A stretch of DNA of 64,000 nt from Actinomycetes bacterium (GTDB lineage Bacteria; Actinomycetota; Acidimicrobiia; Acidimicrobiales; Acidimicrobiaceae). The position numbers and the translations under genes were made by a program. Of the stretch, positions 1 through 64,000 are shown piece after piece (within the stretch, counting starts at the first letter, position 1; the number at the start of each line of letters is the position of its first letter). The stretch spans positions 1 through 64,000 of the forward strand of contig JAKCDL010000012.1 in NCBI GenBank assembly GCA_021841935.1. The letters are read 5' to 3'. The notes below the pieces were generated by a model. That model did no database searches and had not been told where the DNA came from. It saw nothing but the letters and a program-made list of their open reading frames with translations.

Positions 1-375
1 GCCTCCTCTTATCAGGAGATCGGTTTCGGTCGCAAAAGTGCTGAAGGTAGTGAGCGATCCGCAAAATCCTGTTCCAATGAGAAGTCTTATTCTCCGACGA
101 AGTCCAATATCTCTCCCCGATTGAATTAGGAGTTCTAGAAGGGCTCCGAGGATGAACGACCCTATCGTGTTAGCCATGAGGGTTGCCCATGGTATTGAAC
201 CGCGTTGAGTTGGAATCAAGTTGGCTAATTCAAAGCGAGCAAATGTTCCGGCGACACCTCCAGCGGCTATCCATGCGTAGAGAGACAACTGTCTATGGTG
301 AGGCGATTCATTTGATAAGTCATTTTTCGCAGAGCGATAGTGGCTCTTTTTGATAAGCGACGAGGAAGGGTTCAT
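1..375 (-). CDS. crcB: Fluoride ion channel CrcB/FluC, C-terminal part beyond window edge
   Basis: Reading leftward from ATG at 375, 125 codons stay open to base 1, so the C terminus lies outside the window. After a hydrophilic N-terminal tail of about 30 residues come hydrophobic segments with the family signatures: a GGVAGTFARF stretch near residue 39, an ATLMANTIGSFILG stretch near residue 67 containing the conserved Asn, and GFCGSLTTFSTF near residue 105, whose TTFSTF box lines the pore. Family knowledge: these are small dual-topology dimeric channels that expel cytoplasmic fluoride. The leader carries a fluoride riboswitch, which independently supports the call. Only the length of the missing end is unknown. 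Confidence 0.93.
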   Translation of the reverse strand, partial: MNPSSSLIKKSHYRSAKNDLSNESPHHRQLSLYAWIAAGGVAGTFARFELANLIPTQRGSIPWATLMANTIGSFILGALLELLIQSGRDIGLRRRIRLLIGTGFCGSLTTFSTFATETDLLIRGG

Positions 376-388
376 TGAAATCCAGAGT

Positions 389-475
389 CTCCTAAAAATA
401 TCTACAACTTTAGGAGTCATCAGCTTCCAAGGGAAGCGGTTTTGGTGTCATGAAACCACGGCAGAACCCATTGCC
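389..475 (-). promoter_or_regulatory. Fluoride riboswitch (crcB motif) with SD-sequestering platform
   Basis: On the minus strand the leader reads as the crcB motif. A GGC/GCC hairpin (475-460) has loop AATGGGTTCT. It is followed by a small inserted hairpin, AAAACCGC, a GCTTCC/GGAAGC stem (437-432 with 428-423), and then the diagnostic GCTGATGACTCCTA (424-411). Loop bases GGGTT can pair with GACTC (418-414; two wobbles) as the expected pseudoknot. CTCCTAAA (416-409) is exactly complementary to TTTAGGAG (396-389), which holds the AGGAG ribosome site 13 bases before the crcB start. The pseudoknot strand and the anti-SD strand overlap, which implies that fluoride binding frees the ribosome site. 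A possible -10 (TATAGT, 488-483) lies just upstream. Confidence 0.88.
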
Positions 476-522
476 AATAAAAACTATAGGGTGAATTTAC
501 ATCTTTAGGATCATTAGAGTAA

Positions 523-547
523 CAAGACCGGCGCATAGTCGGTCTTG
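523..547. other. Inverted repeat (possible terminator) upstream of crcB leader
   Basis: CAAGACCG (523-530) and CGGTCTTG (540-547) form an 8-bp perfect stem with a 9-base loop. On the plus strand it is followed by AATTTATCTTT, only moderately T-rich. It lies upstream of the presumed crcB promoter, so it may insulate that unit. No gene ending here was found. Confidence 0.35.
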
Positions 548-995
548 AATTTATCTTTGCCTCCTGATTTTTACTTAGCAATGTAGCTTGCAGGACGTTC
601 GCCTGTTTGATGCATTCCGGCATAGGTTGGCTTTGACGCAGATTTGTCGAGGGGTGAAAGTTTGGATATTCTCCAAAATCTTTTATTTAGGTGCGCAACT
701 CTTCGTATATTCGGTCTTCAATTGAGGTGATGGTTACGGTGCGTCTAGTCCAAAAGGCGATCTGGAATTGGGAAAATTTGCAACGCAAATTTTTTGAGGG
801 ATTGAGTAGGGCATGCACTATCTTTGACAGTCTTTGGTTGCGTCGACCACGTTATTTCGAATGCTCTTTTAGGTCACAATTTTTACGCGATTGAATTTGC
901 CAAACGGAACATGGGTTAGAACGAAGGTGGTTGTGCCTGCTGTTCATTTGGCCTATCCTCTCCCGCGAGAAAAGTGCCTCTATCGTTTTTGAATG
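548..995. other. Intergenic stretch without a supported gene
   Basis: Both strands hold only short open frames without recognisable protein features. The one structure seen is an AT-rich hairpin, AAAATTTGC (773-781) with GCAAATTTT (785-793), followed by two more T on the plus strand. It could be a weak terminator but has no clear gene to serve. Confidence 0.4.
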
Positions 996-1046
996 AAAAA
1001 AGGCCACTCGCTTTGAGGTTTGATTCCCAATTCGACTGGCCCTTTT
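996..1046 (-). terminator. Intrinsic terminator of tmRNA
   Basis: On the minus strand, nine bases past the mature tmRNA 3' end, GGCCAGTCG (1041-1033) pairs with CGAGTGGCC (1010-1002) with one G-G mismatch, and a run of six T follows (1001-996). An A4/T4 extension lengthens the stem. This is a typical factor-independent terminator for ssrA. Confidence 0.75.
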
Positions 1047-1054
1047 ACCGTTAG

Positions 1055-1403
1055 TGGAGGTGGCGGGAATTGAACCCGCGTCCTTCGGTTCCTTAGTATG
1101 GCTTCTCCGAGTGCAGCTACCAAGTAATTTTCGTTGCCAGAGTACCGGTCGCCTCTCCTCTAACACTTAGCCCGATTTGGTTTTCGTCTCTTCCTTACAG
1201 GCGTTGGTCGAGCTTATCTCTATTTGATTGCGCCCAGAACCACCCCTAAGAGCTCGGGATGGGAGGACGTCGCGCCTTTATTTAGGCAGCGAGTGCGAGC
1301 TGTGGCTCGGCGTTTATTTTTTGTACCGGCTCTTTAACGTGGTTCCGGAGACCACGACTCGCTTCTCATACCGCAAATCCCAAAGTCGAAGCCTGACACC
1401 CCC
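1055..1403 (-). ncRNA. ssrA: tmRNA (transfer-messenger RNA)
   Basis: The minus strand starts GGGGGTG (1403-1397) and ends with a T-arm (GCGGG-TTCAATT-CCCGC) followed by CACCTCC plus discriminator A (1055). The two ends pair into a 7-bp acceptor stem with G at position 3 opposite U, the alanine identity pair. CCA is not encoded. A tag frame in the middle ends in codons for NAEPQLALAA and a TAA stop (about 1311-1281), with the usual ALAA degradation signal. The exact resume codon is uncertain. The RNA rescues stalled ribosomes together with SmpB, encoded immediately upstream on the same strand. Confidence 0.93.
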
Positions 1404-1450
1404 TACATGCACTACATTCACTTGAAAGTAGCCTTATAAGTATAGACCCT

Positions 1451-1957
1451 CTAGTAGCTATTTCTGCGAAGTGAAGCCATTTCGCGTTGCTGATCCCTCT
1501 TTGAATCTTTTTCCGCTAAGTCTTTACGCTTGTCGTAAAGTTTCTTACCTTTGGCCACCGCTAGCTTGACTTTTACTTTTCCTCCTCGAAAGTACAGCGA
1601 TAGAGGTACGAGTGTAAGAGACTTCTGTTGCAGCTTTCCCGTTAGTTCATCGATTTCGCCTCTATGCGCCAGAAGTTTTCTGGGCCTCGTTGCTTCGAAG
1701 GCGCCGTAGCCGTTGGTGAATTCATACTTCGCTATATTCATTTGAAAGATGAATATCTCACCGTTGATGATACGACCAAAGGCATCCTGAATCTGAGCCT
1801 TACCCTCGCGAAGAGACTTTACTTCGGCACCTTTGAGCTCTATTCCGCACTCGAGTTCTTCAATGATCTCATATTCGTGTCGCGCCTTGCGGTTCTGCGC
1901 AATCGATCTCTCTCCAGTTGCTATCAGTTCGGCCGTCGATTGTTTCTTCTTTGCCAT
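1451..1957 (-). CDS. smpB: SsrA-binding protein SmpB
   Basis: The 168-residue protein matches SmpB over its whole length: an N-terminal RKARHEY box, the GIELKGAEVKSLREG core (residues about 37-51), the YEFTNGY region, and a basic tail KGKKLYDKRKDLAEKD that inserts into the mRNA channel of stalled ribosomes. It has an ATG start with AGTAGG a few bases upstream. The gene is transcribed toward ssrA with about 48 bases between them, the common arrangement for these two partners in ribosome rescue. Length is normal for the family (about 150-165). Confidence 0.96.
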   Translation of the reverse strand: MAKKKQSTAELIATGERSIAQNRKARHEYEIIEELECGIELKGAEVKSLREGKAQIQDAFGRIINGEIFIFQMNIAKYEFTNGYGAFEATRPRKLLAHRGEIDELTGKLQQKSLTLVPLSLYFRGGKVKVKLAVAKGKKLYDKRKDLAEKDSKRDQQREMASLRRNSY

Positions 1958-1998
1958 CTTTACCTACTTTGGGGCTTGGTGACCCTATTCTAAATTTG

Positions 1999-2439
1999 AT
2001 GGTTCGTATAAGCAGCGAAAATATCTCCTGGATGGTCCAATATTGTCTAGAAACTTCTCCTAATGAAGCTTGTGGACTTCTGCTCGGTGTTGGCGAATCG
2101 GTGAAGTTCGTGCGCGGAGCTAGGAGTGTTGCGCCTTCTCCCTATCAATTCACTATGGAACCTCTAGATATCTTAGCGATAGACAAGGAGGCTGAAGACC
2201 TCGAGGTGGAGATCGTTGGATTGTTCCATAGTCACACAACGAGCGAAGCCTATCCATCCGAAACTGACGTTGATGCTTGCCCCGACGATAGGTGGGTTCA
2301 CTTCCTTGTATCTCTGAAGTCAAAGCCCTATCGCGTCAGGGCTTTCAAGATTGCTGATAGAAAAATTACTGAAATTGAGATCTCATGCGACCTTGAAGGG
2401 GTGTCAATTGACGATCTGAGTTGGACAATACAACTTTAA
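1999..2439 (+). CDS. JAMM/MPN+ domain zinc metalloprotease
   Basis: From ATG 1999 the protein is 146 residues. The frame opens further upstream, but that part would lie inside smpB and encodes no domain, so the later ATG is preferred. The complete JAMM zinc-peptidase signature is present: Glu23 in NEACGLLLG, then H77-S-H79, seven residues, Ser87 and Asp90. Family knowledge: bacterial single-domain JAMM proteins remove C-terminal residues from ubiquitin-like sulfur carriers (Mec acting on CysO in mycobacteria) or act as isopeptidases. No sulfur-carrier gene lies in this window, so the substrate is unknown. The gene is divergent from smpB with only 41 bases between the starts, so the two promoters must overlap. 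Confidence 0.82.
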   Translation: MVRISSENISWMVQYCLETSPNEACGLLLGVGESVKFVRGARSVAPSPYQFTMEPLDILAIDKEAEDLEVEIVGLFHSHTTSEAYPSETDVDACPDDRWVHFLVSLKSKPYRVRAFKIADRKITEIEISCDLEGVSIDDLSWTIQL

Positions 2440-2499
2440 AATTTCACCATTGTAATTAAAACATTCAAACTTTACGAAGGTAATCGCTAGTCTCTAGGT

Positions 2500-3987
2500 G
2501 TGGGAAACGGTTCGTCGCCTAAGGATTCACTCAAAGCACTGGGGCGCTTACTCCTTTTACTCCAATTCATCGCCTCCTTAGTGGTAATGGCACTTAGAGT
2601 TCGTAGTTATTCAATGGGCGTCAACTTTGGTAGTTACTACCAAGAGTTTGTGCTTATCGGAAATGGCAAATTCACTCTTGCGGGCTCGTACTTTGGTTTC
2701 CCGTTTTTTCGGAGTTCAGGAGACTTTCTCTTCGGAGTCGTCTCACTTGTGGCACTTTTGGCTCGAAGTCCTATGGTCTTAGCGTCGATCTACGTTCTCT
2801 TGCTCTCGGCCGTTAATTTTTTGGCATTTTCTTATGCCACCGACCTCCTTGGAGGAAGCGCTCAGGATAAATCCTTAGTTACTCGATATGAGGCGATCGT
2901 GTTGATGATGGTATTGATGAATCCATTCTTTTACCTTTCGCTCTTTGGGGAATTTCACTTTGACCTTTTGATCTCGATGGTCTTTGGCATGCTGATACTT
3001 CGCCCTTCGCCGGGAACCAAAATCCCTTTGCGACTGATAGCGATCGCGGCGCTGGTTCTAAATGGATTTTACGGAGGACTCATCCTTGCATTCGTCGGGA
3101 TTGCTAGGTTGTTGTCGATTCGGCTGGCTAAACGTGTCGAGGCTATTGTGGAGGCCTCTCTTGGCCTGGTCGTGATGGTTGTTTATTCGGCGTTAGGTTT
3201 TGCCAAGGGAGTTGATTTCCCATACTTCGTTGCAACTTATGCGCCAACTTTGGTTCCATATGGACAATCTGCCACTTATGCCGCACTCGGTAGGTTCGTA
3301 GCTGCGCCCTCTCTCGTAGCGGCGTCGATATCCAACAACCTTACTTCGCTTACAGAGGTTTTTTTGGTAGGTGGGGGAGTGGGAATACTTGGGTTCCTGG
3401 GACCTCTTACGGCTGTTATCTTTGTAATTGGCGCCTCACTCTTTGGTGTTCTGCCACCGCTGAATGAACCTCTCTACGGTTTTGGTGCGAGCATCTTCGT
3501 CTTTGCCTCTTCCGTAAAGGTGTTGATAGCGATAACCCGAATGGGTAGAAAGATCGTCAGCGCATCTGTGATCGTGGTTGCACTTGCTATCACGGTGGGG
3601 TCGCTCTTCGTTGCTTCTCAAGTCATCGGTAACAACTTCTATCCGATCTCATCCTTTGATCGTCAATCGCTAGCCATTGCTGCTAGCTACTTGGGTGATT
3701 CGAGTGAGCTAATTGGTGACCCGAGGCTCCTGGGGCGCTTTTCGGGACGCTCCTACGTCTATAGTGACCTCTCGGGAAGCCCAATTCCTATCGTTGGTAG
3801 TGATGTCTTTGTTTTGCTGACAACGTCTCCTCGAGTTATCTTTTCCAACGGCGTAGGTATTGATGATGTTGCTCCTAGTGATAAGTTTGCAAAGTTAAAT
3901 TCTCTTGGTGCTCAACTGATATATCGTGGTGGAGATATTGAGCTCTTCAAGTTGACAGCCCCGTTTCCAAAGGCGATTTCACTATAG
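2500..3987 (+). CDS. Polytopic membrane protein, DUF2079-like
   Basis: The GTG start at 2500 gives 495 residues. Ten or more hydrophobic segments run from about residue 15 to 375, followed by a hydrophilic C-terminal domain of about 110 residues. An N-terminal stretch NFGSYYQEFVLIGNGKF (about residues 42-58) resembles the aspartate/glutamine loop at the start of DUF2079 and GT-C type membrane glycosyltransferases. This is a pattern match by eye, not a proven assignment. It lies 60 bases after the JAMM gene and could be co-transcribed with it. It may be an envelope sugar-transfer protein; the function is otherwise unknown. Confidence 0.6.
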   Translation: MGNGSSPKDSLKALGRLLLLLQFIASLVVMALRVRSYSMGVNFGSYYQEFVLIGNGKFTLAGSYFGFPFFRSSGDFLFGVVSLVALLARSPMVLASIYVLLLSAVNFLAFSYATDLLGGSAQDKSLVTRYEAIVLMMVLMNPFFYLSLFGEFHFDLLISMVFGMLILRPSPGTKIPLRLIAIAALVLNGFYGGLILAFVGIARLLSIRLAKRVEAIVEASLGLVVMVVYSALGFAKGVDFPYFVATYAPTLVPYGQSATYAALGRFVAAPSLVAASISNNLTSLTEVFLVGGGVGILGFLGPLTAVIFVIGASLFGVLPPLNEPLYGFGASIFVFASSVKVLIAITRMGRKIVSASVIVVALAITVGSLFVASQVIGNNFYPISSFDRQSLAIAASYLGDSSELIGDPRLLGRFSGRSYVYSDLSGSPIPIVGSDVFVLLTTSPRVIFSNGVGIDDVAPSDKFAKLNSLGAQLIYRGGDIELFKLTAPFPKAISL

Positions 3988-4037
3988 AAACCCCTAAGAG
4001 AATCGTCAGTAAAAGCGGTCTTGCCATCTCAGCCTTC

Positions 4038-4064
4038 AGCGCTAGGGCCATGGGCACTAGCGCT
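4038..4064. terminator. Hairpin between convergent genes
   Basis: AGCGCTAG (4038-4045) and CTAGCGCT (4057-4064) form an exact 8-bp stem around an 11-base loop. It lies between the end of the membrane-protein gene (3987) and the end of the oppositely oriented ClC gene (4121). No T-run follows on either strand, so it is a candidate bidirectional terminator or mRNA 3'-end stabiliser only. Confidence 0.45.
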
Positions 4065-4120
4065 CGGTACCTAGGTCGTTCGTTGAAACATGGTCGAGTA
4101 TCTCTAGATATTCGCCAACT

Positions 4121-5518
4121 CTAATGTTCGAGAGCCTTAGACCTCTTCGAAGATCGAAGTTCAAAGAGTGTCCTTTGATCGTCGCGCGAGACGGTCTGGC
4201 TTTCATACATGGTGGATCCGAAGAGTGTTACTACCCCCAACGCAATGGTGATTGCAATTAGGGTGGGTCCGACGTATACGACGGTGTTGGTCATCTCTGC
4301 AATGAGGGCAATCATTGCAAGTGGAGCTCTAGCAATTGATCCAAAACAAGCAGTCATGCCAATTACGACAAAGGCAGCTTCCTGATGAGCGAGGCTTGGG
4401 AAAAAGCCGACGCCGAGCTTCCAGATCGATGCACCTAGGTAGCCTCCGATCACAACTCCAGGTCCGAATACTCCACCAGATCCTCCTAGCCCGATTGAGA
4501 GCGAAGTAGCCACTATTCGAAGGAGGGCGATGATGAGTATGGCTATGAATGCCTTGTTAAGGGCGCCACCACCGTCGATAACTTGTTGGAGGTATCCATA
4601 GCCAGTTCCGACGTCTTGGGGGAAGGCAAAGCCTATGAGCCCGACTAGAAACCCACCGAGCACAACCAGGAAGTACCTAAATTTCTTCAATCGACGCGCA
4701 AGGGCTACGGTAAAGTAAAACGCCTTTGAGTAGGCAACTCCTGTAAGACCTGCTGCTAAACCTAGAAGCGCGATAGCGATAAAGGCACCAAGTGAAACAA
4801 CGAAGTGTGCATTTGGTACCGAAAATACCGATGCGAATCCGTAGGCGCTGCCAAAGATAACGTAAGCGACTCCGGAGGCGACCATCGATGGAACTAGGTA
4901 GGCAATTTCAAAGTCAGACGCAAAGAGAATCTCTGAGGCAAGGATGGCACCACCTAGTGGTGCTTTGAAGATGGCCCCAATTCCTGAACCGAGACCAACT
5001 GCGACTACCATCTTCGCATCTGTTTCGTCAAGGTTGAGCCACCTAGCTACCGCGGAGCCAATTCCTGCAGATATTTGGGCGGTTGGCCCTTCTCGTCCAC
5101 CGGATCCCCCGGAGCCAATAGTGATCGCCGACGCGACGATCTTGATGGCCACTACGCGCAGTCTCACTCCCTTGGGGTTTTTGTGCACAGCAGAGATCGC
5201 GGCATCAGTTCCGTGCCCTTCTGCCTCTGGTGCTAACAAGAAGACAATCACACCCGCCATTAGTGCACCAAGGGTTACGGAAAATAGGAAGAGTAGGTGA
5301 TTTTTGATCACACTATCTCCAATAGGACCTCCTTCACCAGCGGCATTTGGAGGATAGAATCCCGCAAGTTTGTTCAAGAAAAGTGACGTTGCTAGCTTTA
5401 GGGCCCCGTAAAACAAGGTTGCGCCTAAGCCTGCGACTATTCCTATGAAAATGCTCAGGGATATTTGGCGAGTGGACCTATTCAGAGCATTGAATTTGTG
5501 AGCAAAATTATCTTTCAT
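4121..5518 (-). CDS. ClC family chloride channel/transporter
   Basis: The 465-residue polytopic protein has the ClC selectivity motifs in order: GSGGSGGREGP (about residues 136-146; the GREGP box) and GGSGGVFGP (about 342-350; the GxFxP box). The conserved gating-glutamate position is intact (REGP). There are no C-terminal CBS domains, as in short bacterial members. ClC proteins exchange chloride for protons and help acid resistance. The REGP box fits a chloride type rather than the fluoride-specific ClC-F branch. The gene follows the MarR gene by 10 bases in the same direction, so co-transcription and MarR control are likely. Confidence 0.93.
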   Translation of the reverse strand: MKDNFAHKFNALNRSTRQISLSIFIGIVAGLGATLFYGALKLATSLFLNKLAGFYPPNAAGEGGPIGDSVIKNHLLFLFSVTLGALMAGVIVFLLAPEAEGHGTDAAISAVHKNPKGVRLRVVAIKIVASAITIGSGGSGGREGPTAQISAGIGSAVARWLNLDETDAKMVVAVGLGSGIGAIFKAPLGGAILASEILFASDFEIAYLVPSMVASGVAYVIFGSAYGFASVFSVPNAHFVVSLGAFIAIALLGLAAGLTGVAYSKAFYFTVALARRLKKFRYFLVVLGGFLVGLIGFAFPQDVGTGYGYLQQVIDGGGALNKAFIAILIIALLRIVATSLSIGLGGSGGVFGPGVVIGGYLGASIWKLGVGFFPSLAHQEAAFVVIGMTACFGSIARAPLAMIALIAEMTNTVVYVGPTLIAITIALGVVTLFGSTMYESQTVSRDDQRTLFELRSSKRSKALEH

Positions 5519-5528
5519 TTAGCAGTTT

Positions 5529-6008
5529 CTAACTCCAACCTAGTTTTTCTGAAAGCATTTTTTCATCTGGTTCAGGTGACGCCTTTGCGAAGAGGGTAAA
5601 TCCTTCCTCTACCTCTTTGATCTGCGTGGCACTAAGCTTCGCAACGACCCCTTCTATCATCGCTCGCCTTGATTCTGTGACCCTCTGTAGTAGTTTCGAA
5701 CCCTTTAGAGTAATTGCAACTATCACTTGCCGCCTATCTGTCGGGTGCGCCATTCGCTCGATAAGTCCTTTGCTTACGAGGTCATCACATAGTCGCGTCG
5801 CCGATGCAGGAGCAAGTGAAGTCTCTTTAGTTATTTCGCTCATTGCAAGGTCTCCCCTCCCTCCAAGGATGACAAGTATGCGATACTGTGCTATCGAAAC
5901 GATCTCTTCTATCTCACTAAGTGACTTCACTGCAATCGAAAGAACTGCACGTGAAGTTTGCAAGATTGAGTCGACTGATGTTTTGCTTCTATCATGAAAT
6001 ATTTCCAT
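5529..6008 (-). CDS. MarR family transcriptional regulator
   Basis: The 159-residue protein has a winged helix-turn-helix: AMSEITKETSLAPASATRLCDDLVSKGLIER (about residues 55-85) is the recognition-helix region, followed by the DRR wing (HPTDRRQV) and a C-terminal helix for dimerisation. MarR proteins usually repress their own operon and respond to small ligands. The gene is first in a two-gene unit with the ClC gene. Its leader carries a 15-base direct repeat that could be the operator. The ligand cannot be inferred. Confidence 0.9.
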   Translation of the reverse strand: MEIFHDRSKTSVDSILQTSRAVLSIAVKSLSEIEEIVSIAQYRILVILGGRGDLAMSEITKETSLAPASATRLCDDLVSKGLIERMAHPTDRRQVIVAITLKGSKLLQRVTESRRAMIEGVVAKLSATQIKEVEEGFTLFAKASPEPDEKMLSEKLGWS

Positions 6009-6021
6009 CTTGGAAAGATCC

Positions 6022-6057
6022 TAGCAGATCTGAAAAGTTTCGTAGCACGTCTGAAAG
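6022..6057. promoter_or_regulatory. 15-base direct repeat upstream of MarR-ClC operon
   Basis: TAGCAGATCTGAAAA (6022-6036) and TAGCACGTCTGAAAG (6043-6057) match at 12 of 15 bases and are offset by 21 bp, two helical turns. They sit 14-49 bases before the MarR start, where an autoregulatory operator would lie. Regulatory function is inferred from position only. Confidence 0.35.
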
Positions 6058-6140
6058 TGTCTCCTTCCCTTTGGGTATGGGTTTCTCTCGCAATCGGAGA
6101 AGACTTTTGGGAGTATCTTTGTGAGAAGTGATTGGAGGAG

Positions 6141-6225
6141 TGGTGCGGACGGGGAGACTCGAACTCCCACGCCTTTCGGCACTAGAACCTAAATCTAGCG
6201 CGTCTGCCAATTTCGCCACGTCCGC
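6141..6225 (-). tRNA. tRNA-Leu (anticodon UAG)
   Basis: On the minus strand, acceptor arms GCGGACG and CGTCCGC pair, and CCA is encoded at the 3' end (6143-6141). The anticodon stem CTAGA/TCTAG encloses TTTAGGT, giving TAG. A long variable arm (TGCCGAAAGGCG) marks a class II leucine tRNA. Length is 85 bases. Confidence 0.95.
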
Positions 6226-6383
6226 ACGATAGCAATAGCGAACTATCAACATAGTCGCTCGGGCGAATCGTACCGACAATGGTCACTATAAAGATTTGTT
6301 TCATAGGCGACCAATGGATGAAAGTTGCTTCGAGGGTGTTGTATTTATGTAACAAACTCTTATTGATCTATTAGCTTGGAGAT

Positions 6384-7019
6384 ATGGATTTTTCGATGCA
6401 GTCAACTAACTCAACCATTAATCAAATCATGATGGCCGGCGACCCTACGCGCCTCGAGTCCGGATCTGACATCTTCCAAAGACTTTTGCGTGAGCGCATC
6501 ATTTTTCTAGGCAGCGTGGTAGATCAGGCGATGGCAAATGCTATTTGCGCACAGCTACTACTCTTGGAGGCTGAGGACCCGACTAAGGACATAGCGCTCT
6601 ATATCAACTCTCCTGGTGGATCGGTTACTGATGGACTTGCAATCTATGACACGATGCAATACGTCTCTTGCGACATTGCGACCATCTGCTTAGGATTGGC
6701 AGCTTCGATGGGTCAGTTCCTTCTTTGTGCAGGGACCAAGGGAAAGCGCTTCGCGCTTCCGCACTCGAGGATCATGATGCACCAGCCATCGGCACAGATG
6801 CAAGGTCAGGCCGCTGACATTGCAATTCAGGCCGAGCAGATCGGATACATGAAGAAGATGCTTGCCGAGCGAATTGCGATGCATACCGGGCAGGATCTAG
6901 AGACTATTCAGAGGGACTCTGAAAGAGACCGTTGGTTTACAGCAGAATCAGCTAAAGAGTATGGTTTCATCGATCAAGTAATCACGCGATCTTCGTCGGC
7001 GAAGATCGCAACCAAGTAG
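6384..7019 (+). CDS. clpP: ATP-dependent Clp protease proteolytic subunit
   Basis: The 211-residue serine protease has the full ClpP triad: Ser108 in GLAASMGQ, His133 in MMHQP, and Asp182 in [18 protein letters not shown]. The [17 protein letters not shown] stretch (75-91) forms part of the active-site groove. Two stacked heptamers form the degradation chamber fed by ClpX or ClpC. No clp ATPase or second clpP gene is adjacent here, although actinobacteria often carry two in tandem. The start is ATG 6384; alternatives at Met5 or Met16 would only shorten the N-terminal axial loop or propeptide. Confidence 0.95.
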
Positions 7020-7068
7020 TCTTGAAGGGACAATTGATCTTTCAAGAAAATGATTTTTAGGAGTGGAC

Positions 7069-8013
7069 GTGTTAGATCACTTTCAATCCGAGGAGCAATC
7101 GGAGGGCGGCGACGGTGGCCGAACTAGCAGAAGCGAGCTACACGTTGTCGCATCTTCTGTAAGTGTTCCAAAGCGCATAGTTCGCCTTTGGGAGTACCGT
7201 CCACTTTTGATTAGCTTGGTTCGAAAAGAACTCTCGGTTAAGTACAAAAATAGCATTCTGGGTTTTGTTTGGTCTATGCTAAATCCAGCTTTGACCTTGG
7301 TTATTTACTTTGTTGTTTTTCAGCTTGTTCTGAAGAACGGCATCCCTCAGTTTGCTGTCTACCTGCTCTGCGGGTTGGTAGTTTGGAACTTTTTTTCCAA
7401 TGCAATCATGGGAGCCACTGGTTCAGTTGTTGCAAATGCGGGAATTGTAAAGAAGGTCTCATTTCCTCGCGAAGTGTTACCTCTGGCTTCGGTCGGATCA
7501 GCGATGGTCTTCTTCTTCCTTCAGGGGATAGTTTTGATCCTTGCGTTGGTGATAGCGAGGGACGTACCTGCCTTTTCCTACCTGCCACTACTTTTATTTG
7601 CCTTCGTCGATCTGATGATTCTCTCAGGAGCACTTGCGGTACTCCTCGGTGCACTGAACGTCTTCTATAGGGACACCCAACACTTGCTCGAGATCGTCCT
7701 AATGGCTTGGTTTTGGGCGACCCCAGTCGTCTATCCCTATCAGCAGATAGCAACTCCCCTTATGCACCACGGACTGTTGTTCCTCGACTTCATCAATCCG
7801 ATGACGGCGATCGTGCTGACATTCCAGAGAGTTCTATACGCCAAAGTATCGCCTATGGGCACAACCCACACGGTTGTTCACCTGCTTCCGGCTAATTCAG
7901 TTCTCTGGTTCGCGGGACAGCTCTCTATCGTTCTTGTAGTCTCTACAATCCTTTTCCTCATAGCCCTCAAGATCTTTGGGCGCATGGAGGGAAATTTTGC
8001 TGAGGAGCTTTAA
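7069..8013 (+). CDS. ABC-2 type polysaccharide export permease (Wzm/TagG-like)
   Basis: The start is taken at GTG 7069 because AGGAG (7059-7063) lies 5 bases before it; an in-frame GTG at 7063 overlaps that ribosome site. The 314-residue protein has about 50 cytoplasmic residues, then YKNSILGFVWSMLNPALTLVIY, the hallmark first membrane segment of ABC-2 polysaccharide permeases, and five further segments with the FYRDTQHLLEI box. It partners the ATPase encoded 3 bases downstream to export a lipid-linked surface polysaccharide or teichoic-acid-like polymer. The cargo is unknown. Confidence 0.9.
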   Translation: MLDHFQSEEQSEGGDGGRTSRSELHVVASSVSVPKRIVRLWEYRPLLISLVRKELSVKYKNSILGFVWSMLNPALTLVIYFVVFQLVLKNGIPQFAVYLLCGLVVWNFFSNAIMGATGSVVANAGIVKKVSFPREVLPLASVGSAMVFFFLQGIVLILALVIARDVPAFSYLPLLLFAFVDLMILSGALAVLLGALNVFYRDTQHLLEIVLMAWFWATPVVYPYQQIATPLMHHGLLFLDFINPMTAIVLTFQRVLYAKVSPMGTTHTVVHLLPANSVLWFAGQLSIVLVVSTILFLIALKIFGRMEGNFAEEL

Positions 8014-8016
8014 CCT

Positions 8017-9240
8017 TTGCCTAATGCAATCGAAGTTGACAACGTTTCTAAAGTTTTTCGGCTTTACTCTGAGAAGTTCTCATCGCTGAAAGAACGAGTC
8101 ATTCATGGAGGTAAAAACCCTTATCAAGAGTTTCACGCTCTCAAGGGAGTGTCGCTGAACATTGGGGAGGGTACCTCTGTCGGACTTCTAGGCCATAACG
8201 GCTCGGGCAAGTCCACTCTTTTGAAGACGATAGCTGGAATCATACAACCCAATTCAGGTGAGATCAGAGTAAAGGGTCGAGTCTCGGCAATGCTTGAAGT
8301 GGGAGCTGGATTTCACCCCGAACTATCGGGAAGAGATAATATCTTTCTTTCCGCGACGCTTCTTGGACTTCCAGTGAGCGAAGTAAAGTCGAGGTTCGAC
8401 GAGATAGTCGAATTCAGCGAACTCGGACAGTTCATAGACAACCAGGTAAAGTACTACTCCTCTGGAATGTATGCCCGACTCGGCTTTGCCGTGGCCGTGA
8501 ACGTCGATCCAGACGTGCTCTTAGTCGATGAGGTCCTTGCCGTTGGTGATGAGAATTTTCAAAGGAAGTGTATCGAGCGGATTAAGTCTTTTCAAAAGGA
8601 TGGCCGAACGATCGTCTTCGTCTCTCACTCTCCAGAGTTAGTTCGAGCTATCTGTGACTTTGCTTACGTCCTAGATCACGGGAGTTTAATCGGCGAAGGT
8701 TCGCCAGCTGAAGCGATCGCTGAACTTAGGGATTCACTCAATCGGAATAAGGGTCAGGTCGGTGGCGCGGTCATAGGAGGAGATGTCGTAGTTGCGCCAG
8801 CCCCTGAATCCCAGGATCGCCCCCTTTCGATAACGTCTCTTCGGGCGGTGGCCGATGTAGAGCGAAATACCGACAGTACTCGAATATCGCCGAATGACTC
8901 TCTTAAGATCGTCGTTAGTTACTCCGCCAAAGAGCAAGTTACTGGCACGAATATCACTCTTTCGATTGTCGCACCAAATAACGACGTTGTCTTTTCGGCT
9001 AACAGCGAAGACCTACAGATCGAGCCATTTGATATCGATAGCGATGGCGTCTTCGAGCTGTACTTCGATAAGGTCCCGCTGCTCGATGGCGTATATGGCT
9101 TGGCTGTAACTATTAACGATCGCTCTAGGATCCCAATGGCTTGGGCTGAGGAGAAGATTGGATTTCAGGTTGTTAATCCTTCACTCGTTAGCGGTTTAGT
9201 CGCCCTCGAATATAGGGTGAACCCTTCTTCGCGAAGTTAG
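8017..9240 (+). CDS. ABC polysaccharide exporter ATPase with Wzt-like C-terminal domain
   Basis: TTG start with GAGGAG 9 bases upstream; 407 residues. The ATPase domain has Walker A GHNGSGKS (59-66), the signature region YYSSGMYARLGFAVA, and Walker B VLLVDEVLAVGD followed by the ENFQRKC stretch characteristic of Wzt/TagH proteins. Residues about 260-407 form an additional beta-rich domain like the Wzt carbohydrate-binding domain, which in O-antigen exporters recognises the finished glycan terminus. This suggests a chain-end-selective exporter. It is in one operon with the permease just upstream. Confidence 0.9.
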   Translation: MPNAIEVDNVSKVFRLYSEKFSSLKERVIHGGKNPYQEFHALKGVSLNIGEGTSVGLLGHNGSGKSTLLKTIAGIIQPNSGEIRVKGRVSAMLEVGAGFHPELSGRDNIFLSATLLGLPVSEVKSRFDEIVEFSELGQFIDNQVKYYSSGMYARLGFAVAVNVDPDVLLVDEVLAVGDENFQRKCIERIKSFQKDGRTIVFVSHSPELVRAICDFAYVLDHGSLIGEGSPAEAIAELRDSLNRNKGQVGGAVIGGDVVVAPAPESQDRPLSITSLRAVADVERNTDSTRISPNDSLKIVVSYSAKEQVTGTNITLSIVAPNNDVVFSANSEDLQIEPFDIDSDGVFELYFDKVPLLDGVYGLAVTINDRSRIPMAWAEEKIGFQVVNPSLVSGLVALEYRVNPSSRS

Positions 9241-9275
9241 CTCAAAGGCTTGGCACCTTAGAGGAGGTGGCATAA

Positions 9276-9815
9276 GTTCGGTACATTGCTCTTCTTAGTG
9301 GAATAAATGTCGGTAATCGCCGGATCCAGATGGCTAAGGTAGCACAATTATTCGCAGATGAGAAGCTATTGGACGTTCGCACTCACTTTGCGAGCGGCAA
9401 TGTTTCATTTACCTCCGAGGAGCCACCAAGTTATCTCTCGCTTGAAGACCGGTTTAAAGAAAGATTTGGATTTGAGACCTCTGTTATCTTGTGCTCGGTG
9501 ACGCAGATCGATGAGCTTTTGGATCAAGTGAGTAGTTCGCTTATTCGGGTTATGGGTATAGGTTCGCGCCCTCTCGTTGATCCAAAGATTGAAGGCTTCA
9601 GATTTATCGTTGCGCTTAGTAATGGCGAGCACAACTTAAATTCAAATGTTACAGTGCCGCGGGTGGAATTGATCGATAGCTTTCACCTTGGATCTCTTTG
9701 GCGTTGGACCATCGAAGATGGCAAACCTCCATCTTCGATGGAGAAGCTCTTCCCTACTAAGACTACGACTCGCTTTGCCCATGCTCTGGAAAAGATCTAT
9801 CAAGGTGCTCGCTAG
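9276..9815 (+). CDS. DUF1697 family protein with non-canonical or damaged start
   Basis: The domain begins before the first ATG in frame (9330): codons 9279-9335 read RYIALLSGINVGNRRIQMA, matching the canonical N terminus of DUF1697 proteins (usually preceded by Met). In-frame stop TAA at 9273 is followed directly by GTT at 9276, with GGAGG (9264-9268) ideally placed 7 bases before it. Either GTT or ATT (9285) serves as a rare start, a start codon was lost, or a truncated protein begins at ATG 9330. The rest (SGNVSF, RFGF, a long C-terminal half) looks intact to the stop at 9815. Family function is unknown. Confidence 0.72.
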   Translation, partial: VRYIALLSGINVGNRRIQMAKVAQLFADEKLLDVRTHFASGNVSFTSEEPPSYLSLEDRFKERFGFETSVILCSVTQIDELLDQVSSSLIRVMGIGSRPLVDPKIEGFRFIVALSNGEHNLNSNVTVPRVELIDSFHLGSLWRWTIEDGKPPSSMEKLFPTKTTTRFAHALEKIYQGAR

Positions 9816-9876
9816 GGGAGATGCCACTGCAGTAGGTCTATAGAGCCAATGTGAGCCTCTTTACTTTGGCGCTAGA

Positions 9877-11064
9877 TCAGCTAACAGTTTCGCCAAGGAG
9901 CAGTTTTAAAAATTCGAAGTATCGGCTAGCAATATTGTCCTCAAAGTAGAGGTTGTGCGCATAGTCGTATCCAGCTTCTCCAAGGAAGTCTCCTACGCCT
10001 TCGTCGCCTGCCAGCATCTCAATTGTCGCTTCGAATGAGAGGAAGTCGTAGAAGGCGATTCCTCCTCCCGAGGTCGTGACGTGCTCAAAGGTTGCTGCGC
10101 AATCTTTGTGAACTATCACGGGTCGTTTGCTCTCCCATGACTCCATTAGAACTATCGAGAAGGCCTCGTGGAGGGATGGTTGTACCAATGCGAGTGAGTT
10201 CTTTAGTAGTGTTGACTTAGTCGTTTCGTCTACAGTCCCAAGAAGCACGATGTCATCGCCTAGAGTTGGCTTTGTTATCACGGGGCCGGCGATTACAAGC
10301 TTTAGATCGCTTGGGTGGCGTTCCTTGTAGATATGAAAGTATTCAGCGAGGAGCGAGACACCTTTTTGGGCATCTACCCGGCCGATATAGAGCAAGTACC
10401 TACCCTTTTTGAATTGGCTAAAGTCGAACTTTCCAGGTTGAGAAAGTCGATAGGGGGCGCCGAGCAAGAGGTTTGGTGTCGATCCAACACCGTGTCTCTC
10501 TTCGACCATAACTTGTTCAGCCTTTGTTTGATAGATGAGAGCATCTGCTTGCTGAATTGATCGTCCTATGTAGTCGAGTTCAAAGATAGCCTCATTGTGC
10601 GCCGCAGGATGCATTACCCTCAGTGCATTCGTTACGATGGCGATACCTTCTGTAGTGCAGTGGTAAAGGTAGGGGTAGAAGGCGACTACGTCTCCGTCGT
10701 AAGCGGCAAGTGCATCTATTAGATCATTGGAGACTGGTCCCTGAGAAAAGATAATCTCTTTACCCACTTCATATGATTGACTCGCTGCAGATGGTAGTAG
10801 TTTGGATGACACTTTCGCAAAGTCTCGCCTTCTTCCGGATGTAACTTGGAAGCGATTGACTCTGACGCCATTTTCCACTGAGAGTCCGGCATCGTAGTGG
10901 TTATCCCAGGTTTCTAAATCTTTGGCCGTAGTTGTGAAGATCTCAACCGTAGTATCAAAATTACGCACTAGGGCTTCGGCGAGCATCCGGGCTGCGTACT
11001 CAGCGCCACCGATTATCTCGCTCCCATATCGCGGTACTACGAAGCAAATTCTCATGGATCTCAT
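9877..11064 (-). CDS. GT4 family glycosyltransferase
   Basis: 395 residues with the GT-B fold layout. The N terminus RICFVVPRYGSEIIGGAEYAAR is the glycine-rich acceptor loop. In the C-terminal nucleotide-sugar domain LLYIGRVDAQKGVSLLAEYF (about 222-241), LVQPSLHEAFSIVLMESWESKRPVI supplies the conserved E-x7-E region. The start codon overlaps the stop of the upstream unknown gene as ATGA (11061-11064), so the two are translationally coupled. It probably adds a sugar to a surface glycan; donor and acceptor are unknown. It lies beside the Wzm/Wzt-type exporter but on the opposite strand. Confidence 0.88.
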   Translation of the reverse strand: MRSMRICFVVPRYGSEIIGGAEYAARMLAEALVRNFDTTVEIFTTTAKDLETWDNHYDAGLSVENGVRVNRFQVTSGRRRDFAKVSSKLLPSAASQSYEVGKEIIFSQGPVSNDLIDALAAYDGDVVAFYPYLYHCTTEGIAIVTNALRVMHPAAHNEAIFELDYIGRSIQQADALIYQTKAEQVMVEERHGVGSTPNLLLGAPYRLSQPGKFDFSQFKKGRYLLYIGRVDAQKGVSLLAEYFHIYKERHPSDLKLVIAGPVITKPTLGDDIVLLGTVDETTKSTLLKNSLALVQPSLHEAFSIVLMESWESKRPVIVHKDCAATFEHVTTSGGGIAFYDFLSFEATIEMLAGDEGVGDFLGEAGYDYAHNLYFEDNIASRYFEFLKLLLGETVS

Positions 11065-12014
11065 TCTTTTGGAGTAGAGTTCAAAGCTGCAACGGTGGTG
11101 AGACCGTCACAGTGGTGGATCTCTCGGGTGTTGCTGAACCCTAGGTTCTCTAAGCAGGTCCGAGCCGTCGCTAAGGAGATTTTGCTCTTGGACTCTTCAA
11201 GTAAAATAGCGATCTCCCCATCGACCATAATCGTTGCCTTTAGCCTTTGGATGAGCCAGAGTAGGTCGTTTGGCTCGAAGGCGTCCCCTTCGACTATCAA
11301 TTTTGCCAACGATCCATCTCTAGTTCTCCGCTTTATCGAAATGGCAAGGTCTGTTATGCTGTGACCGCCAGGGGCAATGGAGCTATTCATCTTGTCGATA
11401 GAAGGCCTAGATGAAATTTCTGAAAAGACCCATGGCCTAGATGAGGTGAATTCCTTGGGTAGTTCGCACTCGCCGACGACAAGGCTGGCCCTCTTAGCTA
11501 GCGGTAAAGCCTTTGTTGGCTGTAATTTTTGAGATATTTTTCCCTTGTCTAGGTGGTCAGTGGTGACGATGTCGTCGTCGATGAGGCGACAGATTGCATC
11601 TATTCGATCACCGTCTCTATCTCGATCTAGAACTACTAGATCCTTGCCTTTGATTATGGATCTCTCTTCGATGGAAGTCAATCTTTCAATCAGATCTTGT
11701 TCGACTTTGAGTAGTGATTGGGTGAAGTTGTTGAATTGGTGAACTAAGTGCCACAGGTAGAAGTTTTGAACTCTAAACCCAACATATTTCGCAATGTCAC
11801 TTGGCTTTTTTTTACCGACGAAGCGGATATGAGCGGTCGCTAGCGAGGAATCTCTCGTCTTTACAAAGAGTTCGTCTATGCCTGAGACGCTTATTTGATG
11901 AGTTAGCGTCGACTCGGCAATTGACGTTCGTCGCCTCAGCTCAAGGTTTTCAGCTTCACGCTCAGCAGTTAGGTCCCTTCTCCTCTCCATCTCATTTTGC
12001 CAAGGTGATGTCAT
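11061..12014 (-). CDS. Unknown protein coupled to glycosyltransferase, methyltransferase-like C-terminal region
   Basis: 317 residues not recognised as a named family. Residues 1-35 are highly charged and probably a coiled coil (ERRRDLTAEREAENLELRRR). Residues about 85-125 are aromatic and amphipathic (FYLWHLVHQFNNFTQSLLKVE). The last 80 residues (a hydrophobic strand, GEIAILLEE, then CLENLGFSNTREI) resemble the final strands of a class I methyltransferase, but no SAM-binding GxGxG loop is visible. It could be a degenerate methyltransferase or an accessory subunit of the coupled GT4 enzyme. It is the first gene of the pair; the start is ATG 12014. Confidence 0.7.
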   Translation of the reverse strand: MTSPWQNEMERRRDLTAEREAENLELRRRTSIAESTLTHQISVSGIDELFVKTRDSSLATAHIRFVGKKKPSDIAKYVGFRVQNFYLWHLVHQFNNFTQSLLKVEQDLIERLTSIEERSIIKGKDLVVLDRDRDGDRIDAICRLIDDDIVTTDHLDKGKISQKLQPTKALPLAKRASLVVGECELPKEFTSSRPWVFSEISSRPSIDKMNSSIAPGGHSITDLAISIKRRTRDGSLAKLIVEGDAFEPNDLLWLIQRLKATIMVDGEIAILLEESKSKISLATARTCLENLGFSNTREIHHCDGLTTVAALNSTPKE

Positions 12015-12105
12015 TAAAAACCTCTTATACAGCGATCGATTTCATTCGATGATTCTAGTAAGGAAGATACGCGATTTAACGAGGTGAAAATTGACGCTAT
12101 AAGTG

Positions 12106-12132
12106 GTTCTATCAGGGTTCTACAGAGTTCTA
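12106..12132. promoter_or_regulatory. Helically phased GTTCTA triplet
   Basis: GTTCTA occurs at 12106, 12117 and 12127, spacings of 11 and 10 bp, so all three face the same side of the helix. They lie between the divergent unknown gene (start 12014) and the SpoIID-like gene, about 92-118 bases before the latter. This is a candidate binding site for an activator or a repeat-reading regulator; no direct evidence. Confidence 0.3.
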
Positions 12133-12223
12133 TCCGGAAGCGAAAATCGTGAATTGAAATAATTCTCACTACGAGTGTCAAGTATCGCATCTAAAACGTC
12201 GAAAAACATGTGTCGCAAGGATT

Positions 12224-14365
12224 GTGATTCAAATGTCGCGGGAGGCGAGTGCGAAGATGAGTTACATGGGTGGAAGTCTTAGGTACTATAAGAGGCCATC
12301 GAAACTTCAGATTCTTAGACGACCGGCGGTTTTCGCCGGAGCCGGAATTGCAGGAATCCTTCCTGGTAGCCTTTCGCTAATCAATTCAACGCCAGCGGGA
12401 GCAAGCGTTGATCCATCGACCGTTGTAACCTTCACCGGCCACGGATGGGGCCACGGAAGGGGAGCGGGCCAATACGGTCAACTTGGTTACGCCGTCATCG
12501 GAGGCTATAACACAAATCAAATTCTGGCTCACTACTACTCGAATACCACCTTTGGTACAGCGCCTAATAATCCAATTCGAGTACTTCTCACAGCAAATAG
12601 CGGCAATGATATAGTCGTAACTTCACAAGCACCCTTTACCGTTGCTGGTAGCGCCATGGTGGCAAACTCAGAAGTTAGAATGCACCGTAATAGTGACGGT
12701 ACGTGGGAGATAGATAAGTCATCTACATCTACTGGATGTGCTACAAACCCAACTTGGACACCGATTGGAACGGTCGCGGAGAGTCAAGCGATAGCGGCTC
12801 CGTCTACGACGACCTACTCAACTGAGACCACTTCGAGCGCTCTTGCCCTTTGCGAAGGTGGAACAGGTGTATATTATCGTGGCACGATCTCTGCTGCCGA
12901 CTACCAAGGCTCTCCTAGAACAGTCAACACCGTCGACGTTGAGGACTACCTTCGTGGAGTCGTTGCCTCTGAGTCTCCTGCATACTGGGCAACCCTCGGT
13001 GCAACGGTAACGACCTCTGCGGGAACATTCCAGACAGGACTTTATGCATTGGAAGCCCAAGCGGTAGAGGCCCGATCCTATGCCCTATCGTCGCCAAACC
13101 AATTCGGATATGCAGATATTTGTGACAGCACCTACTGTCAAGTGTACGGAGGCATGGCTGCCGAAAGTACCTTCGCTGACCAGGCGATTGCAGCTACGGC
13201 TGGTGAAGTACTTCTCTTGAATGGTGCCATTGCACGTACTGAATTTTCATCTTCGACCGGTGGATACACCGCTGGTGGAACATTTCCAGCAGTAGTTGAT
13301 CAATACGATTCAATATGCATACCTGGAGCATGTAATCCTAACCATACCTGGCAAACATCAGTAACTGTAGGTCAAATTGAACAAGCCTTCCCCCAAGTTG
13401 GAACACTTTCAGCTATCACTGTGGTCAACCGCGACGGCAATGGGGACTACGGTGGGCGCGTCGTAAACATCAATCTAAGTGGAAGCAGTGGAAGTACCAC
13501 CGTTAGCGGATCCAGCTTCGCGGCTTATCTCGGCCTCAACTCTAACTTCTTTACCTTTAGTGGCGGGGCTGGCCTTCAGCTAAATACTGGTGCGGTGACA
13601 AATCCGAATAACATCGGCCTCAACGTTGCCACCTCTGATGGCGCAATAATAACCGTTGGATCTGGCGTTTCGTATGGCTCAATGCAGGGGACGCGGTTGA
13701 ACAAGCCAGTCGTTGGTATGGCGCCTACGCCCGATGGCAAGGGCTACTGGTTGGTAGCATCAGATGGAGGGATCTTCTCCTTTGGTGATGCTAAATTCTA
13801 TGGTTCAACCGGTGCCATCAAACTCAATAAGCCAATAGTTGGAATGGCGGCTACGCCCGATGGCAAGGGCTACTGGTTAGTAGCATCAGATGGAGGGATC
13901 TTCTCCTTTGGTGATGCTCAATTCTATGGTTCAACCGGTGCCATGACCCTCAATAAGCCAATAGTAGGAATGGCGGCTACGCCCGATGGCAAGGGCTACT
14001 GGTTAGTAGCATCAGATGGAGGGATCTTCTCCTTTGGTGATGCTCAATTCTACGGTTCAACCGGTGCCATCAAACTCAATAAGCCAATAGTTGGAATGGC
14101 AGCTTCGCCTACGGGCCATGGCTATTGGTTGGTAGCATCTGATGGTGGCATCTTTACATTCGGCGATGCTACCTATCAGGGATCGATGCCAGGAGCTGGC
14201 TTTACCGGCAATGCAATTTCGATGGCAGCTCTTCCAAACGGAGGATACTTCATTCTTACAAGCGACGGTCACCTCTACTCTTTCGGTGGCGCACCAACAC
14301 TTGTGAACGCCTCCTCCACCATCGCACCAGGATCATCGAATGCAGTTGGAGTGGCTGTTTTCTAG
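12224..14365 (+). CDS. Secreted SpoIID/LytB-domain protein with C-terminal tandem repeats
   Basis: 713 residues from GTG 12224. ATG 12257 with GGGAGG upstream (12240-12245) is an equally good or better start. An N-terminal basic stretch with LRRPAVFAGAGIAGI looks like a signal peptide, perhaps Tat type, ending near AGA-S. The SpoIID/LytB domain follows: GHGWGHGRGAGQYGQ, VEDYLRGVVASESP, and ALEAQAVEARSYAL. SpoIID proteins are peptidoglycan lytic transglycosylases or their activators; the usual catalytic Glu may be that in ASESP. From residue 492 come four 42-residue repeats (GYWLVASDGGIFSFGDA) and a degenerate fifth, probably a beta-propeller-like surface-binding module. Confidence 0.88.
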   Translation: MIQMSREASAKMSYMGGSLRYYKRPSKLQILRRPAVFAGAGIAGILPGSLSLINSTPAGASVDPSTVVTFTGHGWGHGRGAGQYGQLGYAVIGGYNTNQILAHYYSNTTFGTAPNNPIRVLLTANSGNDIVVTSQAPFTVAGSAMVANSEVRMHRNSDGTWEIDKSSTSTGCATNPTWTPIGTVAESQAIAAPSTTTYSTETTSSALALCEGGTGVYYRGTISAADYQGSPRTVNTVDVEDYLRGVVASESPAYWATLGATVTTSAGTFQTGLYALEAQAVEARSYALSSPNQFGYADICDSTYCQVYGGMAAESTFADQAIAATAGEVLLLNGAIARTEFSSSTGGYTAGGTFPAVVDQYDSICIPGACNPNHTWQTSVTVGQIEQAFPQVGTLSAITVVNRDGNGDYGGRVVNINLSGSSGSTTVSGSSFAAYLGLNSNFFTFSGGAGLQLNTGAVTNPNNIGLNVATSDGAIITVGSGVSYGSMQGTRLNKPVVGMAPTPDGKGYWLVASDGGIFSFGDAKFYGSTGAIKLNKPIVGMAATPDGKGYWLVASDGGIFSFGDAQFYGSTGAMTLNKPIVGMAATPDGKGYWLVASDGGIFSFGDAQFYGSTGAIKLNKPIVGMAASPTGHGYWLVASDGGIFTFGDATYQGSMPGAGFTGNAISMAALPNGGYFILTSDGHLYSFGGAPTLVNASSTIAPGSSNAVGVAVF
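13697..14200 (+). repeat. Four tandem 126-bp repeats in the SpoIID-like gene
   Basis: Units begin at 13697, 13823, 13949 and 14075, each exactly 126 bp (42 codons). Units two and three are nearly identical at DNA level, including third positions, which indicates recent duplication. The fourth has diverged (SPTGHGYWLV, TFGDATYQG). Copy number is likely to vary between strains by slipped or unequal recombination. Confidence 0.95.
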
Positions 14366-14384
14366 AAGATTTTGGGTCGCAACT

Positions 14385-15152
14385 CTAAAAAGGTACGCGG
14401 CGGGCAATTTTTCGTGGAAGATGACGATAAATTCCCGCCACGATACCAATTGCGAAGGGTACGTAAATCGAGCTCTTTTCGTTATCTGTAGCCTTGAGGG
14501 TTGCAGTTGCGACTGTCGCTGCGTCACAAGCAAGTGGTGCTGGCGATAGGTGAGAAGTCATCTTGGTCTTTACGAATCCAGGCCTAACAACCGTTACCCC
14601 AACTCCACTTCCAGCTAGCGCATCTCCAAGTGCCATTGAGAAACCGTCGAGGCCAGCCTTTGCTGCACCATAGATGAAGTTTGATCGTCGCACCCGAACT
14701 CCAGCGACGGATGAGATCACAACTATTTGACCAAATCCTTGTTCTTTCATGTGGTTTGCAACCTCTAGGATCGCCATCGCTTGAGTTGTGAAGTTGATAT
14801 CTAGGATCTCTTTTGTCTTCACCGGGTCTTTTTCATCCACCATCTGATCTCCGAGTAGACCTACCGCAAAGATTGCATAATCTAAGGTCTTTAGCTCATC
14901 CTTTGCGGCCGCTAGTAGGTGGCTGTGGGAGTTTTCATGTGAGGCGTCGTAGTGGACGACAGCAACTTGGCAGCGCGTCTTAGAGGTCGAGGAGATCTCG
15001 TTTGCGCACTCTGCCATCTGGTCAATATTTCTGCCAGCCAACAAGAAGTTACTACTACCTCGTTTTGCCAACGCCTTTGCTATCTCTAGTCCAATTTCAG
15101 AGGATCCGCCCACCACAAGGACGTTGTCGGGTGTTCTAAATGCATCAAACAA
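14385..15152 (-). CDS. dprE2: Decaprenylphosphoryl-2-keto-ribose reductase DprE2 (SDR family)
   Basis: 255 residues from TTG with AAGGAG 6 bases upstream. It is a classical short-chain dehydrogenase: GGSSEIG cofactor loop (15-21), and catalytic Tyr161-x3-Lys165 in YGAAKAG. It follows dprE1 by 18 bases on the same strand. In mycobacteria DprE2 reduces the 2-keto intermediate made by DprE1, giving decaprenylphosphoryl-beta-D-arabinofuranose, the only known arabinofuranose donor for the cell wall. The SDR fold alone would not define the substrate; the call rests on the dprE1 neighbour and sequence character. Confidence 0.87.
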   Translation of the reverse strand: MFDAFRTPDNVLVVGGSSEIGLEIAKALAKRGSSNFLLAGRNIDQMAECANEISSTSKTRCQVAVVHYDASHENSHSHLLAAAKDELKTLDYAIFAVGLLGDQMVDEKDPVKTKEILDINFTTQAMAILEVANHMKEQGFGQIVVISSVAGVRVRRSNFIYGAAKAGLDGFSMALGDALAGSGVGVTVVRPGFVKTKMTSHLSPAPLACDAATVATATLKATDNEKSSIYVPFAIGIVAGIYRHLPRKIARRVPF

Positions 15153-15170
15153 TTTTGCTCCTTGGGTTCT

Positions 15171-16511
15171 TCACGATATCGAAAGGCGAGTAGCGATATC
15201 CGAAGTTATTACGTTATTAGGGTCAACACGTGATTTGACCTCTTTGAACTTATCCAATTTCGGATACATCTCTTCAAAGATCTCTTTTGACATGCGTGAA
15301 TCCTTTGCGAGATATATCCTTCCTCCAGCCTTTAGAACTATCTGGTCGAGTTCGTCTAGAAGTGAACCTAGCTCTGGATTGGTTATAGGAATGTCAAGAG
15401 CTAGTGTCCATCCAGGCCTTGGAAACGAGAGAAACCCCTCGTTTTCTTCGCCGAAGCGCTTTAGTACCGCTAGAAATGATGCGACTTGGAGTGTGCTCAA
15501 TCGATCGATTATCTCCCGAAGGGTCTCTTCTTGACCGTCTGGTAAGACGAATTGATACTGCAGAAACCCCCTCTTGCCATAGATGCGGTTCCACTTCCCA
15601 ACCATATCGAGAGGGTGAAAAAAAGACGCAATTGTGGCGATCTCGTCAGCTCTATACGATGGGGCCTTTCGAAACCAAAGTTCATTGAAGGCCCTAACTG
15701 TAAGGTTGTTTAAAAGTCCATTTGGTATGAAGTTCGGTGCATCTACTATCGCTTTGGCGTCGTACCGATAAGGATCTTGCGCCATTTGGCTAGGTAGGTC
15801 ACTAAGTTGCGCGTGGTCGCCTCGGGTGAGGACGCTTCGGCCCATAGAACTTCCCCGTGCCATTAGATCGATCCATGCTACCGAATAACGAAATTTATGA
15901 TCAGATCCAGCCATCGTTGCCAAGGTCTCGTCGAGATCACGGAGGCGCGATGTCTCCATTTTGATATATGCACTCTCGATCGGGATGAGCCTCATCGTCA
16001 TATCAGTTACGACCCCAGTGAGGCCCATTCCCCCCGCGGTCGCATTGAATAGGTCGGGATCACTATTTTCGGTAACAAGGTGGGTACCGGTTGGTGTAAC
16101 TATAACAAAGCTCTCAATGTGGCGAGAGAAGGTGCCTTCGAGGTGGTGATTTTTGCCATGAATATCGCTAGCTAGGGCACCGCCCAAGGTAACATAGCGC
16201 GTTCCTGGAGTCACTGGAACGAAGTACCCCTTCGGTACTATTCGCTTCAACAGGTTATCGAGGCTATAGCCAGCGCTAAGCGTTGTTTTTCCGTCGGTGA
16301 TAACTGGATCGTCTTTGGGCTCAGCAATCGAGATCGCTACTCCGCCACTTAGCTGAGCCGCATCCCCATAGGACCTCCCTAGTCCTCTTGGAATGATACT
16401 CTTGCCGGATCCTTGAATTACTTCACGTACTTCATCGGGGGTGGAGACCTTTTGTATTTGAGATCGAACCCATTGAGTTCTTCCCCACCCACTGATAAGT
16501 TCATTGGTCAT
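15171..16511 (-). CDS. dprE1: Decaprenylphosphoryl-beta-D-ribose 2'-oxidase DprE1
   Basis: 446 residues with ATG behind AAGGA. It aligns by eye with mycobacterial DprE1 throughout: GWGRT (8-12), PRGLGRSYGD (41-50) and SDIHGKNHH (115-123) of the FAD domain, with the histidine corresponding to mycobacterial His132 (here His118). Further matches are WNRIYGKRGFLQYQF and YLAKDSR, with the lysine matching Lys418 (here Lys403). The enzyme oxidises the 2'-hydroxyl of decaprenylphosphoryl ribose. The residue equivalent to mycobacterial Cys387, covalent target of benzothiazinones, is Ala371 (GWTLALD). Gene order DPPR synthase, dprE1, dprE2 on one strand. Confidence 0.94.
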   Translation of the reverse strand: MTNELISGWGRTQWVRSQIQKVSTPDEVREVIQGSGKSIIPRGLGRSYGDAAQLSGGVAISIAEPKDDPVITDGKTTLSAGYSLDNLLKRIVPKGYFVPVTPGTRYVTLGGALASDIHGKNHHLEGTFSRHIESFVIVTPTGTHLVTENSDPDLFNATAGGMGLTGVVTDMTMRLIPIESAYIKMETSRLRDLDETLATMAGSDHKFRYSVAWIDLMARGSSMGRSVLTRGDHAQLSDLPSQMAQDPYRYDAKAIVDAPNFIPNGLLNNLTVRAFNELWFRKAPSYRADEIATIASFFHPLDMVGKWNRIYGKRGFLQYQFVLPDGQEETLREIIDRLSTLQVASFLAVLKRFGEENEGFLSFPRPGWTLALDIPITNPELGSLLDELDQIVLKAGGRIYLAKDSRMSKEIFEEMYPKLDKFKEVKSRVDPNNVITSDIATRLSIS

Positions 16512-16792
16512 TGGATTCCTTCGTACTTAGCCAATTTAAGCTCGACGAGGTCATCGAACTATTGAGTTCAGGCGAAAGGGTCGATGGACTGCAATTCGAA
16601 AAGCAATTAGACCGTCTCGATCTCCGTAACTCAACCGTGGCTTCCAATTCAACCATTAATTTAGCCTTAGAGTCTTTAAAGATCGGTACTTAGTTGTACG
16701 GGGCTCGCTTATTCCGTGTCTCTTCGACTGATATCAAGTGGCATTTAGCGCTCCAAACGTGTTTATCTAGCTCTTGGGGCTATTTTGGTCTC

Positions 16793-17701
16793 TCACTTGA
16801 AGATATGTGAGTAGTAGATTCCAGTTGCGACAAGTACGATCCAGAGAGCCCCTACGATCTGTAGCCTTCGGTTCGAAAGCACTAGCTCCTCTGGACTGCC
16901 CGCCTTGCCCTTATCAGCTTCAAGTGCGTATATAAGAATTCCCACCACAAATGGAATGGTGGATAGTTGAACGAAGAGAACACCTTTTCTAGCTGCAAAG
17001 CCTTCGAAGGTCCATAAGCCGTATGCCGCTATCGAAACTGCCGAGGCGAGTGATCGAACATAGTTCAAATAAGGGGCTGAATATTCTCCGAGTACTGCCT
17101 TGTGGGCTTTGGCATTTTCACCTACCTCCAAAACTTCGGCGTATCGCTTTCCCGTTACCATGAAGAGCGATCCAAAGGCGGCAACCGTAAGGAACCAGAC
17201 TGAAAGTGGAAGATTGGTCGCAAGGCCACCTGCAATTGACCTAAGGAGAAACCCGAACGAGACGATTGCGATGTCAATAACGGGCTCTTCCTTTAGATAG
17301 TAGGTATAGAGAACGGTTGTTACCAAGTAAGCGATCAACACCAAGGCAAACTTTATCGAGATGGTAAAGCCAAGAAGGCCAGCAACGGCGATTAGAAGTG
17401 ATCCAACGACTATCGCCGCACGTGGCTCGATGAGCCCCGCGGCTATGGGTCGAAATTTTTTAGTTGGATGGAGGCGATCGTTTTCGTAGTCGCGCGCGTC
17501 ATTTATCATATAGAGGCCAGAGGCAGCGATGGAGAAGAGTACCGCGCCTGCGAGGGCTAAAAAGAAGTTTCTACCCTCAAAGATCTTTCCAGCCGCCATA
17601 GGTGCCGCAAATAAGAGACCATTTTTGATCCATTGCTTTGGTCTCGCTAGAAGAAAAAAAGCCTTTGCAGGATTGCTACTCTCGCGTCTGTGTTTAGCCA
17701 A
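16793..17701 (-). CDS. Decaprenyl-phosphate phosphoribosyltransferase (UbiA family)
   Basis: 302 residues from TTG, polytopic. The prenyl-phosphate/Mg site is ND-x2-D-x3-D: Asn67, Asp68, Asp71, Asp75 in MINDARDYENDRLHPTKK, followed by RPIAAG, the form typical of the mycobacterial Rv3806c group. The first loop RPKQWIKN is also characteristic. The enzyme transfers phosphoribose from PRPP to decaprenyl phosphate, the first committed step to decaprenylphosphoryl arabinose. It lies upstream of dprE1 and dprE2 on the same strand, separated by 281 bases, in which no supported gene is seen. The three genes supply the complete epimerisation route except for the phosphatase step. Confidence 0.9.
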   Translation of the reverse strand: MAKHRRESSNPAKAFFLLARPKQWIKNGLLFAAPMAAGKIFEGRNFFLALAGAVLFSIAASGLYMINDARDYENDRLHPTKKFRPIAAGLIEPRAAIVVGSLLIAVAGLLGFTISIKFALVLIAYLVTTVLYTYYLKEEPVIDIAIVSFGFLLRSIAGGLATNLPLSVWFLTVAAFGSLFMVTGKRYAEVLEVGENAKAHKAVLGEYSAPYLNYVRSLASAVSIAAYGLWTFEGFAARKGVLFVQLSTIPFVVGILIYALEADKGKAGSPEELVLSNRRLQIVGALWIVLVATGIYYSHIFK

Positions 17702-17800
17702 GACTTCCCTTTCGATTAGACGTTCGAGTTAGATCATTTATACGGTGGCCTAGAGGCAAGATTCGATCATAGTCGAGAAAGGAACGTTAGAATTCGCTAC

Positions 17801-18409
17801 TTATCCAAGCAAGATCTTTGCCCCAAATACACTCAGAACTGCACCTGTCGTTATCTCAACGCCTCGCCTTTTTCTTCTATCTGCAAGAAGCTTGATTAGA
17901 GCCTGTGACCCCATTACGACAACGATCAGATAGATAAAGGAGACTACCAAGAAGTCGATCCCGTAGAGGAATGTTGCAAGAGGTACACTTGCACCCTTTG
18001 GTATGAAGCTTGGAAGGAATGAGATAAAAAAGATGCCAACCTTTGGATTGAGTAGATCGGTAGCCATTCCTTTTGAAAAGGATGAAACAAAGCTTCGACT
18101 TCGCGCTTCCCCTTGAATGTTCATTGGTGAGCTTTTACTAAAGATTGCACTGCCACCGAGGTACAACAGATAGAGGCCTCCAGCGATGTGCAAAATTAGG
18201 TATCCGATCTTTGATGCCGCCAAAAGAACTGCTATTCCCGCAGTCGTGAGGGTAATCCAAGCGAGGAGTCCAGTAAGGACACCGAGGATCGTTGCAATCC
18301 CGTCACGTCTTCCACCAGATACCGTTGCCCGAAGCACAACCATTGTGTCAGGGCCAGGTATGAGTGCTACGGCGATGGAGGCGACCGTAAAGGCTATTAT
18401 CTCTTTCAT
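17801..18409 (-). CDS. LysE family amino-acid/metabolite exporter
   Basis: The start is placed at ATG 18409, preceded by GGAAGG; the open frame extends six codons further to a TTG that overlaps this ribosome site. 202 residues with six hydrophobic segments and the family's N-terminal PGPDTMVVLR motif (about 19-28), and GMATDLLNPKVGIFFISFLP in the centre. These proteins export lysine, homoserine, threonine or related compounds by proton exchange; the substrate is not predictable. The gene is divergent from the GNAT gene. Confidence 0.88.
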   Translation of the reverse strand: MKEIIAFTVASIAVALIPGPDTMVVLRATVSGGRRDGIATILGVLTGLLAWITLTTAGIAVLLAASKIGYLILHIAGGLYLLYLGGSAIFSKSSPMNIQGEARSRSFVSSFSKGMATDLLNPKVGIFFISFLPSFIPKGASVPLATFLYGIDFLVVSFIYLIVVVMGSQALIKLLADRRKRRGVEITTGAVLSVFGAKILLG

Positions 18410-18454
18410 CGTTGCTTTGCCTTCCAAATAATCGCACGTACGAGAGGTTGCGCT

Positions 18455-19009
18455 ATGAACATACTAGGGTTTCCGATCGACGACGAAATCGTCCTATCGA
18501 TCGTCGCTTTGGAGGATGCAGAACCACTTTTTAGCCTTATTGACGACTCCAGGGTGCGCTTAGGTAAGTGGCTAGGATTCGTAGCCGATACCAAATCATC
18601 GAGCGATGTAGCAGCCTTCATCGCTAAGGTGAGGGCAAAGTTCGCCGTTGGTAAGAGCTACACATTTGCTATTAGGTACCGAGGGCTAGTCGCTGGGGTA
18701 ATCTCGATTGTAGTTGATGAGGTCAACAACTCTGGTGAAGTTGGATATTGGCTTGGTGCTGAATTTGAAGGGAAGCTGATTGTAACTCGCTGCGTAGATT
18801 CGCTCCTTGCCTTTGCCTTCAATAGCCTGTTGCTTCACCGCATAGAGATAAGAGTGGCTGTTGGAAATGCCAAGAGCAATAACGTCCCACCAAGATGTGG
18901 CTTTGTCTTTGAAGGGGTGATGAGGGGCGACTCAAAGGTGGGCGATAATTACTATGACACCAAACTCTACTCGAGGCTAGCGACCGATGAGGTTTTGCTA
19001 AGCAAGTAG
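18455..19009 (+). CDS. GNAT N-acetyltransferase, RimJ/RimL-like
   Basis: 184 residues, ATG start. It has the RimL-type layout: an N-terminal acceptor region ending RLGKWLGFV, central strands with EVGYWLGAEFEGK (where the usual acetyl-CoA loop follows as LIVTRC), and the NAKSNNVPPRCGFVFEGVMR segment matching the NxxSxxVxxxxGF motif. It acetylates an N-terminal alpha-amine or small-molecule amine using acetyl-CoA. The gene is divergent from lysE and convergent with the acyl-CoA ligase gene. The substrate is unknown. Confidence 0.85.
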   Translation: MNILGFPIDDEIVLSIVALEDAEPLFSLIDDSRVRLGKWLGFVADTKSSSDVAAFIAKVRAKFAVGKSYTFAIRYRGLVAGVISIVVDEVNNSGEVGYWLGAEFEGKLIVTRCVDSLLAFAFNSLLLHRIEIRVAVGNAKSNNVPPRCGFVFEGVMRGDSKVGDNYYDTKLYSRLATDEVLLSK

Positions 19010-19076
19010 CTTCACGCTTGTAAGGTTAATCTACTTCACCAACCACCTTCGGTAGCTGGTCCCAATCAAATTGTTA

Positions 19077-19105
19077 CTGCGGTCGATTCTTGAAGTCGAC
19101 CGCAG
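19077..19105. terminator. Hairpin between convergent GNAT and acyl-CoA ligase genes
   Basis: CTGCGGTCGA (19077-19086) and TCGACCGCAG (19096-19105) form a 10-bp perfect stem with a 9-base loop. On the minus strand TAACAATTT follows. It sits 68 bases after the GNAT stop and 6 bases from the ligase stop, so it probably serves both genes. Confidence 0.6.
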
Positions 19106-19110
19106 GTAGA

Positions 19111-20790
19111 TTAGTTGCTGTTCTTGGAGTAAAACTCTTTCAAATCACGCTTTAGGATCTTTCCAGTTGCGCCACGAGGTAGTTGTTCGTCGACTAGGAA
19201 GATCTTCGATGGAACCTTAAACTTCGCGATCTTTGCAACTAACTGTCTTTCGAGCGATTCTGCAGTTAAATCAGATCCAGGAATTTTGTAGATAACGGCT
19301 GCGACCTCTTCGCCAAGGCGTGGATCTGGAAGCCCAAATACCGCTGCCTCGTGGACTCCTTCGCACTCGTAGATAGCGGCCTCAACTTCAGCGCAGTAGA
19401 CGTTTTCACCACCACGGATCACCATATCTTTGATTCGGTCTTCAACGTAGGTATAGCCATCTTCGTCGATATAGCCAATATCTCCTGAGCGGAGAAAGGA
19501 GCCGAAGAAGGCAGCTTTGGTTGCCGCCTCGTTATTCCAGTAGCCCTTGATAATATTGGGGCCACTGAAGCAGATCTCACCGCGAATGTTTGGTCCTTGA
19601 CGCTCGCCAAACTCATTGAAGATTGCGACCTCCATTATAGGTAGGGGCTTTCCTGCGCTCGTAGGTCGTGCAACCGCGTCTTCGCCTTCGATTTGGGGTC
19701 CATAAGAGTTGGTTTCTGTCATTCCATAACCGAAGCCAGGAGACCCCTTACCTGGTGTAGAGGCTATCTTTCGGATTAACTCCGGTGGTACTGCTGAGCC
19801 TCCGCCACCAATGTGAGTTAGCGATGTGGTGTCGCGCCTTAGAAACTCCTCGTTCTCAAGTAGGTCGATAGACATCGTTGGCACACCTACAAATCGAGTG
19901 ATCCTCTCCTCTTCGATGATCCTTGCTGCTTCTGTAGGATCCCATCGATGCATCAGAACAATCTTTGCGCCCGATATGAGCGCAGAGAGCATGACTGCCA
20001 CTGAACCTGTTACGTGAAATAGAGGAATCGCAAGGATGAAAGCGGTTGGGAATCTAGGGGTGTTGGCTTCGGGGTTTCGAAGCATTGCAATTGCCGCCCT
20101 AGCTCCATTGGCAAAGATCGCTGTTAGTACGGCGCGTTGGGATGATACTGCCCCCTTTGGAAAACCTGTGGTCCCAGAGGTATAAAGGATCGTAGCGTCA
20201 TCCTCGTGGTCGATTGGGGGCCTTACGTAGTCGGTTGCGAGCGAAGGGTCATTGGGGTCGAAGTGTATTGTGCCTTCTCCGTGCACCTCTCGTTCATAAT
20301 CGCGGACTACGACTAATTCAATTCCGCGCTCTTGAGCTGCTTCTATGCTGCGCATCGCCCGTTCTCTATCACAGACGATGACCTTCGGTGTGGAGTCGTC
20401 TAAAGAAAATGCGATCTCGTTAGGTTGCCACCAGGCATTTACGAGGGTCGCAACTCCTCCAATAAGGTGAACGGCTATGTAGGTCGAGATCCACTCAGGT
20501 AGATTTCGCATCGCAATAGCGACACGGTCGCCCTTTTCGACTCCAAGTTGGACTTGAAGTAGGTGTGCAATTCGATCTGCTTGAGCCATAAGCGAGGCGT
20601 ATGATATCCGCTCCGAGCCATATACGACGGCCTCTTTATCACCAAAGTCGCGACAGCGACCAAATGTATCACCCAACGAAGGGGGAGTGTGGGCGAAGTA
20701 CTTCATATGGTGGCCAAGGATCGTGCCCTCAGTGATCTCGAAAAGTTGCCCCGGTCCTGTAACTGCTGCAAAGGCCTCTTCGTAATTCAA
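19111..20790 (-). CDS. Class I adenylate-forming acyl-CoA ligase
   Basis: 559 residues from TTG. Motifs in order: TILYTSGTTGFPKGAV (AMP-binding P-loop, about 199-214), GYGMTETN, LRSGDIGYIDEDGY, DRIKDMVIRGGENVYCAEVE (hinge and CoA region), and PRGATGKILKRDL with the catalytic lysine. The enzyme activates a carboxylic acid with ATP and transfers it to CoA. The long N-terminal segment and GGENVYCAEVE favour a fatty-acid or aromatic-acid CoA ligase. No beta-oxidation gene is adjacent, so the substrate is not indicated. Confidence 0.9.
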   Translation of the reverse strand: MNYEEAFAAVTGPGQLFEITEGTILGHHMKYFAHTPPSLGDTFGRCRDFGDKEAVVYGSERISYASLMAQADRIAHLLQVQLGVEKGDRVAIAMRNLPEWISTYIAVHLIGGVATLVNAWWQPNEIAFSLDDSTPKVIVCDRERAMRSIEAAQERGIELVVVRDYEREVHGEGTIHFDPNDPSLATDYVRPPIDHEDDATILYTSGTTGFPKGAVSSQRAVLTAIFANGARAAIAMLRNPEANTPRFPTAFILAIPLFHVTGSVAVMLSALISGAKIVLMHRWDPTEAARIIEEERITRFVGVPTMSIDLLENEEFLRRDTTSLTHIGGGGSAVPPELIRKIASTPGKGSPGFGYGMTETNSYGPQIEGEDAVARPTSAGKPLPIMEVAIFNEFGERQGPNIRGEICFSGPNIIKGYWNNEAATKAAFFGSFLRSGDIGYIDEDGYTYVEDRIKDMVIRGGENVYCAEVEAAIYECEGVHEAAVFGLPDPRLGEEVAAVIYKIPGSDLTAESLERQLVAKIAKFKVPSKIFLVDEQLPRGATGKILKRDLKEFYSKNSN

Positions 20791-21016
20791 TGCTCTTCAT
20801 CCTCGTCTCTAGACTTCCTTACCTAATCTACCTAAAAGGCGCGATCCTTTCATTGAGAAATCGATATCGTGCTAACACACGAAGTCGAATCGGGCTATCA
20901 CGGATAAATACGGAGGATCGCCCTGAAAGTCTTTCGAGTGGAAACTGGGTGCATAACAAGGAGACATCCGGATAACTCTTAGATTGGTCAATGCCGCAAG
21001 TTGAGCGATTTGCGGG

Positions 21017-21178
21017 ATGGCCTACACATCAGACCATGGTGGTTACTAGCTTGTGGCATCTGATGGCGGAATCTTCGCCTTTGGAGATGCAAGCTACCTC
21101 GGAAGTGTTCCTGGCTCACTTTCAGACGGGTCGCTTTTATCATTCAACGGTCAGGTAGTCGGAGTTGGTTCTCTCTAG
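21017..21178 (+). pseudogene. Decayed 3' fragment of a SpoIID-type repeat-protein gene
   Basis: The plus frame starting at 21017 reads MAYTSDHGGY, stop, [19 protein letters not shown], a short tail ending GVGSL and a TAG at 21176-21178. It matches the 42-residue repeat of the 12.2-kb gene ([26 protein letters not shown]) and the style of its C terminus. The conserved Trp codon TGG is TAG at 21047-21049. No start, signal peptide or SpoIID domain precedes it; 20791-21016 holds nothing recognisable. This is the relic of a second repeat protein, or a displaced copy of the 3' end. Confidence 0.8.
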
Positions 21179-21212
21179 AACTCGAATACCGATCCTTAGG
21201 ACAATATTAAAA

Positions 21213-21255
21213 GTTGAGTAGGTGAGGGATTTCAAAGTCTCCTCACCTACTCAAC
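21213..21255 (-). terminator. Strong intrinsic terminator of the MFS gene
   Basis: GTTGAGTAGGTGAGG (21213-21227) and CCTCACCTACTCAAC (21241-21255) form a perfect 15-bp stem with a 13-base loop. On the minus strand TTTTAATATT follows immediately, so it fits termination of transcription coming from the MFS gene (stop at 21434). It may also have ended transcription of the decayed repeat gene on the plus strand. Confidence 0.75.
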
Positions 21256-21433
21256 GGTCTTAGCAACCTTGCTCTTTGAATGAAGGTTCTTGTTGAAATT
21301 TGCCAGGGTCATCGACTAGTTGGAGGTTTGTCGTCTTCAGAGGGTTAGGGTCAAGGGTCGAGGGAGAGATCTGTATCGAGTCGAATCTTCGAAGTGTCGT
21401 ACCTTATCTTGACAATGATGAAGATGAAAAGAA

Positions 21434-22672
21434 TTATTTGGCGTTTTCGACGTCGATCGACTTGACTCTTCGAAAGCTTCTCCACAGCGATATGTCGTAT
21501 CCGATCTTTAGGGTCCCGCCAATTAGAAAAGGTGCAACTGCGCCAACTCCGCTGAGAGTGGCGCCTCCTAGAATCGGGCCTATTGCTCGCCCTGCTTGCT
21601 TGCCGATCGACGTTCTAGCTGCAGCTTTTGTCCTAAATTCTGGCTCAACGATTGAAGCGATGTAGCTCTGTCGTGTTGGTACGTCCATTTCGACCAGGAG
21701 AGATCGAGCTACCAAAAGAAGGCTCGCAACTATCTGACTTCCCGTAAATGGAACCGCTATCAATAGCAAGGAGGAGGGAATATGGGTAAATACAGCTGTA
21801 TTTAGAAGGCCGATTCGCCTTGAAATCCTTACGGCAAATGGATAGGAGATCGAGTTGAGAATCGCCATAACAAAGTAGAGAATCGCCAGGTGACTAAGGG
21901 TCATATGATACTTTTGATGAAGCCAAAAGGCTATTAGCGCGGGAGTTACGGTTCCACTTCCGGTTGAGTCCACGACAAAGAGCAGGGCTAGTCGATTGAT
22001 TTTACGATCGCTATCGGTGTATGCGGATTGAACTTGATTGTTTACGAAGAGCCCGTGGGAAGCCTCTTCAATTGCACTGCTCGTTAGTGAAATAAGAACT
22101 ATAGCGCCCCCTAAAGCGGCGTAGATAAAGTTCATAGTTGATATCGATGAGCTAGTGGTTGCTCCTAAATAGTGCGGAAGTGCAGCTGCGAGAGCTCCAA
22201 TTGCCCCAGCGGTAGACGTTGCGAATCCATACTTTGCAAAGGTCTCTGTCCTTGTCGACTCTTCAGTATGTGAGAGCTGCCCTTCTACTGCAGCGGTGAC
22301 GAATTGGCCTCCAAGTGGTGGTAGAAAGCCGAACACCGCAGAGACTAACAGCTCTGGAATCGACGATGCCATCCCAACGAGGAGACCGGTAGCTGCCATC
22401 AAAAATCCAGCGGCGAGGAGGAATTTGCGAATTGACTTTGACCCATTGATACGTTCGGCAACCAAGCGGGTGATGGCGATACTTATTAGTACTGAAAGGG
22501 TTGTAACGATCCCGAGGCCGAATGCGCTGAGGCCGAGCTGATCGGCTTTGAAGGCGAACGTAATGGTAAAAAAACCAAGGCCGAACTGCCTCAAGGTATC
22601 GACAGCTATTAATTTCGCGACGTTCTTCACTGTGATACGGTCTTCTTTTCGGTGCGCTGCAACGTAACACAT
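21434..22672 (-). CDS. Major facilitator superfamily transporter
   Basis: 412 residues with about 12 hydrophobic segments in two halves, joined by a hydrophilic loop near residues 205-225. The N-terminal half contains FGLGIVTTLSVLISI and the loop LVAERINGSKSIRKFLLAAG, a weak form of the MFS loop 2-3 signature. The second half has EMDVPTRQSYIASIVEPEFRTKAAA, seen in MFS drug and metabolite efflux proteins. The substrate is not predictable. The gene is divergent from queC with 193 bases between starts; no regulator is adjacent. Confidence 0.85.
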   Translation of the reverse strand: MCYVAAHRKEDRITVKNVAKLIAVDTLRQFGLGFFTITFAFKADQLGLSAFGLGIVTTLSVLISIAITRLVAERINGSKSIRKFLLAAGFLMAATGLLVGMASSIPELLVSAVFGFLPPLGGQFVTAAVEGQLSHTEESTRTETFAKYGFATSTAGAIGALAAALPHYLGATTSSSISTMNFIYAALGGAIVLISLTSSAIEEASHGLFVNNQVQSAYTDSDRKINRLALLFVVDSTGSGTVTPALIAFWLHQKYHMTLSHLAILYFVMAILNSISYPFAVRISRRIGLLNTAVFTHIPSSLLLIAVPFTGSQIVASLLLVARSLLVEMDVPTRQSYIASIVEPEFRTKAAARTSIGKQAGRAIGPILGGATLSGVGAVAPFLIGGTLKIGYDISLWRSFRRVKSIDVENAK

Positions 22673-22865
22673 CTAATCTATTGAGCCACGCTCACTTTGA
22701 GGGCGGGATCTAAGAAACTGTCGCTTCCTTTAGCAAAGTATCGCAATTGTTGATCTGGGTTATCGCGCTCGCCTTGATTCCCTTCTCCATTTCGAGGAGC
22801 TTCGTCTAAGGGTGAATTTATCCACGTGCATCGGTAGTCATTTTTATGAACCATAGACTCAGACT

Positions 22866-23549
22866 GTGACAAAAAAATGTGTTCTCCTACTGAGCGGTGG
22901 TCTTGACTCTGCGACGACTTTAGCGATCGCCAAGAGAGAAGGCTTTGACGTTTCGGCTCTATCATTTGACTATGGACAACGCCATGTCGTTGAGTTGAAC
23001 TCTGCCAAGTCAGTGGCCGCTGCAATGGGGGTCACTGATCATAGAGTGGCAAAGATCGATCTGCGAATCTTTGGTGGCTCAGCCCTCACTAGCGATAGTG
23101 CAGTCCCTCACGGTGACGATCCTATGGCCAGGGTGGAGATTCCAATCACATATGTTCCTGCCCGAAATACTATCTTTCTCTCCTTCGCCCTCGCTATGGC
23201 AGAGACGATAGGGGCATTTGATATCTTTATCGGTGCCAACCAAGTTGACTACTCTGGTTACCCTGACTGCCGCGGGGAATATCTAGACTCATACGCAGCC
23301 ATGGCCAACCTGGCTACAGCTGCGGCGGTTGAAGGTAGGGGGAGATTTCAGATACATGCTCCGCTCCTTGATTTGACTAAGGATGAGATAATTCGGCGTG
23401 GTCTCTCGCTGGGTGTGCCCTATGAGTTGACAATTAGCTGCTATGACCCGATCGACGGAAGGGCTTGTACTACCTGTGACTCGTGCCAGATAAGACGTAG
23501 CGCCTTTGCGAAGTTGGGTATGAAAGATCCAGCTCCTTCGATTCAGTAG
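22866..23549 (+). CDS. queC: 7-cyano-7-deazaguanine (preQ0) synthase QueC
   Basis: 227 residues from GTG. The N-terminal ATP-pyrophosphatase loop [12 protein letters not shown] (7-18) is followed by [25 protein letters not shown], and the zinc site Cys192-x8-Cys201-x2-Cys204-x2-Cys207. QueC converts 7-carboxy-7-deazaguanine to preQ0 using ATP and ammonia. It is followed by queF and a VUT-family transporter, consistent with a route to preQ1 and queuosine-modified tRNA. The earlier genes queD and queE are not in the window. I found no preQ1 riboswitch in the leader. Confidence 0.96.
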
Positions 23550-23600
23550 GGAATCGATTAGGATAGAACGCCGTAAAAGTTTCAACCCAGGGAAGTTTAA

Positions 23601-24083
23601 TTGGCTAGCGACACCAGCAATTTGACCCATCTCGGCTCAAATTCAACGAAGTACAACTACGACGAACCAAATGCCTCCATACTTGAGACCTTTGCCAACC
23701 CTCATATTGGTCGTAAATTTGTGATTGGTTTGGATTGCTTAGAGTTCACAAGCCTCTGCCCAATGACAGGTCAGCCCGACTACGGCAAAGTATGGATCGA
23801 CTACGTTGCTGATCAACTTTGTGTGGAGAGCAAGTCATTGAAGCTCTATCTAGTTGCCTATAGAAACCACGGCGCATTCCACGAGGATTGCATAAATCAA
23901 ATTGCAAACGACATAATCGCAAGGATCGATCCAGTTGCCATAAGGGTCTATGGGGACTTCAACGTCAGAGGCGGGATTGCGATAAAGCCAATGGTCTTTG
24001 AGTACGGCAAGACAGTTACCGATAGCGACGTTGCCCGTATCGACTCTCTCTATTCGAACTTTGACAGAATTAGCGGAAGATAA
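23601..24083 (+). CDS. queF: NADPH-dependent preQ0 reductase QueF (unimodular type)
   Basis: 160 residues from TTG. The QueF signature is complete: Cys53 in FTSLCPMTGQPDYG, with the conserved Asp60. The downstream LKLYLVAYRNHGAFHEDC box contains the substrate-binding Glu. The short single-domain length matches the type I (YkvM-like) enzyme. It reduces the nitrile of preQ0 to the aminomethyl group of preQ1, which Tgt inserts in tRNA. It lies 51 bases after queC and 4 bases before the transporter gene, so the three form an operon. Confidence 0.95.
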   Translation: MASDTSNLTHLGSNSTKYNYDEPNASILETFANPHIGRKFVIGLDCLEFTSLCPMTGQPDYGKVWIDYVADQLCVESKSLKLYLVAYRNHGAFHEDCINQIANDIIARIDPVAIRVYGDFNVRGGIAIKPMVFEYGKTVTDSDVARIDSLYSNFDRISGR

Positions 24084-24087
24084 TCAA

Positions 24088-24684
24088 TTGAAATTTTTAA
24101 AGACCACGGACAAAAAGAGCTCGTTAGTCGCGCTAGTTGCCTTTGTTCTCTATGTGGGATCGATCGTGGGGGCAAACTACATGATTGGCCATATCGGTAA
24201 GGCTATACCAGGTGCACACGTCCTGCCAGTAGGCTTTGGCCTTTATGCACCATCGGGCGTCTACCTCGCCTCCCTTGCACTTGTCTCTCGCGATCTGCTT
24301 CAGCGAAGCGCAGGTACTCTTCCTGGTGTCGTAGCAATTCTTCTCGGCGCCTTCATCTCGTACTTCATATCGACGCCGAAGCTCGCCTTCGCCTCTGGAT
24401 TTACCTTCCTGGTCTCTGAGACGGTTGACTTTGCAATCTTTACCCCCCTTGCAAAGCGAAACTTTGCTGCTGGGGTCTTGGTGGCTGGACTCTTTGGGGA
24501 ATTTGTTGACTCGGTACTCTTCTTGACGCTTGCCCAGATTCCGCTGTCGATCGCGTTAAAGGGGCAGCTGGTAGGCAAATTATGGGTTATTCTTCTCGGT
24601 TCGTTGATCTCGTTTTTGCTTCGCAAGAGCTCGCTTCTCTCGCCGCAACCAAAGACACAAGGCATCCGACCAACCTCGCTCTAG
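24088..24684 (+). CDS. VUT family (YhhQ-like) queuosine-precursor transporter
   Basis: The start is placed at TTG 24088, with GGAAG (24075-24079) 8 bases before it. The frame runs back into queF, but that part encodes no membrane segment. 198 residues with five or six hydrophobic segments: LVALVAFVLYVGSIVGANY, then LYAPSGVYLASLALVSRDLLQR, a motif of the VUT/DUF165 family, and GFTFLVSETVDFAIFTPL. Escherichia coli YhhQ imports preQ0 and preQ1. Together with QueC and QueF this suggests salvage in addition to synthesis. Confidence 0.86.
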   Translation: MKFLKTTDKKSSLVALVAFVLYVGSIVGANYMIGHIGKAIPGAHVLPVGFGLYAPSGVYLASLALVSRDLLQRSAGTLPGVVAILLGAFISYFISTPKLAFASGFTFLVSETVDFAIFTPLAKRNFAAGVLVAGLFGEFVDSVLFLTLAQIPLSIALKGQLVGKLWVILLGSLISFLLRKSSLLSPQPKTQGIRPTSL

Positions 24685-24822
24685 TTCAATCCGCCCATTC
24701 GTCGTCGTTCTAGTTATGAGGCTACGTCCTTCTCTAGCTGATAACGTATAGAAGAGTCAAGGTCGACGCCGGAATATTGAAGATGGAGTCGAAAAAGTTA
24801 CGAGAAGATAGGTTTTATTTAG

Positions 24823-25551
24823 GTGGCTACCGAGACGCCAAGTGGCGTGCCCTTTATCGACGACAACGTCTTTTTGGTATTCGACCTAGAGACGACAGGG
24901 GTGGACGTAACTAGCGACCTTCCGGTAAGTTATTCAATACTTACCTACTTGGGCTCTGACTTAGCAAACCAACTCTACTCGGTGGTTTATCCTGGCTTAG
25001 ATATTCCTGCTGAGGCGTCGGCGATCCATGGAATTTCGACGGACGTTGCCCTAAAAGTGGGAAGCGATTTAAGGGACGGCCTTTATCAAGTCGTTCTCAG
25101 CCTACTTAGGGCAAGTCGCGACGGTTGGTATGTGGTCGGAATGAACGTTGCCTTTGACCTTTCTATGGTGAATTTTGCCGCCAAGAAGATTTTGGGTGAG
25201 TCTCTCATCGACTACGGCTTCAACGCCCCGGTTATAGATACTCTCGTACTCGATCGTTACTTGGAGCCATATCGAAAGGGACGGAGAAACTTAGATGCCC
25301 TATGCATGAGGTACAAAGTTACCGGTGGTGGCTTCCACAATGCACTTGAGGACACAAAGATGACCTTCGGCGTGCTAGTGGCCATGTTAAAAGAGTTCCC
25401 AAGTGCAGTTGATATGTTAGAGGCCAAATCCTGTACCGATACGATGAAGGCGCTTCACGAAAAGTGGTTGACTGGCTACAACGACTACTTAGTGCGAAGC
25501 GGAAAGGATGAAATCGCCTACCACGGCTGGCCAATCTCAACCCAAAGCTAG
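24823..25551 (+). CDS. DnaQ-like DEDDh 3'-5' exonuclease
   Basis: 242 residues from GTG. The DEDDh catalytic set is present: Asp21 and Glu23 in VFDLETTG, Asp in GMNVAFDLSMVNFA (about 110), and His with Asp in FHNALEDTKMT (about 174-179). The family includes the proofreading epsilon subunit of DNA polymerase III and stand-alone exonucleases; the stand-alone form and absence of a clamp-binding tail seen by eye fit a repair or turnover nuclease. It is an isolated gene after the queuosine operon. Confidence 0.9.
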   Translation: MATETPSGVPFIDDNVFLVFDLETTGVDVTSDLPVSYSILTYLGSDLANQLYSVVYPGLDIPAEASAIHGISTDVALKVGSDLRDGLYQVVLSLLRASRDGWYVVGMNVAFDLSMVNFAAKKILGESLIDYGFNAPVIDTLVLDRYLEPYRKGRRNLDALCMRYKVTGGGFHNALEDTKMTFGVLVAMLKEFPSAVDMLEAKSCTDTMKALHEKWLTGYNDYLVRSGKDEIAYHGWPISTQS

Positions 25552-25697
25552 TGCAGCTCGATTGTTTGGGCAAATCGCCACCTTTTGATGGGACTATTGG
25601 CCACCTTATCGGAGGCTAATTCGGCGCTATCTTTTACTTATATTGAAGTTATTAGGTAGCGGACAAGAATTTCCGAACCGCCAAAGGTAGGTTCCAA

Positions 25698-26906
25698 GTG
25701 ACTATATCATCTGATCCAATAGTTTTACACCACAGCCATGTTGACCAATCAGCAATCGCAGGTAGTGGTCACCCAGGCCATGTCAAGCTCGAACACGGTC
25801 GCGATGGCATGGAGGAGCGAACGAACAAAAGTCCGATACTAATCTTTTGGGAGTCGACTAAGGCGTGTCCGCTTTCGTGTCGCCATTGCCGTGCAGAGGC
25901 GATTTCGACTGCACCTGAAGGTGAGTTGTCGACCGATGAGGCACTGTCTATGATCGAAGATATTGCTAGATTTGGATCGCCTTCTCCAATCTTGGTTCTG
26001 ACTGGCGGCGACATCTTGATGCGAAGTGATCTTGAAGAGATCCTTGATAAATGCAAGCGGGTAGGGATAAGAGCCGCTCTCTCTCCGGCAATAAGTCCAC
26101 TCTTCAATGAGGAGCGGTTGCGCAAAGTTCGAGACCTAGGCGTCAGGGCACTTTCGATCTCACTAGATGGAATTGGCTCTACCCACGACTCGATTCGTGG
26201 AATCGGTGGACACTTCGAAAAGACCTTAGATGCGATGGAGCTCGCAAAGCGCCTTGGATTTTCAGTCCAGGTAAATACCACCGTGATGTCGAGAAACGTC
26301 ATAGAGCTACCTGAGATCGCTAAGGCCCTCCTTGACCGAGGGGTATCTATTTGGGAGATCTTCTTCTTAATTAGTGTTGGTAGAGGTACTGATATGTTAG
26401 AGCTCAAGCCCCAGGATGCTGAAGATGTATCACGGTTTCTATTTGATGCAACTGCATATGGCCTCACAGTTCGGACGGTTGAGGGGCCAATGTATCGTAG
26501 GGTTGCGAATGAACTCCGTGGTGGAACAGGTGGAGATCAACTACTGCTCCCTGAGGGAGTCCTCTACGGGGAGCTCTCGTCAAGAATGAAGAATCTAGTC
26601 GGCGAGTCACGAGGTGAGCGTCATATTCCGCCCGCAATAACCCGAGATGGTAAGGGGATAATTTTTATCTCGAATACGGGGGATGTTTTTCCATCTGGAT
26701 TCCTTCCGCTCAGTCTCGGTAACATTCGCGATCGGTCAATCGTCGAGATCTACCAAGAAGACGAGCTTCTTCGAGATATAAGAAGCTCCAACTTTGCAGG
26801 AAAGTGCGGAGGTTGCTCGTACTCCAACTGGTGTGGCGGTTCCCGTGCACGGGCATATGCCGCAACTGGAGACCCACTCGGAGATGACCCCATCTGTGGT
26901 ATTTGA
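25698..26906 (+). CDS. Radical SAM/SPASM protein, TIGR04053-like
   Basis: 402 residues from GTG (an internal ATG at codon 38 is an alternative). The radical SAM cluster motif is Cys57-x3-Cys61-x2-Cys64 (CPLSCRHC), preceded by PILIFWESTKA. The barrel contains LTGGD and ALSISLDG, then WEIFFLISVGRGTDM. The C-terminal SPASM-like part GKCGGCSYSNWCGGSRARAY can bind an extra iron-sulfur cluster. The pattern fits the TIGR04053 group, whose substrate is not established. No peptide precursor gene is adjacent. It is not a QueE, in spite of the queuosine genes nearby. Confidence 0.85.
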   Translation: MTISSDPIVLHHSHVDQSAIAGSGHPGHVKLEHGRDGMEERTNKSPILIFWESTKACPLSCRHCRAEAISTAPEGELSTDEALSMIEDIARFGSPSPILVLTGGDILMRSDLEEILDKCKRVGIRAALSPAISPLFNEERLRKVRDLGVRALSISLDGIGSTHDSIRGIGGHFEKTLDAMELAKRLGFSVQVNTTVMSRNVIELPEIAKALLDRGVSIWEIFFLISVGRGTDMLELKPQDAEDVSRFLFDATAYGLTVRTVEGPMYRRVANELRGGTGGDQLLLPEGVLYGELSSRMKNLVGESRGERHIPPAITRDGKGIIFISNTGDVFPSGFLPLSLGNIRDRSIVEIYQEDELLRDIRSSNFAGKCGGCSYSNWCGGSRARAYAATGDPLGDDPICGI

Positions 26907-26970
26907 TTGAACTGATCAAAATCTATTTGGCGGCACCGATTTTGCGAGAGGGACCTTTGTGCCCTGAAGA

Positions 26971-27008
26971 ATTTTTACAGTCCCTCATTGTTGGGGGACT
27001 GTAAAAAT
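26971..27008. terminator. Bidirectional intrinsic terminator
   Basis: ATTTTTACAGTCCC (26971-26984) pairs perfectly with GGGACTGTAAAAAT (26995-27008) over 14 bp around a 10-base loop, and two further loop pairs are possible. The T5 and A5 ends of the stem give a U-rich tail in both directions. It lies between the convergent radical SAM and pyruvate carboxylase genes. Confidence 0.88.
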
Positions 27009-27043
27009 CTTTGGCTTTATTATTTCACTTATTGAGTGAACCT

Positions 27044-30000
27044 TTAGGCGGTAACTTCTACTTCGATGAGAAGATCTCCGGCCTCGACTTTGGTCGCTCC
27101 GTTGGTAATGACGCGTGCTACACGTCCTGATACAGCCGTTGTGATCGCGGCCTCCATCTTCATCGCCTCGATGGTTGCAACTGTTTGTCCAGCTTCTAGA
27201 TGGTCGCCTTCTACTACCGCTACCGTTACGACGCCGGAGAAGGGAGCGGCTATGTGACCTGGTCGGTTAGTGTCGGCGCGTTCATTTGTTGGAGCACTCG
27301 ATTCAACTGATCGATCCCGAACTGGAATTACTCTCAACTGTCCATTGAGGCGGCAGTAGACGTCCCTAATACCGCGGTCGTCTGGTGCACCGATGGCATC
27401 TACTGCTAAAAAGAGGTCGATCCCAGGTTCTAGTTGAACGACGGTCTCCTCACCAGCCTCTAGGCCATAGAAGAAGGCTTTAGTCTCAAGGAGGGTCAAC
27501 CTTCCGAACTTATCTAGTGACTCTCGATACTCTGCGTTAGGACCTGAAAATAAAAGCTGATTCAGTGATGCCCTTGGATTGTCTTCAAGTAGGAGCCTCT
27601 TTGTCACCTCATCGAGCTCTGGCACACCGTTGTACTTGACTTTCCTATTTTGAAGCGCTTTTGTCCTAAAGGGTTCGGGCCAGCCCGCAGGCGGTGTCCC
27701 AAGTTCTCCGCCAAGTAGGTTGATCACCGAGTCGGGGATGTCAAAGTTCTCAGGATTTTTTTCAAATTCAAATGGGTCGGCGTTAGCGGCAACTAGGCCC
27801 AGGGCGAGGTCACCAACTACCTTTGATGAGGGTGTCACTTTGACGATGTTTCCGAGAATTCTATTGACCTGGGCATACATATCTTCGATCATCTCAAAAC
27901 GCTCTCCGAGGCCAAGTGCTATCGCCTGCTGTCGCAGATTAGATAGTTGGCCACCCGGGATCTCATGCATGTACACCCTGCCAGTTGGTGAGGCGAGTCC
28001 CGACTCAAATGGGGCATATAGGTGGCGCACTGCCTCGAAGTAGGGCTCAAGAGCAAGCGCACCTTCAAGCGGTACGTCGCTACTTCGTTCGCCATGCTGT
28101 AGGGCTGCAACTATCGCAGAAAGACTCGGTTGAGAGGTCGTTCCCGCCATCGATGCACTTGCGCCGTCTATAACGTCCACTCCAGCTTCGATAGCGGCTA
28201 GGTATGTTGCGAGTTGACCGCCTGCGGTATCGTGGGTGTGAAAGTGTACCGGAAGGTCGAACCTATCTCTAAGTGCTCTAACTAGGGCTTTGGCAGATGG
28301 AGCTTTAGCTAGCCCCGCCATATCCTTAATGCATAAAATGTGCGAGCCCATAACGACTAGTTTTTCCGCGATTCGCAAGTAGTAGTCGAGGTTGTAGGTC
28401 TTCTCATTCGGGTTGAGCATGTCGCCGGTGTAACAGAGAGTGCCTTCCACGAGACCACCGTACTCTAGAGCGGCATCGATCTCGGGCTGCATAATCTCGA
28501 CATTGTTGAGGGCGTCAAATATTCTGAAGATGTCGATACCTGACTCTTTTGCCGCCCTTACGAATGAACGCGCCACCTCTTTAGGTTGAGGACTATAGGC
28601 GACCGTTGACTGTCCGCGTAGGAGCATTTGAATTGGAATATTTGGAACCTTCTCCCGTAGCTCCTCGAGGCGCTCCCATGGATCCTCTTTCAAGAATCTA
28701 AGGGCTACGTCATAGGTTGCACCTCCCCACGCCTCGATTGAGAAGAGTGATGGAAGTAGCCGAGCGTAGTAGGGCGCAACTGCCAGGATGTCATAGGTCC
28801 TTAAGCGCGTTGCCAATAGGCTTTGATGGGCATCTCGAAGGGTTGTGTCGGTGATCGATACCTCTTTTTTAGCCCGAAGAATCTCAGCAAAGCGGCTTGG
28901 CCCCACCTCGTCAAGAAGCTCCTTATTTCCCCTTGGTACAGGGAGCGATAGGTCGATATTTGGAAGTTTTACCTTGGGATTTAACACCGTCGGGGCGGGA
29001 CCATTGGGATGATTTACGGAGACGTCGGAGAGGTAGTTGAGCAGACGTGTCCCACGGTCAGCTCCGTACCTTGCTGAGAGGAGCTCTTGGTGATTTTCAA
29101 TAAATGAGGTGTCGATGTCGCCACTTCGAAAGTCCTCGTCTCCTAAGAGTGCCTCTAAAAACCCGATATTGGTAGCTACGCCACGAATTCTGAACTCTCG
29201 AAGTGCTCGATCGGCGCGAAGGATTGCTTCAGGGAAGGTCCGACCCCTTGCAGTGAGCTTGACTAACATCGAGTCGAAGTAGGGCAAAACCTCGGCACCA
29301 CTGTATGTGCCTTCGTCAAGACGAATTCCTGCCCCGCCCGGTGCACGGTATGCCGCAATTCTTCCGGTATCGGGGCGGAAGTTATCAGATGGATCCTCTG
29401 TGGTAATGCGACATTGAAGTGCTGCACCTTTGGTTGTGATCGCATCCTGTCGAAGGCCTAGCTCTTCAAGGCTGTATCCAGCAGCTACCTTAATTTGTGA
29501 TTGAACCAAGTCGATGCCGGTAACTTCTTCAGTGACTGTGTGTTCAACTTGGATTCTTGGGTTCATCTCAATAAAGACGTGTCGCCCATCTTTATTGAGG
29601 AGAAATTCTACGGTACCAGCATTTGCGTAGTTGATCGAACGGGCAAATGCTACTGCATCGGCACAAATTGCATCTCGTATTGTAGGATCGAGATTGGGAG
29701 CAGGGGCGATTTCAACGACCTTTTGGTGTCTTCTTTGAATCGAGCAGTCTCGCTCGAATAGGTGAACGACGCCGCCAGTGGTATCTGCGAGAATCTGAAC
29801 CTCAATGTGGCGCGGGTTCACTACCGCCTCTTCGATAAAGACAGTTGGGTCACCAAAGGCTAGTTGTGCCTCTGCCATGGCGCTCGATATTGCCGCTCGA
29901 AGATCCTCGACCCTCTCTACCCTTCGTAGGCCACGGCCTCCTCCACCTGCAGCTGCCTTTACAAAGACTGGGAACGTGAAGTCTCTCTCGACCTCGGTGA

Positions 30001-30430
30001 AGTCGTCTCCCTCGCCAATTGGACCAACTGACTTCAGTGTTGGAATGTTAGCGCGCCTAGCGGCCGCTATTGCATTCATCTTATTGCCCGCTAATTCGAG
30101 GGCTCGAACAGATGGCCCAATGAAGCTAACCCCAGCTTCAATGGCTTTTTCGGCTAGTAGGGGATTCTCGGAGAGGAACCCGTAGCCCGGATAGATTGCA
30201 TCTGCACCCGACTCTTTGGCAATTTTCACGATTTGGTCTATGTCGAGGTATGAGCGCAGAGGATGGCCCGGCTCACCTACCTGGTAGCTTTCATCTGCCT
30301 TTTGACGATGGAGCGAGTACCGATCCTCGTAGGCATATATGCCGACGGTGGTTATCTTGAGTTCAGAGGCGGCTCTGAAGGCTCTGATGGCGATCTCGCC
30401 CCTATTTGCTACGAGAATCTTTTTGAACAT
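27044..30430 (-). CDS. pyc: Pyruvate carboxylase
   Basis: 1128 residues, single-chain type. Residues 1-455 are the biotin carboxylase domain (KAAAGGGGRGLRRV ATP loop; EMNPRIQVEHTVTE). About 530-810 is the carboxyltransferase domain (TDTTLRDAHQSLLATR; FRIFDALNNVE; HFHTHDTAGGQ metal site). About 830-1000 is the PYC connecting region, and 1055-1128 the biotin carrier, with the biotinylated lysine in EAMKMEA at 1091. It makes oxaloacetate from pyruvate, bicarbonate and ATP to replenish the citric acid cycle. Length equals typical actinobacterial enzymes. It stands alone, 83 bases after the methyltransferase gene on the same strand. Confidence 0.97.
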   Translation of the reverse strand: MFKKILVANRGEIAIRAFRAASELKITTVGIYAYEDRYSLHRQKADESYQVGEPGHPLRSYLDIDQIVKIAKESGADAIYPGYGFLSENPLLAEKAIEAGVSFIGPSVRALELAGNKMNAIAAARRANIPTLKSVGPIGEGDDFTEVERDFTFPVFVKAAAGGGGRGLRRVERVEDLRAAISSAMAEAQLAFGDPTVFIEEAVVNPRHIEVQILADTTGGVVHLFERDCSIQRRHQKVVEIAPAPNLDPTIRDAICADAVAFARSINYANAGTVEFLLNKDGRHVFIEMNPRIQVEHTVTEEVTGIDLVQSQIKVAAGYSLEELGLRQDAITTKGAALQCRITTEDPSDNFRPDTGRIAAYRAPGGAGIRLDEGTYSGAEVLPYFDSMLVKLTARGRTFPEAILRADRALREFRIRGVATNIGFLEALLGDEDFRSGDIDTSFIENHQELLSARYGADRGTRLLNYLSDVSVNHPNGPAPTVLNPKVKLPNIDLSLPVPRGNKELLDEVGPSRFAEILRAKKEVSITDTTLRDAHQSLLATRLRTYDILAVAPYYARLLPSLFSIEAWGGATYDVALRFLKEDPWERLEELREKVPNIPIQMLLRGQSTVAYSPQPKEVARSFVRAAKESGIDIFRIFDALNNVEIMQPEIDAALEYGGLVEGTLCYTGDMLNPNEKTYNLDYYLRIAEKLVVMGSHILCIKDMAGLAKAPSAKALVRALRDRFDLPVHFHTHDTAGGQLATYLAAIEAGVDVIDGASASMAGTTSQPSLSAIVAALQHGERSSDVPLEGALALEPYFEAVRHLYAPFESGLASPTGRVYMHEIPGGQLSNLRQQAIALGLGERFEMIEDMYAQVNRILGNIVKVTPSSKVVGDLALGLVAANADPFEFEKNPENFDIPDSVINLLGGELGTPPAGWPEPFRTKALQNRKVKYNGVPELDEVTKRLLLEDNPRASLNQLLFSGPNAEYRESLDKFGRLTLLETKAFFYGLEAGEETVVQLEPGIDLFLAVDAIGAPDDRGIRDVYCRLNGQLRVIPVRDRSVESSAPTNERADTNRPGHIAAPFSGVVTVAVVEGDHLEAGQTVATIEAMKMEAAITTAVSGRVARVITNGATKVEAGDLLIEVEVTA

Positions 30431-30513
30431 CGACCGACCTGACTATTTAAAGCTAGACAAACTATCGTCTCTGTTTAACCTAGTCGTGGAAGTAGTGAGC
30501 GGCCGAGATATTG

Positions 30514-31413
30514 CTACGAGGGCTTTCGAGCCTGTACCGCAATTCGTCCATTCATACGAAATTGGGGATTGTAAGGCTGACTCTTTAAATCGTTGATATT
30601 CTCCTCGAATTGTTCGCCTGTGACTACTCCACTTTCAATCAGTTCGGACTTAGCTGACATGAGTTGCTCGATCACGAATGCTCGTTCGAATGAAGCACTC
30701 GATTCATCGACAAAGTCTCCCTCGCTGAGAGTTGAAACCTTAGTAACCTCGAATCCACCCTTGTAGAGAAGGGGGGCTATTTGGCGGCCGACGTTGCGAT
30801 TTCCACCCTTCATCTTTTGTAGTCGCGATATGGCATCGTGAAGGAAGGAGAAGGAGGCTGGATTCGGCGGCTCAACGATGTAGAGCGCGTCTTCGAGATC
30901 CTCGATAATTACTCTTCCACCGGGCTTTAGAACTCTGAAAATTTCGCGGATCGCTACCGAGGGATCTGGTAGATACTGAAGTACCTCGCGCACGATTACT
31001 ACCTCGAAGGAGCTATCGCCATATGGCAGATTGCAGATGTCACCGCGACCGAACATAGTCGTAGCCTTGGATGAGATAGCGCCAAGTGATCTAAGGTGGC
31101 CTTCGATTACTCGAGCTCCATCGATGAACTCTGGGACGATATCGCATCCAACGGAGGGAGCGTCAAAACGAATACCGATTTCAAGATTTACAAGGCCAAA
31201 GCCACAACCAATGTCTAAGGTTAATTCATCGGGACGCGGTGCGATCTCTTCGAGAAGTTGTTCCCATATCCGTGTTAGAGAGATGGTGTACTGCAAGGTT
31301 GTGCGAGCAGTTCCTGGCACCATTGTGGTTGCTACCCCGGCTGCCAGATTGTTGAGGAGCTCAACTCGCTCTTTGACTGAAAGTGCTGATCCTGCGACGT
31401 TTGTCTTTATCAT
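30514..31413 (-). CDS. Class I SAM-dependent methyltransferase
   Basis: 299 residues from ATG behind AAGGGGAG. The SAM-binding loop is LDIGCGFGLVN (about 66-76), followed by an acidic strand end (VGCDIVPEFIDGAR), FGRGDICNLPYGDSSFEVVIVREVLQYLPDP, and FRVLKPGGRVIIEDLE, the Methyltransf_11 pattern. The substrate is unknown. The N-terminal 55 residues are extra helices that may hold the substrate. It is upstream of and co-directional with pyc, but a functional link is doubtful. Confidence 0.87.
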   Translation of the reverse strand: MIKTNVAGSALSVKERVELLNNLAAGVATTMVPGTARTTLQYTISLTRIWEQLLEEIAPRPDELTLDIGCGFGLVNLEIGIRFDAPSVGCDIVPEFIDGARVIEGHLRSLGAISSKATTMFGRGDICNLPYGDSSFEVVIVREVLQYLPDPSVAIREIFRVLKPGGRVIIEDLEDALYIVEPPNPASFSFLHDAISRLQKMKGGNRNVGRQIAPLLYKGGFEVTKVSTLSEGDFVDESSASFERAFVIEQLMSAKSELIESGVVTGEQFEENINDLKSQPYNPQFRMNGRIAVQARKPS

Positions 31414-32076
31414 TAGCTCCCCTTGTTATTGACTTAGGGCACTTATCGGCACGGTGGGCCTTGAACTTTCAAAGATTTTGCTAAAAAGGTCAATAAATGT
31501 TTTCGCACTCTAGGAAAGTGGCAGTTTTGCCATCTATCGCTAAACATAACAACGGTACCGGAAGAAGCACCTATTCGGGGGTCATGGCGTCGTGCGGATC
31601 GCTAGTCGATCGCAATTCATAGAAATTTAATATTTGATATCTGTTATCTCGTGTTGCTAATTTTCAACTATGAGGTGAATAAACGGTAAATAACTTCGAA
31701 GGTAGTCAAAAATTAGCCAGAGATACCCAGGATTTAGAGATGCTATAAGGTATCTTTGCGGATTCATAAGATTTGATCTTAGAATGGCACATTTTGTTTC
31801 GAATTTAACTTTGCTCGCTGTAACTACTCCATGATGGACAAAATAACAGCCTATAGCGCCTCCGATTCGACCGATTGTCTCGAAATATCGGAAGAAGTGA
31901 ATTATTTTTCGTGATTGCATCGAATAAAAGTGATTGATTCTGAATTTGGATTCATCACTGTTAAAGAATATTTATTTTATTTAAGAATTTATATAAGATT
32001 TAATTAATGGGATATTTATCGGTAATAATAATTATACGACGAACCCTTAGTGAGAGTTTGATTGCTAAGGGGATTA
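31414..32076. other. AT-rich intergenic region without a supported gene
   Basis: From about 31600 to 32060 base composition is clearly more AT-rich than the flanking genes, with many TTTAT/ATTTAA runs just before the glycan operon. One 87-codon minus-strand frame (31920-31657; lysine-, isoleucine- and phenylalanine-rich) has no recognised domain and no good ribosome site; it could be a relic or chance. The region probably holds the operon promoter. Confidence 0.5.
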
Positions 32077-33054
32077 ATGAAGCGCGTATTAGTAACTGGA
32101 GCAGCAGGATTTATTGGGTCTCATCTCTGCGACCTAGTCCTCGAGAGAGGAACAGAGATAGTTGCAGTCGACGGATTTACAGATTCATATGATCAACAAG
32201 AAAAAAGAGATCGAGCAAGAAGATTATCTGAAAATAGTCGATTTTCATTGGTCGAGGGTGATCTCGCCAATTTGGAACTCGATCAGTATCTAGATGGTGT
32301 TGAGGCAGTCTTCCACCTCGCGGGCAGGGCGGGAGTGCGTAGCAGCTTTAGTGACTTTGATAAGTATCAAAGTGACAACGTTATAGCCACGAGGCGGGTA
32401 ATCGATTCGATCAAAAGGCACGACCCAAGTATTCGTCTCGTCGCAGCGTCTTCTTCATCGGTCTATGGAAATGCGCCAATACCATTTGTTGAAGATGGTG
32501 AAGTAGATCCAGTATCGCCCTATGGATGGAGCAAGCTAGAGGCCGAGAGGATGGTGCTAGATGCGTCGAACGATGGCCTTTCAACGGTAGCACTTCGCTA
32601 CTTTACGGTCTATGGACCTCGACAGCGTCCCGATATGGGATTTCGAAAGTTTATCAAGGCGGCCCTCTCCAACGAGACAATTGAGATCTATGGTGATGGA
32701 AATCAAAGTCGCGACTTTACCTACGTCCGCGACATCGTGGAGGCGACATTGGCCGCAGCTGAGGCCAAAGAGAGCGGCCTGGCGATCAACGTAGGTGGCG
32801 GCTCGATCGTCACCATAAGGCGGGTGCTCGAATTGATTAGCCACCAGCTTGGAAGAGATATCGACGTCTCATTCGGCCCCTTTGCCAAGGGTGATGTAAT
32901 GCATACTGGGGCTGACCTTTCCTTAGCCAGACGTGTCCTTAACTACAACCCTAAGTACACGATTGAAGAGGGCATTGGTCTTGAGTTTTCGTACTTCAAA
33001 GAGCTATATGGAGATGTATTTGCTGATAATCGAGCTGTGGAGGTATTGAGTTGA
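32077..33054 (+). CDS. NAD-dependent sugar epimerase/dehydratase (extended SDR)
   Basis: ATG 32077, with AAGGGG 4 bases upstream, is chosen; the frame opens five codons earlier at a TTG. 325 residues: GAAGFIGSHL Rossmann loop (8-17), SSSSVYG with the catalytic Ser region, YGWSK (Tyr-x3-Lys), ALRYFTVYGPRQRPDM, and the FTYVRDIVEA box. This is the UDP-glucose/UDP-glucuronate epimerase-decarboxylase branch; the exact product is not determinable. UDP-glucose dehydrogenase is encoded at the end of the same gene run, so UDP-glucuronate to UDP-galacturonate is a reasonable guess. The last four bases overlap the next gene. Confidence 0.88.
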   Translation: MKRVLVTGAAGFIGSHLCDLVLERGTEIVAVDGFTDSYDQQEKRDRARRLSENSRFSLVEGDLANLELDQYLDGVEAVFHLAGRAGVRSSFSDFDKYQSDNVIATRRVIDSIKRHDPSIRLVAASSSSVYGNAPIPFVEDGEVDPVSPYGWSKLEAERMVLDASNDGLSTVALRYFTVYGPRQRPDMGFRKFIKAALSNETIEIYGDGNQSRDFTYVRDIVEATLAAAEAKESGLAINVGGGSIVTIRRVLELISHQLGRDIDVSFGPFAKGDVMHTGADLSLARRVLNYNPKYTIEEGIGLEFSYFKELYGDVFADNRAVEVLS

Positions 33055-34346
33055 GCAAATTTGAAGTTGTTGACGAGATAACGCGTAAGGGAACCAATAG
33101 GGTCGTAATCTACTCCCACGATACCTATGGCCTTGGCCACTTGAGGCGAAACATTGCACTTGCGGAGGCTTTAGTAAAAAGCTCTAAGGCGATGCGCATA
33201 GTCATTGTGACTGGCTCCCGTGTGGCATCGAGCTTTGAGACTCCCTCCCAAGTTGAGTTGGTTGAACTTCCACCGGTGGTCAAAGTGGGAGTTGATGAGT
33301 ACGAGGCTCAAGGAATCAAGATCCCGATTTCGCTTATCAAGAGAGCTAGAGCTGCAATTATCATCGACGTCATAAAGCGATTCTCACCTGAGATCTTTTA
33401 CGTCGATCACTCTCCGTTGGGTATGGGCCAAGAGCTACGACCCGTCCTTGACTTCTTGACGAATAAGCGCCCTTCGATCCTTAGGTATATCGGGCTAAGA
33501 GATATCATCGACTCCCCCGAAAATATCAAGAGCGGATGGGGGGCTGACGGGCAGCTTGAGGCTATTTCAACTCTATACAATCGAGCCTTCGTCTTTGGTG
33601 AAAGGCACCTCTTTGATCTTGCTCAGGCATATCACCTCTCTGGTACTGGAGGGCTGCACTACCTCTCTTATATCGGCAAGCCAGAGTTTATAGAGGCGGG
33701 GAAGCGCCGTAGTGAAACTTTTTCTGACCCTAACTTTACCGGGGGACATCTGCTCGTCACGAGTGGAGGAGGAGGCGATGGTTTGCCCCTATGCGAACTT
33801 GGCGTAAAGCTTGGAGTGGCGACAGGGCATAAGACCATTGTAGTTACGGGTCCACTGATGGACAAAGAGGCATTGGCAAGGTTAATGAAACTCGCCGAGG
33901 GCCACTCCAACATTGAGGTCATAGAGTTTTGTACAAACTTTGAGGCACTTGTAGCAAAGGCAAGAGTAGCTCTTTCGATGGGCGGCTACAACACAACCTT
34001 GGAGCTTGCCGCTGCGAGAGTACCGACCATATATCTTCCCCGAACATACCCTAGGCAAGAGCAGCTCGTGAGAGCCTTGATCTTCGAAGGCCTCGGATTC
34101 GGTAGTGCCCTCACCATAGGTGATCAAACCTTAGAGTCAGTGCGAGAGCTTCTTGATCAACTTTGGAGACGGCCAATCCTCGATGAAGACGTGACTCTTG
34201 AAATGTCTGCAATTCCAAGGTTTGCGAGTCAAATTGTAGTTCCAAGCCGTTATGAAGGGTCAAAGGGTTCTACAGCCGAAAATGGGTGCGACTTTACTTC
34301 TCCGAGCTCGTCCGTGACGAGTTTAAATGTGGAGATGGGTGCATAG
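33051..34346 (+). CDS. MurG-like (GT28/COG4671) glycosyltransferase
   Basis: 431 residues from TTG; the stop of the epimerase gene overlaps as TTGA, with GGAGG just upstream. GT-B fold pattern: N-terminal YSHDTYGLGHLRRNIALAEAL (acceptor-side histidines and glycine loop), a central linker, then SGGGGDG, VVTGPLM, EFCTNFEALVAKARVALSMGGYNT and ARVPTIYLPR, which is the UDP-GlcNAc transferase-like donor site. Many members act on membrane acceptors. It is second in the glycan operon. An additional C-terminal tail of about 40 residues (after RFASQIVVPSRYEG) is low complexity. Confidence 0.83.
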   Translation: MSKFEVVDEITRKGTNRVVIYSHDTYGLGHLRRNIALAEALVKSSKAMRIVIVTGSRVASSFETPSQVELVELPPVVKVGVDEYEAQGIKIPISLIKRARAAIIIDVIKRFSPEIFYVDHSPLGMGQELRPVLDFLTNKRPSILRYIGLRDIIDSPENIKSGWGADGQLEAISTLYNRAFVFGERHLFDLAQAYHLSGTGGLHYLSYIGKPEFIEAGKRRSETFSDPNFTGGHLLVTSGGGGDGLPLCELGVKLGVATGHKTIVVTGPLMDKEALARLMKLAEGHSNIEVIEFCTNFEALVAKARVALSMGGYNTTLELAAARVPTIYLPRTYPRQEQLVRALIFEGLGFGSALTIGDQTLESVRELLDQLWRRPILDEDVTLEMSAIPRFASQIVVPSRYEGSKGSTAENGCDFTSPSSSVTSLNVEMGA

Positions 34347-35635
34347 TGGCTGTTCGCATTGGATATGTGGTTAAGCGCTTCCCCCGACTCTCTGAGACCT
34401 TCATCCTAGAGGAGATGTTGGGGTTAGAAGAGAGAGGCTTTGAATTGGTGGTCTATGCCATCGCTGATCCGAAAGAGAAGATCGTAGATGGCGAAGTAGC
34501 GAAGTTGAAAGCACCGATCGTCTATCTTGCCAATGGAAAGACAAACGCCATAACGCGAGTCGGCCTTGTCGTCGAACATATGAAGCTCCTTCTACTGTCA
34601 CCTACTCGCTATCGCTCTGCTATCGAAGCGCTACCAATGGGAAAAGAGAAAGGGGCATGGTTCAAAAATGTTGCCTATGGGATACGACTTGCTCGCCTAG
34701 CGCAACGTGATCAGATCTCTCATCTTCATGGAGCATTCCTACATTCGCCGGCATCGGCGGCATTGATTGCTACGCAATTGAACGGTGTAACGTTCTCGAT
34801 GGCAGGACACGCGAAGGATATCGTGCAGTCTTCTCCGATCTCTCTATCGAAGAAGGTTGAAAGGGCTAGTTTCGTTTTGCTCTGCTCGGCGAAGGCCGTT
34901 CGAGAAGTCTCCAAGAAGGCCTCGTATGGTATGGACAGCGGTTCTTCAAAGTTGCAACTTCTGCGACACGGCGTCGACCTTGATAAGTTTCACCCATCTG
35001 GCATTGAGAATCAAATGGCCTTTACAGATCCGACCTGTGTAATTGAACTTGTAACCGTCGGACGACTTGTTGCTAAGAAGGGTTACGACGACCTAATTGA
35101 TGCACTTGCAATAGTTTCCGCAAGCGGGCGACGCTTTTCATTGCGAATGGTTGGTGATGGTCCCCTTAGAAGGAGCCTCGAAGATAAAGTCTCCCTTTTG
35201 GGTTTGAAAAATCAGGTAACCTTCGTTGGATCGCAGGATCGCCGTGGCGTCATTAGCGAATTAGATCGATCGTCGGTCTTTATCCACCCATCAGTCCTTT
35301 TGCCAAATGGTGACTCCGATGGCATTCCAAATGTACTCCTAGAGGCGATGGCGAGTGGAAAGGTCGTCATCGGTGCCGATATCGACGGAATCAAAGAGGC
35401 TATCGATGATCGAGTTTCGGGCAGGATCTATCGAAGTGGAGATGTCATAGCCCTAGCAGAGGTAATCGCCGAGTTGATAGATGATAGAAGCTCCTTGGCT
35501 GAACTAGCACGAGGAGCAAGACAAAAGGTTTGCGATGAGTTTTCAAAGAGCAAGGCTAACGATCGAGTAGCTCAATTGATGGCCTCCGTCGTCTTTGAAC
35601 ATGGCATTTTGAGTGCGGAGGTTGATAGCAAATGA
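34346..35635 (+). CDS. GT4 family glycosyltransferase
   Basis: The start is placed at GTG 34346, which shares its G with the preceding TAG stop; GGAGATGGG lies upstream. The frame itself opens 20 codons earlier inside the previous gene. 429 residues: RIGYVVKRFPRLSETFILEEM at the N terminus is the hallmark of the exopolysaccharide GT4 subgroup (WcaL/AmsK-like). The donor domain has VGRLVAKKGYDDLIDA, HPSVLLPNGDSDGIPNVLLEAMA with the E-x7-E region, and a C-terminal helical tail. The sugar donor is not predictable. Confidence 0.9.
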   Translation: MAVRIGYVVKRFPRLSETFILEEMLGLEERGFELVVYAIADPKEKIVDGEVAKLKAPIVYLANGKTNAITRVGLVVEHMKLLLLSPTRYRSAIEALPMGKEKGAWFKNVAYGIRLARLAQRDQISHLHGAFLHSPASAALIATQLNGVTFSMAGHAKDIVQSSPISLSKKVERASFVLLCSAKAVREVSKKASYGMDSGSSKLQLLRHGVDLDKFHPSGIENQMAFTDPTCVIELVTVGRLVAKKGYDDLIDALAIVSASGRRFSLRMVGDGPLRRSLEDKVSLLGLKNQVTFVGSQDRRGVISELDRSSVFIHPSVLLPNGDSDGIPNVLLEAMASGKVVIGADIDGIKEAIDDRVSGRIYRSGDVIALAEVIAELIDDRSSLAELARGARQKVCDEFSKSKANDRVAQLMASVVFEHGILSAEVDSK

Positions 35636-36771
35636 AGGTAGCATATGTTCTCTTTGACCCAGGTATAGCAGTTGGGGGAGTAAAGGGTGCTTCGGTACAC
35701 GTCGCCCGCTTCTGTCAGAGCGCGACAAAGTTAGGCCATGAGGTCCATCTCTTTGTGACCTCAGTTGTAGATGCTTCGGCTGTGGATGCGACCGTTCACC
35801 ATATTTACCTTGATAAGGTAAAGTCCAATGACGCTTCCAAGATAGAGGCTTCAAATAAATTCGCTGAGGCTCTGGAAACTGAGTTGCGCGCAGGTGGCTT
35901 TGATCTCATCTACGAAAGGCTTAGTCTCTTCTTTGGAGCTGGCTCTAGGATTGCAGACGAGCTTGGTATACGAAGAATACTTGAGATTAATGCTCCGATA
36001 GCTAGAGAACGTGCCAACCACTTTCTGCTAGTAGAACATGCGCGGGCAACGGCCGACGAAAGAGCCGCGATCTCTGGGGCGGACGTCGTTTGTGTTACCT
36101 CGGCATTGATACCTTATGCGGCTTCAAATGGAGCTTCTCGGGTTCGCGTCGTGCCCAATGGGGTTTCAATCGACGACTTCGACCTGCCAAGACGCCCTAA
36201 TGCGACCTTCACTATTGGATTTGTCGGTTCGCTCAAGGGTTGGCATGGCGTTGACAATCTGCTGTTAGCCGCAGAACTTCTTCACGAGCGAAAGAGAAGT
36301 TTTCTCCTTCGAATAGTGGGCGAGGGTCCAAGGGGTGAGCACCTTCGTCAACTGGCACTATCGCTCTCGTGCTCTAGCAAAATTGAATTTGTTGGAGCGA
36401 TTCCAATGAGCGAGATTCCAAGGGAGATAGCGTCCTTTGACGTCGGCGTTGCGCCTTATGTTCGCTCGAGCGACTTTTACTTCTCACCACTTAAAGTTCT
36501 CGAGTACATGGCGGGGGGCGCACCGGTGATTGCTACCGATACTCCATCGATCCGATCCATAACCGCTGACTGTGCCATCTTGGTCACAGATCCGGGTCCA
36601 ATCGCTATCTCGTCTGCTATCGAAGCGATTATGGACAGCCCCTTTCTTGGTTGTGAGCTCTCTAATAAGGCGCGCAAAAGGGTGATCGAGAAGTTTTCAT
36701 GGGACGACACTGTTGCTGAAATCCTTGAGGCTGATTCACTTGTTGGAGACCTAAGTGCAGCTATCGGTTAG
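35632..36771 (+). CDS. GT4 family glycosyltransferase
   Basis: 379 residues; the ATG overlaps the preceding stop as ATGA. The N-terminal half contains GGVKGASVHVARFC (glycine-rich loop). The C-terminal half has PNGVSIDDFDLPRR, IGFVGSLKGWHGVDNLLLAAEL, VGVAPY, and FSPLKVLEYMAGGAPVIATD, the usual GT4 donor-binding glutamate region. It is the third transferase in the operon, so the glycan unit has several sugars. Translation coupling between all these genes suggests a stoichiometric complex or at least tight co-expression. Confidence 0.9.
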   Translation: MKVAYVLFDPGIAVGGVKGASVHVARFCQSATKLGHEVHLFVTSVVDASAVDATVHHIYLDKVKSNDASKIEASNKFAEALETELRAGGFDLIYERLSLFFGAGSRIADELGIRRILEINAPIARERANHFLLVEHARATADERAAISGADVVCVTSALIPYAASNGASRVRVVPNGVSIDDFDLPRRPNATFTIGFVGSLKGWHGVDNLLLAAELLHERKRSFLLRIVGEGPRGEHLRQLALSLSCSSKIEFVGAIPMSEIPREIASFDVGVAPYVRSSDFYFSPLKVLEYMAGGAPVIATDTPSIRSITADCAILVTDPGPIAISSAIEAIMDSPFLGCELSNKARKRVIEKFSWDDTVAEILEADSLVGDLSAAIG

Positions 36772-38542
36772 TCCCCGAAATCGACTACAACCAACAGAGA
36801 CCAAGATCTCGATTATGGCAGACTTCTTAACGAGCTCCAAGGGGAGAATTTCAGTCGGTCTCATCTTTGCCTCGATAAATGCATTGATAACCTGGTTGAC
36901 ACCCTGGCCGCTCAAGATCGTTGTCGACTCGGTTTTTGGGCGATCCAAAGCTCCATCGATCTTTGGCGCCATTGGCTCAAAACACGAACTGCTCTATATC
37001 ATTGCAGCCTCAATGGCGCTATTAGCCCTCCTGGGAGGTGTGGCAACATATTTGAGTGCTCTTGCATTCACTAATGCTGGAATGGCATTTACGAACGACC
37101 TTCAGATTCGGGTCTTCAATCACCTCTTAATGCAGCCCCCGTCGTTCTTTCAGAGCAGAAAGCAGGGAGATCTAAATACGAGGCTCATCGCTGACGTTCA
37201 GTCGATCCAACGAGCTATGGTTGATTCGATTCCGACTCTTGTCAACTCAACGCTCTCGATACTTGGGATCTTAGTCATTCTTGGCTTTCTCGGTCCAATG
37301 TACCTACTTTCTGTAGCTGCTCTTGGAGTCTTCATAGTCTTCGATCTGACCTACTTTATGAAAAAGGTAAAGGCCGAGTCGCGCCGCGCACGAGACTACG
37401 AGGGGCAGGCGAACTCAGTCGCACAACAGGCAATTTCCGGTTTGGTGGTGGTGCAGACCTCTAACGGAGAGGGCGCTGAGAGGAGTCGTTTTTCAAACTT
37501 TATCAAAGCATCTACCTCGCACTCAATGAAGTCGAATATGCATCAAGCTGCGATGAATGCCTCCGTGACTACGACCCTGAATTTGACCATAGCCGCATTC
37601 GTATTGTTCGGTGGTGTGGCGGTCTTTTCTAAGTCGCTATCGGTAGGAATGATCCTCGTCGTTACGAGCTATGCGCGATCGATCTACAAACCGCTCCAGC
37701 AACTTACAAAGAGGGCTGGCATTGTAGGAGCCGGATTGGCAGCTCGGGAGCGAGTAGTTGAACTGCTCGTTGCAGATGAATCAGTAGTTACTTTTCCAAA
37801 GGAACTCTGCCTTGATTATGTCGATGGCGATATCGAGTTCCGAGGCGTCTCTTTGGCCTATTCTGACCGAACTATCGCCGAAGATTTGAACTTCAAAGTT
37901 CCAATGGGTGCCAAGATCGCAATCGTTGGTGAGACTGGAGCTGGTAAATCAACGATTGCGAAGATGATCCCTCGCCTCATAGAGCCGACCACAGGTGACC
38001 TCTATATCGGGGGTGTAAATGTAAAGGACTTGGACCTGGTGCAACTTCGTAGTCACGTTTCATACCTTCCCCAAGAGACGTTCATCTTTGCCGGAACAAT
38101 CTGGGAGAACATCGCCTATGGATCTCGAGGCGCCGGTCGCTTAGATGCGATTAAGGCAGCGGCAGAGGCTGGCGTTATCGATATCATCAAGGCGCTTCCG
38201 TTGGGCTTCGATACCGTCGTTGCCGAAAAGGGTAGTAGCCTCTCAGGCGGTCAACGTCAGTGCGTTGCGATCGCGAGGGCGGTCTTGAAGAACTCCTCGA
38301 TCATCATCTTCGATGAGCCAACTGTAGGTATTGACCCTTCTCTCGAGGCTGTCATATCGTCAGCCCTAGAATCGGCGTCACGGGGTAGAACCACGATTGT
38401 TATCACTCACCAAGAGGCGACGGCGCGCCTATGTGACGTGATGTATCGCCTCGTCGACGGGCATATAGTGACGCAGAGCCATGGGAGTTACTTCAACGTT
38501 GAAGACCCCGAAGGATTTGGGGTTTCGCTGATAAGACGGTAA
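36755..38542 (+). CDS. Type I ABC exporter (fused membrane and ATPase domains)
   Basis: 595 residues from GTG 36755, with GGAG 6 bases upstream, overlapping the previous gene by 17 bases; ATG 36815 is an alternative. About six membrane segments lie in residues 25-320. The nucleotide-binding domain has Walker A GETGAGKST (about 391-399), signature LSGGQRQ (about 495), Walker B SIIIFDEPTVGID and an H-loop ITHQ. It is an MsbA/PglK-like half-transporter that works as a homodimer. Placement among glycosyltransferases suggests that it flips a lipid-linked glycan or glycolipid; export of another substrate is possible. Confidence 0.88.
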   Translation: MQLSVSPRNRLQPTETKISIMADFLTSSKGRISVGLIFASINALITWLTPWPLKIVVDSVFGRSKAPSIFGAIGSKHELLYIIAASMALLALLGGVATYLSALAFTNAGMAFTNDLQIRVFNHLLMQPPSFFQSRKQGDLNTRLIADVQSIQRAMVDSIPTLVNSTLSILGILVILGFLGPMYLLSVAALGVFIVFDLTYFMKKVKAESRRARDYEGQANSVAQQAISGLVVVQTSNGEGAERSRFSNFIKASTSHSMKSNMHQAAMNASVTTTLNLTIAAFVLFGGVAVFSKSLSVGMILVVTSYARSIYKPLQQLTKRAGIVGAGLAARERVVELLVADESVVTFPKELCLDYVDGDIEFRGVSLAYSDRTIAEDLNFKVPMGAKIAIVGETGAGKSTIAKMIPRLIEPTTGDLYIGGVNVKDLDLVQLRSHVSYLPQETFIFAGTIWENIAYGSRGAGRLDAIKAAAEAGVIDIIKALPLGFDTVVAEKGSSLSGGQRQCVAIARAVLKNSSIIIFDEPTVGIDPSLEAVISSALESASRGRTTIVITHQEATARLCDVMYRLVDGHIVTQSHGSYFNVEDPEGFGVSLIRR

Positions 38543-38628
38543 TTGATACCGGTGGGCCATAGGCCATACGTCGTTTCAAATTTTAAAAACAAAATATCTG
38601 ATCCAAGAAAAATTGAGAGGGAGTAATC

Positions 38629-40017
38629 ATGAAGAGATTCAAAGAATCAACCATATTGATAGTCGGCGGAGGCTATGTCGGTCTCACCGCTGCAGGTTGC
38701 TTTGCGGAGCTTGGACATCGCATTCATCTGGTGGAGAAGGATCTAGATCGACTATCGATGCTTGCCAAGGGAGAGATTCCTATCTATGAGCCGGGATTAG
38801 ATGAGATCTATGAAATGGCACTTCAGAGCGGCAAAATTCAGTTACATCAAACCGTAGAAGAGGGCCTCTTTGGGGCAGAAGTTGTGCTTCTCTGTGTAGG
38901 AACTCCTCCTATGCCAAGCGGCGATCCTAACTTATCCATCATCGCATCAGCAGCTAGCGAGGTCGCACGTTCTGCTACAGGGCCTACATTCGTCGTCGTC
39001 AAGAGTACCGTTCCCCCGGGAACCTGCGAGGCCCTCGAGCTAATATGCCTTGATTCAGTACGAGATGGTGTCGAGATCAGCGTCCTCTCCAACCCTGAGT
39101 TTCTGAGGGAGGGTCGAAGTGTCTATGACTTTATGAACCCAGATCGAGTTGTCATCGGCGGCGAGGGCGAAGGCGTTTCAAAGGTCGCAAGTCTCTACCC
39201 CGACGAGATGGAGCTTCTCACACTAGATCGTCGTGGATCTGAGTTGATCAAGTACGCCTCTAACGCCTTTCTGGCAGTGAAGGTCTCATTCGCAAACGAG
39301 GTAGCTGCGCTCTGTGAGACTCTAGGAACGAAGGCTCAATCGGTCCTGCTTGGTGTTGGCATGGATAGCCGAATTGGTGGCGACTTTCTAAATCCAAGCA
39401 TTGGCTGGGGAGGGTCGTGTCTGCCAAAAGATACATCTGGAATGGTTGCAATCTCTAAATCATTAGGGCTAAATTCGCTGGTAGTCGAAGGAGCAATAGA
39501 GGCGAACGACGATACCAGACGTCGAATCGTCGATAGGTTAGCGCGAGTTACAGGCGGTCTAAGGGGAGCAAAGGTGGCGCTCCTTGGCCTTTCGTTCAAG
39601 GCTGGAACCGACGATACGAGAGATTCCCCAGCTATCTATCTCGCTGGGTTGCTGAAGAGGGCAGGATCGGTAGTCGTCGGTTACGATCCGATGGCTAGAT
39701 TGCATGAGAGTCAAGTAGATTCGATCTCTAGCAGGGCTTCGACGATCGAAGAGGCAATCGACGGTGCAGATGCGATCGTTATAGGAGTTGGTTGGAGTGA
39801 ATTTGGAGATATGAATCCAAATAGCCTCCGCGAGAAGATGGCAGGATCGGTCGTATTCGATGGCGTAGGGATTTTGGACCTCGACAAGTACTCCGAGGCG
39901 GGATTTGTAGCGATGGGGATAGGAAGAGGTCACCAGGACCGATTCAAGCCAATAATATGGCGCCCACTCTCATGGACTATCGATGAGTCAGCTGAAGCTC
40001 GTGGTGATGTGGCGTAG
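38629..40017 (+). CDS. UDP-glucose/nucleotide-sugar 6-dehydrogenase
   Basis: 462 residues, ATG start with GAGGGAG upstream. The N-terminal NAD domain has VGGGYVGLTAAGCFAELGH (13-31), then CVGTPPMPSGDPNLS. The catalytic Cys264 lies in GWGGSCLPKDT, and the C-terminal domain has GLSFKAGTDDTRDSPA. It oxidises UDP-glucose (or another UDP-hexose) to the uronate with two NAD. It follows the ABC exporter by 86 bases and closes the glycan gene run, likely feeding UDP-glucuronate to the epimerase or the glycosyltransferases. A 30-residue basic C-terminal tail is extra. Confidence 0.93.
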   Translation: MKRFKESTILIVGGGYVGLTAAGCFAELGHRIHLVEKDLDRLSMLAKGEIPIYEPGLDEIYEMALQSGKIQLHQTVEEGLFGAEVVLLCVGTPPMPSGDPNLSIIASAASEVARSATGPTFVVVKSTVPPGTCEALELICLDSVRDGVEISVLSNPEFLREGRSVYDFMNPDRVVIGGEGEGVSKVASLYPDEMELLTLDRRGSELIKYASNAFLAVKVSFANEVAALCETLGTKAQSVLLGVGMDSRIGGDFLNPSIGWGGSCLPKDTSGMVAISKSLGLNSLVVEGAIEANDDTRRRIVDRLARVTGGLRGAKVALLGLSFKAGTDDTRDSPAIYLAGLLKRAGSVVVGYDPMARLHESQVDSISSRASTIEEAIDGADAIVIGVGWSEFGDMNPNSLREKMAGSVVFDGVGILDLDKYSEAGFVAMGIGRGHQDRFKPIIWRPLSWTIDESAEARGDVA

Positions 40018-40027
40018 GTAATGTCTA

Positions 40028-40059
40028 TGCGTCGTAGCTTGGTCAAAAGCTACGACGCA
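40028..40059. terminator. Terminator hairpin between convergent genes
   Basis: TGCGTCGTAGCTT (40028-40040) pairs with AAGCTACGACGCA (40047-40059): 13 bp with a 6-base loop. It starts 11 bases after the dehydrogenase stop and overlaps the last codons of the opposite membrane-protein gene. No strong T-run is present, but stem length makes a terminator likely. Confidence 0.7.
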
Positions 40060-40534
40060 GACCATAGGCTCTGATCATCAAAGCAAGGTAAGTTGCGATC
40101 GTCACTAGGGAACCAACCGCCATGACAATCGCATTCGTGTTGCCTTGTGCTTGGAGGAAGGTAACTCCGTAGAGGGCTGAAAAAATGACGGCTGAAATTC
40201 CGATTATCGACAGGGAAATCGCTACGTTATCTTTGGTATCGCCGACCACGATCGTGGTGTAAAGCGATGCGAGGAGCAGTAGAACGCCAACGACTATGTG
40301 ACTCTGTAAAAGCGGCATCGAAGTCGAAGAAAGCGCCCACTTGATAGATGGGTACGCTCCCTTCGCAAAGTTGGTGCCTGATCCTGGGTGGTTCTTAGCA
40401 ATCCTGACATATAGGTTTGTCGCTTGGCCAAGTCCTATCTGGAAGAGGGTCAGAAAGATAGTTATCCCCGACCAGATTCGACTTCTTCGGCCGTCACCGA
40501 CCCTTGGGAATGAGTATCTTTTTTTGCGAGCCAT
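40043..40534 (-). CDS. Four-helix membrane protein of unknown function
   Basis: 163 residues: a basic N terminus (MARKKRYSFPR), then four hydrophobic segments (about 22-42, 80-96, 103-127, 135-155) separated by short loops, the first loop containing a histidine-containing stretch KNHPGSG. The layout resembles small cytochrome b561-like or DUF bundles, but there is no clear pair of heme histidines, so no function is assigned. It is convergent with the nucleotide-sugar dehydrogenase gene and shares its hairpin. Confidence 0.7.
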   Translation of the reverse strand: MARKKRYSFPRVGDGRRSRIWSGITIFLTLFQIGLGQATNLYVRIAKNHPGSGTNFAKGAYPSIKWALSSTSMPLLQSHIVVGVLLLLASLYTTIVVGDTKDNVAISLSIIGISAVIFSALYGVTFLQAQGNTNAIVMAVGSLVTIATYLALMIRAYGLRRSF

Positions 40535-40862
40535 ATGTGGCTACGATCTTATTTCGATCTAGAGAATAGGTAGTCAAATACCGTCAAACCTTTTCAATCC
40601 TTGACTCATTCGATACCATTTTCTCGTGGTTGGTGAGACAGGTTAGAGGTTTGGGTTTCAGCTTTGAGGTGGGGCTCTAATCCTTTTCTTTCCGTGGCTT
40701 GCACCTTCGAGATTCTCATCGATGGCACCCTTTGGCCATTGCCACCCCATGTAATCCTCTAATCAACGTCTTGGATTTTGAAGGTGCAATTTAAAGCAAT
40801 TGATGGTTGTTGTTGAGGGGAGATATCAAAGAGATCAACAGATAAAGTAGGGGAACCAATAA
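40535..40862. other. Intergenic leader of the PIG-L gene
   Basis: 328 bases without an open frame worth reporting. The last 60 bases are purine-rich (GAGGGGAGATATCAAAGAG, GTAGGGGAACC) and provide the ribosome site for the deacetylase gene. I recognise no riboswitch or promoter with confidence. Confidence 0.4.
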
Positions 40863-41660
40863 GTGGCGACAATTTTGTACCTTCACGCTCACCCTGATGA
40901 TGAGTGCATGCTCACCTCGGGCTCGATGGCCAAAGCTAAGAAAAACGGTGATCGAGTCATAATGGTGACGTGTACCAACGGCGAAGAGGGAGAGTATCCA
41001 GAGGGATTCGTCTCTTCCAAAGAGGAGCTAGCGCAAGTCAGGAGGAGAGAAGTCGCCGAATCAGCCGAGATTATAGGAGTTGATCGCCTCGTCTTGCTTG
41101 GATACCACGACTCAGGGATGGCCGGAACCGAGGCAAATTCAAACCCAATCGCATTCTGTAACATCGATCTTGAAGAGGCTGCGCGAAGAGTCTCTGACAT
41201 TATCGCTGAAGAGGGTGTTGACGTCATCGTAGGATACGATTCAAATGGTGGCTATGGCCACCCCGATCACATAATGGTTCATAAGGTCGCTCTAAGAGCA
41301 AGTCAGATTAGTGAGATTCCCTTCTATCAGGCCACTATGAATCGAGATTATCTAGAAGCGATGATGAAGATGGCAGCTGAAGCTGGCGACTTTGACTCAA
41401 TTTCAGAAGATGAGAGACCATCGGGGGAGTTTGGGACGCCTGAGGCAGAGTTAGATACTTTCATCGACGTCTCTGACTTCGTTGACATCAAAAAAAGATC
41501 CCTTCAAGTGCATAAGAGCCAGCAACTAGGGGTCGGTTTCGTCTTCAACCTTACAGATGATCAGATTCGAATGGCATTTGGAACTGAGTGGATGATATCT
41601 CCACACTTTGGAGATGGTAATCGACGAAGTTGGATGGTTGACAACCCCGTTGCTAGCTGA
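40863..41660 (+). CDS. PIG-L family zinc deacetylase
   Basis: 265 residues from GTG. Zinc site AHPDDE (9-14) near the N terminus, NGEEGEYPEG, and the GGYGHPDHIMVHKVA motif in the middle (third ligand). Family members remove N-acetyl groups from GlcNAc-type substrates: MshB and Mca in mycothiol metabolism, or glycolipid and antibiotic deacetylases. The GxxGHPDHI form and the shortened C terminus resemble the Mca/MshB group, but no mycothiol gene is adjacent. The substrate remains open; with the glycan operon near, a surface-sugar deacetylase is possible. Confidence 0.88.
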   Translation: MATILYLHAHPDDECMLTSGSMAKAKKNGDRVIMVTCTNGEEGEYPEGFVSSKEELAQVRRREVAESAEIIGVDRLVLLGYHDSGMAGTEANSNPIAFCNIDLEEAARRVSDIIAEEGVDVIVGYDSNGGYGHPDHIMVHKVALRASQISEIPFYQATMNRDYLEAMMKMAAEAGDFDSISEDERPSGEFGTPEAELDTFIDVSDFVDIKKRSLQVHKSQQLGVGFVFNLTDDQIRMAFGTEWMISPHFGDGNRRSWMVDNPVAS

Positions 41661-41900
41661 CATTGCCCATAGTTTGACAAAGAGTAGCCGTGGCCTTGGA
41701 ATTATCTGCGCCGTATCCTCCCGCCAAACTAAATCTTGAACCAAGGACCTATCTAAAGCAATGGGTACATCGTAATTTTGCCACTCGACGACGCCTTTTG
41801 TGAAACAAAGAAATATAAAGCCCCATTAGAAAAATTGATTGGATCTCTCAGTCTCGGCAGGGCATTTGGGAGATCCCATCCCCGAGGCGGACCGATGTTG

Positions 41901-41938
41901 AAAATGGTTGAGGGGGAGATCTCCCTGTCAACCATTTT
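41901..41938. terminator. Long near-perfect palindrome, bidirectional terminator
   Basis: AAAATGGTTGA (41901-41911) pairs with TCAACCATTTT (41928-41938), and a 12-bp palindrome GGGAGATCTCCC (41914-41925) fills the centre, interrupted by one mismatch and one wobble. The T4 and A4 ends give U-rich tails on both strands. It lies between the plus-strand PIG-L gene and the end of the minus-strand YbjQ operon. Confidence 0.8.
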
Positions 41939-41949
41939 GTACACTGTGG

Positions 41950-42351
41950 TTACTGCGCTAGAAAGCGATTCAGCGCCTCAAGGGAGGTGGTTGACTTTTT
42001 AGCTAGTGCACTAAGTTCATCGGCAAATTGACTAAGCCACTCTGAAGCATCGATCTGCCCCCTTGAGATCGTGACACCTCGGACCACCTTTGATCGATTG
42101 AAGGTTACCTTACCATTGCGGTCTTTGGTGGCCACCAAGTTTGTATCGCCAAAGGTGATTGTGATCTCTTCGATTTGACCACCTTTGCCAAAGAGCGACT
42201 TTCCTCTTCTAACTTCGACGTTCTCGCTAGGAAGAATCGAGGTCAGTTTGTTGATAAGCAAGTCGCTAAAGAGGACAAAGTCACTTGAATTTGCCCTCAA
42301 TGTACTTGCTAGTAGGTCAGTCGCATCGGGAGTTGATTCAAATTCTGTCAT
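41950..42351 (-). CDS. Small unknown protein, third gene of the YbjQ-like operon
   Basis: 133 residues from ATG 42351, which overlaps the preceding stop by one base (TGATG), so translation is coupled. No family recognised. The first 35 residues are polar and helical. The middle alternates like beta strands (IEEITITFGDTNLVATKDRNGKV), with a glycine/lysine loop SLFGKGGQ. The end is helical (ASEWLSQFADELSALAKKS). There is no signal peptide, membrane segment or cysteine. Constant coupling to the two YbjQ-like genes suggests a partner or regulator of those proteins. Confidence 0.78.
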   Translation of the reverse strand: MTEFESTPDATDLLASTLRANSSDFVLFSDLLINKLTSILPSENVEVRRGKSLFGKGGQIEEITITFGDTNLVATKDRNGKVTFNRSKVVRGVTISRGQIDASEWLSQFADELSALAKKSTTSLEALNRFLAQ

Positions 42352-43175
42352 CAATCATTTAATGGTAGTACCAAAGTCGGCTTTGCGATCGTATGATCTG
42401 AACGAAGTGGCGAGATCGAGGTTCCAATGGCGAAGAACTCAGTTGTGTGTCCACCCCATCTATGGGGCAATGAGAGCAGTTGGACGCCCACGATTCCCTC
42501 CGCACTGACAGCCTCTGCCTCTGCCTGCATTCGGCTCATCGCTAACTCTCGAGCGTCGTAGAGCGCCTCAGTGAAGACTGGTATCTCAGTGTTTTGCCCC
42601 AGGTTTGATAGGGTCTGTGACATCCTTTGGTGGGCTATGTGATAGACGCACGATCCCATGACCATCGATAGGGGTCTATACCCCGATTGAATTAGAGTCC
42701 AGAAGTCCTGCCCTGAGAGGTCGGAGGTAAATGGAGCTCCATTTACCTTCCAACTATGGGTGTGATCGTCGGCGATCACGGCGGTGCCAACAGCCATGAA
42801 CTCAGCTATGTCAGAGCCGAATTCTTTGAACTCAACCTCGAGTCGAACCCCAACGACACCATCTGCGCCAAGGACGGCAGCCTCTGCTTCCATACGACTC
42901 ATGGCTAGTTCGCGTGCGTGGTACATCGCTTCAGTTAACTTCGTCAACTCTTGGTTGACTCGCCACTTGCCTACTTGTATTCCGACGTGGTAGATGGACG
43001 ATCCAAAGACTAGGCCAAGGGGGCGAAAGCCAGCCTCTCGAACCAAAAGAAATTCATTTACAGAGAGGTCCGAAGTGAAGAGGGTCGTCTTCTGACCTGG
43101 TTTCATTTCGTTTAGACGCTTGATGGCGTCTTCAGGAACTCCAAGTGAAGTGGGGTCAAGGTTTATGTTGCTCAT
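42351..43175 (-). CDS. Tandem YbjQ-like (heavy-metal-binding domain, PF01906-type) protein
   Basis: ATG 43175 is preferred to a TTG twelve codons earlier; the region between is AG-rich and could be the leader. 274 residues made of two copies of one domain. Copy 1, about 15-125: LFTSDLSVNEFLLVREAGFRP, GLVFGSSIYHVG, YHARELAMSRMEAEAAVLGADGVVGVRL, EFMAVGTAV. Copy 2, about 140-260: PFTSDLSGQDFW, MVMGSCVYHIA, YDARELAMSRMQAEAEAVSAEGIVGVQL, EFFAIGTSI. The helix followed by GADGVVGV matches YbjQ-type pentameric proteins, whose metal role is unproven. Confidence 0.8.
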   Translation of the reverse strand: MSNINLDPTSLGVPEDAIKRLNEMKPGQKTTLFTSDLSVNEFLLVREAGFRPLGLVFGSSIYHVGIQVGKWRVNQELTKLTEAMYHARELAMSRMEAEAAVLGADGVVGVRLEVEFKEFGSDIAEFMAVGTAVIADDHTHSWKVNGAPFTSDLSGQDFWTLIQSGYRPLSMVMGSCVYHIAHQRMSQTLSNLGQNTEIPVFTEALYDARELAMSRMQAEAEAVSAEGIVGVQLLSLPHRWGGHTTEFFAIGTSISPLRSDHTIAKPTLVLPLND

Positions 43176-43224
43176 CTGATTCGCTTCTCTCTTCTTCTCT
43201 AGATTTTTCAACTGTCACGCAATT

Positions 43225-44061
43225 TCAACCTTTGAGTGAAATGTACCTAAGGCTGGTCGGGAGAGTCTTTGTTTCAAAACTTGTAAGAGCGCTACCGATA
43301 ACGGTCGTCTCTGCTATGAAGTCAACGTGGCCTTCGGCGGGCTCATGGTGAAAGATCCTCATGGATGAGTGTGAGATTATCGAACCGGAAGCACCGACTC
43401 GTGCCACATCTTCGATGTGGCGATCCCGTCCTCGGTTACGAGCGTTGTTTACCATTCGTGTAAAGGTGTCAATCTCGGTGTTGGTAGCAAATAGGGAGTT
43501 TTGCATCACAGCCGAGTAGTCGTTGTGGGCCACTTCGAGGATGGTGTCAACTAACAATTCACTTGTTATCCAGCCACTTGCGATCAATTTAGCAAAGTCG
43601 TTGCCCTTGAGGCTGGTAAGAAATGGGCGATTCGAACGGGTCTTTCCTCGAGATCTTATAGCAGTTCCGACCATCATGAACTCTTGAGCACCTGGCTCTA
43701 GCTCCCTACGGGTTATAGAGATCCCAACTACGCCGTCTGCTCCAATTAGCCTCGCCTCCTCTCGAATTCGAGCCTTGGTGTTAGCCCAGCCGGTATCGAT
43801 AACCTCTTGATAGCTTGAGCCCCACGGTGACATCGAGAGCTGAAAGGCGCCACCGCCGCGGCCATATATCTTGCAGGGGGGAAAGTATACGCCCGAGGTA
43901 TTCATCACTGCGCAACCCATAGCCTCGCCAACGGTATCGAAGCCTATGTCGGCTAGTGAGTAGCTCGCTGCTACCGATAGCATCGAAGTATTCGAAGCCC
44001 CTACGTGCATTCGCTGGATGCGCTTTATAGCCGCCTCTGGAAGAGGGATCTCATTTGTCAA
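43225..44061 (-). CDS. Diverged tandem YbjQ-like domain protein
   Basis: 278 residues from TTG with GGAGG 6-7 bases upstream. It repeats the plan of the next gene with two copies. Copy 1 has FDTVGEAMGCAVMN, a glycine-rich insert (CKIYGRGGGAF), then ARIREEARLIGADGVVGISI and EFMMVGTAI. Copy 2 has FLTSLKGNDFAKLIASGW, a more degenerate helix (HIEDVARVGASGSIISHSS) and DFIAETTVIG. It is first in a three-gene operon with 49 bases before the second gene. The paralogues are only distantly similar, so duplication is old. Confidence 0.76.
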   Translation of the reverse strand: MTNEIPLPEAAIKRIQRMHVGASNTSMLSVAASYSLADIGFDTVGEAMGCAVMNTSGVYFPPCKIYGRGGGAFQLSMSPWGSSYQEVIDTGWANTKARIREEARLIGADGVVGISITRRELEPGAQEFMMVGTAIRSRGKTRSNRPFLTSLKGNDFAKLIASGWITSELLVDTILEVAHNDYSAVMQNSLFATNTEIDTFTRMVNNARNRGRDRHIEDVARVGASGSIISHSSMRIFHHEPAEGHVDFIAETTVIGSALTSFETKTLPTSLRYISLKG

Positions 44062-44242
44062 ATTTCGCCTCCGAATGGATTGCTTATCGATAAAGCTACC
44101 ACTTCGATGGATTTATGTGGAATTTACCTGATCAGAAAAGTTGCAAATTTATTGCCACATGTTTAGGGAGAATGACCAATCGCGGAATCTGGCTATAAGT
44201 TCACATATTTGATCGAACTTCAAAGTTCTTTCGGGATCGAAA

Positions 44243-45934
44243 CTATGGTTCGAAGGAGCTCGTAGCGACTCGGTTTCTTCCTGACTCTTTGGCCTTATAG
44301 AGGGCTTTATCTGCCGCTCCTAGCAGGGCAACCGTTAGGTCGCTAGTCGCTAAGGAGCGGAACCTATGGCGGTGCAAAGATGGGTCGAAGGTGGCTACTC
44401 CTATGGATATAGTGGAACGGATCTCTCCACCCTCGGAGGCATCGATGGACATCGACTCGATCGAACCTCTGATCTTTTCGGCCTCTGCAATGGCGCCCTC
44501 TTCGTCGAGGTCGTTTAGGAGTAATGTAAACTCCTCGCCTCCGTATCTTGCAACAATCGTTCCATCAGGGGCGAATGACTCGATTATGTCGGCACATGCT
44601 ATGAGGTAGCGATCTCCCGCTAGGTGACCATAGGTGTCGTTGATATGTTTGAACTTGTCAATGTCTAGAAATAGAACAGATATCTTTTGCCCGCTTTGAA
44701 TAGCTCTTTCGATGGTGTGATCGACTTGCAGAGTAAAGAAGTTCCGAGTTGGAAGATGTGTCAAGTCGTCAGTCTGTGCCTTGCGTTCTAGTCGTTGAAA
44801 TTTGATGACCTGTGATATCGCAGCTTCGCATTGAGATGAGAAGAATTCGAGGGTCTCAAGTTGCGATGCAGTTGGATGCCTGCCGCTTATGGGTTCGTCG
44901 AGAGAGATTATTCCTATCTCGTCGCCATCAAAGTCGAAGAGGGGTATTGTGAGCGAGTCAAGGGGGTGCCAAATATCATCTCCTTCATGTGCCGTTCGCT
45001 CTGGAACTGCGAGCATCTCCCAGACTTCGTCTGGCAGTGAAAAGCGTTTGTGGTCGAAGAAGTAAACTCCCCCGATCGCCATCTCTGGCTGCATGAGTGG
45101 TTCAAATTGGCGAAGGTCAGTGGCGTTGATTGCCAGCGCCTCTTCCTCTGCCTTTGTGAGTCCATAGGAGGCTCTAAGTTGCAGGCGAGATGTATCGGGT
45201 TCTTTCAAGTTGATCACGATTCGCTGGAAGTCGGCGGCCTCTGCCATCATCCGAGCGAAGTCGCTCAGGACCTCGTTTAGCTGCTCCTGTCGTCTGCTCT
45301 CGGCCGTCGTCTCGAACAGGCGGGAAATCTGTGCCCGTTGAGCTTCTAGGATTCTGATTCTAGATGCGGCATTTGTTCTCGCACGAAGTAGCTCGATTGC
45401 GATCGAACAGTAGTTAGCAAACAACTCAAGAAATAGAGAGTTTTCGGCGCTGGGAAGGGTTCCGTCTTTAGGATCATCTGGGTTAATGAGCCCTATGAGT
45501 TCGCCGTCGCGATCGTATAGCGGTGCAAAGAGGAGTGAAAGCGGATGCCAGCCGCTCTTTGACTCATCGAAGTTTGGAGTTGGAACGATGAAAGACTGTA
45601 TTGAATTTTGAATGACTTCGGTTCGACCATCGAGCCAGAATAGATTGCCGATTGGTTCTGCGTGGTTTCGGATCTCGTCGACTACTTTGGCCGGCATTAT
45701 GTGATTTGCAATCTCGCCATTCATAGTTTCGGGATCGGACGAATAGCGGGAGACGGTTCTAAAGATGTCTCCTTCTTTTACAAAGATTACGCTCGCTGAA
45801 AATCCAAGTTCATCGCAAACTATGCGGTTGATCTCGTCAAACAGGGAGATTTCATCTTCGAGGAGCAGCAACTTGCGAGCCGTCTGAATGACGGTTCGCA
45901 AGTTGCTGTAATCTTCGAAACTAACTTCGGTCAT
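44243..45934 (-). CDS. Diguanylate cyclase with two GAF domains
   Basis: The start is placed at ATG 45934 (GGGG upstream); the frame extends eight codons further. 563 residues: GAF domain 1 about 15-180 and GAF domain 2 about 215-380, both ending in the pattern W-H-P-L-x-S-L..., dG-x-x-iG. A short coiled coil joins them (LEAQRAQISRLFETTAESRRQ). The GGDEF domain follows with DDLTHLPTRN, DIDKFKHINDTYGHLAGD and the active site GGEEF (465-469). The inhibitory RxxD site is replaced by PDGT. It makes cyclic di-GMP in the cytosol; the GAF ligands are unknown. Confidence 0.92.
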   Translation of the reverse strand: MTEVSFEDYSNLRTVIQTARKLLLLEDEISLFDEINRIVCDELGFSASVIFVKEGDIFRTVSRYSSDPETMNGEIANHIMPAKVVDEIRNHAEPIGNLFWLDGRTEVIQNSIQSFIVPTPNFDESKSGWHPLSLLFAPLYDRDGELIGLINPDDPKDGTLPSAENSLFLELFANYCSIAIELLRARTNAASRIRILEAQRAQISRLFETTAESRRQEQLNEVLSDFARMMAEAADFQRIVINLKEPDTSRLQLRASYGLTKAEEEALAINATDLRQFEPLMQPEMAIGGVYFFDHKRFSLPDEVWEMLAVPERTAHEGDDIWHPLDSLTIPLFDFDGDEIGIISLDEPISGRHPTASQLETLEFFSSQCEAAISQVIKFQRLERKAQTDDLTHLPTRNFFTLQVDHTIERAIQSGQKISVLFLDIDKFKHINDTYGHLAGDRYLIACADIIESFAPDGTIVARYGGEEFTLLLNDLDEEGAIAEAEKIRGSIESMSIDASEGGEIRSTISIGVATFDPSLHRHRFRSLATSDLTVALLGAADKALYKAKESGRNRVATSSFEP

Positions 45935-46443
45935 CAAATCCCCGCCGACCGTTCTCACCCTAGATACTCTTTTATAAATGTGTCTTCTAATACCCTCGAC
46001 ACTAACGTTACTTCAATTGACGAAAACCATTTGAGACGACGAGTTGTTTTGAAACGAAAACTCCTAAATAATAAACTTATACTTCTATAAGCTCGCATCG
46101 CGTGCTTTTGGCCCGATTCAGCATCAATATTTAAATTTGTCTGGCTTCGTTGTGAGTACATCCTAAATATCGTTTGAGTAATAAAGTAATGACTTTATAC
46201 CCGTCACCTCACTTTCTGTTAGCCACGGAACTCGTAAATGATCGAGATTGTCCTTGACGTATTCTCCGACGTATTTGCAAGCAACGCTAAGAGATCGGTT
46301 AGATTTTCCAAAACTAAAGATGTATCGAAAAAGTTAATAATTTATTATCGAGCTAACTCTGAATTTCGGTTTCAAGCCGTCTCATTGATTCCATAAGATG
46401 GGTTAGGCCAGCTAAAAACTTCATTGCTGGAACTTTTGAAGCG
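45935..46443. other. AT-rich intergenic region, two small palindromes
   Basis: No supported gene on either strand. CTTATA/TATAAG (46076-46081, 46086-46091) and ATAAAGT/ACTTTAT (46181-46187, 46192-46198) are short AT-rich inverted repeats with 4-base spacers, which could be promoter elements or operators for the cyclase gene. Nothing else recognised. Confidence 0.4.
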
Positions 46444-47130
46444 CTATCGAATGCTACGCACCCAGGGTTCAAAGTTGGCTTGCGCAGCATTTATTTCGTT
46501 TCGTCGCTCGCGATAGTTTGGGTCAAGCTCTTCTAGGTGACGGTAGAACTCTTTCGAGTGATTCATATGGGCGATGTGAGAAATCTCGTGAAGTATTACT
46601 CCTTCAACCAAGTGGCTCTTCAGTAGGATCAATCGTGCATTCAGAGATATCGTTCCAGTTGATGATCTACTTGCCCATCGTCCCTTTGGCAGTCCAATTC
46701 TTATGGTGCGGGCCTCATAACCTAGCCTATCTAGGTGTGATTTGAGGAGGTTTGAGAGTGGATCGCGAGATATTCTCTTCAACAGATCTCCAAGGCATAG
46801 GCTCAACTCTGCTGGCGAGGGTGCGACTATTGAAACGCTCTCTTGGTTAATCTCTACTTTTCTGATGGAATCGGCCCTTGTCACGTAGCTAATTTTGAAC
46901 GTTTTGCCTGTAATGGGAGTATGGATTGAGTTAGGGTACTTCAAGCTACTAGGAGCTGGAGGAAGTTTTATCGTCCCACTTTCGATCTGATTGATGATCT
47001 TTGAAATTGACCGCTTTGATAGTGTTGAAGGTGATCGAACCTCAACTGATCCATCAACTCCACGATAGAGGCGCGCGCTTTTCAACCTTCGATCGACTTT
47101 AAAGGCGATTTCATTGAAATCTTGCGGCAA
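46444..47130 (-). CDS. YgjP-like metallopeptidase domain protein (DUF45/M48-like)
   Basis: 228 residues from TTG with GGAGGGG 4 bases upstream. The C-terminal half carries the zinc site His181-Glu182-x2-His185 with third ligand His191 (HEISHIAHMNHSKEF), preceded by RWASRSSTGTISLNARL, the signature of the YgjP/SprT-like family. The N-terminal 100 residues are the family's beta-rich region (KVDRRLKSARLYRG). Family function is poorly defined; some members are linked to nucleotide or protein processing. It is a single gene with no partner on the same strand. Confidence 0.86.
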   Translation of the reverse strand: MPQDFNEIAFKVDRRLKSARLYRGVDGSVEVRSPSTLSKRSISKIINQIESGTIKLPPAPSSLKYPNSIHTPITGKTFKISYVTRADSIRKVEINQESVSIVAPSPAELSLCLGDLLKRISRDPLSNLLKSHLDRLGYEARTIRIGLPKGRWASRSSTGTISLNARLILLKSHLVEGVILHEISHIAHMNHSKEFYRHLEELDPNYRERRNEINAAQANFEPWVRSIR

Positions 47131-47602
47131 ATCCCCTCCAAAGATCAGTTTGTACTTTGACCTCCAATATATGAGAAAAAGGCTCTTCCAAGCATCCGCA
47201 GCAAATTCTAATTTGTCGATGATTCTGTGATATTGCTAGCGTCGATCTCTTTCACATGCGAGATCATCTAATAAATTTGCGGTCCATAGGGTGTGCTTTA
47301 GGGGAAATAGTTGTACTTCAATCCAATGAAGTCCACCTTTTCGAAGGTACTTTGATGAAATTGCAAAGACGTGAATCCGGTGCCTTCCTTTACCTCCGTG
47401 GTATCGAATTACCTTCGTTTGATCGTTAATCGACACTTCACATATTGTCGGTAACTTTAGGGAGTGGGCCGGTAGGGTATTTATTCTTTGGTTGGTGACG
47501 TGAGACTATTTTGGGGTATTGTTTAGTTTCAGTTTTGTTCCCGCCGCGCAAGGCGACCGGGGTTGACGTAATGATTTCACCGGAAACGGCCAAGGGGTTT
47601 AG
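47131..47602. other. Intergenic region between the YgjP-like and TetR genes
   Basis: Divergent promoters for the two flanking genes are expected here. A 66-codon minus-strand frame (47436-47236) is present without ribosome site or recognised domain and is not called. No palindrome matching the one before the uvrA-like gene was seen. Confidence 0.4.
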
Positions 47603-48217
47603 TTGTCAGGATCAACGGTACTTTCGAACTCGGCTAAGCGCCGTCTTCGGATCGTCGAATGTGTGATAGATCTATTAGGGACGCAAGGTGGAAGTGCAGT
47701 TAGTCACCGAGCCATCGACGACATGCTCGTACTTCCTAACGGTACGACGTCTAATTTTTTTAGAACCAAGACAGCACTACTTGGAGCCGCCTATGATCGC
47801 ATTACCGAATTGGATATGGTCGAAGTCAACCGTGCTTTGATCGCAGCCGAAAGTGCTACTGCCCTGAAGGTCTCTGGTTCGCAGATAATAATGGCGACGA
47901 TAGAGGCTTGGGTCGGTAACGAAGAGGGCTTGATTCGTCACCGGGCGCGCCTTGAAATTGATCTATTAGCAAGTTATTGGAGCGACTTGGAGCCAGTCGT
48001 TCTTCACCATCGCAATGAAGTAACGAAGCTAGTTGCTCAGTTTTTGGCGATTCTTGGATTAGACGACACGTGGGAGAAGGCGAGAATGTTGCACGTCGTA
48101 ACGGATGGCCTCATCTTTGATCAGGCTGTTCATAAATATGACGGCAACCGCTTATCCCCAGCGACTATCAGCGAATCTTTGTCATCGATGCTCTTGTCGT
48201 GGCAAAGAGAGCGATAG
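47603..48217 (+). CDS. TetR family transcriptional regulator
   Basis: 204 residues from TTG with AAGGGG (47592-47597) upstream. The N-terminal helix-turn-helix reads RIVECVIDLLGTQGGSAVSHRAIDDMLVLPNGTTSNFFRTKTALLGAAYDRI (about 15-66), the TetR three-helix domain, with the TTSNFFRTKTALL recognition helix. The C-terminal ligand domain has no specific hallmark. It is convergent with the short uvrA paralogue, with 142 bases between stops. TetR proteins usually repress neighbouring drug-response genes, so the uvrA-like gene is a possible target. Confidence 0.9.
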   Translation: MSGSTVLSNSAKRRLRIVECVIDLLGTQGGSAVSHRAIDDMLVLPNGTTSNFFRTKTALLGAAYDRITELDMVEVNRALIAAESATALKVSGSQIIMATIEAWVGNEEGLIRHRARLEIDLLASYWSDLEPVVLHHRNEVTKLVAQFLAILGLDDTWEKARMLHVVTDGLIFDQAVHKYDGNRLSPATISESLSSMLLSWQRER

Positions 48218-48359
48218 TCTGCCTCGGTAAAGGCGCCTTGGAATATCGTAGGGCGAGCTACCTCCTCCCGCGTTAGTTGCGCTCTACCGCATTGAACTAA
48301 GGCTCCATACCGCGTTAAAGCTGATTATGGAGCTCTGACTCGTACTTGGTAGCACAACA

Positions 48360-50738
48360 CTAACTTTGCGAGATGTATCGCGAAAGGTACTGGGCGGTCA
48401 ATCCATTGTGGCCTTCAACCATCTCTTTTGGCGTTCCACGAAAGACAATTTCACCGCCATCACTTCCGGCTCCTGGTCCAAGGTCAATAATCCAATCTGC
48501 ATGCGCCATAACTGCTAGGTGGTGTTCAATTACGATCACACTTTTACCGCTATCTACAAGTCGATCCAGGATTGAAAGTAAGTTTGCTACATCGGCTAGG
48601 TGGAGGCCGGTCGTCGGTTCGTCGAGAATGTAGATATCCCCTTCTTGTCCCAACTGATCGGCGAGTCTTAGTCGCTGTCGCTCGCCGCCAGAGAGGGTAG
48701 TTAGTGGCTGGCCGACTTTGAGGTAACCCAAACCAACGTCAATTATTCGGCTTGCCACTTGGGATGCCGCCGCGACCTTTATCGGCAATGAATCTAGATA
48801 CTTCTGAAGTTCTTGGATTGACATCTCCAAAACCTGAGTTATGTCTTTCCCGCCAAGTTGGTACTGTAGGACCTCGTCGTGAAATCGTCTCCCTTCGCAC
48901 TCCTCGCATTGCGTGGATGCTCCAGCGATAACACCAAGGTCGACATAGATCACTCCTGCACCGTTGCAGTTCTGACACGCTCCATCGGAGTTAGGTGAGA
49001 AGAGGGCAGCTTTAACTCCATTTTCCTTTGCGAAAGCCTTGCGGATCGGCTCTAGAAGGTTCGTATAGGTTCCAGGGTTAGAACGTCGCGATCCCTTGAT
49101 GGGGCTTTGATCAATTGAGACGACACCTTTATCCTTTGAAATTGAATTATGAATCAGCGAGCTCTTGCCTGAACCGGCAACGCCAGTTATGCATAGGAGT
49201 ACTCCAAGAGGAAGGTCAACGTCGATATTTTTGAGGTTGTTCTTTGTTGCATTACGAATCTCAATGGCGCCTTTTGGCGACCGAGTATCGTCCTTTAGCC
49301 GAGCTTTGTAGCTAAAGAATTGGCCTGAGAGAGTATCGCTTAGTAAGAGGCCCTCGAGATCTCCCTCGTAGCAGATTTGTCCTCCGAGTGCGCCAGCGCC
49401 CGGTCCAACGTCGACGATATGGTCGGCAATCTTAATCATCTCTGGCTTGTGTTCGATTACAAGCACCGTGTTCCCCTTGTCCTTGAGCCCCGTTATCAAG
49501 GAATTCACCTTCGTGAGATCATGAGGATGGAGGCCTATAGATGGCTCGTCGAAGATGTAGGTAACGTCGGTGAGGGGCGATTCGAGGTGACCAATCATCT
49601 TCGTTCGCTGGGCCTCACCTCCAGAAAGCGAGCTCGATGGGCGATTTAGAGAAAGATAACCAAGTCCGATATTTGTAAATTGTTCTATCGTTCGCCTTAA
49701 CGAGGCGAGAAGCGGAGCGGCAGATGGCTCATTTACGGAGTCGATGAATTCTAAAAGGTCACTGATCTGTACCTGACTGACGTCAGCTATTGATTTGCCG
49801 TTTATCAGACAAGATCGAGCACCCTCGGATAGGCGCGTTCCTCCGCACTCGTCACAGGCAGAAAACGTCGCTGCACGGTCGGCGAAGGCTTTTAGGAATG
49901 GTTGTAGCGTCTCTTGATCTTTAGAGAGAATCGACTTAGTAATTTTCGGAATGAGTCCTTCATAGGTGACATTTACGTTGTTAACTTTGATTCGAATCGG
50001 CTCATGGTAAAGAAAGTCGTCGAGTTCCTTTTTTGAAAAGTCAGAGATCTTTTTGTCAGGGTCGATGATGCCAGATTCAGTGAAGATCTTGAGTGTCCAA
50101 AACGAGTCTGGAGAATATCCAGGAACCTTTATGGCGCCCTCGTTTAGAGATTTAGAGGAGTCGAATACCTCGTCAAAGTCCAGGCTAGATACGCTTCCAC
50201 GCCCCTCGCACTTCGGGCACATACCTCCAAGGCGGGAAAATGTCACCTTTTGTGCCTTCGCTCTTCCTTTGTCAACAGTGATTGATCCACTGGCGCGGAC
50301 CGAAGCGACGTTATATGAAAATGCTGATGGTGGACCGTAGTATGGCTTTCCAAACTTTGAAAAAAGAATCCTAAGAAGTGCATTTGCATCGGTAATTGTG
50401 CCTACCGTTGACCGAGGGTCTCCCCCAAGGCGTTGCTGATCGACCGAAATAACTGTGGTTAGCCCTTGAAGGAGATCAACGTCGGGACGCGATACCCTCG
50501 GCATGAATCCTTGTACGAAAGTACTGTAGGTCTCATTGATTAATCTTTGAGATTCTGCGGCTAGCGTGGCAAATACCAGAGAGCTCTTTCCAGACCCTGA
50601 GACCCCGGTAAATGCCGTAATCTTTCGCTTAGGAATCTTGAGGTCGACACCCTTTAGGTTATTCTCCCTCGCCCCGTATATTTGTATGAAGTCGTGGGCG
50701 TCGTAGATGTTGACTTCTCGTGATATTTCCTTAGTCAA
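48360..50738 (-). CDS. Short UvrA paralogue (class lacking UvrB-binding insertion)
   Basis: 792 residues from TTG with GGGGG upstream. Two ABC ATPase modules: Walker A GVSGSGKSS (45-53) and GVAGSGKSS (about 517-525), two LSGGE signatures, and four CxxC zinc-type pairs (CPKCEGRG, CDECGGTR, CQNCNGAG, CEECEGRR). Canonical UvrA is about 940-980 residues; the missing part corresponds to the UvrB-binding and insertion regions. Shorter paralogues such as DrrC protect against DNA-intercalating drugs such as daunorubicin. A self-resistance or drug-response role is inferred. Confidence 0.9.
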   Translation of the reverse strand: MTKEISREVNIYDAHDFIQIYGARENNLKGVDLKIPKRKITAFTGVSGSGKSSLVFATLAAESQRLINETYSTFVQGFMPRVSRPDVDLLQGLTTVISVDQQRLGGDPRSTVGTITDANALLRILFSKFGKPYYGPPSAFSYNVASVRASGSITVDKGRAKAQKVTFSRLGGMCPKCEGRGSVSSLDFDEVFDSSKSLNEGAIKVPGYSPDSFWTLKIFTESGIIDPDKKISDFSKKELDDFLYHEPIRIKVNNVNVTYEGLIPKITKSILSKDQETLQPFLKAFADRAATFSACDECGGTRLSEGARSCLINGKSIADVSQVQISDLLEFIDSVNEPSAAPLLASLRRTIEQFTNIGLGYLSLNRPSSSLSGGEAQRTKMIGHLESPLTDVTYIFDEPSIGLHPHDLTKVNSLITGLKDKGNTVLVIEHKPEMIKIADHIVDVGPGAGALGGQICYEGDLEGLLLSDTLSGQFFSYKARLKDDTRSPKGAIEIRNATKNNLKNIDVDLPLGVLLCITGVAGSGKSSLIHNSISKDKGVVSIDQSPIKGSRRSNPGTYTNLLEPIRKAFAKENGVKAALFSPNSDGACQNCNGAGVIYVDLGVIAGASTQCEECEGRRFHDEVLQYQLGGKDITQVLEMSIQELQKYLDSLPIKVAAASQVASRIIDVGLGYLKVGQPLTTLSGGERQRLRLADQLGQEGDIYILDEPTTGLHLADVANLLSILDRLVDSGKSVIVIEHHLAVMAHADWIIDLGPGAGSDGGEIVFRGTPKEMVEGHNGLTAQYLSRYISQS

Positions 50739-50785
50739 TTAAACCCCCTCCCACCATTGCTAGGCATCGATCGAGAATCAATGAG

Positions 50786-50806
50786 TAGCGTTATTACACA
50801 ACGCTA
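50786..50806. promoter_or_regulatory. Palindromic operator candidate upstream of the uvrA-like gene
   Basis: TAGCGTT (50786-50792) and AACGCTA (50800-50806) form a 21-bp palindrome with 7-base spacer, the size of TetR-family operators, 48-68 bases before the uvrA-like start. It is nested in a wider inverted repeat CATCGATC (50765-50772) with GATCGATG (50816-50823). The obvious candidate binder is the TetR protein encoded 2.5 kb away; no direct evidence. Confidence 0.45.
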
Positions 50807-51464
50807 GCCACGCTTGATCGATGTCGGGATCCTTGGTGTTGTGTCACGGAGCCCTCCAATCGTATAGGCCTTTAGCTTGTTTGAAAAATTCGAAGTTAGA
50901 GACCTATCCTCAATGCGTATTGAAAAGGTGTTAGAGCTTGCTTTTTTGTGGCCACGGTTCGGTTGCATCTGCTTTGAAGCCTCTGATTCACCACCATAAA
51001 ACGATTGAGCACAGTTGGAGAGGGTTACGCATTGGCATTTGAGTGGTTTTGACTCGGATAGAAGATCCGCAATTCGTCGCTCAAATCTAGAGTCGCCAAC
51101 GAGCCGAAGTTACTGTTAGATCATTTGTTCTAATTATGCGACTTCGCTTTCTTGGTCGTGTTTATCACACATCCATGAGACGAGACGGTGCTAAGTACCT
51201 AAAGGGTGTAGATAGGAATCAGGTGGGCGAATCTCATCTTTTAGTCGATGAAACGGAAGTCCACTTCGCTGGTGTGGTTTATTGGCCATATTTGGAGATA
51301 GTAACAAATCAAATCCAGGTGATAAATTTCATTGATGTAATTTTTAAATTCGCCAAAATAAGAGAATACGAGAAATAAAAACAGATCGAATGTTCGCTTA
51401 GGAATCTATTAATTGTTACAGCTAAATGTTAGCTTTTTGATTCAGTTCAACAGAAGGAGTTTTT
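50807..51464. other. Intergenic region with one doubtful 80-codon frame
   Basis: Apart from the palindromes at its left edge, the region shows little. A plus-strand frame from ATG 51136 to 51378 encodes an 80-residue protein without recognised domain (RVYHTSMRRDGAKYL; VYWPYLEIV) and no Shine-Dalgarno sequence. It may be a relic or chance. The last 100 bases are AT-rich and end in AGAAGGAG, the ribosome site of the next gene. Confidence 0.4.
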
Positions 51465-52004
51465 ATGAACTGGGTCCGAAATCATAAAGTTATAAGCGGT
51501 GTTTTGGTGGTATTTTTACTAATTGTCATCGCAGGAATCGCTTCCCCTTCTGCGACCACGAACACGAGTTCTTCGAGCGCCACAACGTCAGCACCCGCCA
51601 CAACGTCAGCACCCGCCACAACGTCAGCACCCGCCACAACGTCAGCACCCGCCACAACGTCAGCACCCGCCACAACGTCAGCACCAACGATATCGTTGCA
51701 GGAGCAGAATGCTATTCAATCAGCGCAGCAGTATATTTCCTTGGGATCGGGGTTTTCGCAGGTCGGATTGATTCAACAGTTGTCATCGTCCGCGGGTGAT
51801 GGATACCCATTAGCAATAGCAACGGCAGCCGTAGATAGCCTCAACGTTGATTGGAATGCGCAAGCTGTCTTGGCGGCAAAAGGATACATAGCGGTATCTT
51901 CTTTTTCATGCACCGGGCTAGAGCAGCAGCTCGATTCGTCTTATGGATCTCAATTTACCGTGGCTCAGGCAACTTATGCTGCGACTCAAGTAGGACTCTG
52001 CTAG
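51465..52004 (+). CDS. Membrane-anchored Ltp-family surface protein
   Basis: 179 residues, ATG with AGAAGGAG upstream. Residues 7-28 are one hydrophobic segment (anchor or uncleaved signal; no lipobox cysteine). Residues 38-74 are a Thr/Ser/Ala/Pro spacer with six ATTSAP repeats. The C-terminal 100 residues contain two Ltp-type (PF07553) units: AIQSAQQYISLGSGFSQVGLIQQL followed by a segment ending DWNAQAVL, and AAKGYIAVSSFSCTGLEQQL followed by FTVAQATYAA. Ltp of a streptococcal phage blocks superinfection; in actinobacteria such domains are common surface proteins of unknown role. Confidence 0.82.
   Translation: MNWVRNHKVISGVLVVFLLIVIAGIASPSATTNTSSSSATTSAPATTSAPATTSAPATTSAPATTSAPATTSAPTISLQEQNAIQSAQQYISLGSGFSQVGLIQQLSSSAGDGYPLAIATAAVDSLNVDWNAQAVLAAKGYIAVSSFSCTGLEQQLDSSYGSQFTVAQATYAATQVGLC
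51579..51686 (+). repeat. Six 18-bp tandem repeats (VNTR) in the Ltp-like gene
   Basis: GCCACAACGTCAGCACCC is repeated six times in phase (units from 51579, 51597, 51615, 51633, 51651, 51669), the last with one changed base. Identity is complete at silent positions, so expansion is recent and unit number should vary by slippage. Each unit adds six residues (ATTSAP) to the extracellular stalk. Confidence 0.97.
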
Positions 52005-52483
52005 GAGTCGTTTTGAGGGTTTCAAGTTTGATAATAGGGGTCACGATGCTTTCGAAAGATGCAGGTGACCTCTTTCGCTTTTGGCAATATTTCGGAGTTT
52101 CTATCTTTGAATTTTCCGGCAAATAATGTAGGATTTTGCTTTTTAATTCCTCTTCGAGCTTGATGTGGGATTATGGTTTTGACCTTTGGTCTGAGCAATT
52201 AGCGATCATATCTTAGCCTTGAAGGTGATTTTATGTTTTTTGCAGGAGCCCCGCGAGGGATATGTATGACTTGCAGTTATTGAGTAGCATCCATTGTTGC
52301 ATCTCGTACGTCGTAGTAGAAGTGCGACAGGGAGTCGATAGTGTCGATTCGGCTGACTTTCAACGAGTAAGTAACTTTTCAGGCTCATCGTATATTGCTG
52401 GGTCGGATATTAGTAGGGTAGTGAAGAGACTACTTTATTAGGTAGGGAGTAGCGGTTTTTTACTTTAGTTGGGGAATTGGAGT
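52005..52483. other. Intergenic region without recognised features
   Basis: 479 bases between the Ltp-like gene and tRNA-Ala. No open frame with a ribosome site, no clear terminator hairpin, and no structured RNA recognised. Confidence 0.4.
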
Positions 52484-52556
52484 GGAGGTGATGGGGCTCG
52501 AACCCACGACCTTTTGACTGCCAGTCAAATGCTCTTCCAGCTGAGCTACACCCCCT
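52484..52556 (-). tRNA. tRNA-Ala (anticodon GGC)
   Basis: On the minus strand acceptor GGGGGTG pairs with CACCTCC, including the G3-U70 alanine identity pair. The D-arm is GCTC...GAGC, the anticodon stem TTTGA/TCAAA encloses CTGGCAG (GGC), and the T-arm holds TTCGAGC. The discriminator is A; CCA is not encoded. Length is 73 bases. The acceptor stem is identical to that of the tmRNA at 1055-1403. Confidence 0.95.
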
Positions 52557-52742
52557 CCAGGAAGTGACCCCATCAATACTAGCAAGACAGATTGCCGCAT
52601 CGGTACGTTATTTGTGATTGAAATTGTGCTACACCGTCGAGTATTGTTGCGCACACAGTGCAAAGGCGCCTCCCTTATTGATGATGCCACTAGGTCGACC
52701 CTTTAGAATTAATCAAGTTCTATGGTTGGAAAAGGTACGTAA

Positions 52743-55247
52743 GTGGTCTCATACGATATACAAGAGGTCGAACTAAAGTGGCAGAAGCGTTGGCAGGACC
52801 TTGGCGTCTACAACGTGGAGCAGGATGACCCTCGCCCTAAGTCCTATGTGCTTTGCATGTATCCTTATCCATCGGGCGCTGCTCATCAGGGCCATGTCAA
52901 AAATTACACCTTTGGTGACCTCAACGTCCGTTACCGTACAATGCGGGGAGAGGCCGTCCTCTCGCCAATCGGTTTCGACTCTTTTGGCCTTCCAGCGGAG
53001 AATGCCGCGATCAAGACGGGTATTCATCCTCGTGAATTTACAGAAGCCCGAATCAATGAATTGAGAGCTTCACTGCGTCGCCTTGGCTCAGTTTACGACT
53101 GGCGTCGGGAATCGAAGAGCCACTCACCCAACATGGTCAAGTGGTCGCAGGTTATCTTTAAGAAGTTTTTTGAAGCCGGCCTTGCCTATAAAGCGGAAGC
53201 TCCAGTTAACTGGTGCCCAGGCTGTCAGACTGTGCTCGCTAACGAGCAGGTTCATGCCGATGGCACCTGCGATAGGAGTGGGGACATAGTTGAGAAGAAG
53301 AATCTCTCGCAGTGGTTCTTCAAGATTACTCAATACGCCGATGAGCTACTTGACTCAATTGATGCACTTGATTGGCCAGAGCCGGTCAAGGTTATGCAAA
53401 AAAATTGGATAGGCCGGTCGGTTGGTGCGAAGTTCACCCTCTCTGTAAGCGGCTTGAATGATGTCGGAGTTGACGTCTATACAACTCGGCCAGATACCGC
53501 ATTTGGTATGACCTATGCTGTGGTTGCTCCTGAACACCCGATCGTCTCTATGATTCTCGAGGGTAAATTCACCGATGCATCGTTTTTAGCTGCACACGAT
53601 GGTGGCCAATTTACCTTTGATCCAGAGAACATTGAAAAGGTTGCGTCATTTGTCGACGAAGTTAAGACCTTAAATGACGTGGATAGGGTATCCACCGCAA
53701 CTGATCGTCCAAAGCGTGGTGTCTTTACTGGGTTAAGTGTCATCAATCCCTTTACTGGTGATGCCGTTCCCCTCTATAGTGCAGACTATGTGTTGATGAC
53801 CTACGGTACGGGTGCAATTATGGCTGTTCCGGGCGAAGATCAACGAGACTACGACTTCGCAAAGGCGTACTCACTCCCAATTATTAGGACCGTTCAGCCC
53901 CCAGCTGACTTTGATGGCGAGGCCTACACTGGCACTGGCGACAAGATTAATTCGGGTTTCTTGAATGGTCTTTCGATCGATGAGGCAAAGTCAAAGGCCA
54001 TTGAATTTCTTACTTCCAATGAAATTGGCGAGTCATCGGTTCAATATCGACTTCGTGACTGGCTAATCTCCAGGCAGAGATATTGGGGTTGCCCAATTCC
54101 GATCGTCTACTGTGAAAAGTGTGGAACTCAGCCAGAGGCAGAGTCAAACCTTCCTGTCTTAGCCCCGGATGACGTTGAATTTCTACCGACTGGTGAATCT
54201 CCACTTGCCCGCCATGCAACCTTCAAAGATGCAACCTGTCCAAATTGTGGCGGCTATGCACGCAGAGAGACCGATACCATGGATACATTTGTCGACTCCT
54301 CCTGGTACTTCTTGCGATTTGCAGATGCATTCAATGAAGATCAGCCATTTTCAATTGAGGCGCTGCGGGAGTGGATGCCAGTCGATCAGTACATCGGTGG
54401 AATTGAGCACGCAATCTTACACTTGCTCTACGCACGCTTCTTTACGAAGGCTCTTTCAGACTTGAAGATGATCCCGTCTGAGCTTCGTGAACCATTTTCG
54501 CGCCTCTTTACTCAAGGTATGATCCTGATGAATGGGTCGAAGATGTCAAAGTCCAAAGGAAATCTCATAGCGCCCGAGAAGTACTTCAATACCGTTGGAG
54601 CGGACGCCCTTCGACTCTTTCACCTCTTCGTAGGCCCCCCAGGAGACTCATTCAACTGGACCGATCAGGCCGATGAGATGATTGAGGGCAGCGCAAGATT
54701 TATCAATCGTCTCTACCGAGTCGCGACAGAGCCCTACGAGCCAGAGGCTGTTGATATTGACGCTGGTAAAGCCCTGCGGATCGAGCTCAATAAAACCATA
54801 AAAAAGGCTACCTTTGACTACGAGAGATGGTCGTACAACACAGTCGTCGCCGCTTCTATGTCACTCGTCAACTCTATCTACAAGGCGATTTCGGCGAATG
54901 CGGATACGGAGTCGGTTCAAGATGCGATCGATGGTGTCATAAAACTACTAGCGCCCATGACACCTCACATCTGTGCTGAGATGTGGTCGATTCGACACGA
55001 TGACGAGATCGTCCATCGTCAACCCTGGCCAACTGTCGATGAAGACCTTCTCTCTTCGGTGAAAGAGACGATGGTTGTGCAGATTGGCGGAAAGGTCCGG
55101 GACCGGATCGAAGTCGATGGCGATATCGATGAAGATGCGGCCATGGCGCTAGCGCTCGCTTCGGAGAAGGTGACTGCCTACCTACCTAGTGGAAAGCCCT
55201 CTCGGGTGGTGGCTAAGTTGCCTAAGCTCCTCAACTTGATTCCGTAG
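52743..55247 (+). CDS. leuS: Leucyl-tRNA synthetase
   Basis: 834 residues from GTG. Class I motifs: the HIGH equivalent HQGHVKNY (42-49) after PYPSGAA, and KMSKSKGN near residue 600. The CP1 editing domain lies between about 220 and 420, with the TRPDT and [16 protein letters not shown] motifs. The zinc-type cysteines CPGCQ are in the first insertion, and the C-terminal [14 protein letters not shown] domain is intact. It charges tRNA-Leu; one such tRNA lies at 6.1 kb. No T-box motif was found in the leader. aroQ follows 13 bases downstream, likely co-transcribed. Confidence 0.97.
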
Positions 55248-55260
55248 GAGGGTTCTGCAA

Positions 55261-55695
55261 TTGAGGTCGTTTCTGGTAATCAATGGTCCAAATCTCAATC
55301 TCCTCGGTACTAGGGAGCCAGCCATCTATGGCTCGAAGGGCCTGAGCGATATCGAGGGCGAGCTCCGTGAATGGTCGTCGGCAAAGGGCGTAGAAGTCTC
55401 ATTTATCCAGAGCAACCACGAGGGAGTTATAGTCGATGAGATTCAAGGAGCTAGAGGTCGATACGACGCAATCGTCATCAACCCCGGTGCCTTGACTCAC
55501 TATTCGATTGCAATGAGGGACGCCTTGATCGCAGTAGAGGTACCCTTCATTGAGGTACACCTCTCAAATGTCTATGCTCGGGAAGAGTTTCGCCACAAGT
55601 CAGTTATATCAGACGTTGCAGTAGGCAAGATAGTGGGTCTCGGCGCAATTGGATATCGACTCGCCCTAGAGGCCCTTCTAGAGCGAGTCGGCTAA
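55261..55695 (+). CDS. aroQ: Type II 3-dehydroquinate dehydratase
   Basis: 144 residues from TTG; AGGAGG (55246-55251) overlaps the leuS stop. Family landmarks in order: [17 protein letters not shown] with the catalytic Tyr and flexible-loop Arg, [28 protein letters not shown], and [20 protein letters not shown] with the catalytic His region. The dodecameric enzyme makes 3-dehydroshikimate in the shikimate pathway. No other aro gene is adjacent. Confidence 0.96.
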
Positions 55696-55735
55696 CAACG
55701 AATCGACCTTGATTGTCAAAGCTTTAAGTTGAGCA

Positions 55736-55774
55736 ATCCTGCGAATCGTACCTTGAGAATACGATTCGCAGGAT
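55736..55774. terminator. Terminator hairpin after aroQ
   Basis: ATCCTGCGAATCGTA (55736-55750) and TACGATTCGCAGGAT (55760-55774) form an exact 15-bp stem with a 9-base loop. It lies between aroQ and the oppositely directed phosphotransferase gene. No long T-run follows on the plus strand (GAAGAGG), so it could also act as a bidirectional barrier or RNA stabiliser. Confidence 0.7.
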
Positions 55775-55809
55775 GAAGAGGAGTGAGGTTGTGCTGCTAG
55801 GCGCAAACT

Positions 55810-56838
55810 TCAAAAGCGTTCGAAGGCCTCTTTCGACGCTTCAGCTAAGAGTTGTACCTGCTTTGCGTAGTCGCCGACCTCACTTCGATCGCCACCTCGA
55901 GCACCTTGGACGTACCTAGAGTAGACACCCTCCAAAATACATGCGAGTTTCCAATAGCCAAAGCTCACGTAGTAATTGATAAGTGATAGGTCGACGCCGG
56001 TCATCTCTGCGTAAAGTTTGGCGATCTCACTTCGAGTTGCAAAGCCATCCATCTGAGTAACTGATGCGAGGGGTGGATGTTGATCTGTCTTCTCTGTCCA
56101 ATAGACCAATAGCAAACCTATATCTGCTAAAGGGTCTCCAAGGGTACAGATCTCCCAATCTAGGACAGCAGCTACCTCGCAGTCGTTAGTGATGAGGGTA
56201 TTGTCAAGACGGTAGTCGCCGTGAACGATAGCGCTCTTAGCCTGCTCGGGGACTGCACTTACAAGTTTTTGATGCATATCTTCGACGAGTGGAACCCGAT
56301 GGTTGATCTCATCTCCGCTCGCTTGGTACTGGTTGAACCAACGCTTTAGCTGCCTTTCGATGTATCCATCTTTGCGGCCAAGATCGCTAAGTCCAATTTC
56401 GTCGGGGTCGAAGCTGTGGAGTTTCACCAGGGTCGAAACCAGATTCTCCGACATCTTGCGACGGTCATCGAGTGTGGGAAACGTTGCTTCAACGTACTTC
56501 TCTTCTTTGAGAATGTGGCCGTCGACCTTTTCCATTATGTAGAAGGGGTAGTCGTTGACGTCGTTGTCCGTACAAAGAGCTATCGGCTTTGGGGATGGAA
56601 AGACCACCTTATCGAGGCCAGTGAGAATCCTATGCTCCCGTGTCATGTCGTGAGCCGTTGGAAGAACGTGGCTGATCGGGGGTCTTCGAAGAATTACCAT
56701 CTCACCCTTGGCGTCAGTAACCTGGAAGGTGAGGTTCGAGCGGCCCCCAGCGATCAACTGATAGTCGTAGGGTCCTTGAAAGTTCGCAACATTGCGACTT
56801 ATCCAATCTGAAACATTTGGTTCTTTTATGCCTTCCAT
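55810..56838 (-). CDS. Aminoglycoside-phosphotransferase-fold protein (ACAD10-like)
   Basis: 342 residues. The kinase-like fold shows IAGGRSNLTFQVTD and MVILRRPP (nucleotide loop and lysine region), the catalytic loop VHGDYRLDNTLI (about 207-218; HGD-x4-N) and VLDWEICTLGDPLADIGLLLVYW (metal-binding DxE/D region). This is the actinobacterial group often encoded with acyl-CoA dehydrogenases, in which mammalian ACAD10/11 phosphorylate 4-hydroxy acids or their CoA esters. No acyl-CoA dehydrogenase gene is adjacent, so the substrate is only suggested. Real aminoglycoside resistance is unlikely. Confidence 0.87.
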   Translation of the reverse strand: MEGIKEPNVSDWISRNVANFQGPYDYQLIAGGRSNLTFQVTDAKGEMVILRRPPISHVLPTAHDMTREHRILTGLDKVVFPSPKPIALCTDNDVNDYPFYIMEKVDGHILKEEKYVEATFPTLDDRRKMSENLVSTLVKLHSFDPDEIGLSDLGRKDGYIERQLKRWFNQYQASGDEINHRVPLVEDMHQKLVSAVPEQAKSAIVHGDYRLDNTLITNDCEVAAVLDWEICTLGDPLADIGLLLVYWTEKTDQHPPLASVTQMDGFATRSEIAKLYAEMTGVDLSLINYYVSFGYWKLACILEGVYSRYVQGARGGDRSEVGDYAKQVQLLAEASKEAFERF

Positions 56839-56944
56839 CTCATCGATGCTATACCGACGTGGTAGTTGATATGGGTTATTTTCAATTAGTGGCGGGAGGT
56901 TGCCACATATGTGACTGTAAAAATTCGGACTAGAGTTTTAAATT

Positions 56945-57655
56945 GTGCCTGCAATTGATGTAACTGATTCAACATTTCAAAGTGAAGTACTTACCAAGTC
57001 AGAAGAGTCCCTAGTTATTGTGGATCTTTGGGCAAGTTGGTGCGCCCCGTGTCGTACACTTGGCCCAATCATCGAACGCGTCGTCGATGAGTATGGAGGA
57101 GATGTTATCCTCGCAAAGGTTGACGTTGACGCTAACCCTTCGATAGCTAATGCCTTCCAAGTTCAATCCATACCCGCCGTCTATGCAGTAAAGGACGGGA
57201 AGGTCGTAGATGGATTTATTGGAGCTCAACCTGAAAGCGCTGTTCGTGCCTTCATCGAAAAGTTGGCCGTGAAGGTAAAGTCTCCGGCCGATCTCCTATT
57301 TGAGCTTGGAGATGAGCAGTCGTTGAGGGATAGCCTCGATCTAGATCCTGGTCATGAGGGTGCAATTTGTGCTTTGGCCGAGATCTTGATCGACCGAGGA
57401 GAGGCTAACGAGGCCCTTGATCTTCTGGCGCGGATTCCGGACAACGAAGAGACGATGCGCCTCAAGGCTAAGGCGAGATTAGGAGATGAGTCGCAACTAG
57501 GTGACGAAAAGATCGTCTCTGAGCTAGATCAGCTCTTGAATGTGGTCAGGGACGATGAAGAGGCTCGGCAGAAGTTCAGAGATCTTCTAGAAGTTCTAGT
57601 AGATAGAGATATCGCAAACAAGTACCGAAGAGCACTAGCCTCTCGACTCTTTTGA
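56945..57655 (+). CDS. Thioredoxin-domain co-chaperone, YbbN/CnoX-like
   Basis: 236 residues from GTG. N-terminal thioredoxin fold: DLWASWCAPCRTLGPI with Cys33 and Cys36 (CAPC instead of the usual CGPC), VDVDANPSIANAFQVQSIPAVYAVKDGKVV with the cis-proline. Residues 115-236 are helical, TPR-like (DLDPGHEGAICALAEILIDRGEANEALDLL). The fusion matches YbbN/CnoX proteins that hold unfolding proteins for GroEL and DnaK. There is no signal peptide, so it is cytoplasmic. Its stop overlaps the start of the next gene (TTGA). Confidence 0.88.
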   Translation: MPAIDVTDSTFQSEVLTKSEESLVIVDLWASWCAPCRTLGPIIERVVDEYGGDVILAKVDVDANPSIANAFQVQSIPAVYAVKDGKVVDGFIGAQPESAVRAFIEKLAVKVKSPADLLFELGDEQSLRDSLDLDPGHEGAICALAEILIDRGEANEALDLLARIPDNEETMRLKAKARLGDESQLGDEKIVSELDQLLNVVRDDEEARQKFRDLLEVLVDRDIANKYRRALASRLF

Positions 57656-58518
57656 TAAGTGGCGGCTTGGCTTCGAACTTCACCCTAAGAATCGGCGATA
57701 GAGAACTCGACCTAAGTAAGAGAGCTCTTATCGTCGGAATTTTGAATCGAACCGATGACTCCTTCTTTGACAAGGGCTCTTACTTTGCCTTTGATGACTT
57801 TTTAAAGAAGGCAGATTCGCTGGTTGCCGATGGTGCGCACATCCTTGATGTGGGCGGGGTAAAGGCTGGGCCGGGTAGAGAGATCTCACTTGAAGAGGAG
57901 TTGGAGAGGGTCATCCCAGCGGTGAGGGCTCTGAAGGAGAGGTTCGATGTTGTACTTTCGGTTGACACCTGGAACAGCGATGTCCTTGAAGCAGCTGCGA
58001 TCGATGGCGCTCTTATGGGAAATGATATCTCGGGCTTTGCTGATCCGCGATATCTTGACGTTGCGGCAAGGTATGGTCTGTCCCTCGTTGCAACCCATAT
58101 TCGCCTAGCTCCAAGGGTTGCCGATCCCAGTCCGACCTACTCTGACTTGATCGGAGAGGTCTCAGGCTTTCTTCGTAGCCGAATCGATATGGCGAGAGCG
58201 GCTGGGGTTGATCCGCTAAGGGTAGTTGCCGACTGTGGACTTGACCTTGGCAAGACGCCTTCGCACTCCCTCGAACTATTGAGAGCAAGTGCAAAGGTGG
58301 CAAAGTTGGTTGATCGTCCGTTGTACCTATCGGCCTCCAATAAAGGCTTTCTAGGCGAATTATTCGGCCTTCCAGTAGATCAACGGCGAGAAGTTACAGT
58401 GATGGCGACCTCGTTTGGTTACGTAAATGGTGCACGACTCTTTAGGGTGCATGATGTAAAGGGAACAAGAAGGGCACTACATACCCTAGAAAGAATCGTA
58501 GAAGCGGCCTCTTCTTAG
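57652..58518 (+). CDS. Dihydropteroate synthase homologue, FolP2-like
   Basis: 288 residues from TTG. TIM-barrel DHPS landmarks: GILNRTDDSFFDKG (usual NxTPDSFSD changed), ILDVGGVKAGPG (usual DVGGESTRPG changed), SVDTWNSDVLEAA, GNDISG, ADCGLDLGKT, SASNKGFLGELFG (usual SRKxF changed) and RLFRVHDVKGTRRAL. The VKAGPG and SNK variants are those of mycobacterial FolP2, reported not to replace true DHPS, so pterin or pABA binding may be altered. It is translationally coupled to the YbbN-like gene. A catalytic folate role is doubtful. Confidence 0.85.
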   Translation: MISGGLASNFTLRIGDRELDLSKRALIVGILNRTDDSFFDKGSYFAFDDFLKKADSLVADGAHILDVGGVKAGPGREISLEEELERVIPAVRALKERFDVVLSVDTWNSDVLEAAAIDGALMGNDISGFADPRYLDVAARYGLSLVATHIRLAPRVADPSPTYSDLIGEVSGFLRSRIDMARAAGVDPLRVVADCGLDLGKTPSHSLELLRASAKVAKLVDRPLYLSASNKGFLGELFGLPVDQRREVTVMATSFGYVNGARLFRVHDVKGTRRALHTLERIVEAASS

Positions 58519-58750
58519 ACCGTTGTGTGGATCTTGTGCTCTCTAATTGCAATTGTCTGCTCTGTGGCCTCTGGATACCCAAGGCCTATGCAATGAAGCG
58601 GCGCTGTAGCTATGTAACTTTAATTGCATCGAGTACTGTTGGCTAATAGTCAAAAAGATATCGAAGTTGAAGTATCGGGCACCTTGAAAAGGTGGAGGGT
58701 GTAGACCCGTCCCTCGTAGATGTTGTTGTTGAACTTCTTTGTTGTGAGAG

Positions 58751-59761
58751 TTGATTGAAGTGAATGGCAAGAGAATATTTTTGGTCAAGGGTAGAGATGC
58801 TCGCTTGATTCAAGATGCAGAGGCCGAGATTCGCGGTAGCCTCAAAGAAAAAGAGAATCTCGACGAAGTCTTCTATGACGGTACTAACTGTGATATCAAT
58901 GACGTCGTTATGTCTCTCGACCAGAACTACATCTTCTCCGACGGAGCGATAGTCATAGTTCGCAACGTCGCCGAAATGGCTAGCGACCTTCAAAATCAAC
59001 TTGCAACGTACGTAGAAAACACCAAGAGCAGTTCCGTCTTTGCTAACTATTTGATCTTGACGTCTGCGACTGGTGCTATCGGTCAGAAACTTTCAAAGGC
59101 GGCCTCTAACGTGGGTGAGGTACTTGATACGACAATTGGCGATGCGAAGGCCAGGAGCTCCTTTGTGGCTGACGAATTGAAGGCCTCCTCACTCAACTAC
59201 GCACCTGACGTTGTTCGTTTTTTGTCTTCACACTTCGGAGAAGATGTCTCCCGTGTAAGATCCCTGATTGAAGTCCTCGAGTCGACTTATGGCACGAGAA
59301 AGCGCCTTGAAACCGACGACGTTGAGCCTTACGTTAATTCAATGGGGTCCAGACCAATCTTTGAAGCCACTAACGCTCTCGAAGATGGTTCGTTGAGCCC
59401 GTCGGAGGTCGTGACAAAGATGGGTCAATTTATTGACGTTCAAGGCGTACATCCACTTGCACTTCTTTCCCTGATTTCACGAAGAGTCCTCGAGTATGTG
59501 GCCGTAGCAGGGCGCATACGCACTTTGGATGACCTAAATACGGCCCTTGAAGATGCTGGATTGAAGAGGAGAGATGGATTTCCAGCAAAGAAGCTCTTCG
59601 AGGTAGCTAGGGGTCTCAAACCGTCGGATGCTCGCCTGATGCTTCGATATGTTACGGAGGCGGAGTCGGCGATGAAGGGTCGTGGAGGAGTATCTGACCG
59701 CTTCGCCTTTGAATTGATGGTTGCGAGAGTTGCAACAACTCTACGATCTCGTATGCGTTAG
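58751..59761 (+). CDS. holA: DNA polymerase III delta subunit (clamp loader)
   Basis: 336 residues from TTG. N-terminal region RIFLVKGRDARLIQDAEAEI and FYDGTNCDINDVVMSL (domain I of the AAA+-like fold, no active ATP loop, as expected for delta), then FSDGAIVIVRNVAEM, LILTSATG, the AAA+ lid region DVVRFLSSHFGEDVSRVRSLIEVLEST, and a C-terminal collar domain with HPLALLSLISRRVLEYV. Delta opens the beta sliding clamp. An S20 gene, often nearby, is not seen. The 232-base gap before it holds no gene. Confidence 0.9.
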   Translation: MIEVNGKRIFLVKGRDARLIQDAEAEIRGSLKEKENLDEVFYDGTNCDINDVVMSLDQNYIFSDGAIVIVRNVAEMASDLQNQLATYVENTKSSSVFANYLILTSATGAIGQKLSKAASNVGEVLDTTIGDAKARSSFVADELKASSLNYAPDVVRFLSSHFGEDVSRVRSLIEVLESTYGTRKRLETDDVEPYVNSMGSRPIFEATNALEDGSLSPSEVVTKMGQFIDVQGVHPLALLSLISRRVLEYVAVAGRIRTLDDLNTALEDAGLKRRDGFPAKKLFEVARGLKPSDARLMLRYVTEAESAMKGRGGVSDRFAFELMVARVATTLRSRMR

Positions 59762-60128
59762 AGGATTTTCTCACAGCACACTTCCTTGCCAAAGGTATCC
59801 GTTCCCCTGTTCTCGGTTGGGATTGGAGATGATGAGTAATAAAAATTTTGCTCACTCTCGTAGCGTCCTTCAATTAGATTCTGCTAGGACTGGTCTTGGT
59901 CGAGGCTCGGTGTGTAATGTGAGTCAGACCATGGTAATTGGTCGTTCGAGACCGGTAAGGCATATGGGATCGATCCCTTATCGAGTGCCCGCAGTAGAGT
60001 CTGCCTCTCTTATTTGATCCCCACTTACACGGCGGCTTAGTGGTTTAGTTTGAGGAGATTAGGGATTTTTTCAAAGTCAAAGGTTGATCAAGGACCGCCC
60101 AGACCCATCAGGTGAAGATCGCAAAGAG
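59762..60128. other. Intergenic region without a supported gene
   Basis: 367 bases between holA and tRNA-Arg. Neither strand shows an rpsT-like or other coding frame with a ribosome site. No clear hairpin terminator was found. Confidence 0.4.
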
Positions 60129-60201
60129 CGCGCCCGGAGGGATTCGAACCCCCAACCGTCTGATCCGAAGTCAGATGCTCTATCCGTTAAGCTACAGGCG
60201 C
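60129..60201 (-). tRNA. tRNA-Arg (anticodon UCG)
   Basis: On the minus strand GCGCCTG pairs with CGGGCGC (one U-G), the anticodon stem TCTGA/TCAGA encloses CTTCGGA (TCG), and the T-arm has TTCGAAT. The discriminator is G; CCA is not encoded. Length is 73 bases. Confidence 0.94.
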
Positions 60202-60514
60202 TCGTTAGTGCAGAAGCTTTACTGCGCCTTTAAAGATAGTCGCAGTTGAATGCATATCAGACGTTATCAATCCATCTCTGGCACTTGTTAGCCGTGGCAC
60301 CTCTGAGGTTTTATCTAAGAAGGTATTGTCTTTGTGGCGAGGCGATTTTGCCCATAACTGTTTCGATAAAAGTACTATTGTAATGACAAATGGCCTTTGA
60401 CTACCTCCCGTAGAACCAAAAGACCCTAGTTAGCGAGGTCTCTCGCGATGAAAAATATTCATAGAGAGGTAAATATACCACTCTGTAGCAATATGAAAAT
60501 GGTGGTGGAAAGAC
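60202..60514. other. Leader region of the cytochrome bd operon
   Basis: 313 bases, fairly AT-rich toward the right end. No Rex-type box or other regulator site that I can name. GCGAG/CTCGC (60433-60437, 60442-60446) is a short hairpin. The ribosome site before cydA is GGTGGTGGAAAG. Confidence 0.4.
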
Positions 60515-61912
60515 GTGAGCGCTTTAGGTCTATCGCGTTGGCAATTTGGGATTACGACCGTATACCACTTCATCTTCGTTCCGTTGACTATTGGGCTCGC
60601 ATTTGTACTAGCGATCATGCAGACGCTCGAGTACAAGACTAAGAAGCCCATCTACGGCGAGATGGTCAAGTTCTTCGGTCGCCTCTTTGCTGTGAACTTT
60701 GCAATTGGTCTAGTAACTGGAATAGTCCAAGAGTTCCAATTTGGGATGAATTGGTCGAACTATTCGATCTTTGTAGGAAACATATTCGGTGCGCCATTGG
60801 CTATCGAGGGGCTATTGGCCTTCTTTCTCGAGTCTACATTCCTTGGAATATGGCTCTTTGGCAAGAACAAGGTGTCGACTCGAGTCCATCTCTTTAGTGC
60901 TTGGATGGTCAGCATAGGGACGATGCTGAGCGCCCTGTTCATACTCGCAGCAAACTCCTTCATGCAGCACCCTGTTGGCTATACGATCGATCCAAAGACC
61001 CATCAGGCTGTGATGACCAACTTCTTGGCGTTGCTCACTAATTCAACTCTCATTACAACCTTCTTTCATACCGTTCTTGCTGCACTTAGTACAGGTGCTG
61101 GTTTGGTGCTTGGGGTTGCAGGTTATCAACTCCTTAGGCATCGCAAGAAGGATATGTTCGTTGGCGCTGCACGCATCGGAATAGTAGTCCTCTTTGTCTC
61201 GATGCTCTTCAACTCCTTTGTCGGTCACATTCAGGGCCAAGTTATGGAGAAGCAACAACCAATGAAGATGGCGGCAGCGGAAGCCCTCTACAACACTTCA
61301 TCTGGAGCCTCTTTTTCACTGCTAACCATCGGTAATCTATCGGGAGATCCAATCTTTCAGATTCGCCTACCTCATCTCCTCTCAGTTCTATCTGATAACT
61401 CCTGGAACGGAACCGTTGAGGGAATCAACCAGGTGCAAGCGGCTGAAGTTGCTAAGTATGGCCAGGGAAGCTATGTTCCTCCGATCTGGGTTGAGTACTG
61501 GACCTTTAGGATCATGGTCGGACTAGGGGGAGTCATCCTGCTTTGGGGTCTTGTAGGCCTCCACTTCATGCGACAGGGATCTCTCGACCGTAAAAGGTGG
61601 TACTTGAGAATCTCTCCATACTTGATCGCAGCACCCATCATCGCAAACTTGACTGGCTGGATATTTACTGAAGTTGGTCGACAGCCTTGGATCGTATATG
61701 GGCTTCTAAAGACGGCCAATGCCAATAGCCACCTATCGGCTCTTTCGGTCGGCATCACATTGGTTGGCTTTACCGCCGTCTACTCAATTCTCGCTGTGGT
61801 CGATGCGATCTTGATGTTCAAGTTTGGTACCTCTGATCCTGATTCTCTAGGTTCGCACGGCGAAAAAGAGGCTGAAGGATCGCCAAGCTCCCACAGCGAA
61901 TTGATTTACTAG
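60515..61912 (+). CDS. cydA: Cytochrome bd ubiquinol/menaquinol oxidase subunit I
   Basis: 465 residues from GTG. Landmarks: SRWQFGITTVYHFIFVPLTIG with the heme b595 His near the N terminus, QFGMNWSNYSIFVGNIFGAPLAIEGLLAFFLESTFLG, VGHIQGQVMEKQQPMKMAAAE (start of the short Q-loop), and EVGRQPWIVYGLL. About nine membrane segments. The high-affinity oxidase reduces O2 to water with quinol and supports growth at low oxygen. It is followed 19 bases later by cydB, and then by a cydD-like ABC gene. Confidence 0.95.
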   Translation: MSALGLSRWQFGITTVYHFIFVPLTIGLAFVLAIMQTLEYKTKKPIYGEMVKFFGRLFAVNFAIGLVTGIVQEFQFGMNWSNYSIFVGNIFGAPLAIEGLLAFFLESTFLGIWLFGKNKVSTRVHLFSAWMVSIGTMLSALFILAANSFMQHPVGYTIDPKTHQAVMTNFLALLTNSTLITTFFHTVLAALSTGAGLVLGVAGYQLLRHRKKDMFVGAARIGIVVLFVSMLFNSFVGHIQGQVMEKQQPMKMAAAEALYNTSSGASFSLLTIGNLSGDPIFQIRLPHLLSVLSDNSWNGTVEGINQVQAAEVAKYGQGSYVPPIWVEYWTFRIMVGLGGVILLWGLVGLHFMRQGSLDRKRWYLRISPYLIAAPIIANLTGWIFTEVGRQPWIVYGLLKTANANSHLSALSVGITLVGFTAVYSILAVVDAILMFKFGTSDPDSLGSHGEKEAEGSPSSHSELIY

Positions 61913-61931
61913 AGAGAAGGAGTAGACAAAG

Positions 61932-62975
61932 ATGAAGATAACACCCCTTCAATTTGTATGGTTTTCACTTGTGGTTGTCCTATGGTCTGGATACTTCTTC
62001 CTAGAGGGCTTCGACTTTGGAGTGGGGATGCTCCTTCGGTGGATCGGTAGGGATGATCTTGAGCGAAGAGCTGTAATCAACGCAATTGGTCCAACCTGGG
62101 ATGGGAATGAAGTATGGCTCCTGGTAGCAGGAGGTGCAACCTTTGCTGCATTTCCAAAGTGGTACGCCACAGTATTTTCGAGCTTCTACCTAGCGCTCTT
62201 TTTGATCCTTGTAGCCCTCATATTTCGTGGCGTGGCATTCGAATATCGATCAAAGCTGGTGAATCCTCGCTGGAGGAGACGTTGGGATATGGCGATTTTT
62301 CTAGGTTCTCTCTTGCCAGCTATCCTTTGGGGTGTCGCCTTCGGTGACTTCATACATGGCATCCCCCTAGATGCGCAGGGAAATTTCACTGGTAACTTCT
62401 TCTCGCTGCTATCTCCGTATTCGATCTTTGTCGGAGTTACGATGGCGAGTGTATTCCTGATCCACGGAGCTCTCTTTCTTGAGATGAAACTAGATGGCCA
62501 ACTTCGCGAAAGGGCTAGCTTTGTCGCAAGGCGTCTTTCGCCACTTATGACCCTTTTGGTGATAGTCTTTATCATCTGGACTTACATAACCGCTAACCAC
62601 AGCGGTGGATCAAATATCGTTCCTGGAATTTTGCCCATTGCGATAGTCGTCCTAGCAGTTACCGCGCAAGTCCTGATAGCTGACAGGCACTTTGGATGGG
62701 CCTTTGCCACGACCGGTGCCACCATTGTAGCGATAACCGTAAATATGTTCTTGGATCTTTATCCGAGGGTATTGGTATCGTCGACTTCAGATGCCTATTC
62801 GTTGACTATCACCGGAACGGCATCTGCCCACTACACCTTGGTAGTGATGACTATCGTCGCCGCAATATTTACGCCGCTGGTCCTTCTCTATCAAGGGTGG
62901 AGCTATCGAATATTCAGAGCGCGGATTAGGCTAACTCCCCCCGAGGAGTCAAAGACAGAAGAGATAAAAAAGTAG
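61932..62975 (+). CDS. cydB: Cytochrome bd oxidase subunit II
   Basis: 347 residues with nine hydrophobic segments. Landmarks: YFFLEGFDFGVGMLLRW, NAIGPTWDGNEVWLLVAGGATFAAFPKWYA, and FRGVAFEYRSK. A ribosome site (AGAGAAGGAG) lies between cydA and cydB. It forms the heterodimer with CydA. A hairpin follows the gene, so part of the transcription may stop before the cydD-like gene. Confidence 0.95.
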   Translation: MKITPLQFVWFSLVVVLWSGYFFLEGFDFGVGMLLRWIGRDDLERRAVINAIGPTWDGNEVWLLVAGGATFAAFPKWYATVFSSFYLALFLILVALIFRGVAFEYRSKLVNPRWRRRWDMAIFLGSLLPAILWGVAFGDFIHGIPLDAQGNFTGNFFSLLSPYSIFVGVTMASVFLIHGALFLEMKLDGQLRERASFVARRLSPLMTLLVIVFIIWTYITANHSGGSNIVPGILPIAIVVLAVTAQVLIADRHFGWAFATTGATIVAITVNMFLDLYPRVLVSSTSDAYSLTITGTASAHYTLVVMTIVAAIFTPLVLLYQGWSYRIFRARIRLTPPEESKTEEIKK

Positions 62976-62996
62976 GGAAAGTTCTCCTATGAGATG

Positions 62997-63048
62997 ACAA
63001 AGTGACGGGCACGCTTCTGGCAATGGAGAGATGTGGTCGTCACTTTGT
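62997..63048 (+). terminator. Terminator-like hairpin between cydB and the ABC gene
   Basis: ACAAAGTGACG (62997-63007) pairs with CGTCACTTTGT (63038-63048) across a 30-base loop, followed by TTGTAT. The 11-bp stem lies 22 bases after the cydB stop. It may be a partial terminator that lowers expression of the following gene. Confidence 0.5.
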
Positions 63049-63122
63049 TTGTATAGAAGAGCCGATAGACTCCGCTTGGACGCTCTTTTCAATGTGGTTG
63101 AGAGGTAAATCAAATTACTAGC

Positions 63123-64000
63123 TTGGACGCACACCTCTTTGACGCTTCAGATGAGTCGGAGCCAGGTAGGCTGCGACCGCCCTTCGATGCGAGGATACTG
63201 AAGTACTCATCGACCCTCATTGCCTCCCTTGTGTTGGCTGGTCTCCTGGTGGCAATTGCTGTAGGAGCTGAGATTGGAATCGCCTATGAATTTGGCGAGA
63301 TCGCAAAGATCTTCCTAGCGAAGCTCCCAACGACATCTGTAACTGGGCGAATTGTCACCATAGCGATAGCCTCAGGATTTCTAGCTATGTCGATGGCTAC
63401 ATCATCGTTACTTGCAAGAGTTGAGGCTCGCAAGGTGAAGGTGAACCTCCGGCGCTCGATAGTGGCAAAACTTGCCGATGTCGCAGTACAAATGCCACCA
63501 AAGGCGACCGACTACGAGGAGATTGAGCAGATTCAAAGGTCAAAGCTACTAGCACTTTCGACGCTCGGAAGCGACCAAGTAGGACTTTACGTCTCTGACT
63601 ACCTACCTTCGATGATCCAGGCTGTAGTTGTTCCGGGTCTCATCTTTGCTTACGTTGCCCTTCGAGATCTCACCTCGTTTTTGATTGAAATTTCAACTTT
63701 CTTGGCGATCCCGCCTTTGATGATCATCTTTGGCCGGGTTGCTGAGAGGCGAAGTCAAACCAAATGGCGATCGATGCTTCGACTCTCTCAGCAATTTGGT
63801 GAATTTGTTGGGGCGATGATGACCTTCAAGGGCCTCCGAGCCGAGAGGCGTGCTGAAAAGCTCATCGATAGCGCATCGACTGCGCTCCTTAGAGACACGA
63901 TGTCAACTCTTTATTTAGCCTTTATCTCTGGCGCGGTATTGGAGATCATCTCAACGGTCGCCATTGCTTTGGTCGCCGTCGTTATGGGAGTACGCCTAAC
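63123..64000 (+). CDS. cydD: ABC exporter, probably CydD, 5' part only
   Basis: The frame from TTG 63123 stays open to the window end (292 codons). After a polar N terminus of about 30 residues come at least five hydrophobic segments (LIASLVLAGLLVAIAVG; TIAIASGFLAMSMATSSLLA; AVVVPGLIFAYVA; AIPPLMIIFG) and SQQFGEFVGAMMTFKGLRAERRA, matching the CydD membrane domain. The ATPase domain lies beyond the edge. CydDC exports cysteine and glutathione and is needed to assemble the bd oxidase, which fits the position after cydAB. A good Shine-Dalgarno sequence is missing, so the start is uncertain. Confidence 0.82.
   Translation, partial: MDAHLFDASDESEPGRLRPPFDARILKYSSTLIASLVLAGLLVAIAVGAEIGIAYEFGEIAKIFLAKLPTTSVTGRIVTIAIASGFLAMSMATSSLLARVEARKVKVNLRRSIVAKLADVAVQMPPKATDYEEIEQIQRSKLLALSTLGSDQVGLYVSDYLPSMIQAVVVPGLIFAYVALRDLTSFLIEISTFLAIPPLMIIFGRVAERRSQTKWRSMLRLSQQFGEFVGAMMTFKGLRAERRAEKLIDSASTALLRDTMSTLYLAFISGAVLEIISTVAIALVAVVMGVRL

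Follow-up and report, generated by a model that had tools for sequence, protein, structure and literature searches.

The leader of the crcB gene at the start of the window (the whole 64,000-nt stretch of DNA analysed here) probably is a translational ON fluoride riboswitch, with an aptamer that represents an extra-hairpin variant in which a U opposite C or U is conserved at position 4 of the pseudoknot; we put the probability of this reading at about 0.8. Comparison of related sequences supports the identity of the aptamer, the pairing of the anti-Shine-Dalgarno (anti-SD) and Shine-Dalgarno (SD) arms in the family, the reality of the hairpin, the mismatch and the association between mismatch and hairpin.

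Identity and anatomy of the aptamer

A scan with Rfam covariance models (cmscan) placed RF01734 at 484-404 on the minus strand with 42.2 bits, above the cut-off of 34 (E 2.5e-08 for the window). No second RF01734 match was found in the window at the gathering score, and this match is the only one in the whole source genome (a 2.53 Mb assembly, 86.6% complete). The result bears out the original prediction, which proposed a fluoride riboswitch, suggested this very search as a check, and was correct in its coordinates and letters; judged by its sequence, the 404-484 segment of the minus strand is a fluoride (crcB) riboswitch of a known switch type. The features of the locus are as follows.

1-375, minus strand: crcB coding sequence, ATG at 375-373 (PF02537, E 3.1e-22)
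389-397, minus strand: putative SD strand UUUUAGGAG, including the ribosome site AGGAG (inverted repeat; arm covariation in the family set)
404-484, minus strand: fluoride (crcB) riboswitch aptamer (cmscan, RF01734)
408-416, minus strand: putative anti-SD strand CUCCUAAAG, with CUCC common to the pseudoknot and U412 common to the linchpin (inverted repeat; 9-bp fold)
412-420, minus strand: linchpin bases A420 and U412, the counterparts of Bacillus cereus A40 and U48 (position by alignment; role from the text portion of PMC8752731)
413-418, minus strand: pseudoknot 3' strand GACUCC (sequence; pseudoknot pairs co-vary among relatives)
423-437, minus strand: stem P3, GCUUCC 437-432 with GGAAGC 428-423 (sequence and cmscan structure line)
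443-458, minus strand: extra hairpin in the interval between P1 and AACCGC, UGGU 458-455 with ACCA 446-443 (both-sided changes at 4/4 aligned pairs in the 12-row and 45-row subclass alignments)
460-475, minus strand: stem P1, GGCA 475-472 with UGCC 463-460, 8-nt loop (sequence and cmscan structure line)
464-469, minus strand: pseudoknot 5' strand GGGUUC (sequence; register by comparison with other aptamers; same letters in the related loci L018 and L031)
Pseudoknot pairs, minus strand: G469-C413, G468-C414, G467.U415, U466 x C416 (mismatch), U465-A417, C464-G418

The window RNA shares with the RF01734 motif P1, P3, the pseudoknot strands, the GCUGAUG core, the linchpin A and U (the segment GCTGATGACTCCTA lies at 424-411 of the minus strand) and the gene context; its departures from the motif are the hairpin added between P1 and P3 and the U x C apposition within the pseudoknot. 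In the text portion of PMC8752731, the A40-U48 pair of B. cereus is called the main linchpin of the docked state. The window RNA presumably binds fluoride. P1 shows both-sided changes at 2 of its 4 pairs in the subclass alignment. The hairpin, which had been described as an inserted TGGT/ACCA variation on the minimal aptamer, is present, with other complementary letters in its place in relatives, but is not private to the window RNA. Folded as a whole, the 131-nt stretch has no exceptional stability (z -0.73; 39 of 200 shuffles equally stable).

Between the P1 loop and the 3' tail, five of the six pseudoknot positions pair in the window; in register, the series reads G-C, G-C, G-U, U x C, U-A, C-G, with the mismatch at position 4, that is, the fourth pair along the 5' strand (position 3 in the numbering used in the text portion of PMC11077080, where position 1 is U17-G42). 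The original prediction missed this mismatch: its claim that the C and T bases of the anti-SD strand also pair in the pseudoknot holds for C413, C414 and U415 (a wobble with G467) but not for C416, which faces U466 unpaired. RNAduplex prefers a one-base slip for the window, GGGUU with GACUC, and a slipped register is possible; we prefer the in-register mismatch because members of the subclass described below that have U opposite U (GGAUCC with GGUUCC) disallow the slip.

The crcB gene and its neighbourhood

The crcB gene, previously described as truncated, is indeed cut in this sequence, but this is a matter of assembly: position 1 of the window is base 1 of the contig, and the 3' end is missing only because the gene stops at the contig end. 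In the near relatives G008 and G001, a tandem pair of crcB genes lies downstream of the aptamer. An alternative start at an ATG at 420, within the aptamer and in the crcB frame, was rejected because, as read from the sequence, it is out of frame in L018.

A tmRNA gene (1052-1403, minus strand; RF00023, 140.2 bits) lies upstream of crcB in the same orientation, and smpB is found beyond it, further upstream, at 1451-1957. Two perfect inverted repeats occupy the interval that separates the tmRNA gene from the leader of crcB, one of 8 bases at 523-547 (CAAGACCG/CGGTCTTG), terminator-like on the plus strand, and one of 9 bases at 773-793 (AAAATTTGC/GCAAATTTT). A gene for a CLC-type channel (PF00654; 4121-5518, minus strand) is located about 4 kb away.

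Probable competition of the anti-SD helix with the pseudoknot

The segments CTCCTAAA (416-409) and TTTAGGAG (396-389) of the minus strand form a perfect 8-base inverted repeat with a spacing of 12 nt, in line with the earlier claim of exact complementarity between the end of the aptamer and the strand that holds the ribosome site; as CUCCUAAA/UUUAGGAG (416-409/396-389), they fold into 9 bp, including one G-U pair, at -9.2 kcal/mol. The 3' strand of the aptamer is complementary to the SD, and this pairing and the aptamer are mutually exclusive, as expected of a translational SD-sequestering platform. Both folds claim CUCC and U412, which supports the earlier proposal that the anti-SD helix and the pseudoknot exclude each other. 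In the absence of fluoride, CUCCUAAAG would pair with UUUUAGGAG, hiding the ribosome site, whereas with fluoride, the pseudoknot would lock CUCC and the linchpin pair would hold U412, leaving the ribosome site free for synthesis of the exporter.

When positions 418-413 were fixed and the following 94 bases were dinucleotide-shuffled, the complementarity seen in the window arose by chance in 1 of 200 shuffles (p 0.01). Roughly five of the eight pairs would be expected in any case because CUCC fits any GGAG ribosome site, so that the weight is carried by a comparative test of the arm rather than by the window shuffle. The test set comprised 61 aptamers: 34 of the 42 family genomes contributed 59 matches (window included), and two came from other families. 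We kept the loci in which a four-base SD, complementary to the core of the pseudoknot, stands 2-18 nt ahead of a start codon with an open frame of 60 codons or more. The 45 loci that passed include the window; of the 16 left out, nine had no SD and start within these limits, six had a non-complementary SD and one had no register.

Beyond the core, 103 of the 190 cells were paired over 38 distinct arms, compared to a mean of 73.7 (sd 6.0) when partners were dealt between loci, a procedure that ignores kinship, and none of 5000 such shuffles reached 103. Slid registers of the arm paired at 33-42% only. Aptamer by aptamer, the top-scoring helix of the pseudoknot 3' strand outperforms shuffled sequences (p 0.05) in 26 of 60 cases. 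L018 and L031 do not exceed shuffles in the simple arm score (p 0.37 and 0.29, respectively), and the strand is still paired in both folds. Together, these comparisons support selection for the anti-SD/SD helix in the group. The distance from AGGAG to ATG is 13 nt in the window, 18 nt in L018 and 2 nt in L031, the two nearest relatives; the SD-to-ATG distance is thus poorly kept, and the exact start or ribosome site is uncertain.

The same helix could be taken for an intrinsic or factor-dependent terminator, in which case the switch would be transcriptional, but we consider this very unlikely. Overlap with a terminator is the known mode of the B. cereus riboswitch (text portion of PMC11077080), and a locus of the same genus, L004, has a hairpin followed by a run of seven T. 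However, there is no U run after the window hairpin, on account of which the terminator reading was dropped; all five terminator-like sites detected within 1-1500 of the window are on the plus strand, with none on the minus strand; and PMC13273304 reports, from an assay with E. coli polymerase, nearly no transcriptional fluoride riboswitches in Actinomycetota. Translational ON control is supported as the likeliest mode for the window, with the ON direction being the expected one. In L004 itself (G010:C280:10016-10081, minus strand), the terminator is at the same place as the anti-SD helix, and therefore both platform modes occur in the genus.

The base-level translational ON control put forward in the original prediction is accordingly the likeliest mode and has comparative support, but it is not a new mechanism; that interpretation is partly supported, being right in kind, and an SD model as well as an optional hairpin were in print in 2011. 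The legend in the R2R paper (PMC3023696, 2011) presents the hypothesis that, in the Acidothermus cellulolyticus crcB RNA, the ligand frees the SD, which is hidden when no ligand is present, as we propose for the window; this likeness is at the level of the legend rather than of individual bases. According to the same legend, a hairpin is present in 31% of crcB RNAs, likely the hairpin type seen here. The crcB motif, its genes and its overlap with terminators are covered in the text portion of PMC2864571 (Weinberg and others 2010), and RNAs of Pseudomonas syringae and Burkholderia pseudomallei serve as translational fluoride riboswitch controls in that of PMC13273304. The B. cereus crcB riboswitch, as described in the text portions of PMC11077080 and PMC8752731, resembles the window in that its expression platform also captures the pseudoknot 3' strand, and differs from it in having a terminator instead of an SD and a six-pair pseudoknot with the U17-G42 wobble at position 1.

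The pseudoknot mismatch is associated with the inserted hairpin

The combination of GGGUUC/GACUCC with the hairpin is also present in L018 and L031, which belong to the same genus. A pattern scan of genome contigs for the GGGUUC/GACUCC form gave six places, three of which are supported by Rfam (L018, L031 and Microbacterium sp. STN6, whose aptamer also has an inserted hairpin); the pattern matches in Achromobacter, a deltaproteobacterium and Symbiobacteriaceae were rejected, with no Rfam support at the pattern positions.

For a broader comparison, RF01734 matches were collected from the family and, by sampling, from the phylum (396 genomes), the class (395 genomes) and the order of G358 (298 genomes). 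Of the 232 records read, 230 were distinct, and 223 of these were annotated (seven lacked annotation); Rfam matches below the cut-off were only partly taken in. A hairpin was called automatically when 4 bp or more could form in the interval from P1 to the AACCGC stretch. Among the 223 annotated aptamers, nearly all from Actinomycetota, position 4 is mismatched in 13 of the 22 with a hairpin and in 0 of the 201 without one, and U occupies position 4 of the 5' strand in 11/22 and 0/201, respectively. Any pseudoknot mismatch is found in 17 of 22 aptamers with a hairpin compared to 9 of 201 without it. When similarity clusters are counted instead, position 4 is broken in 12/19 with and 0/96 without a hairpin, and after cleaning by hand, the mismatch at position 4 is found in 11/18 and 1/204; in the cleaning, L070, which had been found via the GGGTTC pattern, was dropped, and L165, L229 and L230, with doubtful hairpins, were moved. 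The automatic annotation placed L161 in a wrong register; on reading, its pseudoknot is imperfect. Hairpin and mismatch should both cost Rfam score, and detection should therefore not create the link. We found no report of the hairpin-mismatch association in the open-licence PubMed Central texts, figures excluded.

The association is not absolute, as L029, a related crcB leader, combines the hairpin with a complete pseudoknot. The outer U-G wobble, which is present in 129 of the 201 aptamers without a hairpin, is retained in 16 of the 42 distinct subclass rows, so that the idea of the usual outer wobble simply shifted inward does not hold cleanly. Several other deviations were observed along the way. 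The core reads GCUAAU instead of GCUGAU in L003, L007, L008, L058, L059 and L060, and four riboswitch matches, L225, L226, L227 and L210, lie within 3.4 kb (G1005:C1:3180434-3183803), with hairpin and plain forms mixed.

A hairpin-mismatch subclass in actinomycetes

We defined the subclass by two features, a mismatch at position 4 of the pseudoknot and, in the interval from P1 to AACCGC, a hairpin of 4 bp or more; the window has both, with 4 bp and U466 x C416. A model, R1, was built from twelve hairpin aptamers chosen for the mismatch, so that its further matches are biased to mismatch. R1 found matches chiefly in family f56, where 93 of 251 genomes gave one at E 0.001 when weak matches are counted, and 30 of the 32 places that were read among the matches listed are mismatched at position 4. 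One of these places, L279, coincides with training row L226, and L262 coincides with L165; among the distinct alignment rows that did not serve for training, 28 of 30 are mismatched.

Over the 42 distinct rows, position 4 is U-U in 20, U-C in 17, A-C in two, and C-C, G-U and A-U in one each, so that U faces C or U in 37. On either side of it, positions 3 and 5 form pairs without exception (42/42 distinct rows; 43/43 in the later subclass alignment). The subclass structure beats shuffles and slides, in an alignment that was itself fitted to the structure. None of the 32 R1 loci read has five consecutive T at a distance of 20-80 nt, measured from where the pseudoknot 3' strand begins. Ten downstream proteins, chosen from 30 frames, were compared to Pfam: seven are CrcB (one of these belongs to L262, where position 4 is paired), and the remaining three are a universal stress protein, a sodium/hydrogen exchanger and an NADH-dehydrogenase-like protein.

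A check independent of R1 employed the CrcB of a subclass locus as the query and Rfam at E 0.01 on nine of 42 records, all crcB regions from named plasmids. Six of the nine regions gave no match and three contain a riboswitch: those of the Rhodococcus qingshengii and Mycolicibacterium rufum plasmids have a long insert and GGAUCU against GGCUCC, mismatched at position 4, and that of the Cupriavidus oxalaticus plasmid has no insert and a complete pseudoknot. Scans of viral contigs gave 61 + 5 places, of which five passed the stem and pseudoknot filter, four as plain aptamers and one implausible. Taken together, the sequences indicate a hairpin-bearing subclass that keeps U opposite C or U in several actinomycete families and to which the window belongs.

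What the mismatch may do

The usual 5' strand of the pseudoknot is often GGAG (80 of the 134 short-joined aptamers tabulated), which copies the SD core; therefore, the pseudoknot strand and the SD are about equal competitors for CUCC. In the subclass, the 5' strand is mostly GGAU or GGGU, a poorer partner for CUCC. The best bare pseudoknot duplex of the window, in a slipped five-pair register, has -3.4 kcal/mol, compared to -6.7 kcal/mol for GGAGUU/GACUCC. Without fluoride, the SD strand should displace this weakened pseudoknot more easily; the mismatch would then be a weak point, and the hairpin next to P1 would restore the stability of the fluoride-bound fold. The weakest step of this scheme is the easing of displacement by the mismatch combined with the restoration of stability by the hairpin, a role that is suggested by the association between the two. 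That the subclass is a distinct one across several actinomycete families, with coupling between the P1-P3 hairpin and a conserved U-pyrimidine mismatch, the mismatch being a selected weak point and the hairpin repaying the lost stability, is a tentative proposal to which we give not quite an even chance.

The Thermotoga petrophila fluoride riboswitch is not known to have an extra hairpin. Its aptamer has the same architecture as that of the window, whereas its pseudoknot is GC-rich and switched poorly in the assays described in the text portion of PMC11077080. The support from this source, in which several pairs were weakened by mutation, is mixed for the weak-point idea: a pseudoknot that is too strong spoils switching, but the T. 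petrophila variant D3 (their position 3, GC to AU) alone gave no working switch, and an outer wobble was needed. The outer pair of the window, C464-G418, is not a wobble.

The same observations could signify decay, with the mismatch marking a riboswitch that no longer binds fluoride; the window pseudoknot duplex is weaker than the usual one, and, as just noted from PMC11077080, weakening of the equivalent pair alone gave no working T. petrophila switch. Decay, however, would scatter changes, whereas U faces C or U in 37 of the 42 distinct subclass rows with both neighbours paired, and seven of the ten tested downstream proteins are CrcB, all of which makes this explanation unlikely. Common descent is a serious rival, although we hold it, too, to be somewhat less than an even bet: hairpin and mismatch could be linked only by inheritance within one lineage, with no structural coupling, given that all mismatch carriers found are actinomycetes, many of them preceding crcB. 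Against a single lineage, the carriers come from several families (f1, f27, f56, f134, f135, f145 and Microbacterium) and have very different hairpin sequences, and mismatches at position 3 (C-C or U-U) also accompany hairpins in three aptamers of another build, L050 (G010:C153), L051 (G005:C56) and L166 (G173:C25).

Implications

The window itself represents ordinary fluoride defence, and its riboswitch is a correct finding of a known kind, in which the hairpin-mismatch association makes the variant worth testing. How fluoride riboswitches balance the strength of the pseudoknot against that of the competing strand is an open and active question, and a natural class with a weak point inside the helix together with a hairpin would have no simple fit to the outer-wobble rule given in the text portion of PMC11077080. 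The subclass provides ready-made test molecules, two of which are on named Rhodococcus and Mycolicibacterium plasmids.
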